Shown here: positions 1 through 53,927 of the stretch, in pieces
How positions within the stretch are numbered: position 1 is the stretch's first letter
Layout of the letters: the number at the start of each line of letters is the position of its first letter
NCBI RefSeq assembly: GCF_900111195.1
Contig: NZ_FOGL01000025.1
Location: forward strand, 1-53,927
DNA length: 53,927 nt
Origin: Gracilibacillus ureilyticus
GTDB lineage: Bacteria > Bacillota > Bacilli > Bacillales > Amphibacillaceae
Direction of reading: 5' to 3'
Made by a program: the position numbers and the translations under genes
Notes under the pieces: model-generated
The model's input: only the letters and a program-made list of their open reading frames with translations
The model's database searches: none
Told to the model about the DNA's origin: nothing

Positions 1-227
1 CACCTTTCAACTTTCCCTCATGTGAGGAAAAGTGTTATCCGGTATTAGCCCCGGTTTCCCGGAGTTATCCCAGTCTTACAGGCAGGTTGCCCACGTGTTA
101 CTCACCCGTCCGCCGCTCGTTCCACAAGAATCACCCCGAAGGGATCTTCTTGCTTCCCGCGCTCGACTTGCATGTATTAGGCACGCCGCCAGCGTTCGTC
201 CTGAGCCAAGATCAAACTCTCAATAAA
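1..227 (-). rRNA. rrs: 16S ribosomal RNA, 5' portion (partial)
   Basis: The reverse complement begins TTTATTGAGAGTTTGATC at position 227 and continues GGCTCAGGACGAACGC, the conserved 5' end of bacterial 16S rRNA. Only about the first 227 of roughly 1,550 bases lie in the window; the rest continues beyond position 1. It follows lysS in the same orientation, as rrnJ follows lysS in B. subtilis. Confidence 0.98.
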
Positions 228-360
228 ACTTGCACATGAATGTGCCGAATTGATCTGCTCGCTTCTATAAGCTAGCTAATTCTTACTTTTCTTTCATACT
301 GGTTGTTTTGTTCAGTTTTCAATGATCAATGTTTATTTGTCGTTTTTGCGACAGCTTTTA
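228..360 (-). other. rRNA operon leader (pre-16S spacer)
   Basis: Transcribed leader between the P2 start (about 355) and the mature 16S end. On the minus strand it contains TTGAAAACTGAACAAAAC (around 308-326), which resembles the boxA antitermination and processing motif of Bacillus rrn leaders. A perfect 5-bp hairpin (338-353, arms TGTCG and CGACA) lies at the predicted start of the transcript. A short GCACAT/ATGTGC dyad lies near the 16S end. No protein gene is supported here. Confidence 0.7.
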
Positions 361-361
361 T

Positions 362-390
362 ATTATATCAACTCACCAGCTTCATGTCAA
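362..390 (-). promoter_or_regulatory. rRNA promoter P2 (sigma-A consensus)
   Basis: On the minus strand TTGACA (385-390) is followed after exactly 17 bases by TATAAT (362-367), a full match to the vegetative consensus. The AT-rich stretch immediately upstream (391-412) would serve as an UP element. The predicted start near 355 gives a leader of about 128 bases before mature 16S. Confidence 0.9.
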
Positions 391-456
391 TAACTTTTTA
401 TAAGTTATTTGAAACGAAGTATTAAGTTGTGCTGTGTTGTTTCAGCGACGTTTAAT

Positions 457-505
457 AATATACCACGGTCGCTTAACTAAAGTCAATAACTTTTTTAAAA
501 TAATT
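457..505 (-). promoter_or_regulatory. rRNA promoter P1 with UP element
   Basis: TTGACT (481-486, minus strand) lies 18 bases from TATATT (457-462). The sequence upstream of its -35 (GTCAATAACTTTTT on the plus strand) is the same as that upstream of the P2 -35, so the two promoters look like tandem copies. Tandem P1/P2 promoters are usual for Bacillus rRNA operons. Confidence 0.7.
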
Positions 506-609
506 AAAGTTAGCTCAGCCTTTCTTCATTTCTTCTTAATAGCTGCAATTCTGCACCTCTCATCCTTCTATTATAACACTATCTTTTCCTATATATTTAT
601 AATTAAACA

Positions 610-634
610 AAACCCCGCTTTAAATGCGGGGTTT
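610..634 (-). terminator. lysS intrinsic terminator
   Basis: A perfect 9-bp stem (610-618 with 626-634, core CCCCGC/GCGGGG) with a 7-base loop, followed on the minus strand by a T-rich run. It lies 38 bases after the lysS stop and upstream of the rRNA promoters, so it separates lysS from the rRNA operon. Confidence 0.9.
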
Positions 635-671
635 AACTCTAAGTATCCTTATAAGCTCGCCAACAGGAGCT

Positions 672-2165
<1,494 letters not shown>

Positions 2166-2194
2166 TCAACTAGTATATTATTTAAACGCTTATC

Positions 2195-2401
2195 TTATTT
2201 CTTTGGTTCTAATTCTTCTACAGAAATGTTTAAATGTTGTGCAATAGATTCTAGATGTTCTAAACTAGGCACTTTCTTTCCCCGTTCTAAATCACCCAAC
2301 CGAGAAACAGAGATGCCTAACTCCTCCGCAAATTGTATTTGGGTATAGCCTTTCAATTTACGAAAAGCCTTTATTCTATTCCCCCACCTGGATGTTGCCA
2401 T
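2195..2401 (-). CDS. yazB: Small XRE-family helix-turn-helix protein (YazB-like)
   Basis: A 68-residue single-domain Cro/C1-type DNA-binding protein; the helix-turn-helix spans roughly residues 19-45 (YTQIQFAEELGISVSRLGDL) with the typical LERGKKVPS tail. Its start overlaps the 3' end of folK by 31 bases. B. subtilis has yazB at the same position after folK. Its target and role are not established, and nothing here shows what it regulates. Confidence 0.85.
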   Translation of the reverse strand: MATSRWGNRIKAFRKLKGYTQIQFAEELGISVSRLGDLERGKKVPSLEHLESIAQHLNISVEELEPKK

Positions 2402-2886
2402 TTGACTACTCCTTTTCTGTCCTTAAGAGCTAATTCATCTATTAAATTAGAAATATGTTTATTCACATGCGGTAAAAATAAATCTGGGGAGATTTCCCTT
2501 AACGGTATTAGCACAAACGCCCTTTCATGCATAAAAGGATGTGGTAAAGTTAATCGGTCTGTTTTTATATTCTCTTGATTATATAATAAAATGTCAAGGT
2601 CTATCGTTCTGGGACCCCATCTTATCTCACGTTTTCTGCCTAATTCCAGTTCGATTTTTTGACAGAGATTCAACAATTGAACAGGCTCCAGTGTTGTCTC
2701 TACCTTTATTACTTTGTTCAGAAAAGCGGACTGGTCTGTGTAGCCGACAGGTTCTGTCTCATAAACAGATGAAGAAGAAATCATTTTCAACTCATTATCC
2801 TTTTTTAACTGCTGCTCAGCCTTCTCTATATATTCTAATCTTGGTTCAATATTGGAACCCAACGCGATAAATACTTGTTTCATCAT
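2371..2886 (-). CDS. folK: 2-amino-4-hydroxy-6-hydroxymethyldihydropteridine pyrophosphokinase
   Basis: Transfers pyrophosphate from ATP to 6-hydroxymethyl-dihydropterin, the step before dihydropteroate synthase. The 171-residue protein shows the HPPK signatures: ALGSNI near the N terminus, YETEPVGYTDQSAFLN, ELGRKREIRWGPRTIDLDILLY with the metal-binding DLD, and LPHPFMHERAFVL. The folB stop codon overlaps the first of two consecutive ATG codons (2886 or 2883), implying translational coupling. The last 31 bases overlap yazB. Confidence 0.97.
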   Translation of the reverse strand: MMKQVFIALGSNIEPRLEYIEKAEQQLKKDNELKMISSSSVYETEPVGYTDQSAFLNKVIKVETTLEPVQLLNLCQKIELELGRKREIRWGPRTIDLDILLYNQENIKTDRLTLPHPFMHERAFVLIPLREISPDLFLPHVNKHISNLIDELALKDRKGVVKWQHPGGGIE

Positions 2887-3245
2887 TGCCTCACCCTGTG
2901 AATTTCTACCGCAACAGACTTGTAATGACCAGGAATAGGCGGATCAGGTTTATAAACCTTTACTGTACAAGCTTGTAATAACGGGAAATTTCCGAATAAC
3001 TGCTCTGCTGTCTTCTCTGCCAATGTTTCTACAAGGTTTACCGCTTTTCCTTCTATTACTTCCTTGACCGTCTTGTATACTGCACCATAGTCGATGGAAT
3101 ATTTCATCTCATCCGTCTTACCGGCCTTTGCCAGATCAAGTTCCATCGTTAAGTCGACTGAAAATCGCTGCCCCAGCTTTCTCTCTTCCGGAAACAAACC
3201 ATGGTAACCGTAGAACATCATTTGATGAAGATAGATTTTATCCAT
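2883..3245 (-). CDS. folB: Dihydroneopterin aldolase
   Basis: Cleaves 7,8-dihydroneopterin to 6-hydroxymethyl-dihydropterin and glycolaldehyde. It is 120 residues, the usual length, with the FolB pattern FYGYHGLFPEERKLGQ at the N terminus, the conserved SIDYGAVY and LVETLAE segments, and KPDPPIPGHYKSVAVEI at the C terminus. It overlaps folP by 8 bases upstream and folK by 4 bases downstream, so the three folate genes form a tight operon. Confidence 0.97.
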   Translation of the reverse strand: MDKIYLHQMMFYGYHGLFPEERKLGQRFSVDLTMELDLAKAGKTDEMKYSIDYGAVYKTVKEVIEGKAVNLVETLAEKTAEQLFGNFPLLQACTVKVYKPDPPIPGHYKSVAVEIHRVRQ

Positions 3246-4074
3246 TCAGATCACTTCCCTTACCAATCAGTACATCCATCATTTTAGCCATTCTCACTGT
3301 CATTTCTACATTATGTACTCTAACCAATTCTACACCTTTATTTATACCAAAACAAACCGTTGCGCCTGTTCCTTCGTCTCTTTGATCTACTGGCAAATCC
3401 AATGTCTGTCCGATTACAGATTTTCTTGATGTTGCCAGCAATACTGGATAACCTAACTGTTTTAGTTTATCTAAATTTTTCATTGCCAATATATTCTGCT
3501 CATAGGATTTGGCGAAACCTACTCCCGGATCAAGAATAATATTGTTTCTGTCCACACCTGCATCCAAAGCTATTTGAACACTTTCTTTTACATCTGAAAG
3601 CATATCTTCCACAAATGATTGATAGACAGCTTCTTTCCTGTTATGCATTAAAATAATCGGGACATTGTATTCTGCTGCAACCTTTGCAATCTTCGGCTCC
3701 CGCTTAGCTCCCCAAACATCATTAATAATAGAGGCACCGGCGTTCACTGCCTGTTTAGCAACCTCTGCTTTATATGTATCAATAGAAATTGGAAGATTAA
3801 CTTCATTAGATAATGTTTCAATCACGGGTATAACACGCGCCAGCTCTTCTTTTTCGGAAACAGCCTTGTGTCCCGGCCTTGTTGACTCCCCGCCAATATC
3901 AATGATATGCGCTCCGTCCTGTTCCATCCTCTTCGCCTGCTCAACCGCTTTTTCCACAGTTGAATAGTTCCCGCCATCCGAGAAGGAGTCAGGAGTTATA
4001 TTCAGTATGCCCATAATAAGTGTCTGTTTCGAATAGTGGAAGTCCTTCACTTTCGTTCTTAACCATTCACTCAT
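3238..4074 (-). CDS. folP: Dihydropteroate synthase
   Basis: Condenses hydroxymethyl-dihydropterin pyrophosphate with p-aminobenzoate; target of sulfonamides. The 278-residue TIM barrel has both DHPS signatures: MGILNITPDSFSDGG and DIGGESTRPG. Further conserved parts are IINDVWG, LDPGVGFAKS and ATSRKS. In B. subtilis the pabB-pabA-pabC genes lie between cysK and this gene; here they are missing, and folP instead has its own promoter directly behind the cysK terminator. AAGGA lies about nine bases before the ATG. Confidence 0.97.
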   Translation of the reverse strand: MSEWLRTKVKDFHYSKQTLIMGILNITPDSFSDGGNYSTVEKAVEQAKRMEQDGAHIIDIGGESTRPGHKAVSEKEELARVIPVIETLSNEVNLPISIDTYKAEVAKQAVNAGASIINDVWGAKREPKIAKVAAEYNVPIILMHNRKEAVYQSFVEDMLSDVKESVQIALDAGVDRNNIILDPGVGFAKSYEQNILAMKNLDKLKQLGYPVLLATSRKSVIGQTLDLPVDQRDEGTGATVCFGINKGVELVRVHNVEMTVRMAKMMDVLIGKGSDLNG

Positions 4075-4115
4075 ATAAATCCGTCCTTTTTTAATAACAT
4101 TATTCTCAAATGACT

Positions 4116-4124
4116 ATTATATCA
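4116..4124 (-). promoter_or_regulatory. folP promoter (extended -10)
   Basis: On the minus strand TGATATAAT forms an extended -10 element (TGnTATAAT) with no good -35 at 17 bases. It lies 42 bases upstream of the folP start and just downstream of the cysK terminator, so it is probably the promoter of the folate operon. Confidence 0.6.
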
Positions 4125-4152
4125 TAAATAAATAATATTACGTTTAAAAACA

Positions 4153-4186
4153 AAAAGCGATTATCTTTTATCAGATAACCGCTTTT
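4153..4186 (-). terminator. cysK intrinsic terminator
   Basis: A 14-bp stem (4153-4166 with 4173-4186, one G-U pair on the transcript) with a 6-base loop, followed on the minus strand by TTTTTGTTTTT. It begins six bases after the cysK stop. Confidence 0.9.
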
Positions 4187-4192
4187 AAATAA

Positions 4193-5119
4193 TTATTCTT
4201 CGTCAAATTGGTAAAGTGGTGTCGATAAATAGCGTTCACCGTTACTTGGAAGAACTGCTAAAACCTTTTTACCTTTACCCAGTTTTTTCGCAACTTGATT
4301 AGCCGCATAAATAGCTGCACCCGATGATACTCCGCCTAGCACACCATCTTTTTTAGCTGCTTCACGTGCAGTTTCATATGCCTGGTCATTTGTTACAGTA
4401 ATTACCTCGTCATATACTTCCGTATTTAAAACTTCCGGTACAAACCCTGCACCAATACCTTGAATCTTATGCGGGCCTGGTTTACCGCCAGATAAAATTG
4501 CTGAGTCTGTAGGTTCTACTGCATATATTTTAATATCTTTATAGTGATCTTTTAACACTTTACCAGCACCAGTGATCGTACCGCCAGTTCCAATCCCGGA
4601 AACGAATGCATCCAGTTGGTCACCCATTTGTTCTACAATTTCTTTACCAGTAGTTCTCGCATGAACCGCCGGGTTTGCTTCATTGTTGAATTGTTGAGGC
4701 ATGAAGTATCCATTTTCTTCTTGTAGCTCACTTGCTTTCTTGATAGCACCTTTCATACCTTCCGCACCTGGTGTAAGTACTAATTCTGCACCATATGCGC
4801 GTAAGAGATTTCGTCTTTCCATACTCATCGTGTCAGGCATTACTAAAATTGCCTTATAACCTTTAACAGCAGCGATTAACGCTAAACCGATACCAGTGTT
4901 TCCACTCGTTGGTTCGATAATAGTGTCGCCTTCTTTTAAAAGACCTTTTTCTTCTGCATCTTCCACCATGGCTAAAGCAATACGATCTTTTACAGAGCTT
5001 CCCGGGTTGAAGTATTCAAGTTTTACATAAACCTCCGCACCTTCCGGATCTGCTGTACGGTTTAACTTAACGATCGGTGTATTACCTATTAATTCAGCTA
5101 TATTCTGAGCTACCTTCAT
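4193..5119 (-). CDS. cysK: Cysteine synthase A (O-acetylserine sulfhydrylase)
   Basis: PLP enzyme that makes cysteine from O-acetylserine and sulfide. The 308-residue protein has the PLP-lysine motif [10 protein letters not shown] (near residue 43), the substrate loop TSGNTG, the phosphate-binding GTGGTITG, and the C-terminal GVSSGAA. Length is typical for CysK. It stands alone: its own promoter and terminator separate it from yacD upstream and folP downstream. In B. subtilis cysK belongs to the CymR regulon; a possible operator dyad is listed separately. The ATG is preceded by GAGGAGGAAA. Confidence 0.97.
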
Positions 5120-5137
5120 CCTGTTTCCTCCTCAATT

Positions 5138-5194
5138 CCAAGTAATATAATTGGTTTTATATACAATTTACACGAAAAGCCTCATTTTTGTCAA
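5138..5194 (-). promoter_or_regulatory. cysK promoter with a candidate operator dyad
   Basis: On the minus strand TTGACA (5189-5194) and TAAATT (5165-5170) are 18 bases apart. Just downstream of the start region is a dyad CCAA-N9-TTGG (5138-5154), where a repressor would block transcription. By analogy with B. subtilis a cysteine-metabolism repressor such as CymR is plausible, but I did not match a defined CymR box. Confidence 0.5.
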
Positions 5195-5221
5195 CCCATA
5201 AGCTGGCAGCAGTTACATCTG

Positions 5222-6112
5222 TCAATCGTCATCAAGGATTGTTTTCACTTCTAACTCATCCCACAGGGTTGTTGCATCAATCTCCTGATCTAGTCTCTCC
5301 AGTGCAATGTCCTGTTTCACTTCATCAGAGACTTCCTCATAATCGAGCGTGATCGCAGGAAGATTCTGATGGACATAGATTATCGCAATACCCTGGCTTG
5401 TTTCTATAGGGTCACTGTAGTTATTCTCAAGCGCGAGTGCTTGTTCAAAATATTCGGCAGGCAAAAAACTGCTTGTTTCACTATAAAACCCTAAATATCC
5501 GCCATCACTTCCTGAATCATCAATGGAATATTGTCGGGCAGCTTCTGCGAAATTTTTTCCTGAGTCCAGTTCTTCCAGTACCTTCTCAGCATCTTCCATT
5601 GTCGGCAAAATAATATGGGATAACTGTACCCTCTGTTCAAAATTATATTGGTTCTTATATATCTCATAATATTGTTCTGCTTCTGCATTATCGATCTCTA
5701 CATTCCTTGTGAGCAGTTGTTGTAAGTAATATCGATATTTAATACGCCTTTCCCAATCTGCAATTAGTTCCTTCTTTTCCTCTTCTCCCAGTAGACCTCG
5801 CATAACTAACATCCGTGATATTTCCCGCTCTATTAGTTTCTCCTCTATAACTAGATTATTCTCTTCCGCTAAAGAAAATACCACTTCTTCATTCACGATA
5901 TCGACTAATGCATCTGGACCGTAATCATCCATTACTCGCTGAATGAGTTCACTCCGGCTAACTTCATTCCCATTCACTGTAGCCAGCGGGCCGGATTCTC
6001 CCGCGAAAGCGAATGATTCTTCTTCAGGGCTACCCCGGAAGAAAAGGGTGAAGATGTTCGTGATGAGTAAAAGAAAGATTATAATCCACAAACTCAACTT
6101 CGATAAACCCAC
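5222..6112 (-). CDS. yacD: Membrane-anchored parvulin-type peptidyl-prolyl isomerase (YacD, PrsA-like)
   Basis: Predicted extracytoplasmic foldase. One N-terminal membrane segment (about residues 8-25, LWIIIFLLLITNIFTLFF) anchors the protein. There is no lipobox cysteine, unlike PrsA. A SurA/PrsA-like N-terminal region with SRSELIQRVM follows, and then a PpiC-type rotamase domain (about 165-265: VQLSHIILP, FAEAARQYSIDDSGSDGGYLGF). An upstream ATG at 6118 leaves only two bases after the AAAAGGGG ribosome site, so the GTG at 6112, eight bases away, is the better start. It directly follows hslO, as in B. subtilis. Client proteins are unknown. Confidence 0.88.
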   Translation of the reverse strand: MGLSKLSLWIIIFLLLITNIFTLFFRGSPEEESFAFAGESGPLATVNGNEVSRSELIQRVMDDYGPDALVDIVNEEVVFSLAEENNLVIEEKLIEREISRMLVMRGLLGEEEKKELIADWERRIKYRYYLQQLLTRNVEIDNAEAEQYYEIYKNQYNFEQRVQLSHIILPTMEDAEKVLEELDSGKNFAEAARQYSIDDSGSDGGYLGFYSETSSFLPAEYFEQALALENNYSDPIETSQGIAIIYVHQNLPAITLDYEEVSDEVKQDIALERLDQEIDATTLWDELEVKTILDDD

Positions 6113-6126
6113 ACACATATCCCCTT

Positions 6127-7002
6127 TTATGAAGTTTTTAATTCTTTCAATTCCTCAATATTGAAGGAGTAAGTTTCGTTACAAAAATGGCAGGTTGCTG
6201 TTGCTCCATGATCTTCTCTAATCATTGCATCAATCTCTTCATTCCCCAGACTCGTAATCGCTGCAGCAAGTCTTTCTTTTGAACAAGGACAGGAAAAGGA
6301 TACAGGCATCTCTTCTAAAATTTTCAAATGTTCTTTGCCGCCAACTAATAATTCCAGAATCTCTTCAGGTGTTTTTCCATTCTGGATCAATTTGGAAATT
6401 GGATCAATACTTGCAATTTGCTGTTCAACTCTTTCAATTGTTTTTTCAGATGCACCTGGAAGCATTTGTATGATAAAGCCGCCTGCCGCCAGAATCGTGT
6501 GATCAGGATTAACTAAAACTCCCGCACCAACAGCAGAAGGTATTTGCTCAGAATTCGCCAGGTAATAGGTAAAGTCCTCGCTCACTTCCCCTGAAACAAT
6601 TGGCACCTGACCGGTAAAATTACTCTTTAGGCCAAGATCTTTCACAATACTTAAAGTACCTTGTGTCCCAACCGCCCTTCTGACATCGAGTTTCCCTTGT
6701 GCATTTGATTCGAAATCAACATGGGGATTTAATACATAGCCTCGTACTTCGCCTTTTGCATTGGCATCCGTGATCACTGCACCAATTGGCCCGTCCCCTT
6801 CTAGCTTTACCGTTAATTTCGCATCATCTTTTAGCATAGCACCAAGCATTGCAGTGATTGTCACTGTTCTTCCTAAAGCAGCTGAAGCTGTTGCCCATGT
6901 ATCCTGTCTTCTCCTTGCTTCTTCCACTGTGTTTGTTGATCTGATGGCATATGCTCTTACTTCACCGTCAAATGCTGTCGCCTTTAATAAAAAATCCTTC
7001 AT
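6127..7002 (-). CDS. hslO: Redox-regulated chaperonin Hsp33
   Basis: Cytoplasmic holdase activated by oxidative unfolding. The 291-residue protein has the Hsp33 core. The C-terminal zinc switch is intact, with cysteines in a CPC pair near residue 238 and a CHFC pair near residue 271. It lies 15 bases after coaX and 8 bases before the preferred yacD start, so coaX-hslO-yacD form one unit. Confidence 0.97.
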
Positions 7003-7017
7003 AATATCCGCTCCTTT

Positions 7018-7797
7018 TCACCTTAAGTCATGTTCGTTTTTTAAGTATATTTCGTATAATCCCTTTAAGGTTAAATATGGATCAACATAGTCAATTGTAT
7101 TGGAATCTCTCGCGATAAGATTAGCTAATCCGCCTGTCGCTATTACTTTAGCGTTTGTTCCCATTTCGGACTTTATTCTTGAAACAACCTCATCTACTTG
7201 GCCGACATATCCAAAATATACACCTGACTGCATTGCTTCTACTGTCGTACTGCCGATAATATTTTGCGGTCTCTTCAACTCAATTTTTGGCAGCTTTGCG
7301 GCATTCATATAAAGTGCTTCAAGAGAGATATTTATTCCCGGGGAAATAACGCCGCCAACATACTCTTCCTTTTCATTTATATAACAGTAAGTTGTTGCAG
7401 TACCAAAATCAATAATTATGCCTGGTGCACCGTACTCTTTTATCGCACCGACTGCATTGACAATTCTGTCTGCACCTAATTCTTTAGGGTTAGGATAAAG
7501 AGTTCTCAAATATGGATTGACTTTCTCTTCTCCAATAACCATTGGTTCACAATGAAGATACTTATCTGCCATTCTTTGCAGGGCAAATAATATCGGAGGG
7601 ACAACAGATGAAATAATAATTCCGTTTATATCGGATAATTTAAGACCTTCATGTTCCAGTAATGATTTAATGAACATTCCGTATTCATCTTCGGTCTTGT
7701 TTTTATCTGTTTGCATGCGCCATTGATAAGTCAATTGGCCCTCACAAAAAACACCTAATACTGTGTTTGTATTTCCCACATCTAATACAAAAATCAT
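7018..7797 (-). CDS. coaX: Type III pantothenate kinase
   Basis: First committed step of coenzyme A synthesis: phosphorylation of pantothenate. The 259-residue ASKHA-fold protein starts [15 protein letters not shown] (phosphate-binding loop), and contains [13 protein letters not shown] and [13 protein letters not shown] (adenosine and phosphate motifs) and GGVISPGI. A weak promoter is visible on the minus strand around 7839-7870 (TTGCTA, 18 bases, TACAAT). First gene of the coaX-hslO-yacD unit, downstream of the ftsH terminator. Confidence 0.97.
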
Positions 7798-7962
7798 CTT
7801 TTTCAGCCCTTTATTTTTTAATATTGGTCATTTCCTCATATTGTATAGGCAAGAAACATAAATTAGCAAGCCAAAAGGGGTCCTGAAAAGAGCGGTACTA
7901 CATGAATGCACCTTTCCTCTCGTCACCTCAATGAATTCTGCGAAAAATTGAAATACTGATAA

Positions 7963-7999
7963 AAAAAGCAGTTCCTTTACAGAGAAGGAACTGCTTTTT
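7963..7999 (-). terminator. ftsH intrinsic terminator
   Basis: A perfect 15-bp stem (7963-7977 with 7985-7999, core AGCAGTTCCTT) around a 7-base loop, with the T tract read on the minus strand. It begins four bases after the ftsH stop codon. Confidence 0.93.
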
Positions 8000-8003
8000 C
8001 ATC

Positions 8004-10019
8004 TTATTCTTTATCATTGTCATTGTCTTTATCTTTGGAACCATCCTGGTCAAAATAGCTATCTGATTCTTTATCAAAATAACTCTGCTCCGATTTCTTC
8101 TGGATATTAACCTTAACATCAGAGGAGTCATCATTTTTATCAGTTAACTTTGATGCAGAAGTATTATCTTCACCATTTTGTTCTGATACAACCGGATCGG
8201 GTAATACCCCGTCTTCAAATAACGATTTTATCTGGTTTGCATCCAATGTTTCAATCTTAAGAAGCGTTTTGGCAACTAATTCTAACTTATCTCTGTTTTC
8301 TGTAAGAATTTCTTTTGCACGGTCATAACAGCTTTGAATAAAATTCTGAATTTCCTGATCGATTTCATATGCAATGGCATCACTGTAATTTTGTTCTGAT
8401 TGCATATCACGACCTAAGAATACCTGGCCGCCGCTGCTGCCAAACTGAAGCGGTCCAATTTTATCACTCATACCATACTCCATGACCATTTTTCTAGCAA
8501 TGCCTGTAGCTCTCTGGAAGTCATTATGAGCACCTGTACTTACTTCCCCGAAAATAATTTCTTCTGCTACACGCCCGCCCAGTAATCCGGTGATCTTATC
8601 AAGCAGTTCAGGCTTTGTCATAAAGTAACGATCTTCCCTTGGAAGCATTACTGCATAACCGCCAGCCTGGCCACGAGGCACAATAGTTACTTTATGAACC
8701 ATGTCGGCATCATCAAGCACCATCCCAATAATGGTATGTCCACTTTCGTGATATGCCACAATATTTCGCTCTTTTTCCGAGATAACACGGCTTTTCTTGG
8801 CAGGTCCCGCAATTACCCGGTCAATTGCCTCATCCACATCATCCATATCGATCTTTTGTTTATCTGATCTTGCAGCAACTAATGCCGCTTCATTTAACAA
8901 GTTTTCCAAGTCTGCACCAGAGAATCCCGGTGTACGCATCGCGATTGTTTTAAGCTCCACATCGTCAGCTAATGGTTTATTGCGTGCATGGACTTTTAAA
9001 ACATCTTCCCGACCTCTTAAGTCTGGACGATCTACTGTAATTTGACGGTCAAAACGGCCTGGACGTAATAATGCCGGGTCTAAAATATCCGGTCTGTTAG
9101 TTGCAGCGATAATAATAATACCTTCATTCTCACCGAAACCATCCATTTCAACAAGTAACTGGTTCAGGGTTTGCTCACGTTCATCGTGACCCCCGCCAAC
9201 ACCAGCTCCACGCTGACGGCCAACTGCGTCAATCTCATCAATAAAGATAATACAAGGTGCGTTCTTCTTCGCATTTTCAAATAAGTCACGAACACGGGAA
9301 GCGCCGACCCCGACAAACATTTCAACAAAGTCAGAACCACTTATAGAGAAGAATGGTACTCCAGCTTCTCCGGCAACAGCTCTGGCTAGTAATGTTTTAC
9401 CTGTACCAGGAGGACCTACTAACAGTACCCCTTTTGGAATCTTCGCACCGATTGCTGAGAACTTACGTGGGTCTTTCAGGAAATCTACTACTTCTACGAG
9501 TTCCTGCTTTTCTTCATCTGCACCGGCTACATCACGAAAGCGTACCTTTTTCTTTTCTTCGTTATACATTTTGGCTTTACTCTTCCCAAAATTCATTACA
9601 CGGCTGCCGCCGCCTTGTGCCTGGTTAAGCAAGAAGAAAAACAGGATGAATATAATAACAAATGGGATCATTGTTGTTAAGAACGTGACCCATCCACTTG
9701 GTTGTTCTTCCTCATAAACTTCTAATATGCCCTGTTCAGAAGCCACCTCATATACTTCTTCAACAATTGCCGGGCTGTTTGGGATATTTGTAATAAAGGC
9801 TGGATTATCCTCTCCAGATAACTCCCCCACAATGCGCATGACACCATTTGACGGGCGCATTTCCATCCCTTGAATTTCATTATTTTGCAATGCTTGCATA
9901 AACTCATTCGTATTTAGTTCTTCGGCCTGATTGTTTTGACCGGTGAACACAGATATGATCCCAATAACTACCAGAAATATCAGGAAATACAGGATCACAT
10001 TACGTATTATCCGATTCAT
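8004..10019 (-). CDS. ftsH: ATP-dependent zinc metalloprotease FtsH
   Basis: Membrane-bound AAA+ protease that degrades misfolded membrane and regulatory proteins. The 671-residue protein has two N-terminal membrane segments (about 7-25 and 111-132) flanking an extracytoplasmic loop. The AAA module follows, with Walker A GPPGTGKT, Walker B IIFIDEID and the second region of homology. The zinc site is HESGH. The C terminus carries an unusually long acidic, Ser/Asp/Lys-rich tail (about the last 50 residues) and makes the protein longer than B. subtilis FtsH (637). GGAGGAGG precedes the ATG. Confidence 0.98.
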
Positions 10020-10055
10020 TGCCTACCTCCTCCCGCAACGAGAAAACTATAGTAA

Positions 10056-10085
10056 ATAGTATCATATAGAAAGAACTTATTACAA
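10056..10085 (-). promoter_or_regulatory. Candidate ftsH promoter
   Basis: On the minus strand TTGTAA (10080-10085) is 18 bases from TACTAT (10056-10061). It lies between hpt and ftsH, where no terminator is visible, so ftsH may be transcribed both from here and by read-through from tilS-hpt. Confidence 0.4.
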
Positions 10086-10141
10086 CTAATTACCACTGTG
10101 TTTTTCATATGTATGATAATTTATTGAACTCAGTTGTCCTA

Positions 10142-10687
10142 TTATTCATCGCCACCGTAAATTTCCGGCTTTAAAATTCCAATATAAGGGAGGTTGCGGT
10201 ATTTTTCCTGATAATCCAGTCCATATCCAACCACAAACTCATTCGGAACTTTAAAACCGACTATATCTGCTTTAATATCAACCGTTCTTCCTTCCGGTTT
10301 ATCCAGTAATGTGACAATTTTAATTGATTTAGCTTTACGGTACTTAAATAAGTCTACCAGATAACTCAATGTTAACCCACTATCAATAATATCTTCAATT
10401 ATCAGTATGTCTCTTCCTTCTACTTTCGTATCTAAATCTTTCACAATTTTCACTTCACCGGATGATCGCATTTCATTGCCATAACTGGATACATCCATAA
10501 AATCCATTTCCAAATGTGTATTAATATTGCGAAGGATATCTGACATAAAAGGCAATGCACCTTTTAATACACCTACAGCTAAAGGGAACTTCCCATCATA
10601 TTCTTTCGTCAGCTGCTCCCCTAATTCTTTGCATTTCTCCTGAATTGCCTCTGCAGATATTAATACTTCTTTTATTTCATTATGCAT
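10142..10687 (-). CDS. hpt: Hypoxanthine-guanine phosphoribosyltransferase
   Basis: Purine salvage: converts hypoxanthine or guanine plus PRPP to IMP or GMP. The 181-residue protein has the PRPP-binding motif [14 protein letters not shown] and the segments [13 protein letters not shown] and MDVSSYG. It sits 11 bases downstream of tilS; the tilS-hpt pair is conserved in Bacillaceae, where the two proteins are reported to act together in ftsH regulation. Confidence 0.97.
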
Positions 10688-10698
10688 CGTGCTGCCTC

Positions 10699-12105
10699 CT
10701 AAATGGTTGGTTCAATATATTCTAATAATAAACAGTTCATTGCCTGTTTATTTATATTCACTTCTGCTTTTTTTAATCCGATCACCCAGAGAATGGATCC
10801 GTCATTTGCAATCAGCAAAGGCCATTTATCACGTTCAGCTATTGGAATTTTTTCATCAATAAATATATCTTTCACCTTTTTGCTCCCATTTAATCCTCGC
10901 AATTTCAACCGGTCACCCGGTCTTCTTGTCCGTATCGTTAATGGAAAGATAGAAGCTTCCAATGGCAGGAGAATCGAATGTTTCGTTTCCCGGAAAGAGC
11001 CAACACTGTAACTAGCCCGTAAAATAGCCTGATTAAGCAAATGATTTTCTCCTGGAATATGTATTTCCTGTATTTCATTTTGTAAACCTGCTGTTTCGGT
11101 CGTTGTAAAACCAAACATAATATTTTGATAGCTTTTTGTAACCTGCATAGATTGCGGAAAATCAATAGTTACATTAGCTTTTTCGTGATTTAACAATGTG
11201 AGAATATCTTCTTCATGTTTAGTCGAAATTCCTTCAGGAACCTCTTGATAGAGATAGTTTAATATTAGATGAAGTGCACGTCTTTGTAAAGCAATCGGAT
11301 AATTCAGGAATGAAGGAATAAAGAAGCTTGCAGTCTGGTCATTACTTTGAAATTGAACCACCTCTTTAACCATTGCCTTTGCCTGTTGCAACAAACAGTC
11401 CTCATCTTCTGTTAAACGTTCTGTTAATTGCTGGACTTGCCTGTGAACACTCGGGTTTTTCTCCTTTAGCAACGGAAGTACCTTCAGACGGTAATAGTTT
11501 CTCGTATAAGCTAAACTTTGATTCGACGGATCTTCTCGAATCTGCAGACCGCGTTCCTCGCAGTAACGGTAAATCTCCGCTTTCGTACAACATAATAATG
11601 GACGTATGATCTGTCCATTTGCAAACGGCCGCTTCACAGGAATACCTTTTAATAAGGCAGGATTAGCATGCTGAACCAATCGCATTAATACTGTCTCGAC
11701 CTGATCATCCCCATGGTGGCCAAGTGCCAGATAATCAGCTTTGTATTGATTCATTACCTGTTCGTACACCTGGTACCTTAATTTCCTTGCAGCAACCTGT
11801 GTGCCTTCCTTATCTTTGTCCCGCTTTACATCAACTGTTTTACCAACAAAAGGGATCGCCCACTCTTCGCATACTTCCTGTACAAATCTCACGTCCTCTA
11901 GAGACTCGTTCCCCCGCAACCCGTGATCAACAGAGACAGCAATTACCTTCAGTCCCATTTGATCCTTTACTGATACAAGGAAATGCAGCAATGCCATCGA
12001 ATCAGCACCACCTGATACCCCAACGACTACTGTTGCACCTTCATGCAGTAATTGATGGCGTCTCATAAAATTCTGTACGTTTTGATCAAATTTCCCGGAA
12101 TTCAA
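10699..12105 (-). CDS. tilS: tRNA(Ile)-lysidine synthetase
   Basis: Modifies the wobble cytidine of tRNA-Ile(CAU) to lysidine, changing both charging and decoding. The 468-residue protein begins with the N-type ATP pyrophosphatase motif [17 protein letters not shown], followed by the [13 protein letters not shown] and RPLL segments. The C-terminal tRNA-binding domain contains [25 protein letters not shown] in pieces. The start is a TTG codon, with GAGGTGG six bases upstream. Separate from hpt, unlike the fused form found in some Listeria-type genomes. Confidence 0.96.
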
Positions 12106-12168
12106 TCACCACCACCTCACAATTTTTTAAATCTATTTTAACATAATATGATAAACGTTTTCTTGTAA

Positions 12169-13116
12169 TTACAAAAATAATGTAACATACATATAACACA
12201 ATCCGCTAACCGAAAGAATACTGAACACTTCCAGGAACGGGTGATAAGAGGTCTCTGTTTGTTTATCTGGCACTAATCGCTTTTGTCTTACATGTGTATG
12301 ATGGGTTTGTTTCATTACATCCTCTAATAAGTAATCTTTTACCTCTATTGCTTCATTCATCTCTCCATTTATCATTTTTATTAATAACTTTTTTAAAGAT
12401 TCGGACCGGATCGCCAGCTGTATCTTCTGGTTCAGTGTTTTCCTCGGATTATTCCCTTTTGAAAAACCATCCGGATAGAAAATTCTTAATACAACCATCG
12501 CAAGAGCAAACAAATCATACCCGGGATCTGCCTTTCTCGTACCCATCTGCCAATATGCCCTGTCGTAAAACTCCGTATACTCTTTAATGGCTCGGCCTTG
12601 TAATGTCGTTCCACCGACATCCACCCATTTTAGTTTTGCTGGTCTTCTGGATACAATTAAATTGTCTGTTTTCAAATCCCCGAAAACGTATCCCTGATCA
12701 TGGAGTGCTTGTAAATCCTTAGCAAAACCTATTAATAGAGTAATCAGCCATTCCTGCCCGTTCCTGTTAATAAAATCTGGTAAATCATCTCCCGATATAT
12801 ACTCCATTACATAAAAAGAATATACATACCCATTCGGTGCAATATAATCATCTGTATCGATTAAAGAAGGCCCAAGGCTATGCCCTTGAACCTTCTTAAA
12901 CGCTTTTAATACATTGACTTCTGAAGTAATGGAGTGACTTTGTTTACTTACTTTCAGTGCAACTTGGACATTCTGGTATACACAGAGATAAACCGTTCCT
13001 ATCGCTCCACTGCCAAGTTCCTTCACAACATGATAACTCTTTTTATGCCACTTCCCTGTAACAGTTTGGCCTTTAGAAATATGGATATCAGGCTTCTTCA
13101 ACGTCTGGGTATTCAT
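12169..13116 (-). CDS. yabT: Membrane-anchored Ser/Thr protein kinase YabT
   Basis: Hanks-type kinase of 315 residues with a single C-terminal membrane segment (last ~22 residues, FSILSVSGLCYMYVTLFL). Visible: glycine loop ELGSGAIGTVYL, ATP lysine in VALKVSK, catalytic loop VFGDLKTDN, and a metal loop reading DVGG rather than the usual DFG. In B. subtilis YabT is a septum-localised, DNA-stimulated sporulation kinase that phosphorylates RecA and AbrB. Its start overlaps the 3' end of yabS by 29 bases. GGAG lies about 11 bases before the ATG. Confidence 0.9.
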   Translation of the reverse strand: MNTQTLKKPDIHISKGQTVTGKWHKKSYHVVKELGSGAIGTVYLCVYQNVQVALKVSKQSHSITSEVNVLKAFKKVQGHSLGPSLIDTDDYIAPNGYVYSFYVMEYISGDDLPDFINRNGQEWLITLLIGFAKDLQALHDQGYVFGDLKTDNLIVSRRPAKLKWVDVGGTTLQGRAIKEYTEFYDRAYWQMGTRKADPGYDLFALAMVVLRIFYPDGFSKGNNPRKTLNQKIQLAIRSESLKKLLIKMINGEMNEAIEVKDYLLEDVMKQTHHTHVRQKRLVPDKQTETSYHPFLEVFSILSVSGLCYMYVTLFL

Positions 13117-13822
13117 TATGGAACAGTCTCCTTTTTAGACTCTTCTTACCGAATTGGTGCATCGCTTCTTTTAATGCAGGGCCTGTTGGCGTTACACCGC
13201 CACTTGCCAGCTTTGAAAAAATAGATGTAATAGAATCCAGTTTGCCCGTCCAATCCACTAATTGCTGAATTGGCTTCTTCCTGCCAGGGAATTGATAGAT
13301 ACTAAAACGGCTTCGTCCAATTCTTGCATTCATACTTATAGACAAATCGATTAATGCCTCCTGAACTGTTGGCAGTTTATTAGCCATACTTGCACTTGTA
13401 TCAACGAGAACCAACACTTCCAAATCACATGTTTCACCAAGTTCATCAACGACTTCCATTACTTCTCCCCGTTGCTCTGGCGGCAACTCTTCCATTGTTC
13501 TGGGACTTCCGAGTATTTGCTGTAATTCTTTATTTACCACACCTTGCAATGTTTCATTCATTGCCTGTTTCGTTACTGTCTGAACCGTTTGTGACAATGC
13601 CTGTTTATAGACAATCTGACTAACACCTCTGCCACAGCTGGCAATCTCTTCAACTTCAAGTAATCCGGTTGGCTGTTCAGTCTGCTCATCTTCCATAATT
13701 CCAATTACATTTACTGTAATTCCCTGTTCCGCAATAATTGTTGCAACACTTGCCGGGTTCTCCCCTTGATTGGAGCATCCGTCCGTTATTAATAGTATTT
13801 GCTTAAGCGTCCCTGTTCTCAT
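13088..13822 (-). CDS. yabS: VWA-domain protein YabS
   Basis: A 244-residue protein with a von Willebrand factor A fold; LVDTSASM (about residues 141-148) is a DxSxS metal-binding (MIDAS) motif and TPTGPALKEAM the partner threonine region. The N terminus carries a second partial VWA-like segment (ILLITDGCSNQGENP). No signal peptide or membrane segment is seen. It lies between spoIIE and yabT exactly as in B. subtilis, where its function is not established. GGAGG lies eight bases upstream of the ATG at 13822. Confidence 0.88.
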   Translation of the reverse strand: MRTGTLKQILLITDGCSNQGENPASVATIIAEQGITVNVIGIMEDEQTEQPTGLLEVEEIASCGRGVSQIVYKQALSQTVQTVTKQAMNETLQGVVNKELQQILGSPRTMEELPPEQRGEVMEVVDELGETCDLEVLVLVDTSASMANKLPTVQEALIDLSISMNARIGRSRFSIYQFPGRKKPIQQLVDWTGKLDSITSIFSKLASGGVTPTGPALKEAMHQFGKKSLKRRLFHNEYPDVEEA

Positions 13823-13912
13823 TCATTATTCCTCCTATTTTAAAGGCTTAATGAATTCTAGATTCATAACCCTTTTTCCAACATTTTCACCAAAAAAAAG
13901 GAGAAATATACG

Positions 13913-16369
13913 TTAACTGATGTTCTGATGCCAGAAGCTGTCTTTTGTGCTAATGGCTGCCCATTTTGGCTGATTCTTTTCAATCTGTGCCACTAATACA
14001 GTCATATCATCTTCAATTTCCCCGGCCTGTGTACGGATCACTTCTTCCAGTATGAGATCTGCCATTATTTGCGGATCTTTTGTTTCTAATTCACTTAGTT
14101 TTCGTTTTATCCAGACATCCACATTTTCTATATGTTTCGGACCTTCAAATATTCCGTCACTCATCATAATAATGAAGTCTCCCGGCTTCAGCTGTGTACT
14201 TACAACCTCCACATCGAATTCCGGTATAATTCCAATTGGTAAATTACTAGATTCAATGCTTTCAATGGAATCAGCGCTCATTACATAACTTGGAGCAGAA
14301 CCGATCTTCAGGAAACGGACAGAAGCATGGTGCAAGTCGACCATTGCAAGATCCAATGTTGCATAAATTTCCTCATTTGTTCTTAATGAAAGGATAGAAT
14401 TTATTGACTTAATTGCCACTTGTTCATGTAACCCTGACTCCAGAATTTGCTGCAGCAGGCGCAATGTTTCCGTACTCTCCTCATGAGCCCTGTCACCATT
14501 TCCCATCCCGTCACTGATCGCAAGTGCGTAGTGACCGGCACCCAATTCCATCGCTTTATAGGAATCGCCGGAAACCAAACCGCCACCTTTCGCTGCATGG
14601 GCAACTCCTGTCATTACGGTATATTTGCGGGCAGATCCGAATGTAAACAAACTGTGTCCTTTGGCAATAGGAGAAACGTCCTCTGTAACTACAACAACGG
14701 TTTCATCAAGGATGTCTGACAGAATTGGTGCAATTAACTTTGCCGCTTCTCCATGATAACGGTTAAATGAGATCACCATTTCTATATCAATGTTTCCTTT
14801 TTCCAGACTGTAAACATCAAGCTTCTCCAGTTCAATTCCTATGTGCTTCAATGCTGCCACCATTTCGATTTCCTGTTGCTCATGATTTTCCTTCTCCTTC
14901 AGAATTTCTTTTGCAAAGTTCTCCATGACATCTGAAACGCCTCTTAATTGATCTGCAACAAACCTTCTGCTTTCAAGCACTTGCTTTTTTAATTGCTGGT
15001 TCGCCTGGAGGAAGGATAATTCCTGTTTCATTGCATCAATGACTCTGTTCGCCTTAATACAATGTTCCCCAAAACGAAATTGTGTTACTTTGTTCAACTG
15101 GTCGCCCTGCTCTAACTCATCTTTTACTTCTTTCATAATGTCGTACGTCTCGTCAAATTGCTTCACCCAGCATGTTTCTTTTTTAAAGCATGTCTGGCAT
15201 GTTTTCTCGGCTACATTACTTAAATAATAATCCACTTCTATATCCTGATCCTTTAACTGGTTCGAATTAATTTGGAAACTGTGTGACAGTGCCTTGAACA
15301 CGTTGGAGAATCGCTCCACACGGTGTGCTGTTACGTTACGTACTTTTTGCAAATATTGTTCTTGCTCCTTTGCATATTCCGTTGTACCTGGTATATATCT
15401 TGCTATTTTTTTCACTGCGCTGTCAGGTGTAAGGAAGAACAACAATATAGCAAGAGATGATTCGATAAAAGCTGTCTGTATATCATCCATCTTCTCACCG
15501 TATAAACTGATCAGTAATGTACTAATTAACAGTCCTACACTAACTGCCAATTTCCTTCCTTCTTTTAACAAGCCTCCAAGCAGACCGGCAAATGCTAACA
15601 GACTCATTTGATATAAGTTGGCGATACTGGCTAAACTTAAAATTAACCCGGCAACTACCCCGACTGTCGAACCAATGGCCGCCCCGCCTATCAGAGCAAG
15701 CAACAGGACAAGATATCTTGCCAGAACCTGTTCAACATGCGCTCCATAAATCTCCATTCCAATAAATCCAGTTAATACGGATGCCAATAAAATAATAAAA
15801 CAAACGATCTCTTCATTTTTTAATGTTGGCTTATATCTTTTTGGTGATAAAAGCGGAAGACTCTGCATAAAGATTAGTAATAACACTAATGCCAGTATTC
15901 CTTCGACTGCTGCAAGAGTCCATTCCATATATGTAAGCGGACCTTCCCATGCATATAAACACATGTGAGGAAGAAATGTTGAAACAAATGCAACAACCGG
16001 CAGTGCGCGCTCCTGTTTTTTCAGATGAATAACAATGAGATTTAGTAAGGACATTAAAGAAATTGCCAGCAGCAGATAGACACCTTGCATCGTTGAGTAA
16101 GAAAGTGCACCTAAGAGGGAAAAAACTATCAGAGAAAACAGCTTATCACGTCTCAGATACCAGACAGCAACAATAAATGCGATACTGAACGGTGATAATG
16201 TTGACAGGATAACTGCCCTTCCTAATAAAAAACCTAAAATGGATAACATAAAACCTTTTTCAACCATTAAAAAATGCCACCATTTCAGCCAGTTTCTTTG
16301 CCCAAAGATCTGGGTAAGTTTCTCTTTTAATAGAATAGATTTTGGTTTACTCTCCGTATACGTATTCAT
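13913..16369 (-). CDS. spoIIE: Stage II sporulation protein E, serine phosphatase
   Basis: PP2C-type phosphatase that dephosphorylates SpoIIAA-P at the polar septum and so releases sigma-F in the forespore. About ten hydrophobic segments in the first ~340 residues anchor it. The middle region contains a cysteine cluster CQTCFKKETCW. The phosphatase domain has GDSYKAMELG, ISDGMGNGDRA and MMSDGIFEGP metal and catalytic motifs. An upstream TTG (16423) would add 18 residues, but GGAGGAGGAG precedes the ATG at 16369, giving 818 residues (B. subtilis 827). The TTG also coincides with the candidate -35. Upstream DNA carries Spo0A-box-like sites. Confidence 0.97.
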   Translation of the reverse strand: MNTYTESKPKSILLKEKLTQIFGQRNWLKWWHFLMVEKGFMLSILGFLLGRAVILSTLSPFSIAFIVAVWYLRRDKLFSLIVFSLLGALSYSTMQGVYLLLAISLMSLLNLIVIHLKKQERALPVVAFVSTFLPHMCLYAWEGPLTYMEWTLAAVEGILALVLLLIFMQSLPLLSPKRYKPTLKNEEIVCFIILLASVLTGFIGMEIYGAHVEQVLARYLVLLLALIGGAAIGSTVGVVAGLILSLASIANLYQMSLLAFAGLLGGLLKEGRKLAVSVGLLISTLLISLYGEKMDDIQTAFIESSLAILLFFLTPDSAVKKIARYIPGTTEYAKEQEQYLQKVRNVTAHRVERFSNVFKALSHSFQINSNQLKDQDIEVDYYLSNVAEKTCQTCFKKETCWVKQFDETYDIMKEVKDELEQGDQLNKVTQFRFGEHCIKANRVIDAMKQELSFLQANQQLKKQVLESRRFVADQLRGVSDVMENFAKEILKEKENHEQQEIEMVAALKHIGIELEKLDVYSLEKGNIDIEMVISFNRYHGEAAKLIAPILSDILDETVVVVTEDVSPIAKGHSLFTFGSARKYTVMTGVAHAAKGGGLVSGDSYKAMELGAGHYALAISDGMGNGDRAHEESTETLRLLQQILESGLHEQVAIKSINSILSLRTNEEIYATLDLAMVDLHHASVRFLKIGSAPSYVMSADSIESIESSNLPIGIIPEFDVEVVSTQLKPGDFIIMMSDGIFEGPKHIENVDVWIKRKLSELETKDPQIMADLILEEVIRTQAGEIEDDMTVLVAQIEKNQPKWAAISTKDSFWHQNIS

Positions 16370-16394
16370 TCTTATCACTCCTCCTCCATCATTT

Positions 16395-16423
16395 AAACAT
16401 ATTTCCACTCCCTTTTTTGTCAA
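16395..16423 (-). promoter_or_regulatory. Candidate spoIIE promoter (Spo0A-dependent sigma-A type)
   Basis: On the minus strand TTGACA (16418-16423) is 17 bases from TATGTT (16395-16400). The predicted start gives a short leader that begins just before the GGAGGAGG site. The -35 overlaps a 0A-box-like TTTGTCAAA (16416-16424, plus strand). B. subtilis spoIIE uses a sigma-A promoter with abnormal spacing activated by Spo0A-P; the normal spacing here differs. Confidence 0.5.
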
Positions 16424-16448
16424 AATAAGAGGCTGTAAATAAAGAAAC

Positions 16449-16520
16449 GTTCGACTCTTTGTCCAACGAATTCATGTAAATAATCGATAAGCGACATTTA
16501 TATATGGTCAATCTGTCAAA
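16449..16520. promoter_or_regulatory. Cluster of Spo0A-box-like sites upstream of spoIIE
   Basis: Three sites resemble the 0A box (TGTCGAA or TTTGTCRAA): AGTCGAA on the minus strand (16450-16456), TTTGTCCAA on the plus strand (16458-16466), and TGTCAAA on the plus strand (16514-16520). A further TTTGTCAAA overlaps the -35. Each alone is weak, but the cluster sits where activator sites lie at B. subtilis spoIIE. Confidence 0.5.
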
Positions 16521-16584
16521 AATACGATCATTATTGCTCATTATGTAAGAAAGATATCCGATTTGTTTGTTTGAAAGAATAATG

Positions 16585-16613
16585 TTGACAAGCCGGCAAA
16601 ATTGTTGTATTAT
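16585..16613 (+). promoter_or_regulatory. tRNA-Met promoter
   Basis: TTGACA (16585-16590), 17-base spacer, TATTAT (16608-16613) on the plus strand. The predicted start lies about 40 bases upstream of the mature tRNA. Confidence 0.88.
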
Positions 16614-16661
16614 ATTTTTTGTGTCTTTTAATGAGTGCTTCCGCATTTCCTGCAATATTAT

Positions 16662-16735
16662 GGCGGTGTAGCTCAGCTGGCTAGAGCGTACGGTTCATAC
16701 CCGTGAGGTCGTGGGTTCGATTCCCTCCGCCGCTA
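16662..16735 (+). tRNA. tRNA-Met (anticodon CAT)
   Basis: Starts GGCGGTGTAGCTCAGCTGG and ends CCGCCGCTA, forming a full cloverleaf. The acceptor stem has G-U pairs at 1-72 and 6-67. The anticodon CAT is at 16696-16698 and the T loop is GGTTCGATTCC. It closely resembles the B. subtilis elongator tRNA-Met (trnSL-Met1) found at the same place before spoIIE. CCA is not encoded: the discriminator A is followed by TCC. The tRNA-Glu that follows it in B. subtilis is absent. It has its own promoter and terminator. Confidence 0.96.
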
Positions 16736-16752
16736 TCCTTTTAAATCAAAGT

Positions 16753-16804
16753 AAAAGCCGAACTATGATCGAATTTAATGATTCGAAGTAGTTCGGCTTT
16801 TTTT
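16753..16804 (+). terminator. tRNA-Met terminator (hairpin family copy 1)
   Basis: A 13-bp outer stem (16753-16765 with 16789-16801, GCCGAACTA/TAGTTCGGC), an inner TCGAAT/ATTCGA stem and a run of seven Ts. Homologous to the hairpins at 19202-19253 and 27761-27805. Confidence 0.92.
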
Positions 16805-16850
16805 GTGTAAACTATATTTCTTTTCTCCCTAACCAACTTCTATTGAAAAT

Positions 16851-16896
16851 TTACCAAAATTTAATAGTATTTAACGTCTACTTAATTTACTATAAA
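16851..16896 (+). promoter_or_regulatory. Candidate PhoP-box promoter of the SLH 5'-nucleotidase
   Basis: Four TTAACA-like repeats, TTACCA (16851), TTAATA (16861), TTAACG (16871) and TTAATT (16882), are spaced 10, 10 and 11 bases apart. They end directly before TATAAA (16891-16896), and there is no conventional -35. This is the arrangement of PhoP-P-activated promoters in Bacillus (direct repeats of TTAACA with about 5-base gaps upstream of the -10). A phosphate-releasing enzyme downstream fits. Confidence 0.55.
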
Positions 16897-16936
16897 AGTA
16901 GGTAGATGTTAGAAAATAAAAAGGAGTGTTTTACAT

Positions 16937-19132
16937 ATGAAGAAAGGAACAAACCCAAAAGCGGCCGCAGCCGTGGTTGCTGCAACAGCTGCACTTGTTG
17001 CTGCTCCAGCTATTCAGCTTGCAGACAGTATCCATTTTACAGATGTAGCAGAAGATCATCCTTATTATGAAGTGATCAGTGATTTTTCCTCCAAAGGGAT
17101 AATCAGCGGATATGGAGATGGAGAATTAAAACTGAATAAATCTATCTCACGCGCGGAAGTTTCCATTATTCTATCGAAAATACTGGAACTGGACTCTGAC
17201 AATACGGCACTGCCATTTACCGATGTAGAGCCTGACGCCTGGTATACAGACAGTATTAAGAAATTATTCAGTAACGATATTATCATTGGAAAAAACGCAT
17301 CCATTTTTGCTCCTGAAACAGAGGTTACTCGTGCAGAATTTGCTCAGATGCTTCTTACAGCATATGATATCCCAACAGAAGAAACGACACTGCCATTTAC
17401 TGATCTGAACTCGGAAGCATGGTATATGCCTGCTGTCACTGCCCTTTACGCAAATGGACTGATTAAAGGGATTGATGAAAATACTTTCGCTCCGGATCAG
17501 CCACTTACCCGCGGGGATGCAGTTTGGCTGCTTGCAAATACCCATAAGCAATTCAGTAACATTGATGAGGAAGAAGGCTTCTCCTTATCAATTATGCATA
17601 CAAACGATATCCATTCACATTTGGATGATATTCCAAAACTTGTCACAGCAGTGAATGAGGTTAGACAAGAAATGCCTGATGCTCTTTTACTTGATGCAGG
17701 AGATGTAAATACAGGAACGTTATATTTTCATGAGTATAAAGGACAGGCTGAGTTAGCTTTTATGAATTTAATGAAATATGATGCCATGACATTTGGTAAC
17801 CATGAATTTGACCAAGGTTCAAGCAATGAAGGTCATAAAGCATTATATGATTTTGTAACTGATGCGAATTTCCCGTTCGTCAGCTCTAATATTAATTTTT
17901 CCAAAAATCAATATATGGGAGACCTGTTCAGCGATATCTCCACAGATACTCCTAACGATGGGGAAATTTACAATAGTATTGTGAAAGAGGTTAATGGAGA
18001 AAAAATCGGTATTTTCGGTTTAACTACAGAGGAAACTGTCGATATTTCAAGCCCTGGAGACATTGAATTTGAAAATTATTTAAATGCTGCAGAAGAGGCA
18101 GTCCAGGAACTTGAAGCTCAGGGTGCTGACAAAATCATTGCACTTACACATATAGGATTTGATGATAATCCGGCTATAGACAATGACCAGCAGCTTGCTG
18201 CAAATATTGAGGGAATTGATATCATCGTTGGCGGACACAGTCATACAGAATTAGCAGAACCTGTTGTTGTTACTTCTGACGCTGAAGATATGGAACCAAC
18301 CATTATTGTCCAGGCATATCAATATGCTAACTTCTTAGGCACACTAGATGTGGAATTCGATGAAAACGGTGTGATTACCGGGTATGCCGGAGATTTAATT
18401 GAAATAGCTGAACAAGAGGATGACCCGGAAGCATTGGCATTACTGGCAACATATTCAGAAAAAGTTGAGATGGTTAAAAATGAGGAAAGCGGAGGGGTTG
18501 CAGAAGCAGAGCTGCCGAATCCACGGATAAGTGATGATAGTGATAGCAGTATCAGTGTAAGAAATTCTGAAACTGCACTTGGAAATTTAATTACAGATGG
18601 AATGCTATCAAAAGCAAAAGAGTACAATCCTGACACCTCTATTGCCGTACAGAACAGTGGGGGAATCCGGACCTTCATTGATAAAGGGCCGATAACGATT
18701 GGCGAAATTCTTACTGTAATGCCTTTTGGTAACACACTTGCTTTGATGGAATTAAAAGGCTCTGAATTGAAGGAAGCATTAGAACATAGTGTTAGCCAGA
18801 CACCTAATGAGAGTGGCGGTTTTCTTCAGGTATCAGGTATGAAGTTTACTTATGACAGTTCTGCGGAAACTGGAAACAAGGTCGGTACAGTAGAAGTTAT
18901 GCAAGATGGGGAATATGTTGAATTGGATGAAAATAAAACATATATAGTTGCAACAAATGCCTTCGCAGCAAAAGGCGGAGACGGATTTGATACATTTGCT
19001 AAAGCGTATGAAGAAGGGCGCGTTACTGACTTAGGATTATCAGACTGGGAAAACTTCCGTGACTATGTCGCTGAGCTTGGAACAGTTAATCCTTCAATTG
19101 AAGGAAGAATAGTCGATACGGCTAATCAATAA
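16937..19132 (+). CDS. Cell-surface 5'-nucleotidase with three S-layer homology domains
   Basis: Predicted to release phosphate from extracellular nucleotides. The 731-residue protein has a signal peptide (cleavage likely after APA, residue 25). Three SLH domains follow (about 33-80, 93-140 and 153-200), which bind pyruvylated cell-wall polymer. The calcineurin-type metallophosphatase domain starts near 217 (MHTNDIHSH, LLDAGDVN, GNHEFD, THIGF, GGHSH). The C-terminal 5'-nucleotidase domain has QNSGGIR, MPFGNTL and KGGDGFDTF. It belongs to the UshA/YfkN family; the exact substrate (5'-nucleotide or 2',3'-cyclic) cannot be told. It is on the plus strand, against its neighbours, and B. subtilis has nothing at this site, so it is accessory. 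AAGGAG lies ten bases before the ATG. Confidence 0.92.
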   Translation: MKKGTNPKAAAAVVAATAALVAAPAIQLADSIHFTDVAEDHPYYEVISDFSSKGIISGYGDGELKLNKSISRAEVSIILSKILELDSDNTALPFTDVEPDAWYTDSIKKLFSNDIIIGKNASIFAPETEVTRAEFAQMLLTAYDIPTEETTLPFTDLNSEAWYMPAVTALYANGLIKGIDENTFAPDQPLTRGDAVWLLANTHKQFSNIDEEEGFSLSIMHTNDIHSHLDDIPKLVTAVNEVRQEMPDALLLDAGDVNTGTLYFHEYKGQAELAFMNLMKYDAMTFGNHEFDQGSSNEGHKALYDFVTDANFPFVSSNINFSKNQYMGDLFSDISTDTPNDGEIYNSIVKEVNGEKIGIFGLTTEETVDISSPGDIEFENYLNAAEEAVQELEAQGADKIIALTHIGFDDNPAIDNDQQLAANIEGIDIIVGGHSHTELAEPVVVTSDAEDMEPTIIVQAYQYANFLGTLDVEFDENGVITGYAGDLIEIAEQEDDPEALALLATYSEKVEMVKNEESGGVAEAELPNPRISDDSDSSISVRNSETALGNLITDGMLSKAKEYNPDTSIAVQNSGGIRTFIDKGPITIGEILTVMPFGNTLALMELKGSELKEALEHSVSQTPNESGGFLQVSGMKFTYDSSAETGNKVGTVEVMQDGEYVELDENKTYIVATNAFAAKGGDGFDTFAKAYEEGRVTDLGLSDWENFRDYVAELGTVNPSIEGRIVDTANQ

Positions 19133-19201
19133 TGAGAGAGCCGTTCTCATACACAGATTGAAAAATTGAAATATGACGGTACATTTTGCAACACAAGTAA
19201 A

Positions 19202-19253
19202 AAAACCGAACTGCTTCGAATTCGATTAAAAATTCGATCACAGTTCGGTTTTT
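19202..19253. terminator. Bidirectional terminator between the nucleotidase and yabR (hairpin family copy 2)
   Basis: A 12-bp outer stem (19202-19213 with 19241-19252, ACCGAACTG/CAGTTCGGT) flanked by A and T runs, so it can end transcription from both sides. Its asymmetric interior matches copies 1 and 3 in the orientation that terminates yabR on the minus strand. The remaining bases up to 19349 hold nothing I recognise. Confidence 0.9.
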
Positions 19254-19349
19254 ACTTTGGCTAAGACTGCATTGTCCCAACCTTATCTATTTATTCTGAT
19301 TACGAGTCACATCCGTCTTTGCCCTAAATCCTACATAGACAGCAAGTGT

Positions 19350-19763
19350 TTAGCCTTTTCTCGCTCCTCGTCCCCCGCGCTTAGATTCTGTTTGTTTTTT
19401 TAATGTTGCTAAACGATCTTCAGAATCCTTTAAAAACCGATTCATTTTCTGTTCAAATGACTCGGGTCTCTCACGGTTATTATTTTTCGGATTGCCCTGA
19501 TTTTTACGACGATTTGATGGTGGCGGATTGTCTTTTGCCTTTTTTATTGATAAGCCAATCTTCCCATCATCTTCTACATTAAGAACTTTAACCGTCACTT
19601 CATCTCCAACTGTTAAATGCTCATTAATGTCTTTTACATAATTGTCGGCAACCTCACTAATATGAACGAGTCCTGTCTTTCCATCAGGTAACTCAATAAA
19701 CGCTCCAAAATTAGTGATACCTGTTACCTTTCCCTGCAACTTGCTGCCTACTTCGATTGACAT
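19350..19763 (-). CDS. yabR: S1-domain RNA-binding protein YabR
   Basis: A 137-residue protein with one S1 RNA-binding domain at the N terminus (about residues 1-72: GKVTGITNFGAFIELPDGKTGLVHISEVA) and a basic, Asn/Pro/Arg-rich tail. It belongs to the YabR/general stress protein 13 group, which associates with ribosomes in related species. It follows divIC as in B. subtilis, and AAGGAGGAG precedes the ATG. The tail ends in a GGRGARKG basic patch. Confidence 0.92.
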   Translation of the reverse strand: MSIEVGSKLQGKVTGITNFGAFIELPDGKTGLVHISEVADNYVKDINEHLTVGDEVTVKVLNVEDDGKIGLSIKKAKDNPPPSNRRKNQGNPKNNNRERPESFEQKMNRFLKDSEDRLATLKKQTESKRGGRGARKG

Positions 19764-19842
19764 AAAGAAATTGCTCCTCCTTAGATTTTTTAAGAAAAAA
19801 TATTATTACAATATATATTATAGCGAAGCAATAAAAACGGTG

Positions 19843-20223
19843 TCAATAAGATGCCTCTTCTTCTGGTAATTTAAATACGATTTCGCCTTCTTCAGTAAAA
19901 AAGTAATTTGTTTTAGCAATTTGAAGGAGATATTCTTCATCATTTAGTAATTTTACCTCATCTGATAACTTTTTATGCTCATTTTCAAGCTGTGCTAACT
20001 GTTCTGACTTCTCCTGATACTCTGTTTGCATATTTTTCAATGCAATTCGCTGTTTAATATGATATGTTGTTAAGCTTACGGCGATAACCATGACAATAAG
20101 CAGGAATAGAGATATTCTCCGGAATAACCTTTTCTTCCTCTCGTTTTGTCTTCGTTGATGTGCCTTATGCTGTTCTATATATGCTTCGTGTATTTTAGAA
20201 ACATTGCTGCCGGGTTTTGCCAT
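19843..20223 (-). CDS. divIC: Cell division protein DivIC
   Basis: Bitopic divisome protein that works with DivIB and FtsL to control septal peptidoglycan synthesis. The 126-residue protein has a basic cytoplasmic N terminus (RRQNERKKRLFRR), one membrane segment (about 34-53), a coiled coil (about 58-100) and the short C-terminal FtsB/DivIC domain (AKTNYFFTEEGEIVFKLP). It lies directly downstream of yabQ. Confidence 0.96.
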   Translation of the reverse strand: MAKPGSNVSKIHEAYIEQHKAHQRRQNERKKRLFRRISLFLLIVMVIAVSLTTYHIKQRIALKNMQTEYQEKSEQLAQLENEHKKLSDEVKLLNDEEYLLQIAKTNYFFTEEGEIVFKLPEEEASY

Positions 20224-20247
20224 GATTACTACCTCCTCGCATTTCTT

Positions 20248-20814
20248 TTATTTTTTCCTCCATTTTATTTTACTAAAAAAGTTGAGAATTGGGTAGAAAT
20301 ACTTTTTTCTTTTTTCCGGCACCAATCGGAAGATTAGTAAAAATAAATGGCGGAAAGGATATAAAATTATCAATAAAAGAAAATTAAGTAACTTTAACAG
20401 CATCATCACTATTCGATAAAGTGTAAAAAGTACGGCGGTTATGATCCACTTTAGCGGGTTTATCAGCAATAATCTGATACAACGAAACAAAAACCGGAAA
20501 ATCGCAGCTAAATAGAAAAGAATTCTTTCCAGCAATCTCCGGTACAGCTGTTCAAATAACGCTTTAAACATAGCATAACCGCATAAAAGCGCGATAAAAA
20601 CGTAGAATCTGACTATTCCCTCATTAATCACATATAATACAAAAAAGAGGAGAACAGCCTGTACAATCCAAAAGAAGAGTTCAAATAAATACCGAAATAT
20701 GATATGATCTGCCCACCATAATGCTATTCTTTTAAATGTAATATATGCTACCCCGATATATACCCCAAAGGCAATCATCGTAAACATTGTGAGAAATTGC
20801 GTCTCTAATGTCAT
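20248..20814 (-). CDS. yabQ: Spore cortex membrane protein YabQ
   Basis: A 188-residue membrane protein with several hydrophobic segments (about 5-27, 40-65, 70-88 and 107-160) and a basic, aromatic C terminus. In B. subtilis YabQ is a mother-cell protein of the outer forespore membrane required for cortex formation. It overlaps yabP by four bases, so the two are translationally coupled. Confidence 0.92.
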   Translation of the reverse strand: MTLETQFLTMFTMIAFGVYIGVAYITFKRIALWWADHIIFRYLFELFFWIVQAVLLFFVLYVINEGIVRFYVFIALLCGYAMFKALFEQLYRRLLERILFYLAAIFRFLFRCIRLLLINPLKWIITAVLFTLYRIVMMLLKLLNFLLLIILYPFRHLFLLIFRLVPEKRKKYFYPILNFFSKIKWRKK

Positions 20815-21110
20815 TTGAAGAGCTTGCTAAAAATGCCTTTAGCTTTATCTCCTTGCTGTTCATCTAAATAGGAGAGTTCATAAATCTTACCTTTAATCGA
20901 TACATGGCCGGATTCCACATCAAGGTTCTTCATCTGCAGATTATCTCCGCGTATCACTAAATAACCCATTACTGTCTGCAGGAGAAACTCTTCACTATCG
21001 AAACTGTCCACTTCTTTTACACCATCTATCTCGAGCAATCTTCTATTTGTCATCTTGACATTGTGATCCATCTGGGCTGCTGTTACCGGTTTTTTATCAT
21101 AATAGTTCAT
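20811..21110 (-). CDS. yabP: Spore protein YabP
   Basis: A 99-residue YabP/YqfC-family protein; the family core is NRRLLEIDGVKEVDSFDSEEF and VIRGDNLQMKNLDVESGHV. The B. subtilis gene is sigma-E controlled and yabPQ are needed for cortex assembly. A sigma-E-like -10 lies upstream. GGGAGGG precedes the ATG. Confidence 0.94.
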   Translation of the reverse strand: MNYYDKKPVTAAQMDHNVKMTNRRLLEIDGVKEVDSFDSEEFLLQTVMGYLVIRGDNLQMKNLDVESGHVSIKGKIYELSYLDEQQGDKAKGIFSKLFK

Positions 21111-21137
21111 TGCTTTCCCTCCCTTTTATCCACCACT

Positions 21138-21145
21138 AATGTATG
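21138..21145 (-). promoter_or_regulatory. Candidate sigma-E -10 element for yabP-yabQ
   Basis: CATACATT on the minus strand, 27 bases upstream of the yabP start, fits the sigma-E -10 pattern (CATAnnnT). The -35 region is a poor match, so this rests on the -10 and on the known regulation of yabP. Confidence 0.4.
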
Positions 21146-21177
21146 AAAAAAGGGACAAGTTTAGAACAGAATAGCAA

Positions 21178-21438
21178 TTAATTCTCTTTATATTCTTCAC
21201 TTTTGATTGTGTATAAGTCGCTTGCTTCTTCTTTACGGACAGTTTCTTTCAGCTGATCGATCTGAATCGTTAATAACCGCTGGCCAAACTGAATTTTTAA
21301 TTCATCGCCAACCGCTACATTTGTTGCCGCCTTTGCCGTATTGCCATTAACAATGATTCTTCCCTGGTCGGCAATTTCTTTTGCTAATGTTCTTCGTTTA
21401 ATCAGTCTGGATACTTTCAAAAACTTATCTAATCGCAT
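21178..21438 (-). CDS. rqcP: S4-domain RNA-binding protein RqcP (YabO)
   Basis: An 86-residue S4-type RNA-binding protein (MRLDKFLKVSRLIKRRTLAKEIADQGRI, in pieces). RqcP assists RqcH in C-terminal alanine tailing of stalled nascent chains on the 50S subunit. It lies 22 bases after yabN, as in B. subtilis. Confidence 0.95.
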   Translation of the reverse strand: MRLDKFLKVSRLIKRRTLAKEIADQGRIIVNGNTAKAATNVAVGDELKIQFGQRLLTIQIDQLKETVRKEEASDLYTIKSEEYKEN

Positions 21439-21460
21439 GATAATTCCCTTCCTGCTTTAT

Positions 21461-22915
21461 TTATTCTTCTTGCTTTGCTTCTTCCCAGAATTTGTCGAGT
21501 TGTTCCAGTGTAAAGGAGTCCCAGTCTTTATTGGAGGCTTTCACTGATTGTTCTACAAAATGAAAACGTTTTTTAAATTTCTCGTTCGTTAGTAATAAAG
21601 CTGTCTCCGGGTTAATTTTATAATATCTTGCAATGTTTATCATTGCAAATAGTATATCTCCAAACTCTTTAGCCATTTCCTTCTCATCGTTTGTGGAAAT
21701 TGCCTCTTTCCACTCATTTATTTCTTCTTCAACTTTTGCCCACATATCTTCCGCATTATCCCAGTCAAACCCCACTTTCGCAGCTTTTTTCTGGATTTCC
21801 TCTGCCATCAGCATCGCCGGCAGACCTTTCGTTATATTGTCTAACAGAGATTCTTCTGTATGCTGTTTCTCCTGCTTTTTAATTGCTTCCCAATTTACCA
21901 TCACGTCATTTTCATCCTGCACTACTGTATCTCCAAATACGTGGGGATGTCTTCGTATCATTTTCTCTGTAATACTGTTAATGACTTGTTCAATCGTGAA
22001 ATATCCTGATTCCTCGGCAATCTGACTATGTAACATTACTTGCAGCAGCACATCACCTAATTCCTCGGCAATCGCTTCATCGTCTTCCCTGTCAATTGCT
22101 TCAAGTACCTCGTAGGTCTCTTCAATCAGATATTTCTTTAATGATTCATGTGTCTGCTTCTGATCCCATGGGCAGCCACCTGGACCACGCAATGTTGCTA
22201 CAACTTCTCTTAAACGGAAAAACTGATGATTTAATTCAGATTTATCGACAGGCGGTACATAAACGCTCGTCAGATTACTTAAATGTGCCTGCATATCTAA
22301 TTCTACTAAGGGGATATGTTTCAGCGACTCCTGTCTACTTCCCACAGCTTCAGCGATATAAATCATATGATTTGGCGGCAAGTCTTCGAGTAATTCCAAC
22401 TTAACCTCGGACGCAATAAATGAATCATATACCTGGCAAAATACAATATGCTGTTCATACTGAAGCTGATATCTTTGAAAACTGGTTGCATCAACGAATT
22501 GAAACCCTTCGATCGGATCGAATTGAAAAACCCGGAACATATCATCAAGAAAGCTCTGCCCACCAGCAAGCCTGACGTCTACTCTATCACTTTCCAGTAA
22601 AAGCTGAACCGTCCTTTCAGCAAGCATCGGGTGCCCTGGTACAGCATAAATTATTTGATGCTCATCTAACGCCTTTTCAATAAGAACGGAAACAATCTCT
22701 TCATATACTGACTCAAACTCGCCATGTTTTTCATAAACCGAATCAAATCCGTAAAAATGGACCCCTTCCTGTTCCAGTGAAGTAACGACAGGATGATCCA
22801 TTGTTCTGACATAACACACTTGTTCAGATTGGGCCAGCTTCCGGTAAATCCCGAGTGGCAACTGATCCATATCACCACCGCCTAACCCAATCACGTCTAT
22901 TAACGGTTTCGACAT
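21461..22915 (-). CDS. yabN: YabN: tetrapyrrole-methylase-like domain fused to MazG pyrophosphohydrolase
   Basis: A 484-residue fusion. The N-terminal half (about 1-215) has the SAM-dependent tetrapyrrole methylase fold (GLGGGDMDQLPLG, YAVPGHPMLAE). The C-terminal half is MazG NTP pyrophosphohydrolase with LRGPGGCPWDQKQTHESL, the metal-binding EELGDVLLQVMLHSQIAEE and a second repeat ending KEFGDILFAMINIARY. MazG removes aberrant or stress-related NTPs; the methylase-like part has no proven substrate. An ATG 21 bases upstream is possible, but GGAGGAG precedes the ATG at 22915, which shares a base with the yabM stop (TAATG). Confidence 0.95.
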   Translation of the reverse strand: MSKPLIDVIGLGGGDMDQLPLGIYRKLAQSEQVCYVRTMDHPVVTSLEQEGVHFYGFDSVYEKHGEFESVYEEIVSVLIEKALDEHQIIYAVPGHPMLAERTVQLLLESDRVDVRLAGGQSFLDDMFRVFQFDPIEGFQFVDATSFQRYQLQYEQHIVFCQVYDSFIASEVKLELLEDLPPNHMIYIAEAVGSRQESLKHIPLVELDMQAHLSNLTSVYVPPVDKSELNHQFFRLREVVATLRGPGGCPWDQKQTHESLKKYLIEETYEVLEAIDREDDEAIAEELGDVLLQVMLHSQIAEESGYFTIEQVINSITEKMIRRHPHVFGDTVVQDENDVMVNWEAIKKQEKQHTEESLLDNITKGLPAMLMAEEIQKKAAKVGFDWDNAEDMWAKVEEEINEWKEAISTNDEKEMAKEFGDILFAMINIARYYKINPETALLLTNEKFKKRFHFVEQSVKASNKDWDSFTLEQLDKFWEEAKQEE

Positions 22916-24468
22916 TAACTCTCCTCCTTGCTCCATTTTCTTATTACAGGGATTTTCGCCAGCTCTGCTTGTGAGAAGATTCGTAAACGAATTAATGAGA
23001 AAAGATAGAGAATAAAACCTGCCAGTACGCTGAACAGGACAAAAATCAGTTGCTCTGCTCTTGTCTCTATTTCCCAGTAATTCATCTCAACATATTTTAC
23101 AAGCAATAAGCCGGCAATCATCACCACTGTTGCCAAACCTGTCTGTATGACAGGTAAAATACGAACATTAAACTTAACGATCTTTTTTGTCAGCATATAA
23201 TAATATAATACACAAACAAATCCAATTGATAGAATTGTCGCGATGGCTGCCCCATCTATATCAAGGAATGGTACAAGTAATTGGTTTAATAGTACTTTTA
23301 ACCATAAAGCAGCAAATAATACAATAGCGGTTCCTCTCGTATAGCCGAATCCCTGCAGAATAGCTGCCAATATTAATGACGATGCACTGAACAACAGCGT
23401 AATGGACAACATACGCAAACTGAATGTTCCGTCAGTGTTCTGGTAAAAAAGTTCATTTATATCAGGCATTAATACAATTAAGCCTGCTGTCGCTCCAACT
23501 GATATTAAGATACCGTATTTCAGAGCTGTGCGGATATTTCTGATGGACTCTTCTTTGTTCCCGGAAATTTGCGGTACGAGCGCCATTGCAAGCGAAGAAC
23601 CGATAATTGTTACCAATTGCAATAATGGCTGGCCCCTGTCGATAATACCTTTCCACTTCATTGCCTCCAATTGTGTCCAGCCGCCCGTCACAAGGCCTGG
23701 AACGATTGTAAAAGCATCAGCCAATTGCATAAAAAGCAGCATCATATGATTCATACTCATAATAATCCCTGTGATAATAACAGTGCGGAATATATGATAA
23801 CTGGAAATATTTTCAGTATGTGCTTCTTCTCTATTAGAATATTTCTTTTTCCAGGTAAAGTAAAGGAGCAGGAATGATGCTGTAAATGCCGCAGCTGTTC
23901 CAATAGCCGCCCCGTCACCGATACGGTATGGAGAAACATTGTTCCTATATATCCATACTGCAGTGAAAATAATGATCAGTGCACGGATAATCTGCTCAAC
24001 CATCTGGGAATTAGCAACCGCTGATAAATGATTAACCGCCTGTAATCTCCCGCGGTATATTGCCACAAATGGAACAAACAAAAAGATCCATGCCATATGA
24101 CGGATCGGTTCTGCCAGCTGCTGATCCCCCATTGCCTCTGCTAATAATGGACTGAACAAAAATAACAGTGCAAAGAAAAACACACCTAAAAGAAAAAGCA
24201 TCTTAAAAATCGCCAGAGTTATTTTTCTGTTCCCGTTTTCCAGCTGATGTTCCATTAAAAATGCTGCAACTGCAGAAGGTAATCCGTATAGTGCCATCAT
24301 AATCGCTATACCAATCACCGGGTATACTTGCTGGTAGATGTAAAAACCAATATCACCAGTAAGGTTCTGCAAAGGTATCCGGTATGATGCGCTGATGACT
24401 TTGCCGGTAATCCCTGCAAATACCAGTGCAAAAGCCCCTGTAAAAATGGTTTTCCTGTTAGTTTTCAT
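22915..24468 (-). CDS. yabM: MATE/MurJ-like flippase YabM (SpoVB family)
   Basis: A 517-residue integral membrane protein with about 14 hydrophobic segments of the polysaccharide-transporter (MVF) fold; it starts TIFTGAFALVFAGITGKVISASYRIP in pieces. SpoVB, a paralogue, moves lipid-linked cortex precursors; YabM sits in this sporulation cluster, but its cargo is not proven. It is translationally coupled to yabN. The ptsG terminator lies directly upstream, so it needs its own promoter, for which I see only a weak TATACT -10. Confidence 0.9.
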   Translation of the reverse strand: MKTNRKTIFTGAFALVFAGITGKVISASYRIPLQNLTGDIGFYIYQQVYPVIGIAIMMALYGLPSAVAAFLMEHQLENGNRKITLAIFKMLFLLGVFFFALLFLFSPLLAEAMGDQQLAEPIRHMAWIFLFVPFVAIYRGRLQAVNHLSAVANSQMVEQIIRALIIIFTAVWIYRNNVSPYRIGDGAAIGTAAAFTASFLLLYFTWKKKYSNREEAHTENISSYHIFRTVIITGIIMSMNHMMLLFMQLADAFTIVPGLVTGGWTQLEAMKWKGIIDRGQPLLQLVTIIGSSLAMALVPQISGNKEESIRNIRTALKYGILISVGATAGLIVLMPDINELFYQNTDGTFSLRMLSITLLFSASSLILAAILQGFGYTRGTAIVLFAALWLKVLLNQLLVPFLDIDGAAIATILSIGFVCVLYYYMLTKKIVKFNVRILPVIQTGLATVVMIAGLLLVKYVEMNYWEIETRAEQLIFVLFSVLAGFILYLFSLIRLRIFSQAELAKIPVIRKWSKEES

Positions 24469-24523
24469 GTGCGTCTTCCTTTTAATTACTGATTACATTA
24501 ATTCCTTATAGTATAACAAAAAA

Positions 24524-24558
24524 ACTCCCATATTAACGAAACATGCTAATATGAGAGT
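24524..24558 (-). terminator. ptsG intrinsic terminator
   Basis: Stem of about 12 bp (ACTCTCATATTAG/TTAATATGGGAGT on the minus strand, with G-U pairs) followed by seven Ts. It begins eight bases after the ptsG stop. Confidence 0.9.
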
Positions 24559-24565
24559 CCTATTA

Positions 24566-26584
24566 TTAGTTAATTGTAATAATATCTTTATCTTCTTTAT
24601 TTACATTTCCACTAACATTGAGTTTTACTTCCTGACCTTCTGGTAAGTTTGTAAAGATAACAGGTGTAACGATCGAAGGTGCATTTTCCTGTACATAATC
24701 AAGGTCTACTTCCATTAATACTTGACCCTGTTTAATCTGATCACCTTCCGCTGCTTTTGCAGTGAATCCTTCACCCTTCAGATTTACCGTATCGATACCA
24801 ATATGGATAAGAATTTCTGTACCATTTTCAGCAAGTATCCCGATCGCATGTTTTGTTGGGAAAATGTTGATTATCTTTCCATTTACAGGTGAGACTACTT
24901 CCCCTTTTGATGGCTTAATTGCAAATCCGTCGCCCATCATTTTTTGTGAGAATACCTGATCAGGCACCTCTGAAAGTGGCAGGATCTCCCCTGTCATCGG
25001 ACTTGTAAATTCCAGATCTTCTAATTTATTTTCAACTATTTCTTCTTTTTCAGTCTGCTCTGTTTCTGTCTTTTTCGCTGGTGTCTTTCCATCCATAATA
25101 TCCTGCATTTGACCACGGATTGTATCAGATACCGGTCCGTAAATTGCCTGAATATTATTTCCTACTTCCATGACACCTGAAGCACCTAATTTTTTCAATC
25201 TTGCTTTATCAACCTTATTTTTATCCTCTACACTAACACGAAGACGAGTAATACATGCATCAAGGTTAGTGATATTTCCTTTACCACCCATTGCTTCCAT
25301 AATCTCGTAAGGACGATCGTCTACTTCATCATCACTGTCACTGTCTTCCGCTTCATCTTCACGACCTGGTGTTGCTAAATTGAATTTCTGGATCGCAAAC
25401 CGGAAACCGAAATAGTAAATCACAGCGAAGATTAAACCGACGATGATTACCCACCACCAGTCAGTCCGGTTAGGCATAACCCCAAACAAGATGAAGTCAA
25501 TTAAACCACCAGAGAAAGTCATCCCGATTTTTACATCCAATAAGTACATTGTCATAAAAGACAATCCGGCAAAAACAGCGTGAATCGCAAATAATAACGG
25601 AGCAACAAACAGGAATGAGAACTCAAGTGGTTCTGTAATACCTGTCAGGAAAGATGTAAGAGCAGCAGAGAACATGATACCTCCAACTACTTTCTTCTTT
25701 TCCGGCTTCGCTGTATGATAAATTGCTAATGCTGCTGGTAAACCAAACATCATGAAAGGGAATTTACCTGTCATAAAATTTCCGGCAGTAAAGTCAACCC
25801 CATCCTTCAACTGTTCAAAGAAAATTGCCTGGTCTCCACGTACAATATCACCCGCAGCGCTTGTATATGAACCAAACTCAAACCAGAACGGAGAATAGAA
25901 AATATGGTGTAGACCAAATGGGATGAGTCCACGTTCTATTACACCGAATACGAAGGTTGAGATTGTCCGGTTTGTTTCAAGCATCACGTGGGATACTGCG
26001 TTTAACCCATCTTGAGCAAATGGCCATACAAGGAACATAAGAATACCTAATATTAATGAAGAAAATGCTGTAATAATCGGAACAAATCTTTTTCCTGCAA
26101 AGAAACCTAAAAATTGCGGTAACTCAATATTAAAATACCGATTATACATAAAGGCGGCTAATATACCGACAATAATACCTCCGAATACACCTGTCTGTAA
26201 TGTCGGGATACCAAGGACGCTGGCATAAGCAGGATCACTCGTCATCTCTGCTGTAATATCACCGAATACACCCATCGTTACATTCATTATTAAGTAACCA
26301 ATAATTGCGGCTAACCCTGCAACACCATCACCTTTTGCCAAACCGATTGCAACACCGACTGCAAATAGTAATGGCAAATTATCAAAGACAACCCCGCCTG
26401 CCTCTGACATTACCTCCAGTATTTTTTGAACGGTTGCGTTTCCAAACCACGGGAATTTCTCTACCCATTGATCCTGGGCAAAACTTGTACCAAATGCCAG
26501 CAGAATACCTGCAGCTGGTAATAATGCCACTGGCAGCATTAGAGCTTTACCAACTTTTTGCAATGTCCCGAAAATATTTGACAT
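24566..26584 (-). CDS. ptsG: PTS glucose-specific EIICBA transporter
   Basis: Imports and phosphorylates glucose. The 672-residue protein has the order IIC-IIB-IIA. IIC (about 1-400) has about ten membrane segments and starts [24 protein letters not shown] (about 425-505) has the phosphocysteine in [14 protein letters not shown] (about 530-650) has the phosphohistidine in [11 protein letters not shown]. Signatures favour glucose (PtsG) over N-acetylglucosamine, and the neighbouring glcT with its antiterminator target supports this. In B. subtilis glcT-ptsG is far away (near 120 degrees), so its place here between spoVT and yabM is a lineage feature. Confidence 0.95.
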
Positions 26585-26661
26585 TACAATTACCTCCTTA
26601 TAGTTTATTCTTTTTTGATATGCAACAATGACTTGCCTGTTTCATTTATCCAAAATAAAAA

Positions 26662-26745
26662 GGCATGAGCAAAAGAATATGCTTAAGTATCTATGGATAC
26701 ACTTTCCCCCATAGATTAACCTAAAACACCCTTTTTACTCATGCC
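26662..26745 (-). terminator. Conditional terminator in the ptsG leader
   Basis: Arms GGCATGAG and CTCATGCC (26662-26669 and 26738-26745) pair across a long loop that holds its own stem (CTATGG/CCATAG). On the minus strand TTTTTATTTT follows. The 5' arm is shared with the GlcT target hairpin, so antiterminator binding would prevent this structure. Confidence 0.82.
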
Positions 26746-26766
26746 TGATCGTATCAGTAACACGTC
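26741..26766 (-). promoter_or_regulatory. GlcT ribonucleic antiterminator (RAT) site
   Basis: On the minus strand CGTGTTACTGATACGATCAG (followed by GCAT) matches the RAT hairpin of the SacT/LicT/GlcT class, with TGTTACTGAT ... ATCAGGCA arms. It begins at the glcT stop codon and runs into the 5' arm of the terminator, the standard arrangement for PTS-controlled antitermination of ptsG. Confidence 0.85.
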
Positions 26767-27608
26767 TAAGATGATTGGATTAAACGTTGTAAATGAATCG
26801 TTAAATATAATACTTCAGATTCGTCTACATGTATATGCAGTTGTTGTTGCATAACTTTTATCAACTTCCAGGCTAGATTATAGCACAATGGATATGTTGA
26901 TTTCAAGACATTGGCTAAATTTGTTTGTTCTCCTAGAGATTCACCCTGGTATACCCTTTCAATCGCACGATGGAGATGCTGAATTAATCGGTGATAATTT
27001 ACATTATGACGGTCCAGCTTTATTTTTAAGTTTTCTTCAATAATTTGAACGAGTTTCGAAATAAGCTGATGATGTTTGTTCATGTCACGGATCGATTTAT
27101 CTGTAACAGCACTATGAATGTGTAATGCGATAAAGCCCATTTCCCCTGCCGGGAATTGAACGCCGACTTTTTCCTTCAGGATCGCAACAACTTCTTGCGC
27201 GACCTGATATTCTTTTGGATAAAGTGATTCTATTTCAAATAAAAACGGATTATTGAACTGTACCTGCTGGTGTGCCCGGTTAATCGCAAAGGAGAGGTGA
27301 TCTGTTAATGCCACATGGATATGTTCATTAAGCTTTTCTCCCATTCTTTGTTCAATAAGGACGATGATGTCGTTCAATATTTCCATTAAATCCTGGTCTA
27401 CATGTGAAATCAGCTGTTTATACTGTTCCTGTTCTTTCTCATCTTTTAACAGGAATGTTTTTTCCACTTGATTTTCCGGTACAATGTCACCGTTTTTTTT
27501 CCCAAATCCAATCCCCTTGCCAATTAGAATGACTTCTTTGTATGTTGGATGGGAGGCAATCAATACATTATTATTTAACGCTTTCTTTACGACCGTTTTC
27601 TCCTCCAT
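26766..27608 (-). CDS. glcT: Transcription antiterminator GlcT
   Basis: BglG-family RNA-binding antiterminator controlling ptsG. The 280-residue protein has an N-terminal CAT RNA-binding domain (about 1-58, LNNNVLIASHPTYKEVILIGK in part, with the GFGKKNGD motif). Two PRD phosphorylation domains follow (about 65-170 and 175-280), whose histidines respond to PtsG and HPr. A GTG at 27617 would add three residues, but GAGGTGG lies five bases before the ATG at 27608. The RAT and terminator follow immediately, then ptsG. Confidence 0.94.
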   Translation of the reverse strand: MEEKTVVKKALNNNVLIASHPTYKEVILIGKGIGFGKKNGDIVPENQVEKTFLLKDEKEQEQYKQLISHVDQDLMEILNDIIVLIEQRMGEKLNEHIHVALTDHLSFAINRAHQQVQFNNPFLFEIESLYPKEYQVAQEVVAILKEKVGVQFPAGEMGFIALHIHSAVTDKSIRDMNKHHQLISKLVQIIEENLKIKLDRHNVNYHRLIQHLHRAIERVYQGESLGEQTNLANVLKSTYPLCYNLAWKLIKVMQQQLHIHVDESEVLYLTIHLQRLIQSS

Positions 27609-27670
27609 CTGTACCACCTCGCATATCTCTATCTATCTTACTAGAATAAACAGCAATAATCCATAGAAAT

Positions 27671-27709
27671 ATGAATAATAATTTTTCTTTAATAATTATT
27701 ATTATTCAT
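27671..27709. repeat. AT-only inverted repeat upstream of glcT
   Basis: Perfect 12-bp arms ATGAATAATAAT and ATTATTATTCAT (27671-27682 and 27698-27709) around a 15-base spacer, between the glcT start and the spoVT terminator. No clear sigma-A promoter was found in this gap. The dyad may be an operator or simply AT-rich leader structure. Confidence 0.5.
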
Positions 27710-27760
27710 TATTGAATGGCAGAGCATCCATTATCTAATTAAGAATTTTACCAACAGGAA

Positions 27761-27805
27761 AAACCGGACTACTTCGAATTATTAAAAATTCGGCCATAGT
27801 CCGGT
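27761..27805 (-). terminator. spoVT terminator (hairpin family copy 3)
   Basis: A 9-bp outer stem (27763-27771 with 27797-27805, ACCGGACTA/TAGTCCGGT), an inner CGAAT/ATTCG stem and a T run on the minus strand. CAGGAAAA (27755-27762) can also pair with TTTTCCTG (27811-27818). The stem carries compensated changes relative to copies 1 and 2. Confidence 0.88.
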
Positions 27806-27838
27806 GATTATTTTCCTGCAAGCCTTTTAAAACAACTA

Positions 27839-28375
27839 TTATTCCATTTGTTTCGCAAGGAAGTGTGCGGCAGTATGTGCTGCCTTTTCTTCTACTTCCC
27901 CGAACTCCTGCTGTTCCCTTGTGAAAATAACCATACATCCGATCGGGTCTCCGTTTGCAACAATTGGATAGATTAAATATGACTGCAGCTCTTCTTCTTT
28001 TCCGTCCACTATTTCAACAGTTTGAGCATTCTTTTCTACCGTGAGCTGTCTGCTGTCCATTACCTGATCCAGCTGTTTTGAAATCTGCTTACCGAGATAT
28101 TCCTTTTTCGTCTCACCTGCTACTGCAATAAACTCATCTCTATCACTAATTAATACCGATAATCCTAGTGATTCATACAGTGCCTCCGCATATTCTGTCG
28201 CGAAATCACCAAGCTCACTAATTGGAGAATATTTTTTCAAAATAACTTCCCCATCACGATCAACAAATATTTCTAATGGATCCCCTTCACGTATTCTTAA
28301 GGTGCGTCGAATCTCTTTCGGGATAACTACCCTTCCTAAATCATCAATACGGCGTACAATACCTGTTGCTTTCAT
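27839..28375 (-). CDS. spoVT: Stage V sporulation protein T, AbrB-type regulator
   Basis: Forespore transcription factor that tunes the sigma-G regulon and influences germination. The 178-residue protein has an N-terminal AbrB-like DNA-binding domain (about 1-50: MKATGIVRRIDDLGRVVIPK in part, TLRIREGDPLEIFVD). The C-terminal GAF-like domain (about 56-178) has FIAVAGETKKEYLGK and ANGDPIGCMVIFTR. A well-matched sigma-G promoter lies upstream. Normal length. Confidence 0.97.
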   Translation of the reverse strand: MKATGIVRRIDDLGRVVIPKEIRRTLRIREGDPLEIFVDRDGEVILKKYSPISELGDFATEYAEALYESLGLSVLISDRDEFIAVAGETKKEYLGKQISKQLDQVMDSRQLTVEKNAQTVEIVDGKEEELQSYLIYPIVANGDPIGCMVIFTREQQEFGEVEEKAAHTAAHFLAKQME

Positions 28376-28455
28376 AGTAAATCATGACCTCACTTTCAAA
28401 TAATTAACTATGTATTTAGTTAAGAACACATAGTGAAATAATTACATTGTAAGGA

Positions 28456-28486
28456 TAGTATGATTTAGTTAACTTAAAAGTATACA
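28456..28486 (-). promoter_or_regulatory. Sigma-G promoter of spoVT
   Basis: On the minus strand TGTATA (28481-28486), 18-base spacer, CATACTA (28456-28462). The -10 is an exact sigma-G consensus, and spoVT is a sigma-G gene in B. subtilis. Confidence 0.85.
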
Positions 28487-28530
28487 ATTTTTCCAATATA
28501 TTTTTTCTCTCATTTTACACTAATTTACAT

Positions 28531-31500
28531 TTACACTACTGGCTCTCTGTCCATCTCATGCAATGTCTGGATAAATGATTCTAATATGGTATAACGTTTT
28601 ACAGCTGTATTTTTATCAAACCGGAAAACAACTTTTAACTTCCTGTCCTCCGTACCCAGCTGGATCAACCGTCCATGCTTGTTAGCAAATTCAAATAACT
28701 TCGCCCCATCTAATTCCTGGCTTCTTTTTTCTTCAACTATCAGTTCCAGCTGATTTTTCTTTTCGGAAATGGATTCGACCCGTTCTTTCTTTGCCATCAT
28801 TTTTAATGTTGTTACATGGAAGAGGTTTTCTACCTGCTCCGGATAGTCGCCAAAACGATCAATCAGTTCATCTCTAAGGTCGTGGATATCTTCCTGTGAG
28901 AGAATCGCCTGGAATCGCTTGTACATGTCAATTTTTTGCTTCTCATCTTTAATATACTCATCAGGTATATAGGCATCCACTTTTAGATCTAGTTCTACTT
29001 CGAATGGCTGTACCTCCTCGATTGTTTTCCCCTGCTGTTTTGCCTGTACAGCCTCTTTCAGCATTTGTGAATACATATCAAAACCAACTGAATCAATAAA
29101 GCCATGTTGCTGGGATCCGAGAATATTACCTGCACCACGGATCGATAAATCACGCATAGCTATTTTGAAGCCGGAACCCAGTTCAGTAAATTCTTTAATT
29201 GCCTGCAGTCTTTTTTCAGATACCTCTGTTAAAATTTTATCTTTCTGGTAGGTGAAATAGGCATATGCTACCCTGTTGGACCTGCCGACACGCCCTCTAA
29301 GCTGATAAAGTTGGCTTAAACCCATCCTGTCTGCATCATATACGATTAATGTATTTACATTCGGGATGTCTACACCAGTTTCGATAATGGTAGTACTTAC
29401 CAGAACATCTGCTTCACCTTCTAAAAAGGAGAACATGACATTTTCCAGCTCTGTTTCATTCATTTGTCCGTGGGCAAAAGTTACCCTGGCATCTTCTACC
29501 AGTGCCTGAATTTCCTGTGCCATTCTTTCAATTGACTCCACACGGTTATATAAGAAAAAGACCTGTCCGCCTCGTGCTAATTCACGCTCAATTGCTTCTC
29601 TGACTAATGGACCATTGAATTCCATCACATATGTCTGGATCGGAAAACGGTTTTCCGGTGGAGTTTCGATAACGGAAAGATCCCTTACACCTAACATGGA
29701 CATATGTAATGTTCGCGGAATAGGGGTCGCTGTTAATGTTAAAACATCCACATTTGTTTTCAATTGCTTAATTTTCTCTTTATGCTTCACACCAAAGCGC
29801 TGTTCCTCATCCACAATCAGCAGACCTAAATCTTTATAGACTACATCTTTGGATAAGAGGCGGTGTGTACCAATCACAATGTCTACCATTCCGTTTTTCA
29901 GACCTTTTAATGTCTCTGATTGCTGTTTCCTCGTACGGAAGCGGCTTAACAGGCCAACATTAATCGGAAAATCCTGAAAGCGTTCCATGACCGTTTCATA
30001 ATGCTGTTGGGCTAAAATAGTAGTCGGAACGAGTATAGCTACTTGCTTTCCATCAGCAATTGCCTTAAAGGCGGCCCTGATGGCTACTTCTGTCTTCCCG
30101 TAACCTACATCGCCGCATAGCAGGCGATCCATTGGGCGTTCCTTCTCCATATCTTCTTTAATCTCATTAATACAGCGGATTTGATCCTCTGTCTCCTGGT
30201 AGGGAAATGCTGCTTCAAAATCACGCTGCATTTCCGTATCCTCACTAAACGCGAAACCTTTTGCTGCTTCCCTTTCGGCATATAGCTTTATCAAATCATC
30301 GGCAATATCCTCTACTTTTGACTGGACTTTACTTTTGACTTTTTTCCAGTCGTTTCCTCCAAGGCGATATAGCTTAGGTTCTTTACCTTCTGAACCGACA
30401 TACTTTTGTACAAGGTCAATCTGATCGATTGGAACGTAAAGCTTATCATCACCCGAATATTTCAGAAGCATAAAGTCTTTATGGAGACCAGCTACCTCTA
30501 ACGTTTCAATCCCGATATACCGTCCAATACCGTGGTTTGTATGAACAACATAGTCACCGACCTGCAATTCCTGATAACTTTTAATCCGCTCTGCGTTCGA
30601 TATTTTTTGTTTTCTTTTCGTACGCATTGTTTTCTGTTTAAACAGTTCGTTCTCTGTTACGACAGCAATCTTATGTAAAGGAATCTCAAAACCGCTTTGA
30701 ATACTGCCAACTGTTACAATTGGCTGATCAACAGGTAATGACGGGATATCCTCACTAATTGCCGCATTTATTTGATAATCTTCTAAAACGGAATGAACCT
30801 TTTCTACCCTTTGGTCATTTGGGGCTAATACAATGACAGAATAGCCCGATTTCTTCCATCTTTCCATTTCATTTTGAAACAAGTTCATCTGGCCATGGAA
30901 TTGCTGCATGCTTCGTGTGGACATATTTACAATATTAGATGGATTTGTATTAGGTATGTGACGCAGGAATACCGATAAGTATAATCGGGGCTGATTCATG
31001 TTAGCCCACGTGTCATGCCAGTCAAAGGATAACCTTAAGTCGCTTAATGCCTGGTTGCGGCTGAGGTTGTCCTTTAGCCACTCCCCTTCCTCTTCATCTA
31101 GGTGCATGGCAGTTTCTTGAATTCTACTCATCTCATCTAAAATAATTAAACCATCATCAGGAAGATAGTTTAATAAACTAGTCGGTTGATCATAGAAATA
31201 CGAAATATATTTCTTCATATCCTGAAAGCGCTCGCATTGGTTTAGACGGTCGATGTCTCCCTGAACAGCCTCTGACAACGCTTGTTTATCTTGGCTGCTT
31301 TTCGTTTTTTTCAATGTTTCCTGTAAAGCTTTCTCCATTCTTTGGGCCGCTGTAATTAAGTCATGGTCTGTTGTAAGAAGTTCTGTCGCCGGGCCAATCC
31401 GGGCCTCATCAAGTTTTTCCAGTGACCTTTGGGATTCTGCATCAAAGTATCTGATCGAATCTATTTCATCATCAAACAATTCAACACGCAGCGGGTTATC

Positions 31501-32064
31501 TGCCGTAAGGGGATAGATATCAAGTATTCCGCCACGTATACTGAATTCTCCCGGACTGCTTGTCATTTCCTGTCTCTCATAGCCCATATCAATTAACAGA
31601 CGAATTGTTTCTTCAATATCGAGTATTTTTTCTAACTCAAATTTCAATTGGTACTTTTTCCAATAATCAACCGGCGGTAAAAGCCGCTTTAATCCCGCAA
31701 CAGGAGCAATCATAATTCCATTGTCACCTTTAAGCCATGATGTTAAGGATTCAATCCGCTGGGCTAGTAATTCCGGACTCGCTATCGCCAGTTCTGATGC
31801 GAGCAGCTCATTAACAGGGTATAGATAAATGTCACTTCCCTCTGAGAACTCCAGTAAATCTTCGTATAATTGTTGTGCTTGTGTCAGTTGGTGTGTAACT
31901 ATTAAAACTTTCTTACTGATTGCTTCATGAATTAATGCACTGAACAAGCTTCTTGCTGAACCTGATAACCCTGCAATCACTTGCTCTTTTAATCCGGTGT
32001 TCACACCTTCTATTATGGAATATATATCTTCCTTCTTCCTTAAAAATTGCTTTATTTCCTGCAT
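28531..32064 (-). CDS. mfd: Transcription-repair coupling factor
   Basis: ATPase that removes stalled RNA polymerase at DNA lesions and recruits UvrA. The 1,177-residue protein has UvrB-homology domains at the N terminus (to about residue 350) and a CarD-like RNA polymerase-interacting domain (about 490-560, VGDYVVHTNHGIGRYIGIE). RecG-like translocase motifs follow (LCGDVGYGKTEVA, IVDEEQRFGVKHKE, TATPIPRTLHMS, QLRGRVGRS). The C-terminal TRCF domain begins near 1,000. Length equals the B. subtilis protein. It also has sporulation-linked roles in B. subtilis. Confidence 0.98.
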   Translation of the reverse strand: MQEIKQFLRKKEDIYSIIEGVNTGLKEQVIAGLSGSARSLFSALIHEAISKKVLIVTHQLTQAQQLYEDLLEFSEGSDIYLYPVNELLASELAIASPELLAQRIESLTSWLKGDNGIMIAPVAGLKRLLPPVDYWKKYQLKFELEKILDIEETIRLLIDMGYERQEMTSSPGEFSIRGGILDIYPLTADNPLRVELFDDEIDSIRYFDAESQRSLEKLDEARIGPATELLTTDHDLITAAQRMEKALQETLKKTKSSQDKQALSEAVQGDIDRLNQCERFQDMKKYISYFYDQPTSLLNYLPDDGLIILDEMSRIQETAMHLDEEEGEWLKDNLSRNQALSDLRLSFDWHDTWANMNQPRLYLSVFLRHIPNTNPSNIVNMSTRSMQQFHGQMNLFQNEMERWKKSGYSVIVLAPNDQRVEKVHSVLEDYQINAAISEDIPSLPVDQPIVTVGSIQSGFEIPLHKIAVVTENELFKQKTMRTKRKQKISNAERIKSYQELQVGDYVVHTNHGIGRYIGIETLEVAGLHKDFMLLKYSGDDKLYVPIDQIDLVQKYVGSEGKEPKLYRLGGNDWKKVKSKVQSKVEDIADDLIKLYAEREAAKGFAFSEDTEMQRDFEAAFPYQETEDQIRCINEIKEDMEKERPMDRLLCGDVGYGKTEVAIRAAFKAIADGKQVAILVPTTILAQQHYETVMERFQDFPINVGLLSRFRTRKQQSETLKGLKNGMVDIVIGTHRLLSKDVVYKDLGLLIVDEEQRFGVKHKEKIKQLKTNVDVLTLTATPIPRTLHMSMLGVRDLSVIETPPENRFPIQTYVMEFNGPLVREAIERELARGGQVFFLYNRVESIERMAQEIQALVEDARVTFAHGQMNETELENVMFSFLEGEADVLVSTTIIETGVDIPNVNTLIVYDADRMGLSQLYQLRGRVGRSNRVAYAYFTYQKDKILTEVSEKRLQAIKEFTELGSGFKIAMRDLSIRGAGNILGSQQHGFIDSVGFDMYSQMLKEAVQAKQQGKTIEEVQPFEVELDLKVDAYIPDEYIKDEKQKIDMYKRFQAILSQEDIHDLRDELIDRFGDYPEQVENLFHVTTLKMMAKKERVESISEKKNQLELIVEEKRSQELDGAKLFEFANKHGRLIQLGTEDRKLKVVFRFDKNTAVKRYTILESFIQTLHEMDREPVV

Positions 32065-32146
32065 AATGCTCCCCCTAATGCTTCCTCATAAATAATAGAT
32101 AGTTGATATTAGCAGCTATCCCGATGATAGTGAAACTGCAAAAATG

Positions 32147-32165
32147 CCTTGGTTTTGAACCAAAG
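32147..32165 (-). terminator. Weak terminator-like hairpin between fin and mfd
   Basis: On the minus strand CTTTGGTT-CAA-AACCAAGG forms an 8-bp stem (one G-U pair) followed by CATTTTTGC. It could end or attenuate fin transcription before mfd; the T tract is short. Confidence 0.45.
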
Positions 32166-32230
32166 CTTTTAAAACAGTGTACATTATTCTGTTGTAAAAT
32201 ATGCAGTCACAACTATTCCTTTTTGTTCTA

Positions 32231-32461
32231 TTATTGAATAAAATAATCAAGTTCATGATATGCGGGATTGCTTTCCAATGTGTCCTGGCAGTTCTCACAG
32301 ATTGAGTTTATTTCTAAATGTTCTGTTGGCCTGTGGTTCATTAATCGTGACTTTTCCTCAGTCGTTAAATGTTCCCAGCCAATTTTATTAAGATCGAGCA
32401 TTTGCGAATTTAATCTGCCAACTTCACAGCCGCAATGCTTGCATTTATAAACTAATGCCAT
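32231..32461 (-). CDS. fin: Anti-sigma-F factor Fin (YabK)
   Basis: Forespore protein that binds RNA polymerase and shuts down sigma-F to allow the switch to sigma-G. The 76-residue protein has two CxxC pairs that bind zinc (CKHC near the N terminus, CENC near residue 55) and the conserved GWEHLTTEEK and NPAYHELDYFIQ segments. A GTG three codons upstream (32470) is possible, but the ATG at 32461 has the better distance to AAAGGG. Position between pth and mfd matches B. subtilis. Confidence 0.94.
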   Translation of the reverse strand: MALVYKCKHCGCEVGRLNSQMLDLNKIGWEHLTTEEKSRLMNHRPTEHLEINSICENCQDTLESNPAYHELDYFIQ

Positions 32462-32505
32462 TGTATGCACGCCCTTTTTTAAAGATAATCACTTAAGTTA
32501 GTTTT

Positions 32506-32533
32506 ATTTTTTCCAACTTGGTATGATTTATAC
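32506..32533 (-). promoter_or_regulatory. Candidate sigma-F promoter of fin
   Basis: GTATA (32529-32533) and GGAAAAAAT (32506-32514) on the minus strand, 14 bases apart, resemble sigma-F elements (GYATA and GGnnAnAnT); the usual gap is about one base longer. The same spacing is seen upstream of csfB. Confidence 0.45.
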
Positions 32534-32548
32534 AAGGACGAATTCTAT

Positions 32549-33109
32549 TTATTTATTATATTCATTCATTACTTTTTGAAAAGGCTCTTTCATCCATGCT
32601 TCCAATGCATTCGCAGCATGCTCAATGGACTCATCTAGAACCGCTTTGTCATCTGGCAGGAACTTCCCCAGTACATAATCAATCACAGGGATAGGCTGAA
32701 CAGGTCTTCCTATTCCAAAACGAATCCGGTTAAACCCTTTTGTGCCTAAATGGTCAATAATCGACCGGACACCGTTGTGACCGCCATGTCCACCTGTCTG
32801 TCTTAATCTCACTTTACCTAAGGGTAAGTCCAGATCATCATAAATAACTGCAATATCCTCTGGAGTTAATTGATAAAAATCCATCAATGGACGCAGACAT
32901 TCTCCAGACAAATTCATGTATGTTTGGGGTTCCAGCAGGATTACCTTTTCATTTTCCAAAGTCTCCATTGTATAAAGGCCATTGAATTTATTTTTATCAA
33001 GCTTCCAGTTATGCCGATTCAGTAAATAATCAACAACCATAAAGCCTGCATTGTGTCTTGTTTCCTCATATTTCTTTCCTGGATTACCTAAACCTACGAT
33101 ACACTTCAT
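32549..33109 (-). CDS. pth: Peptidyl-tRNA hydrolase
   Basis: Recycles peptidyl-tRNA released from ribosomes; called spoVC in B. subtilis. The 186-residue protein has the signatures CIVGLGNPGKKYEETRHNAGF (in part, with the catalytic histidine in TRHNAGF), LLEPQTYMNLSG, IYDDLDLPLGKVRLRQ and GGHGGHNGVRSII. It lies between the ctc terminator and fin. Confidence 0.97.
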   Translation of the reverse strand: MKCIVGLGNPGKKYEETRHNAGFMVVDYLLNRHNWKLDKNKFNGLYTMETLENEKVILLEPQTYMNLSGECLRPLMDFYQLTPEDIAVIYDDLDLPLGKVRLRQTGGHGGHNGVRSIIDHLGTKGFNRIRFGIGRPVQPIPVIDYVLGKFLPDDKAVLDESIEHAANALEAWMKEPFQKVMNEYNK

Positions 33110-33175
33110 TTTTTAACTTCCTTTAAATATTATTCTGCTTATCATTTTACCATAACTGAGCAGATACCTTAAGAA

Positions 33176-33200
33176 AAACCGAGCCGGGAAAGCTCGGTTT
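33176..33200 (-). terminator. ctc intrinsic terminator
   Basis: A 9-bp stem (33176-33184 with 33192-33200, AAACCGAGC/GCTCGGTTT) with a 7-base loop and a T tract on the minus strand, just after the ctc stop. Confidence 0.9.
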
Positions 33201-33208
33201 TATTATAA

Positions 33209-33832
33209 TTATTCTTCTGAATCGTTCGTTTCTTCTGTTGCTTCCGGCTCTTCCGTCAGCTCATTCACATCTTCTTCCGGCTGCTTGTCAGGAACAAGAA
33301 TAGATACGACCGTTGTATTTTCATCTTCTAAAATCTCATAATTCTTTCCGTCTCTTAAATCTGATATTAAAATACTGTCACCAATTTCTAAATCAGAAAC
33401 ATTGATTGTAATATTTTCTGGTATCTCATTCGGCTTCGCTCTTAAGGAAAGTTCATACAGCGGCTGTTGTAAAACCCCGCCTGCTTTCGTTCCTGCTGCT
33501 TCACCTTCTAAAACGACCGGTACCTGAACGTCAATTTCCGCTGACATGTTTACTACATAAAAGTCAGCATGTACTAATTCACCTTTCAGCGGGTCCTGCT
33601 GATATTCGTGAAGCATTACATCAAAGCTGTCATTGCCTACTTTCAGTGAAATGATAGCATTTCTTCCTTCATCCCGGACAGTTTTCAGCAATTCCCCACT
33701 ATCTACTGCAACCGGTTTCGGGTCCACATTATATCCATAGATAATTGCCGGCACTCGACCTGCAACCCTTACTTCTCTAGTGTACGAACTTTTCAGATTA
33801 TCTCTATTTTCTGCTTGTAATTCTACTGCCAT
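33209..33832 (-). CDS. ctc: General stress protein Ctc / ribosomal protein bL25
   Basis: 5S rRNA-binding bL25-family protein with the C-terminal TL5 extension, accumulating under stress. The 207-residue protein has the 5S-binding domain (about 1-93, AVELQAENRDNLKSSYTREVR in part), the beta-rich C-terminal domain (about 98-185), and an acidic tail rich in Glu. An upstream in-frame ATG at 33895 would add 21 residues but overlaps the sigma-B promoter; GGAGGGTGA precedes the ATG at 33832. Confidence 0.96.
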   Translation of the reverse strand: MAVELQAENRDNLKSSYTREVRVAGRVPAIIYGYNVDPKPVAVDSGELLKTVRDEGRNAIISLKVGNDSFDVMLHEYQQDPLKGELVHADFYVVNMSAEIDVQVPVVLEGEAAGTKAGGVLQQPLYELSLRAKPNEIPENITINVSDLEIGDSILISDLRDGKNYEILEDENTTVVSILVPDKQPEEDVNELTEEPEATEETNDSEE

Positions 33833-33873
33833 ATTGATCACCCTCCAAGTAAATTTTACACGGTAGTATAATA

Positions 33874-33899
33874 ATTCCCTTAAGTGAGTGAACATAAAC
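33874..33899 (-). promoter_or_regulatory. Sigma-B promoter of ctc
   Basis: On the minus strand GTTTAT (33894-33899), 14-base spacer, GGGAAT (33874-33879): one base off the consensus at each element (GTTTAA-N14-GGGTAT). ctc is the classical sigma-B gene of B. subtilis. Confidence 0.88.
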
Positions 33900-33971
33900 G
33901 TATATTTCTACATAATGGCAATATTTTAACATTTTAATCAAGAGATATTACATTGGCAATCTGAAAGATAA

Positions 33972-34922
33972 TTAATCAAACAGGATACTTACTGATTGTC
34001 TCTCATGAACACGGATAATCGCTTCACTTATTAATGGCGCAACAGATAACTGGGTAATTTTATCAATCAATTTTTCTTCTTTTAACGGAATACTGTTCGT
34101 AACAACTAATTCCTCTATCTTTGAATTCTGAATACGTTCAATTGCCGGACCTGAAAGTACCGGATGAGTACAACAAGCATAAACAGCTTTTGCTCCACTA
34201 TCGATCAGAGCATTTGCTCCAAGGGTAATTGTCCCCGCTGTATCAATAATGTCATCAATCAAAATAGCAGTTTTCCCTTCAATGTTACCGACAATGTTCA
34301 TTACTTCTGCCACATTAGGGCGTGGTCTTCTTTTATCAATAATCGCGATTGGCGCTTTTAAACGATCCGCAAGATTACGTGCTCTTGTCACCCCGCCATG
34401 GTCTGGTGAAACAACAACAATATCATCTAAACCTTTTTTGCTCCAGTAGCTTGAAAGAATCGGAACACCAACCAGCTGATCCACAGGAATATTGAAGAAA
34501 CCTTGAATTTGCGGTGCATGCAGGTCCAGCGTAATTGCTCTCGATGCGCCTGCAGTCTGGAGTAAATCTGCTACAAGTTTTGCAGTAATCGGTTCTCTCG
34601 CTCTCGCCTTTCTGTCCTGTCGAGCATAACCATAATAAGGCATGACAATATTAATCGATTTGGCTGAAGCTCGCTTTAAAGCATCGATCATTATTAACAG
34701 TTCCATAATGTGCTGATTAACTGGTTCACACGTAGATTGAACTACATATACGTCACAACCGCGAATACTTTCTTCAATGTTAATTTGAATTTCACCGTCA
34801 CTAAACTTAGTAACAGAACTTTTTCCTAATTCCACCCCGATATTTGCTGCAATTTCTTCCGCAAGCCTTGGATTCGAATTTAGTGTAAATACCTTTAATG
34901 ATGAATCCTTATATTCAGACAT
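33972..34922 (-). CDS. prs: Ribose-phosphate pyrophosphokinase
   Basis: Makes PRPP, the precursor used by Hpt, PurR signalling, and nucleotide and His/Trp synthesis. The 316-residue protein shows [40 protein letters not shown] in part, the metal-binding region [26 protein letters not shown] and the PRPP loop [13 protein letters not shown]. An ATG at 34940 is possible, but GGAGGG lies seven bases before the ATG at 34922, and the resulting length agrees with B. subtilis Prs (317). Follows glmU closely. Confidence 0.98.
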
Positions 34923-34962
34923 GTCGATACCCTCCATCACTTATTTGTTCCAAATTGGATTG

Positions 34963-36327
34963 TTATTTATACTTTTTGGCGTACCCTTCTTTATTAACTT
35001 GCTTTGATCTGCCAATAGACAACGCTTCTCCTGGCACATCTTCAGATATAGTAGATCCAGCTGCAATAAGCGCACCCTTTCCAATCGTGACAGGGGCAAT
35101 TAAATTAGCATTACATCCAATAAAAGCACCATCTTCTATTTTAGTTAAAAATTTATTTTTGCCATCATAATTTACTGTGATCGTACCACAGCCAACGTTC
35201 ACATCACTGCCGACATCGGCATCCCCAATATAGCTTAGATGGGATACTTTACTTCTGTCGTCAATTTTTGATTTTTTCACTTCTACAAAGTTTCCGATCT
35301 TTACATCATTACCAATATTGGCATCTGGTCTAATATGAGCAAAAGGACCAATTTGTACCCGCTGTCCAATATAGCTGGAGGTTGCTACACTATGTTTTAC
35401 CTTCGTATGTGCACCGATATGACAATCAGTTATTTCTGAATTAGGGCCAATCTGGGCATCCTCTTCGATCGTTGTCTCACCATTAATGACACAACCGGGA
35501 TAAATGACAACATCTGATCCTATCTCCACTCCTGGAGCAATATAGGTATTATCAGGGTCAACCATTGTGACACCATTTCGCATATGATATTCATTAATTC
35601 TTTGTTTCATAAGAGTCTCTGCCTGTGATAATGCAACCCTGTCGTTCACACCTATTGTTTCATGGAAGTTTTCTGTTTGAAATGCTGCAACTTTCTCCTG
35701 CTGCTGTTGAGCAATTTCAATTACGTCAGGCAAGTAATATTCTCCTTGTGCATTATCATTGGAAACCTGTTTTAAAGCTTTAAATAATAATTCATTATCA
35801 AAACAATATGTACCTGTATTTATCTCTTTTATTAATTTTTCTTCATCTGAGGCATCTTTCTGTTCAACTATCTTTTCAACCTGATTGTCGCTGTTTCTCA
35901 CAATTCTTCCATATCCCGACGGATCTTCTGCGTGCGCTGTAAGGATGGTTACTTTAGCATTTTCTTTTTCGTGATACTTTATAACAGACTCCAGTGTTTC
36001 TGCAGTTAATAATGGCGTGTCTCCACATACCACTAATGTCGTGCCTTTTTGCCCTGCCAGATATTTTTCAGCTTGCAAAACAGCATGTCCCGTTCCCAGC
36101 TGTTCTTCCTGAATTACATAATGAGAGTCTTCCCCTAACTGTTCCTGTACTTTCTCCGCACCAAAGCCCACAACTGTCGTAATACTCGATAATTGAAGAG
36201 CTTTCAATTGATCAACAACATGCTGTACCATTGGTTTTCCTAGTATAGGGTGCAATACTTTATATAGTTTCGATTTCATCCTCGTACCTTTACCAGCTGC
36301 TAATACAACCGCAAAACGTTTTGACAA
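34963..36327 (-). CDS. glmU: Bifunctional UDP-GlcNAc pyrophosphorylase / GlcN-1-P acetyltransferase
   Basis: Makes UDP-N-acetylglucosamine for peptidoglycan. The 454-residue protein (gcaD in B. subtilis) has the N-terminal uridyltransferase domain with [11 protein letters not shown] and VCGDTPLLT. The C-terminal left-handed beta-helix (from about residue 250) shows hexapeptide repeats, the acetyltransferase segment [12 protein letters not shown]-type [20 protein letters not shown], and the conserved NYDGKNKF. It lies between spoVG and prs as in B. subtilis. Confidence 0.98.
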
Positions 36328-36484
36328 TATGTTCCCTCCGTTCTAATATCCGCTTACTATCTATTTTTAACCTGTATAACATTTGTACAGTAGAATCCCA
36401 ATTATGAATATATATGAAAACTGACCATTTTTCAATGAATGTTAACCAGGAAAGCTAAAAATCATGGATTGGCGGAAACATACA

Positions 36485-36516
36485 AAAGGGTCTAATCAAG
36501 AATGATCAGACCCTTT
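36485..36516 (-). terminator. spoVG terminator
   Basis: AAAGGGTCT/AGACCCTTT arms (36485-36493 with 36508-36516) and an inner ATCA/TGAT pair, followed by TTTT on the minus strand, 11 bases after the spoVG stop. Some read-through to glmU is likely, as the next 150 bases hold no clear promoter. Confidence 0.85.
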
Positions 36517-36527
36517 AATAAACAATC

Positions 36528-36821
36528 TTATGAAGCTCCTGCTTCTTCAAATTCCACTTCTTCTTCTTCACCAACACGATGGTATTCTTCTAAAACCGCA
36601 TCCTGAATTTTTGATCGAGTACCAGAATTAATGGGATGTGCAATATCTCTAAATTCTCCATCAGGAGTACGCTTAGAAGGCATTGCTACAAACATTCCGT
36701 TGTTTCCATCGATCACACGAATATCGTGGACAACAAATTCGTGATCTAATGTAATAGATGCGATTGCTCGCATTCTTCCATCGGTATTCACGCGGCGTAA
36801 TCTTACGTCAGTTACTTCCAT
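36528..36821 (-). CDS. spoVG: Septation protein and RNA-binding regulator SpoVG
   Basis: Small nucleic-acid-binding protein influencing septation, sporulation and, in other Firmicutes, capsule and virulence. The 97-residue protein has the family core [20 protein letters not shown] in part, [22 protein letters not shown] in part, FRDIAHPI, and an acidic tail. A sigma-H promoter lies upstream. In B. subtilis yabJ (ridA) lies between purR and spoVG; it is missing here. Confidence 0.98.
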
Positions 36822-36862
36822 TATGTTTCACCACCTTTTCCCTTTTTAAGAACTTAATACAA

Positions 36863-36891
36863 TAATTCAACATCTTTTCTTAAATTCCTGC
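36863..36891 (-). promoter_or_regulatory. Sigma-H promoter of spoVG
   Basis: On the minus strand GCAGGAATT (36883-36891), 11-base spacer, GTTGAATTA (36863-36871). Both match the sigma-H consensus (RnAGGAWWW and RnnGAATWW). A long AT-rich block upstream (36900-36945) resembles the region bound by AbrB in B. subtilis. Confidence 0.9.
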
Positions 36892-36966
36892 TAAAGTAGG
36901 AAAAGTTTTTATTATTTTTTTAAATTTATTTTAGAAAGGTGGTTAAACAACGCCAATTACCTTCGA

Positions 36967-37779
36967 TTAATGGAAGTAGTTCCCTTTTATTACTTCGATT
37001 TGCTTATTATTATCATCGACATTCTTTATTTGAACAAGAGAGGTATACTCATCGACCACTCGCTCTTCTTCATCATCTTCCGCTTCTGCTAAAACACCGA
37101 TCGCCTTCACATTCGCATTAAATTCTTCCAGCAAGCTCTTCATACCATTGATTGTCCCGCCTGCTTTCATGAAGTCATCAATAATACATACATTTTCATT
37201 AGGTTTAAGACTTCTTTTTGACAATACCATTGTCTGAATCTTCTTTGAGGAGCCTGATACATAATTGATACTTACCGTTGACCCTTCAGTTACTTTAGGA
37301 TCACGCCTGACAATAATAACAGGGACGTTCAGGAAGGAAGCAACTGCGTATGCCAGCGGGATACCCTTTGTCGCAACCGTTACAATTGAGTCAATACTCA
37401 ATTCCGCAAACCGTGAGGCGAATAAACGGCCGATATTACGGACTGTATCCGGATTACCTAATATATCACTCATAAAGAGATAACCACCTGGTAAGATACG
37501 GCCAGGGTCTTCTAACTCCTTACATAATTGGTCAATAAATTCCCGGCTTTTGTCTTCTGATACTTGCGGCACATATTTAACACCGCCTGCTGCACCTGAG
37601 ACCGAGGCAAGGTATCCTATTCCATCCTCCCGGAAAATCCGGTTGATGATCGTCAAATCTTCACTGATGGAAGATTTAGCTGCACCGTAAGTATCTGAAA
37701 AAAACGGTAAGGAGATTAACTCCATTGGATGCTCTATTAAATAATTGGTCATTGCCACTAAACGATCGCTGCGTTTCAT
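36967..37779 (-). CDS. purR: Purine operon repressor PurR
   Basis: PRPP-responsive repressor of purine synthesis genes. The 270-residue protein has an N-terminal winged helix (about 1-72: RSDRLVAMTNYLIEHPMELI in part, AKSSISEDLTII) and a phosphoribosyltransferase-like effector domain with the PRPP loop NVCIIDDFMKAGGTINGM. A promoter and a PurBox-like pair lie directly upstream, suggesting autoregulation as in B. subtilis. Confidence 0.97.
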   Translation of the reverse strand: MKRSDRLVAMTNYLIEHPMELISLPFFSDTYGAAKSSISEDLTIINRIFREDGIGYLASVSGAAGGVKYVPQVSEDKSREFIDQLCKELEDPGRILPGGYLFMSDILGNPDTVRNIGRLFASRFAELSIDSIVTVATKGIPLAYAVASFLNVPVIIVRRDPKVTEGSTVSINYVSGSSKKIQTMVLSKRSLKPNENVCIIDDFMKAGGTINGMKSLLEEFNANVKAIGVLAEAEDDEEERVVDEYTSLVQIKNVDDNNKQIEVIKGNYFH

Positions 37780-37791
37780 TACTACACCCCA

Positions 37792-37841
37792 AAATCCGAA
37801 TGATTTGTCGTAAATATAACATTTTATACGGTTTTAATCAA
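37792..37841 (-). promoter_or_regulatory. purR promoter with PurBox-like pair
   Basis: TTGATT (37836-37841) and TATATT (37813-37818) on the minus strand are 17 bases apart; the -35 overlaps the ispE stop. An inverted pair of PurBox-like sequences flanks the -10: AAATCCGAATGAT (37792-37804, plus strand) and AAAACCGTATAAA (37823-37835, minus strand), 18 bases apart. The first is close to AWWWCCGAACWWT, the second is poor. Confidence 0.5.
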
Positions 37842-38703
37842 GTGTTTGTTGTGTCCCTAACATTCTGACAATATGCACATCCTCACAGAAGCCACGCAGA
37901 CTGTTATATATCCGAACTGCTCTCGATTCATGCTTGACTAGCCCGTATACAGTCGGGCCGCTGCCACTCATTAGTACGGCATCTGCCCCTGACTTCAACA
38001 TCTGGCTCTTAATTTGTTTAACTTCCGGATTTTTGGGTAATGTGACAGTTTCCAAAACATTTTTCAGCTTTGCACATATCTCCTTGTAATTAGCTGTTTC
38101 GATTGCATGGATCATCCCATCAGTATCTGGATGATCAAGCTTGTCCAATTTTAATGATTGATATACAGACTGAGTAGAAACCCCTTGTGATGGTTTAGCA
38201 AGCACTACCCAACATTGGGGTGGAGGAGGGAGCTCTGTTATTTTCTCCCCCCTCCCTTTAGCAATGGCAGTCGAATTATATACACAAAACGAAACGTCTG
38301 AGCCGATTTCTGAGCCGATGACTGCCAGTTCATCTATTGTTAAATTTATATGCCATAACCGGTTCAGTCCTCTTAAAGTAGCAGCCGCATCACTGCTCCC
38401 CCCGGCGAGACCCGCTGCAACCGGAATTTGCTTATCAATTTTAATTAATACACCATGTTTAATTCCAAACCGCTCTTTTAATAATTTAGCTGCACGGTAT
38501 GCTAAATTACGTTCATCATTTGGAATAAACCTGCTGTCAGATTCAACTTTAATCTGACCTGATTCCAGCAGAAAAAGTTCTATCCGATCTGCCAGGTCTA
38601 CTGTTGTCATTACCATTTCCACTTCATGATACTGGTCGGGCCGCTTATATAGAACATCTAATGTTAAATTTATTTTTGCGGGGGCCTTTTCAGAAGTATA
38701 CAT
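37834..38703 (-). CDS. ispE: 4-diphosphocytidyl-2-C-methyl-D-erythritol kinase
   Basis: GHMP kinase of the non-mevalonate (MEP) isoprenoid pathway. The 289-residue protein starts [12 protein letters not shown] and has the ATP-binding [17 protein letters not shown] and the C-terminal [11 protein letters not shown]. Its presence shows the organism makes isoprenoid units by the MEP route. Sits between sspF and purR as in B. subtilis. Confidence 0.97.
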
Positions 38704-38844
38704 CTTGTCACCTACTTTAGTTCACTATAGCCTGCACTATTACAAATACCTCTTTTTGTTTTGCTTATTCGATATATTTGATCAGATTATTGCCAGCTTG
38801 TATAGAAAATATACTTTATGTAAAGATACCATAAATAGTTTAAA

Positions 38845-38873
38845 GGGACAAAACCTTAACTAGGTTCTGTCCC
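38845..38873 (-). terminator. sspF terminator spanning its own stop codon
   Basis: An 11-bp stem (38845-38855 with 38863-38873, GGGACAGAACC/GGTTTTGTCCC on the minus strand, one G-U pair) whose 7-base loop holds the sspF TAG stop (38860-38862). A short TTTAAA follows. Confidence 0.75.
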
Positions 38874-39039
38874 CTGTCAAACTTTCTTCTGCTATTTGTA
38901 CAGCCCTTTTCACCATGCTGCCGGCTTCATTAGCTGTTATTTCACCCCAGCCCTTTTCCTTTACCTTGTCGTAAAACCCTAACTCTTTAGCAAGCTCTTC
39001 TTTAAAGTGCTCAGACATTATCCCACGCCTTCTGCTCAT
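38860..39039 (-). CDS. sspF: Small acid-soluble spore protein, alpha/beta-like SspF
   Basis: A 59-residue DNA-binding spore protein. The reading frame begins [20 protein letters not shown] and contains [20 protein letters not shown] and [11 protein letters not shown], a clear relative of B. subtilis SspF. It keeps the conserved ELA pattern (germination-protease region) and the C-terminal DNA-binding helix. GGGAG lies eight bases before the ATG, and directly upstream is a perfect TGTCGT/ACGACA dyad (39057-39074). It lies between veg and ispE as in B. subtilis. I could not identify a convincing sigma-G promoter. Confidence 0.93.
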
Positions 39040-39197
39040 CGAAGATACTCCCTTTCTGTCGTGTTCTTACGACAATAATATTTTCTCCCAGTTAGATAAG
39101 CTTATGCCAGGCAAATATTTGAATAGAAATCTGGGTATAACAACCGTTCTTCTGTGTAAAAATATTCACCGCAGGAAATTTTTAAACAAAACAAAAA

Positions 39198-39218
39198 GCA
39201 GCAAACATAGTTTACTGC
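39198..39218 (-). terminator. veg terminator overlapping its stop codon
   Basis: A 9-bp stem (39198-39206 with 39210-39218, GCAGTAAAC/GTTTGCTGC, one G-U pair) with a 3-base loop and TTTTTGTTTT on the minus strand. The veg TAA stop is inside the first arm. Confidence 0.85.
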
Positions 39219-39478
39219 TCCCCTGCAACTGCTTTTTCCAGTTCTTCCATGAAATTCAATTCTACGGTTTCTGTAAGTACGTCTGCATAGCTGTAAGATA
39301 CTCGTTCAAATGAGTTTTCCTCCTGATCCAACTCTACAATAAATACAGAAGGGTATGTTTCTGCTAATGTCCCATAACGCTCTACAGTTTTCTTTCTGCC
39401 GCCGTTCGCTTTAATCTTCAGACGTTTACCAACATAGCCATCTAAACCTTGTTTGATTTCAACCAATGTTTTAGCCAA
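39212..39478 (-). CDS. veg: Veg protein (biofilm and growth regulator)
   Basis: An 88-residue Veg-family protein, sequence [20 protein letters not shown] and [20 protein letters not shown], with the conserved [19 protein letters not shown]. In B. subtilis Veg is abundant and inhibits the biofilm repressor SinR. The natural start is the TTG at 39478, six bases after GAGGTGG; an in-frame GTG at 39493 would overlap that ribosome site. The gene lies behind two strong tandem promoters. yabG, which precedes veg in B. subtilis, is missing. Confidence 0.95.
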
Positions 39479-39500
39479 TACACTCCACCTCACTAATCAT

Positions 39501-39572
39501 ATTATACTACATTCTTGTCCAACAGTCAAATAAAAATATTCTATTATATCAATATTGTTTATTTACTGTCAA
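39501..39572 (-). promoter_or_regulatory. Two tandem strong sigma-A promoters of veg
   Basis: Distal: TTGACA (39567-39572), 18 bases, TATAAT (39543-39548). Proximal: TTGACT (39524-39529), 17 bases, TATAAT (39501-39506). The proximal start would leave only about 16 bases before the TTG start codon. The B. subtilis veg promoter is also one of the strongest vegetative promoters. Confidence 0.9.
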
Positions 39573-39657
39573 TAAATAAATTTAAAAAATATCTATGATT
39601 AGTATCTCACATAATTTGAAATTTATGTATGGGTTGACTATATGTTGCAGCATTCAC

Positions 39658-41102
<1,445 letters not shown>

Positions 41103-41194
41103 CAAATATCCCCCATTCCGGCTCTCTAAGAACCACAGGAAAGTTCTTTCAACATTATAACATGCGCAGCTAATTCAGTATAAACGATAAAAAA

Positions 41195-41229
41195 GCCAAA
41201 CGATTTCGAATGGCACGAAATCATTTGGC
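41195..41229 (-). terminator. yabE intrinsic terminator
   Basis: A 14-bp stem (41195-41208 with 41216-41229, GCCAAATGATTTCG/CGAAATCGTTTGGC in the transcript) with a 7-base loop and six Ts, 12 bases after the yabE stop. Confidence 0.92.
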
Positions 41230-41241
41230 CAGTTTTTTAAT

Positions 41242-42483
41242 TTATTTATAAATTTTTACTTGCACCGTTCTGCTTCCAAAACTCTGTGCCTGCTGCAATG
41301 TCGGCATATGAACATCAATCTTATTGCCTTTAATCGCTCCGCCTGTATCTCTTGCGACAGCATAACCATAACCCTCTACCCAAACTTTTGTACCAAGAGG
41401 GATAACACTAGGGTCTACAGCTATCACCCCATGTGGGTTTGCTTTCAGGTTATAGCCCGTTGAAGTCAGACCTCTCCCATCACATGAAGCACAATTCCAA
41501 TTATACGCAGTAGCGTGCATGTATAATGTTGTCACTTCCTGTTCACCGCCACGAGAGACGATTGGTTGTGAGGACGGTGCAGCAGCGGTTGCACTGCCTG
41601 CAGTCGTAGTAACTGCCGGTGCTTCCTCTTTTGTACCGACTGCTACCACTTTCTCTTTACTTTCTTTAATAACTTCTTCATCAATAAGCGTTCTGGAGAC
41701 CTCTTTGCCGTTTTCTAAAACCACTTCATAATGTTTTTCAACCATACCTTTTTCCCCATCAGTTACCACTTCTTCTTTTCCCTTTTCCAGGTCAGCATCA
41801 CTTTGTTTTACTACTGCAAAATCAACCTCTTCTTCAACGATATCTGTTACTTTTTCCACTCGTGTAATATCGATAACTGTTTCTCCATCAACATTTTGAG
41901 TTTGGGCAGGCTTCACACGGTCCAATTCAGACAAATCAATTTCGTTTTGTGTAAGCAGGTTTTCTACTGTTCCGCCTACTGTCCAGATAGTTTGTTCCTT
42001 ACCTGCATCGTTAATCGTTACCTGGAATGCTTTTTCTATATTTAATGTTGTTTGATCTGAGATTTGCTCTTCTAAGCTTAATGATACCTGATCATGTTCT
42101 GAGATTTCAATTCCTGATTCCTCAATGAAAGCTCCGACAGTATTTGCTGTCGTATAGTATGTTTGTTGTGTATCGCCTTCAGTTACAGTAATTTCTTTTG
42201 CAACCGTATGTTCTATTGTCATCTCAGATGTGATGGTATCTTTTAGGTTATGCGAAAGATCATCATGCTTTTGCACCTCAATGGCCAGTTCACCAAGTAC
42301 ATCTTCTACAGTATTGGCATGTGTGCGTACTGTAATTTCTTCCCCTTCCTGAACAACAGTGACTTCAGCTTTAGATAATTCATAAAATAAATAGCTAATA
42401 GATCCAATGATAACAAGTAATGTAAGAGCATAAACGAAGTCCTTGTTATTCAGGAGTTTCTGCAAATTAAAAAGACGTTTCAT
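41242..42483 (-). CDS. yabE: YabE: secreted G5/3D-domain cell-wall protein (RpfB/Sps-like)
   Basis: Predicted cell-wall-active surface protein of 413 residues. One N-terminal membrane segment (about 19-38) precedes three ubiquitin-like DUF348 repeats (about 45-215), a G5 domain (about 225-300), an Ala/Thr/Pro linker, and a C-terminal 3D domain. The three conserved aspartates of the latter fall in GVIAVDPSVIPLG, VARDTGGAIKG and KIDVHMP. The 3D domain belongs to the MltA/expansin-like lytic transglycosylase fold. The longest reading frame begins at 42630 but that stretch crosses a terminator and promoter, so the ATG at 42483 after AAGGAGGG is the start. Confidence 0.92.
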   Translation of the reverse strand: MKRLFNLQKLLNNKDFVYALTLLVIIGSISYLFYELSKAEVTVVQEGEEITVRTHANTVEDVLGELAIEVQKHDDLSHNLKDTITSEMTIEHTVAKEITVTEGDTQQTYYTTANTVGAFIEESGIEISEHDQVSLSLEEQISDQTTLNIEKAFQVTINDAGKEQTIWTVGGTVENLLTQNEIDLSELDRVKPAQTQNVDGETVIDITRVEKVTDIVEEEVDFAVVKQSDADLEKGKEEVVTDGEKGMVEKHYEVVLENGKEVSRTLIDEEVIKESKEKVVAVGTKEEAPAVTTTAGSATAAAPSSQPIVSRGGEQEVTTLYMHATAYNWNCASCDGRGLTSTGYNLKANPHGVIAVDPSVIPLGTKVWVEGYGYAVARDTGGAIKGNKIDVHMPTLQQAQSFGSRTVQVKIYK

Positions 42484-42516
42484 GAACTTTTCATCCCTCC
42501 TTCTTCTCGCCGTTGT

Positions 42517-42545
42517 ATTATATAAAGTTAAATAATCCCTGTCAA
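42517..42545 (-). promoter_or_regulatory. yabE promoter (perfect sigma-A consensus)
   Basis: TTGACA (42540-42545), 17-base spacer, TATAAT (42517-42522) on the minus strand, directly downstream of the tatD terminator. Confidence 0.88.
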
Positions 42546-42560
42546 ACAGGTATTTAACTA

Positions 42561-42609
42561 AAAAAGAACAGATAAATCCCTTGGAATCAAGGGTTCCTCT
42601 GTTCTTTTT
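42561..42609 (-). terminator. tatD terminator
   Basis: A 12-bp outer stem (42561-42572 with 42598-42609, AAAAAGAACAGA/TCTGTTCTTTTT) and a 6-bp inner stem CCCTTG/CAAGGG, with a T run on the minus strand. Confidence 0.88.
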
Positions 42610-42669
42610 GAAGAAATATTTCAAATTCATTACATTACCGTAACAAACGTGACATCACCTTATTTTTAG

Positions 42670-43437
42670 CTATATTATTTGAAATAACCGCTTAGCATTT
42701 TCGGTTGTCTGCCTGCTTAATTCACTAAACTCCACGTCGCGCAATTCAGCTATTTTCTCTGCCACCAGTTTGACAAATGCCGGCTCATTTCTTTTTCCCC
42801 TGTTTGGGTGTGGTGCTAAAAATGGACAATCAGTTTCAATTAACAAGCGGTCTTCTGGAACTATTTTGGCTACTTCTTTCGGCATTGTTGCATTTTTAAA
42901 TGTTACAGGCCCTCCTAGAGATATATAAAAGTTCATATCAAGGCAATCACCAACATAATCGGCTGAATCATTATAACAGTGCATAATGCCGCCTACTTTG
43001 CTGGCATTCTCTTCTCTCAGGATAGTAATAATATCTTCTGGTGCCTCACGATTATGGATAATTATTGGCAGGTTCACCTTTTTAGCTAACCGAATCTGTT
43101 TACGAAAAACTTCTTTTTGCACATCTTTTGGTGACTTGTCCCAATGATAGTCTAATCCCATCTCACCTAATGCTACAACTTTAGGGTGGGAAGCTAGCTC
43201 TTCCAGCCAATCTAATTCTTTATCTGTCATATCAACCGCATCAACAGGATGCCAGCCAACAGCTGCATAAATATGATCATAGGTTTCTGCTAATTCGATT
43301 GCTTTGGGTATTGTTTCATGATCGAAGCCTACAATTACCATATATTCGACGCCAGCTTCTCTGGCTCTAACGATCACTTCTTCTCTGTCTTCATCAAACT
43401 GACTTACATTGAGGTGTACATGTGTGTCAAATAACAT
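42670..43437 (-). CDS. yabD: TatD-family metal-dependent deoxyribonuclease (YabD)
   Basis: A 255-residue TIM-barrel hydrolase with the metal ligands FDTHVHLN, GEMGLDYHWDKSP, IIIHNREA, HCYND and ETDCPFLAPHP. TatD nucleases act on DNA in repair or fragmentation. It follows metG as in B. subtilis, but is separated from it by a terminator. Confidence 0.96.
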   Translation of the reverse strand: MLFDTHVHLNVSQFDEDREEVIVRAREAGVEYMVIVGFDHETIPKAIELAETYDHIYAAVGWHPVDAVDMTDKELDWLEELASHPKVVALGEMGLDYHWDKSPKDVQKEVFRKQIRLAKKVNLPIIIHNREAPEDIITILREENASKVGGIMHCYNDSADYVGDCLDMNFYISLGGPVTFKNATMPKEVAKIVPEDRLLIETDCPFLAPHPNRGKRNEPAFVKLVAEKIAELRDVEFSELSRQTTENAKRLFQII

Positions 43438-43566
43438 CCTCTTTCTCCTTTCTTCACATTCATTCGCGTTATTAAAACAAAGCGGAAGGGTTGGGACCTA
43501 TTAGGCAAGCAAGGAAAATTAAAGAGATTGACACGGAGCCGCGATATTCCCTTTTTTCCAACAAAA

Positions 43567-43615
43567 AATCCGAACATTTTCAGAAAATTATTATCATATT
43601 CTGAATGTTCGGATT
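43567..43615 (-). terminator. metG terminator
   Basis: Long stem AATCCGAACAT/ATGTTCGGATT (43567-43577 with 43605-43615) extended by TTCAG/CTGAA, followed by six Ts on the minus strand. The rest of the gap up to the tatD start (43438-43566) shows no feature I can name apart from the GAAAGGAG ribosome site of tatD. Confidence 0.88.
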
Positions 43616-43658
43616 CCCTTTCATTTAAAGCTTCTTAGTCCCAGCCTCTTCTTCATTT

Positions 43659-45635
<1,977 letters not shown>

Positions 45636-45662
45636 TCACACATTTTTAATCAGTCTGTTTTT

Positions 45663-45691
45663 ATTGTAGCGACTTTTCGGATACATTTCCA
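45663..45691 (-). promoter_or_regulatory. Candidate metG promoter
   Basis: TGGAAA (45686-45691) and TACAAT (45663-45668) on the minus strand, 17 bases apart, in the divergent metG-abrB gap. Confidence 0.4.
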
Positions 45692-45798
45692 TTATTATTG
45701 CATTTTTTACTTGAAAGGGGAAAAATATTAGAACTTTCTCTTGTTTTTACACCTTATTCCATATTCTTAAAAATTCTGCAAAATACCCCTCATTTTGT

Positions 45799-45827
45799 TT
45801 GACATTAATGGCAAGGAATGGTATTAT
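45799..45827 (+). promoter_or_regulatory. abrB promoter
   Basis: TTGACA (45799-45804), 17-base spacer, TATTAT (45822-45827), predicted start near 45834. Confidence 0.9.
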
Positions 45828-45838
45828 AACGCTAGAGT

Positions 45839-45855
45839 TGTCGAATATTGACGAA
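45839..45855 (+). promoter_or_regulatory. Two tandem Spo0A boxes repressing abrB
   Basis: TGTCGAA (45839-45845) and TGACGAA (45849-45855) both match the 0A box consensus TGNCGAA and are 10 bases apart, one helical turn. They lie just downstream of the abrB start point, the position at which Spo0A-P represses abrB in B. subtilis. Confidence 0.92.
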
Positions 45856-45892
45856 TTTGTTTTTTATTTATCGAAAAAAGGGGAGAATAAAT

Positions 45893-46171
45893 ATGAAGTC
45901 AACAGGTATTGTACGTAAGGTAGATGAGTTAGGTCGTGTGGTAATTCCGATCGAACTTCGTCGTACTCTAGGAATCAATGAAAAAGATGCATTAGAAATT
46001 TATGTCGATGATGAAAGAATTATTTTACAGAAATATAAACCAAACATGACTTGCGCTATCACTGGGGATATTTCTGATGATAACTTAACACTTGCAGACG
46101 GCAAACTAGTCCTCAGCCCTGAAGGTGCACAAGTACTTATAGATGAAATTCAAAAGAAACTGAATAAATAA
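45893..46171 (+). CDS. abrB: Transition-state regulator AbrB
   Basis: DNA-binding repressor of post-exponential genes. The 92-residue protein has the swapped-hairpin AbrB domain (1-50: KSTGIVRKVDELGRVVIPIE and RTLGINEKDALEIYVDDERI) and a C-terminal multimerisation part. An upstream in-frame start (45848) overlaps the 0A boxes and lacks a ribosome site; GGGGAG lies seven bases before the ATG at 45893. Along with the nucleotidase and tRNA-Met it is one of only three plus-strand genes here. Confidence 0.97.
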   Translation: MKSTGIVRKVDELGRVVIPIELRRTLGINEKDALEIYVDDERIILQKYKPNMTCAITGDISDDNLTLADGKLVLSPEGAQVLIDEIQKKLNK

Positions 46172-46208
46172 TTCAGCTTTAACATAACTGGTAAAATGAC
46201 AAAAAAAT

Positions 46209-46241
46209 GGTTCTTCTCATCCGTTTGTGACGATTAGAACC
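46209..46241. terminator. Bidirectional terminator between abrB and rsmI
   Basis: GGTTCT/AGAACC arms (46209-46214 with 46236-46241) flanked by A and T runs on both sides, between two convergent genes. Confidence 0.78.
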
Positions 46242-46264
46242 TTTTTTGTATTTCACCTATTAAG

Positions 46265-47134
46265 TTACGATGTGTGATAGGCCTGATATACTTCTCTCTT
46301 CGGTATTTCCCTTTGTTTCGCCACCATCTTAATCGCCTCTTTACTTGTTACATTCTCTTCATTTATTATCTTTTCTACGTGCTGCTTTAACGATAAATCA
46401 ATCCACCAGTTTTCCGTTTCAGGCGGTTTCCCTTCGACGACAAGACAACATTCTCCTTTAAAATTCTCCTCACCTGCCCATGTCGACAATTCTTCGAGCG
46501 TCCCTCTCGTATATTCTTCAAACTTTTTGGTCAGTTCTCTGGCAATACTAACATGGCGGTCTCCTCCCAATGAATGGGATAAATCTGTTAATGTTGCTGA
46601 AAGTCTGTGCGGTGATTCATATAAAATAAACGTTATATCAAGCTTTTCTAAATAATCTAACGCTGCTTTTCTATCTTTCGTCTTTCTTGGCAAAAACCCG
46701 TAAAAATAGAAATGATCTGTCGGCAGGCCCGATCCTATAAGTGCACATAAAGCAGCATTTGCACCAGGTAAAACAATAACAGAGATTTCCTCCTCAATTG
46801 CTGCTTTAATAATTTCATAACCAGGATCTGATATCCCCGGCATACCTGCATCACTGACTAATGCTAAAGTATCACCACCCTTTAGTTTATCCAGGATATT
46901 ATGTTCCCTCTCTAGTTTGTTATGCTCATGGTAGCTGAGCATTGGCTTCTTGATCTCAAAATAATGCAGCAGCTTCCCTGTATTTCTCGTATCCTCTGCA
47001 AGGACGAGATCTGCTTCTTTCAATATACGCAAAGCCCTTACTGTAATATCTTCTAAATTTCCAATAGGTGTTGGTACAACATATAGTTTCCCTCTATCAT
47101 CAGCTGCTGCCTGAAAGCTCTTTTGGATTCTCAT
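46265..47134 (-). CDS. rsmI: 16S rRNA 2'-O-ribose C1402 methyltransferase
   Basis: SAM-dependent tetrapyrrole-methylase-family enzyme that methylates C1402 in the ribosomal P site. The 289-residue protein has YVVPTPIGNLEDIT, LAEDTRNTGKLL, LVSDAGMPGISDPGY and FYESPHR-type ILYESPHR motifs. An ATG at 47164 is in frame, but AAGGTGTGG precedes the ATG at 47134. It overlaps the end of yazA by 35 bases. Confidence 0.96.
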   Translation of the reverse strand: MRIQKSFQAAADDRGKLYVVPTPIGNLEDITVRALRILKEADLVLAEDTRNTGKLLHYFEIKKPMLSYHEHNKLEREHNILDKLKGGDTLALVSDAGMPGISDPGYEIIKAAIEEEISVIVLPGANAALCALIGSGLPTDHFYFYGFLPRKTKDRKAALDYLEKLDITFILYESPHRLSATLTDLSHSLGGDRHVSIARELTKKFEEYTRGTLEELSTWAGEENFKGECCLVVEGKPPETENWWIDLSLKQHVEKIINEENVTSKEAIKMVAKQREIPKREVYQAYHTS

Positions 47135-47411
47135 TAGTTCCACACCTTTCCCGGGCATTTTCATGAATTAACTGTATCTTTTCCTGTTTTGACAGTTTCT
47201 TTATCTTTGCTTCTAATTGCAATGCTTCCGATTTTGTTTCACATTTGGATTGGTAGACAAGCTTTAAAGGTCCCCTGCCTCTTGTATATTTTGCGCCTTT
47301 TCCTTCTGAATGCATTTTTAGCCTTCTGGAAATATTGGTAGTGTATCCTGTATAAAGTGTCCGATCCATACATTCCAGTATATAAACAAAGTGATTATTG
47401 CTTTTTGCCAT
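47100..47411 (-). CDS. yazA: GIY-YIG domain protein YazA
   Basis: A 103-residue single GIY-YIG nuclease-like protein (UPF0213): VYILECMDRTLYTGYTTNISRRL in part, with the conserved arginine and KLVYQSKCETKSEALQLEAKIK in part. Function unproven; the fold suggests a nuclease. It overlaps yabB by 17 bases and rsmI by 35 bases, so the three genes are translationally coupled. Confidence 0.94.
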   Translation of the reverse strand: MAKSNNHFVYILECMDRTLYTGYTTNISRRLKMHSEGKGAKYTRGRGPLKLVYQSKCETKSEALQLEAKIKKLSKQEKIQLIHENARERCGTNENPKELSGSS

Positions 47412-48141
47412 ATAATATCCCCTCTAGTACTTCTGTATAATCTCCATTTTCATCAAATGCATAAAGTGGCGGGAGGAGTTTTACATCTGCCTTTCCATCA
47501 CGAATTGCTTCTATTAACAAAATATTTGCTTCTTTATCTTTTTTCGGGTATACAAACTGAATCCGCTTTGGTTCCAGTTTATACTTTCGAAACAGTGTGA
47601 TGATATCAATTAACCTGGAAGGACGGTGAACCATTGCTACTTTCCCCCCTGATTTGACTAATTGGCTGCATACTTTTACCACATCTTCTAATGTACAATA
47701 TATTTCGTGTCTTGCAATTGTCAGATAATCATTGCGATTCTGGTGATTTTTATTTTCGGTTGTAAAATATGGAGGGTTTACGGTAACATAGTCAAACTTA
47801 TCATTCCCATAGTGCCCTGGCATTTCTTTTATATCTGCATGAATCATATGTAACTGGTTTTCTAACTGATTAAGGGACACATTTCTGACTGCCATATCGT
47901 ATAATCGCTCCTGAATCTCTACACCTGTAATAGGAACCTCTGACTTTCTTGATAACAATAAAGGGATCACACCATTTCCTGTACACAGATCAATAATCTT
48001 TCCACGTTTAACCGGTATATTCGCAAAATCAGCAAGCAGAACAGCATCCAGTGAAAAAGCAAAAGCACTTGGACTCTGTATTATTTTCATATTCTCATCT
48101 GCCAGTAAATCATCTAACCTTTCATCATCTTTTAATTCCAT
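47395..48141 (-). CDS. yabB: tRNA1(Val) adenine-N6 methyltransferase-like protein (YabB)
   Basis: A 248-residue Rossmann-fold methyltransferase with the SAM motif IIDLCTGNGVIPLLLS and the N6-adenine catalytic motif NPPY in VTVNPPYFTTEN. TrmN6 family; the Bacillus substrate is inferred. A longer reading frame to 48213 crosses the yabA terminator; GGAGAGG lies eight bases before the ATG at 48141. TGATATACT on the minus strand (48168-48176) is an extended -10 close upstream. Confidence 0.93.
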   Translation of the reverse strand: MELKDDERLDDLLADENMKIIQSPSAFAFSLDAVLLADFANIPVKRGKIIDLCTGNGVIPLLLSRKSEVPITGVEIQERLYDMAVRNVSLNQLENQLHMIHADIKEMPGHYGNDKFDYVTVNPPYFTTENKNHQNRNDYLTIARHEIYCTLEDVVKVCSQLVKSGGKVAMVHRPSRLIDIITLFRKYKLEPKRIQFVYPKKDKEANILLIEAIRDGKADVKLLPPLYAFDENGDYTEVLEGILYGKKQ

Positions 48142-48202
48142 CCAACGATCCTCTCCTATACTTGCACAGTATATCAATAATAACAACTTTCTGATGAAGA
48201 AA

Positions 48203-48229
48203 AAGGCTGACACAGGATGCGTCAGCCTT
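48203..48229 (-). terminator. yabA terminator
   Basis: A 9-bp stem (48203-48211 with 48221-48229, AAGGCTGAC/GTCAGCCTT) with a 9-base loop, then TTTTTC on the minus strand. Confidence 0.88.
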
Positions 48230-48245
48230 CATTCATGTTCATTGT

Positions 48246-48590
48246 TTATTTTGTCTTATTCAGGAATAATAAACAGAATAAACAATCCCCATCTTGTCTA
48301 GGACTTCCAAAATGAACATTACAAATATGGAAACCTTCCTCATACAAACGAGCAAGATTATCATAGCCTTCCCCTATCGTTAAATCCTGCTCTTCTGAAC
48401 TGGAAACCTCATTGCTGTCTTCCGTCTGTTCTTCCATTCGTTTACGCAGATGATGATTCTCCATTTCCAACCGGTGATTTTCTTCTAACATATCTCGTAA
48501 TTGCTGTTTCAAATCACCTAATTGCTGATACAATTGTCCAATTTGCTCTTCCATATGAGATACTTGCTCAAATAGCTCTTTTTTTGTCAC
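48246..48590 (-). CDS. yabA: DNA replication initiation control protein YabA
   Basis: Negative regulator of initiation that binds DnaA and the DnaN clamp. The 114-residue protein has an N-terminal leucine-zipper coiled coil (about 1-55) that forms the tetramer and a C-terminal zinc-binding domain ending [19 protein letters not shown] in part. The start codon is GTG. Together with the upstream parS site, it fits an origin-proximal location. Confidence 0.96.
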
Positions 48591-48605
48591 GTATTTTCCA
48601 CCCCA

Positions 48606-49433
48606 TCATTCTGCGGCCTGGGTTTTTATAACTCCTTCTTCCATTAATTCATCTAATGTATATTCTACCACACGTTCCTTTTCAGGAATTTCAATTTGAA
48701 TTAATCTCTCTAGTATATTTAATCCAACCACTTTCCCTTTTCCAAAATTGGTCTGGATGTGCTGGCCTAAATCAGGCAACTCGCGCTTCGCTGTTTCATA
48801 ATCATCATTTTCATACTTCAAACAGCACATAAGCCGGCCACACAGACCGGAAATCTTGGAAGGATTTAATGAAAGACTCTGATCTTTTGCCATTTTAATG
48901 GATACTGGTTCGAAGTCTCCTAAAAAGGTTGAACAGCAAAGCATACGTCCACATGGGCCAATTCCGCCAAGCAGTTTGGCTTCATCCCTTACACCAATCT
49001 GGCGCAGCTCAATTCTCGTTTTAAATACAGATGCCAAGTCCTTGACCAAATTGCGGAAATCGACTCTGCCATCAGCAGTAAAGTAGAAAATAACTTTATT
49101 GCGGTCAAATGTATATTCCACATCAACTAAGTTCATCTCTAACTGATGTTCTTTTATTTTAACCTGGCATGTATTGTACGCCTCTTCTGCTACTTCTTTG
49201 TTTTCCAGAACTAACATCTTATCTTTCTCGTTTGCCATTCGAATAACTTTCTTCAGCGGTAATACAATATCTTCTTCATCTACCTGTTTATTCGCAACGA
49301 CTACTTTCCCGAATTCAACCCCGCGGACTGTTTCCACGATAACATAGTCTTCTGTTGTTAACGTTATTTCCCCGGGATCGAAATAATATATTTTACCCGC
49401 TTTTTTAAAGCGGACACCTATTACTTCTATCAC
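48606..49433 (-). CDS. ricT: RicT (YaaT), Y-complex and phosphorelay stimulation protein
   Basis: A 275-residue PSP1-family protein that with RicA and RicF forms the iron-sulfur Y-complex, which stimulates RNase Y-dependent RNA processing and Spo0A phosphorylation. The cysteine-rich motifs CGRMLCCS and CGRLMCCL (about residues 154-205) are the metal-cluster region. It lies six bases after holB and 15 before yabA, as in B. subtilis. Confidence 0.97.
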   Translation of the reverse strand: MIEVIGVRFKKAGKIYYFDPGEITLTTEDYVIVETVRGVEFGKVVVANKQVDEEDIVLPLKKVIRMANEKDKMLVLENKEVAEEAYNTCQVKIKEHQLEMNLVDVEYTFDRNKVIFYFTADGRVDFRNLVKDLASVFKTRIELRQIGVRDEAKLLGGIGPCGRMLCCSTFLGDFEPVSIKMAKDQSLSLNPSKISGLCGRLMCCLKYENDDYETAKRELPDLGQHIQTNFGKGKVVGLNILERLIQIEIPEKERVVEYTLDELMEEGVIKTQAAE

Positions 49434-49439
49434 TCATAT

Positions 49440-50429
49440 TCACCTCTGTATTTGAAGTGTTAATTGTTCTATCACTAACTGTGGATGCACATTTTGTTCG
49501 AGCTTCCTTTTTGCTTCCATTATAGTTTGGAGATGCTTCGTTATATCCTGGATCGACCAGTACATACTAGCTTGTTCCAGCTTTTCCATCTGATGAAGAA
49601 AAACAATAGAGGAAGAATCGTCCATATGATAATGAATCACATCACGAAACCATACTAACAATAAGTCTAGCCCTTCTTGCAATTGGGTTTTCTCTTTAAA
49701 ATGAGCCATCCACTGTGTATGCACAAATATTGGCACTTCATCTCGATTATTTTGAAGCATTTCAACTAATTGTACCACTAATTTTCTTGCCTGTGCAAAC
49801 CAAGTATCTTTACTTTTATCTAAAGCCTCATCTAAATTCCTTGTAAAGTTGGTTAATATGCGGGCATTTCCTTCTGTTATACCTGTTTCAATTAATTTTT
49901 GTTCTAATTGCTTTGAATTAAGCGGCATTAATGCAAGGATCTGACACCTTGAACGTATCGTCGATAACAATGACTGACTGTTCTCTGTTAATAAAACAGC
50001 TGTTGTTTCCTGACTGGGTTCCTCCAGAAACTTCAGTAACCGGTTGGCTGCATTGTCCGTCATTTTATCTGCATGTTCAATAATGTATACTTTTTTATTT
50101 GATTCTAAACCTGTATAGGTGAATTCCTTTTTTAAATGTGCAATCTGGTCTGTTTTGATCGAAGCACCGTCTGGATGAATAATATGAAGGTCCGGGTGAT
50201 TGCCACTGTTAATTCTTTTACAATCCAAACAAGTACCACATGGCTCATAGCCTTCTTTATTTTTACAAAAGATACTCTTTGCAACTAATTGGGCCAATGC
50301 ATACTTCCCGGTACCTTTATCGCCATATAATAAATAGGCATGTGAGATTCTTTTTTTCTTTATACTGTTTGTCAGCATTTTCGATACTATCGGCTGCTGC
50401 TGAAACATTTCTTCCCAACTATTTATCAT
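49440..50429 (-). CDS. holB: DNA polymerase III delta' subunit
   Basis: Part of the clamp loader. The 329-residue AAA+ protein has the Walker-A-like YLLYGDKGTGKYALAQ, a four-cysteine zinc module (CKNKEGYEPCGTCLDC in part), and the sensor/arginine-finger SRC in STIRSRCQIL. An upstream ATG at 50456 is in frame; the ATG at 50429 after CAAGG gives the normal N terminus (INSWEEMFQQQP). Confidence 0.96.
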   Translation of the reverse strand: MINSWEEMFQQQPIVSKMLTNSIKKKRISHAYLLYGDKGTGKYALAQLVAKSIFCKNKEGYEPCGTCLDCKRINSGNHPDLHIIHPDGASIKTDQIAHLKKEFTYTGLESNKKVYIIEHADKMTDNAANRLLKFLEEPSQETTAVLLTENSQSLLSTIRSRCQILALMPLNSKQLEQKLIETGITEGNARILTNFTRNLDEALDKSKDTWFAQARKLVVQLVEMLQNNRDEVPIFVHTQWMAHFKEKTQLQEGLDLLLVWFRDVIHYHMDDSSSIVFLHQMEKLEQASMYWSIQDITKHLQTIMEAKRKLEQNVHPQLVIEQLTLQIQR

Positions 50430-50481
50430 TATAACCTTGCCTACTTTCCTTTTCACTAAAAAGCATATCTTAATTGTTGCA

Positions 50482-50515
50482 AAAAGGATAGATTAGAGCC
50501 CTAATCTATCCTTTT
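50482..50515 (-). terminator. yaaR terminator
   Basis: A perfect 15-bp stem (50482-50496 with 50501-50515, core AGGATAGATTAG) and a 4-base loop, starting three bases after the yaaR stop. holB must therefore be expressed by read-through or from its own weak promoter in the 60-base gap. Confidence 0.93.
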
Positions 50516-50517
50516 GC

Positions 50518-50958
50518 TTATGTGTATAAATTAATTAACAGTCCTTTTATTTCTCCAATCAAATCAAGAATTTGAATAGAATTCTTTTCTTGATCAAGTA
50601 CATTTTCAGTTAATTCTACTAATTTCTCATCTATTTCTTTTACAATACTAAGTTTCCTGTTATCCCCGTCAAGCACAAAGCTGTGTGATTGTTTTATACC
50701 TAACCCGTGATCTACTGTCTCTTTAAGGAATCTCTTTACCATTCGTTTATATGCAGCCAAATCCTTGAATGAACGGAATCTGGCAATTTTCTTTCCCTGT
50801 GCTGTAATTTCTGACATTAGCTTGTGTAATTCTGCTTGTTTTAACTGTGTGGACTGGGTGCGAACCATATTATCGAATTGCTGGCCATTCGACTTTCTCT
50901 GGTTATCACCTTTTTTGAGCGAATCCAGCTGTGTCCTCATATCCTGACTGATTTTCAC
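50518..50958 (-). CDS. yaaR: YaaR-family protein (DUF327)
   Basis: A 146-residue, highly charged, mainly alpha-helical cytoplasmic protein without a known enzyme motif. The family core is DLAAYKRMVKRFLKETVDHG and SHSFVLDGDNRKLSIVKEID. Conserved between darA and holB in Bacillaceae; function unknown. Confidence 0.92.
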   Translation of the reverse strand: MKISQDMRTQLDSLKKGDNQRKSNGQQFDNMVRTQSTQLKQAELHKLMSEITAQGKKIARFRSFKDLAAYKRMVKRFLKETVDHGLGIKQSHSFVLDGDNRKLSIVKEIDEKLVELTENVLDQEKNSIQILDLIGEIKGLLINLYT

Positions 50959-50982
50959 TGAATTAGCCTCCTATCTTGTTCA

Positions 50983-51950
<968 letters not shown>

Positions 51951-51971
51951 AGTTAATTCTCCTTTTACTAC

Positions 51972-53411
51972 CTATTCAAAAACATACAGTCCGATAATCT
52001 CCCTTGACGGCTGGAACGAAATCTTCTTTTTCTGTAACTCTTTAATAACTCCCACATGTCTTGAAGTAATCCTTTCCCCTTTTGCAATTAAAGGAATCCC
52101 CGGCGGATATGGAGTAATAGTATCAGCTGCTACATAGCCTACACTGTCTTCTAACTCCACCCACTTTGTTCCTTTTGCTTTCATTTGCTGATAGGATAGG
52201 GAAAGTGTCTCGGTTCTATATATAATCTTTTGATCATTATTCTCTATTTTATCATGTTTTTCCACATGTTTGCTGTATTTTTTCAAATTTGCCTTCACTT
52301 TTTCTACTGCAGCCTCTAGTACAGCTGCATCCATATGCGGCTCCATTCCGAATACTAATAATATATCCTCATCTGTTTTCATTTCCGCAATGAGTCCTTC
52401 TAATTCAAGAGAATTCATTATTTCCTCCGTAGAAACACCGCCTGCTGCCTTTAACACTAATTTTAATGGATCATCACTGATCTCTAAATCCCAAAAGTCA
52501 TTGGAGCGGAAAATATGACGCACTTTCCGTAAATATATCATTAACTGATTATACTGTTCCTTTGTATAATTAGCTAAATAGAATCTCGCTATATCTAAAC
52601 TTATCATGATTAAATAAGAGGGACTGCTAGATTGCAACAATTGCAAGTAATGAGCTACCTTCTGCTTGTTTATTTTTCCAGTCTTTTTTGAAATATGCAA
52701 AAATGCCCCCATCGTTAATGCAGGAGTCATTTTATGTGCTGATTGCACAACAATATCTGCCCCTAAATGAACTGCTGAATCCATTTCAAAAAACGGGACA
52801 GAAAAATGACAGCCGTGAGCTTCATCTACCAATACAGGAATATCGTACTCATGGGCAACTTTTATTATTTTTTCCAATTCAAAAATTTTCCCGAAATAAT
52901 CGGGATATGTTAGTATTAATGCTTTTGCGTCCGGGTTACTTTTACACGCGCTTACTATATCCTTATAAGAAGGATGTTCATACCGGTTCGTCTGAGGATT
53001 CAGCTGTGGTGCTAAAAATACTGGTCTTGCTCCCGCTAATTCTAATCCGTTCAATACAGATTTATGGCAATTTCGCTGAACTAAGACTAAATCATCCGCT
53101 TCACATGTTGCAAGTATCATTGCTAAGTTTCCGACAGTACTACCATTCACTAAGAAAAATGTAGATCCTGTCTGAAACCAGTCTGCAGCGAGAGTTTCGG
53201 CTTCCTGTATTACTCCATCAGGTGCATGTAAATCATCAAGTCCCGGTATTTCTGTTAAGTCGAGCCTCATCATATCCTTGAAAAGGTCATGTCTGCTAGA
53301 AGCAGTGACTTGTCCATTCTTATGACCGGGGACGTGAAATGAGTATGGAAACTTTTCTATGTGCTGAATCGCCTTATCTAATAATGGAGTTCTAGCTTGG
53401 TTGCTTTGCAT
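51972..53411 (-). CDS. yaaO: Orn/Lys/Arg decarboxylase family PLP enzyme (YaaO)
   Basis: A 479-residue fold-type I PLP enzyme with the cofactor lysine in VQSAHKMTPALTMGAFLH, the aspartate and histidine of LVDEAHGCHF, and the C-terminal decarboxylase domain. The substrate (lysine, arginine or ornithine) cannot be set from sequence alone; the B. subtilis homologue is a putative lysine decarboxylase. It is 16 bases after csfB; xpaC and yaaN, which separate them in B. subtilis, are missing. Confidence 0.93.
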   Translation of the reverse strand: MQSNQARTPLLDKAIQHIEKFPYSFHVPGHKNGQVTASSRHDLFKDMMRLDLTEIPGLDDLHAPDGVIQEAETLAADWFQTGSTFFLVNGSTVGNLAMILATCEADDLVLVQRNCHKSVLNGLELAGARPVFLAPQLNPQTNRYEHPSYKDIVSACKSNPDAKALILTYPDYFGKIFELEKIIKVAHEYDIPVLVDEAHGCHFSVPFFEMDSAVHLGADIVVQSAHKMTPALTMGAFLHISKKTGKINKQKVAHYLQLLQSSSPSYLIMISLDIARFYLANYTKEQYNQLMIYLRKVRHIFRSNDFWDLEISDDPLKLVLKAAGGVSTEEIMNSLELEGLIAEMKTDEDILLVFGMEPHMDAAVLEAAVEKVKANLKKYSKHVEKHDKIENNDQKIIYRTETLSLSYQQMKAKGTKWVELEDSVGYVAADTITPYPPGIPLIAKGERITSRHVGVIKELQKKKISFQPSREIIGLYVFE

Positions 53412-53427
53412 TCTATTACCTCTTTTT

Positions 53428-53619
53428 TTACATAGTAAATGTCGATTGATTTATAGCTTTTAACTTTTTCACATAAGTAGAGTATGCCTCATCTCGAGGG
53501 TCAGTAGCAACTATATCCATCTCACATTCTGTACAAATAAATAGTTGATATAAATAGATACCATCTTTTTTAGGTTTATCACAAATCCCGCACAGCCTTG
53601 TTATTTGGTTTTTATCCAT
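53428..53619 (-). CDS. csfB: Anti-sigma factor Gin (CsfB)
   Basis: A 63-residue zinc protein with two CxxC pairs (CGIC and CTEC) and the conserved GIYLYQLFIC and YVKKLKAIN. In B. subtilis Gin is made early in the forespore and holds sigma-G inactive, and later inhibits sigma-E in the mother cell. GGAGGTG precedes the ATG. Confidence 0.94.
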   Translation of the reverse strand: MDKNQITRLCGICDKPKKDGIYLYQLFICTECEMDIVATDPRDEAYSTYVKKLKAINQSTFTM

Positions 53620-53638
53620 TTTTCACACCTCCACTACT

Positions 53639-53668
53639 TATTATGGCCAATCTATGAAAATATATTCG
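53639..53668 (-). promoter_or_regulatory. Sigma-F/sigma-G promoter of csfB
   Basis: On the minus strand CGAATA (53663-53668), 17 bases, CATAATA (53639-53645) fits sigma-G. The overlapping GAATA with GGCCATAAT fits sigma-F. csfB is sigma-F controlled in B. subtilis. No good vegetative promoter for the essential tmk downstream was found in this gap. Confidence 0.6.
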
Positions 53669-53704
53669 TAAATTATTAATATTCTATATCATCATATTTT
53701 TACT

Positions 53705-53720
53705 TTTTTCACGTGAAACA
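53705..53720. other. parS centromere-like site (ParB/Spo0J binding)
   Basis: TTTTTCACGTGAAACA matches the 16-base parS consensus TGTTNCACGTGAAACA at 15 of 16 positions (only position 2 differs), including the invariant core CACGTG. parS sites cluster around the replication origin, which agrees with the gene content. It is in the gap between the rRNA operon and csfB. Confidence 0.85.
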
Positions 53721-53782
53721 TTTATCAGATTCAGTCAGTTTTCCTCAGCATTTGTTAGAACGTGCTTTTTTAACATAACAAA

Positions 53783-53814
53783 AAACCTCTTAGTTTAGAG
53801 AAACTAAGAGGTTT
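53783..53814 (-). terminator. rRNA operon terminator
   Basis: A perfect 14-bp stem (53783-53796 with 53801-53814, AAACCTCTTAGTTT) with a 4-base loop and TTTTTT on the minus strand, directly after the 5S gene. Confidence 0.95.
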
Positions 53815-53820
53815 ATAGAT

Positions 53821-53927
53821 TGCCTGGCAACGTCCTACTCTCGCAGGGGCAAAGCCCCAACTACCATGGGCGCTGGAGAGCTTAACTACTGTGTTCGGCA
53901 TGGGAACAGGTGTGACCTCTCCGCTAT
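53821..53927 (-). rRNA. rrf: 5S ribosomal RNA (missing the first ~10 bases)
   Basis: The reverse complement begins ATAGCGGAGAGGTCACACCT and ends GGACGTTGCCAGGCA, the conserved 5S sequence including CCGAACACAGTAGTTAAGC. About 107 of roughly 116 bases are inside the window; the 5' end lies beyond 53927. It is the end of an rRNA operon transcribed into the window. Confidence 0.96.

Follow-up and report, generated by a model that had tools for sequence, protein, structure and literature searches.

Among the closest described counterparts of the gene reported here are proteins of Bacillus. Table 1 of PMC5938343 lists SLH proteins of Bacillus pseudofirmus OF4 that carry a 5'-nucleotidase, BpOF4_16655 ('ushA') and BpOF4_05925, and the terms 'PhoP' and 'phosphate starvation' have no occurrence in the main text of that paper. 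YfkN of B. subtilis is a secreted phosphoesterase that acts on nucleotides; PMC4744853 describes it as induced under phosphate starvation. PMC4415409 names 5'-nucleotidases among the common Pho-induced enzymes and presents the boxes bound by PhoP in Bacillus as direct repeats. Our literature search returned no paper joining nucleotidase, S-layer homology and phosphate starvation in Bacillus; 'nucleotidase' occurs zero times in the main text of PMC7793946, which belongs to the literature search on the Pho regulon and S-layers, and the papers that a full-text search found for Gracilibacillus and PhoP together included none on a Pho promoter in that genus, as judged by titles and the beginnings of abstracts. 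Since B. pseudofirmus OF4, the Pho-induced 5'-nucleotidases and YfkN are on record, the pieces are already known, and it is their combination in Gracilibacillus that is new. This work supplies a sequence description of a Pho promoter in that genus. We analysed a stretch of 53,927 nucleotides of Gracilibacillus ureilyticus, called the window below, from a genome of 38 contigs and 4.07 Mb. It contains a gene which, in our judgement, is probably a member of the Pho regulon: a PhoP-activated, SLH-anchored ecto-5'-nucleotidase inserted in the ancestor of G. ureilyticus and G. oryzae. The features of the locus are as follows.

16661-16738, plus strand: tRNA-Met, anticodon CAT, upstream neighbour (ARAGORN)
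16747-16806, plus strand: terminator-like hairpin behind tRNA-Met, a copy of a dispersed family of about 60 bp (repeat search)
16850-16876, plus strand: core of the PhoP-box-like array, TTTACC-N5-TTAATA-N4-TTAACG (four-box matrix, exact core, conservation in G. oryzae)
16882-16887, plus strand: fourth repeat TTAATT, not conserved (sequence, G. oryzae alignment)
16889-16894, plus strand: likely -10 TACTAT, conserved (G. oryzae alignment)
16891-16896, plus strand: TATAAA, overlapping TACTAT, not conserved (G. oryzae alignment)
16920-16926, plus strand: ribosome-binding site AAAGGAG (by eye)
16937-19132, plus strand: SLH-domain ecto-5'-nucleotidase gene, 731 aa (ORF list, domain searches)
17036-17161, 17213-17344 and 17393-17521 (overall 17036-17521), plus strand: three SLH domains (PF00395 matches)
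17588-18247, plus strand: Metallophos domain, residues 218-437 (domain search)
18548-19000, plus strand: 5_nucleotid_C domain, residues 538-688 (domain search)
19199-19259, minus strand: second, inverted hairpin copy between the nucleotidase and yabR genes (repeat search)
19350-19763, minus strand: yabR, flanking core gene converging with the nucleotidase gene (ORF and locus comparison)

The sequence-only reading, made earlier from the letters of this DNA, had seen a protein with three SLH domains and a nucleotidase, and the matches to PF00395, Metallophos and 5_nucleotid_C bear this out. The Metallophos domain carries the motifs HTNDIH, LDAGDV, FGNHEFD, ALTHIG and GGHSHT and the 5_nucleotid_C domain carries QNSGGIR, PFGNTL and GGDGFD; such motifs form the metal and substrate sites of these enzymes, and all eight stretches align with the Thermus 5'-nucleotidase 2z1a. 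The assignment to a UshA/YfkN type held as far as domains and superfamily go, but among solved structures the Thermus enzyme (E 5e-95) and CD73 (4h1y, 7e-67) are nearer to the protein than UshA (1ush, E 7e-32) and the YfkN chain 3gve (E 7.5e-14). No UshA- or YfkN-type NCBIfam model was matched above its curated cut-off (all 15 listed matches lay below); the best of them was a YfkN-type model, E 4e-125 over positions 629-1154 of 1411. YfkN shares the superfamily but has a model about twice as long and a weak 3gve match. UshA and CD73 are, by sequence, two-domain metallophosphoesterase 5'-nucleotidases like the protein described here, and they differ from it in having no SLH domains; UshA is periplasmic and CD73 is GPI-anchored. 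In its SLH region the protein matches Sap, an S-layer protein, and the hydrophobic N-terminus, read by eye only, resembles a signal peptide. The closest named relative is found in Gracilibacillus oryzae TD8 (G011), with 75% identity over all 731 residues.

The nucleotidase gene is the sole gene in the interval between tRNA-Met and yabR. It was said to lie on the strand opposite to its neighbours, which is true of the flanking core genes, which we take to be yabR and spoIIE, but not of tRNA-Met, which shares its strand. The view that it is a lineage-specific addition holds within the genus: the gene is present at this site in two of the 17 genomes, G. ureilyticus and G. oryzae TD8, and absent from it in 15. 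The gap without the nucleotidase measures 97-257 bp in six of the 17 and 540-1245 bp in seven; in G002 and G010 the stretch examined contains no tRNA, and the sole close homologue is elsewhere.

In front of the gene, the four TTAACA-like repeats noted before are present, beyond chance: TTACCA at 16851, TTAATA at 16861, TTAACG at 16871 and TTAATT at 16882, with 1, 0, 1 and 1 mismatches respectively to TT[ACT]A[CT]A, the PhoP box consensus. Their register required correction, as the one that matches pstS and phoA of the genus starts at 16850, with TTTACC-N5-TTAATA, and the fourth repeat is not conserved. Like the PhoP boxes of Bacillus, the array consists of tandem direct repeats of about 11 bp, with a likely -10 behind it. 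It departs from those boxes in that the step from 16861 to 16871 is 10 bp, the first box (TCTATT at 16839) is weak, and the candidate -10, TACTAT, is about 2 bp more distant from the repeats than its counterpart in the pstS, phoA and homologue promoters of the genus. A six-position box matrix was trained exclusively on pstS promoters of congeners (15 of 17 loci over the cut-off, with the genome's own L146 held back and L138 not fitting the search pattern), and runs of four boxes were scored with 10-12 bp spacing and a 1-bit penalty off 11. In line with the earlier interpretation as PhoP boxes, the array ranked first among the 107,844 window positions on both strands under this matrix, with 14.7 bits and the next best at 10.7; its three-box score of 13.3 bits was tied with a minus-strand site at 26778. 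When the intergenic region of 198 bp was shuffled with its dinucleotides preserved, the four-box score was reached in 21 of 5000 cases and the three-box score in 65; for the G. oryzae intergenic region the counts were 90 and 79 of 5000.

G. oryzae provides the only orthologue at the tRNA-Met/yabR site with which promoter conservation could be assessed. In the block 16845-16876, 28 of 32 positions are identical, as compared to 44% in the remaining gap, leaving out the 20 columns next to the start codon (3/20,000 permutations). The fourth repeat and TATAAA are not conserved in that alignment and TTACTAT (16888-16894) is. Because of this conservation TACTAT at 16889-16894 is proposed as the -10, and the alignment suggests as much.

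The core of the array, TTTAC-N6-TTAATAGT, a pattern picked after promoters had been inspected, occurs once in the window, and none of 100 shuffles contains it. It is present in 23 of 239 loci (1,657,285 bases including overlaps), many of which were chosen for carrying pstS, phoA or nucleotidase genes. These amount to 17 distinct sites, ten upstream of pstS, five upstream of phoA, two upstream of the SLH nucleotidase gene or its G. oryzae orthologue and none anywhere else; counted by locus, the figures are 10, 7 and 6. Among the 79 loci around protein homologues in named genomes it matches G. oryzae only, and it is absent from the genome's own pstS locus and from all seven LPxTA homologues described below.

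The earlier reading had suggested looking for the same repeats at pstS and phoA, and like repeats stand there in the genus. The typical pstS promoter reads TTTACA-N5-TTTACA-N5-TTAATA-N5-TTAATA-N9-TAYGAT, and a frequent phoA pattern is TTTATC/TTCACC-N5-TTTACC-N5-TTAATA-N5-TCAATA-N9 with a weak -10. A close homologue of the nucleotidase (E<=1e-60) exists in nine of the 17 genomes, one in each, and all nine genes have an array scoring at least 9.5 bits within 400 bp upstream, seven of them at other loci; one of the LPxTA nucleotidase promoters, for example, is TTTACA-N5-TTTACG-N5-TTAATT-N5-TTAATA-N9-TAGAAT. Among 416 control upstream regions, ten (2.4%) reached at least 8 bits under the four-box matrix and six reached at least 12; for homologue loci outside the genus the corresponding numbers were 19 and 8 of the 74 scored. 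Of 88 loci 84 were scored, L079 and L120 lacking an ORF and L126 and L128 giving no hit; L032 and L051 represent one gene, and L108, with 49 bp upstream only, was counted as a miss. Start codons were set most upstream for control and neighbour ORFs and by the best ribosome-binding site for target genes. PhoD, sought as an extra Pho marker, was found in none of the 17 genomes at E<=0.001. The earlier proposal of a surface enzyme induced by phosphate starvation is thus supported, as far as DNA comparison can support it, because the repeats are conserved upstream of homologues, both in the G. oryzae block and as arrays at seven other nucleotidase genes, because pstS and phoA have like repeats, and because the domains and the insertion hold. 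Two observations count against it, namely the weak score of the array under the rigid model described next and the SLH homologues of Halobacillus (n=4) and Salibacterium (n=2), which have no array, all six scoring below 0.

The rigid model, R1, was derived from sequence only and spans 62 positions of 28 pstS, phoA and LPxTA-nucleotidase promoters; its training set took phoA from 7 of 12 loci looked at, with the fragment L172 excluded, and six of the seven LPxTA homologues, and the held-out L039 scores 20.8 bits. The window site obtains only 9.1 bits and the G. oryzae site 14.3. A genome-wide search in which 150 of 5006 candidates were scored listed 25 matches at E<=10; these do not include the window site, and the genome's own phoA was not recovered. 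Because of the low score, the absence from these matches and the failure at phoA as well, we conclude that the array in G. ureilyticus is real, yet weak or rearranged. R1 was rejected as the sole genome-wide detector, since it found pstS (54 bits) and a number of plausible phosphate genes but gave the window site 9.1 and missed the genome's own phoA.

Twenty of the 25 listed matches were inspected; four lay within open frames, several had no gene behind them, and seven stood before genes that were followed up. Besides pstS, these are the gene of an ABC ATPase behind pst-like genes (22.1 bits, E 6e-4) and, with E within 0.03-1.1, an ABC operon with an SBP_bac_8 binding protein, a Na/Pi cotransporter-PhoU gene, the gene of a 1561-aa protein with LTD, SNase and 5'-nucleotidase domains, a CBS-GGDEF protein gene and a purple-acid-phosphatase-like gene (C35:77846-79855). 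The array of the last scores 11.7 bits under R1 and -0.8 under the four-box matrix; in G. oryzae its boxes one and two are kept, box four less exactly, and the -10 TAGAAT at N9 is kept, and the DNA further upstream is poorly conserved. A second 5'-nucleotidase of 697 aa lies 45 bp behind this gene; a single SLH domain was recognised in it, and it is 29% identical to the 731-aa protein. By the descriptions in PMC5938343, B. pseudofirmus OF4 likewise has two proteins per genome that join an SLH anchor to a 5'-nucleotidase. A Pho-controlled, partly S-layer-held set of phosphate-scavenging genes in this genome is supported by these candidate promoters, not proven. The two SLH 5'-nucleotidases, together with the phosphatase and nuclease-nucleotidase genes beside similar arrays, suggest that in some S-layer-bearing bacilli phosphate scavenging may be located partly on the S-layer.

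The sequence-only reading also had the repeats run into a TATAAA -10 with no -35. No -35 goes with TATAAA, but TATAAA is not conserved, and a sigma-A-like pair, TTGAAA-16-TAGTAT at 16843-16870 with a 9/12 match, overlaps the array. The conserved block may be read as an ordinary, PhoP-independent sigma-A promoter, the repeats being a by-product of A+T-rich DNA, and the conservation of TAGTAT in G. oryzae speaks for such a promoter. We consider it unlikely, however, as 15 pairs with 9 of 12 matches occur in the 3.6-kb region against 11.4 expected from shuffles, and TTGAAA is TAGAAA in G. oryzae. In addition, TTAATAGT forms box 3 and its spacer, and not the -10, in 12 of 15 pstS and 5 of 7 phoA training sites, and its combination with TTTAC 11 bp upstream is confined, in the 239 loci, to pstS, phoA and the nucleotidase gene.

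The same array could be bound by another regulator of the OmpR family, for example WalR, and the gene would then answer wall stress instead of phosphate. WalR sites are similar tandem repeats of about 11 bp (TGTWAH-N5-TGTWAH) and the product is a surface protein; nevertheless this is highly improbable in our estimate, given that both the matrix and the exact core derive from pstS and phoA promoters, that the enzyme is a phosphatase, and that homologues lie about 9-14 kb from alkaline phosphatase in four of seven congeners, where common descent may explain all four. As for function, the resemblance to the Thermus 5'-nucleotidase and CD73, the nearest solved structures, would fit a main role in nucleoside salvage or removal of extracellular nucleotides, a CD73-like reaction with phosphate as by-product. 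Against this role, to which we give little credence, stand a promoter like that of phosphate genes and the presence in the same genome of the secreted SNase/5'-nucleotidase fusion and the phosphatase-SLH nucleotidase pair, both behind similar, weaker-scoring arrays.

In the Pho-regulon reading, which we prefer, phosphorylated PhoP would bind the tandem repeats from 16850 on when phosphate is low, and the bound PhoP would bring RNA polymerase with sigma-A to a -10, likely TACTAT, that has no -35 in front of it; PhoP is known to activate promoters that lack a -35. The putative signal peptide would export the nucleotidase, and the three N-terminal SLH domains would hold it on pyruvylated secondary wall polymer. 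A CsaB pyruvyl transferase match is present at C37:72999-73898 (299.8 bits, cut-off 213.1). The two-metal phosphoesterase domain would then strip phosphate off nucleotides outside the cell, and Pst would take it up.

The gene would have entered the site between tRNA-Met and yabR in the common ancestor of G. ureilyticus and G. oryzae, with the SLH nucleotidase standing in for the LPxTA (sortase-type) form of seven congeners without SLH matches. These seven homologues (L033-L039) have a nucleotidase domain 54-57% identical to that of the SLH form and Pho-box-like arrays, but end in LPDTA or LPNTA sorting signals instead of carrying SLH domains and were not found at tRNA-Met/yabR. SLH matches (E<=1e-6) exist in four of the 17 genomes, G000, G001, G011 and G014, sortases in all 17, and a CsaB match above the cut-off in two (G. 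ureilyticus and G011). Both SLH forms of the nucleotidase sit in SLH-bearing genomes and all seven LPxTA forms in genomes without an SLH match; among the 17, the other two SLH-bearing and six SLH-less genomes have no close homologue. This pattern is suggestive, not proof, of an anchor type that tracks the SLH surface, and a single event may lie behind the two SLH cases. We only tentatively propose, with some doubt, that genus-wide one Pho-controlled ecto-5'-nucleotidase activity was combined with the wall anchor that suits the surface of each lineage, sortase (LPxTA) where SLH proteins are lacking and SLH domains where an SLH surface exists. Whether the architecture of the surface determines how a Pho enzyme is displayed can be tested on this difference among congeners.

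The nucleotidase-domain tree was dropped as the decider of the origin of the SLH form because the quick and careful trees disagree: the quick tree of 48 homologues places it with the congeners (support 82), the careful tree of 25 with the Halobacillus and Salibacterium SLH forms (87/84), and a clade of the genus could not be rejected (p-AU 0.26). Were the SLH form related to those enzymes, in which no Pho array is recognisable, it would have acquired Pho control afresh, at a new locus.

We abandoned the view that the inverted repeats of 30 bp on either side of the gene mark a mobile element, as they are two of eight dispersed hairpin copies. An exact-core search over the 17 genomes returned the window's own copy only, and diverged copies could escape it. 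Seven of the eight hairpin copies stand behind the end of an ORF and one behind tRNA-Met.

The interval between yabR and tRNA-Met, which holds the SLH-domain 5'-nucleotidase gene in G. ureilyticus, spans 540-1245 bp with no convincing genes in seven other genomes (loci L220-L224, L228 and L231). Because short reading frames resemble one another between some of these seven, the sequences suggest an intergenic repeat family at this site. Alkaline phosphatase (PF00245) was present in 11 of the 17 genomes of the genus, and PhoD (PF09423) was found in none of the 17 at E<=0.001. No close homologue of the nucleotidase was found in G001 and G014, two SLH-bearing genomes of the genus in which the matches to the pyruvyl transferase CsaB were only split or below the cut-off.

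Elsewhere in the G. ureilyticus assembly, arrays of PhoP-box-like repeats precede the following genes (bit scores from the rigid 62-position model R1).

L203:1451-2455 (contig C18), CBS-GGDEF gene of the diguanylate cyclase family
L209:492-5177 (contig C28), 1561-aa multidomain protein (LTD, DUF5689, SNase, 5'-nucleotidase)
L238:347-4495 (C35:77846-81994), purple-acid-phosphatase-like gene and second SLH 5'-nucleotidase

The putative array at the CBS-GGDEF gene (16.4 bits, E 0.04) makes a link between phosphate and c-di-GMP possible. The candidate array of the 1561-aa fusion scores 16.9 bits, and that of the C35 pair, in which the nucleotidase starts 45 bp after the phosphatase-like gene, is kept in part in G. 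oryzae.

A terminator-like hairpin of about 60 bp (CCGAACTATGATCGAAT...ATTCGAAGTAGTTCGG in a window copy) occurs eight times in the G. ureilyticus genome, 3' of an ORF end in seven cases and of the tRNA-Met in one. The window contains three copies.

16747-16806, hairpin copy
19199-19259, hairpin copy
27747-27804, hairpin copy

Two mutually inverted copies bracket the nucleotidase gene, and another lies immediately 3' of the 1561-aa fusion gene.
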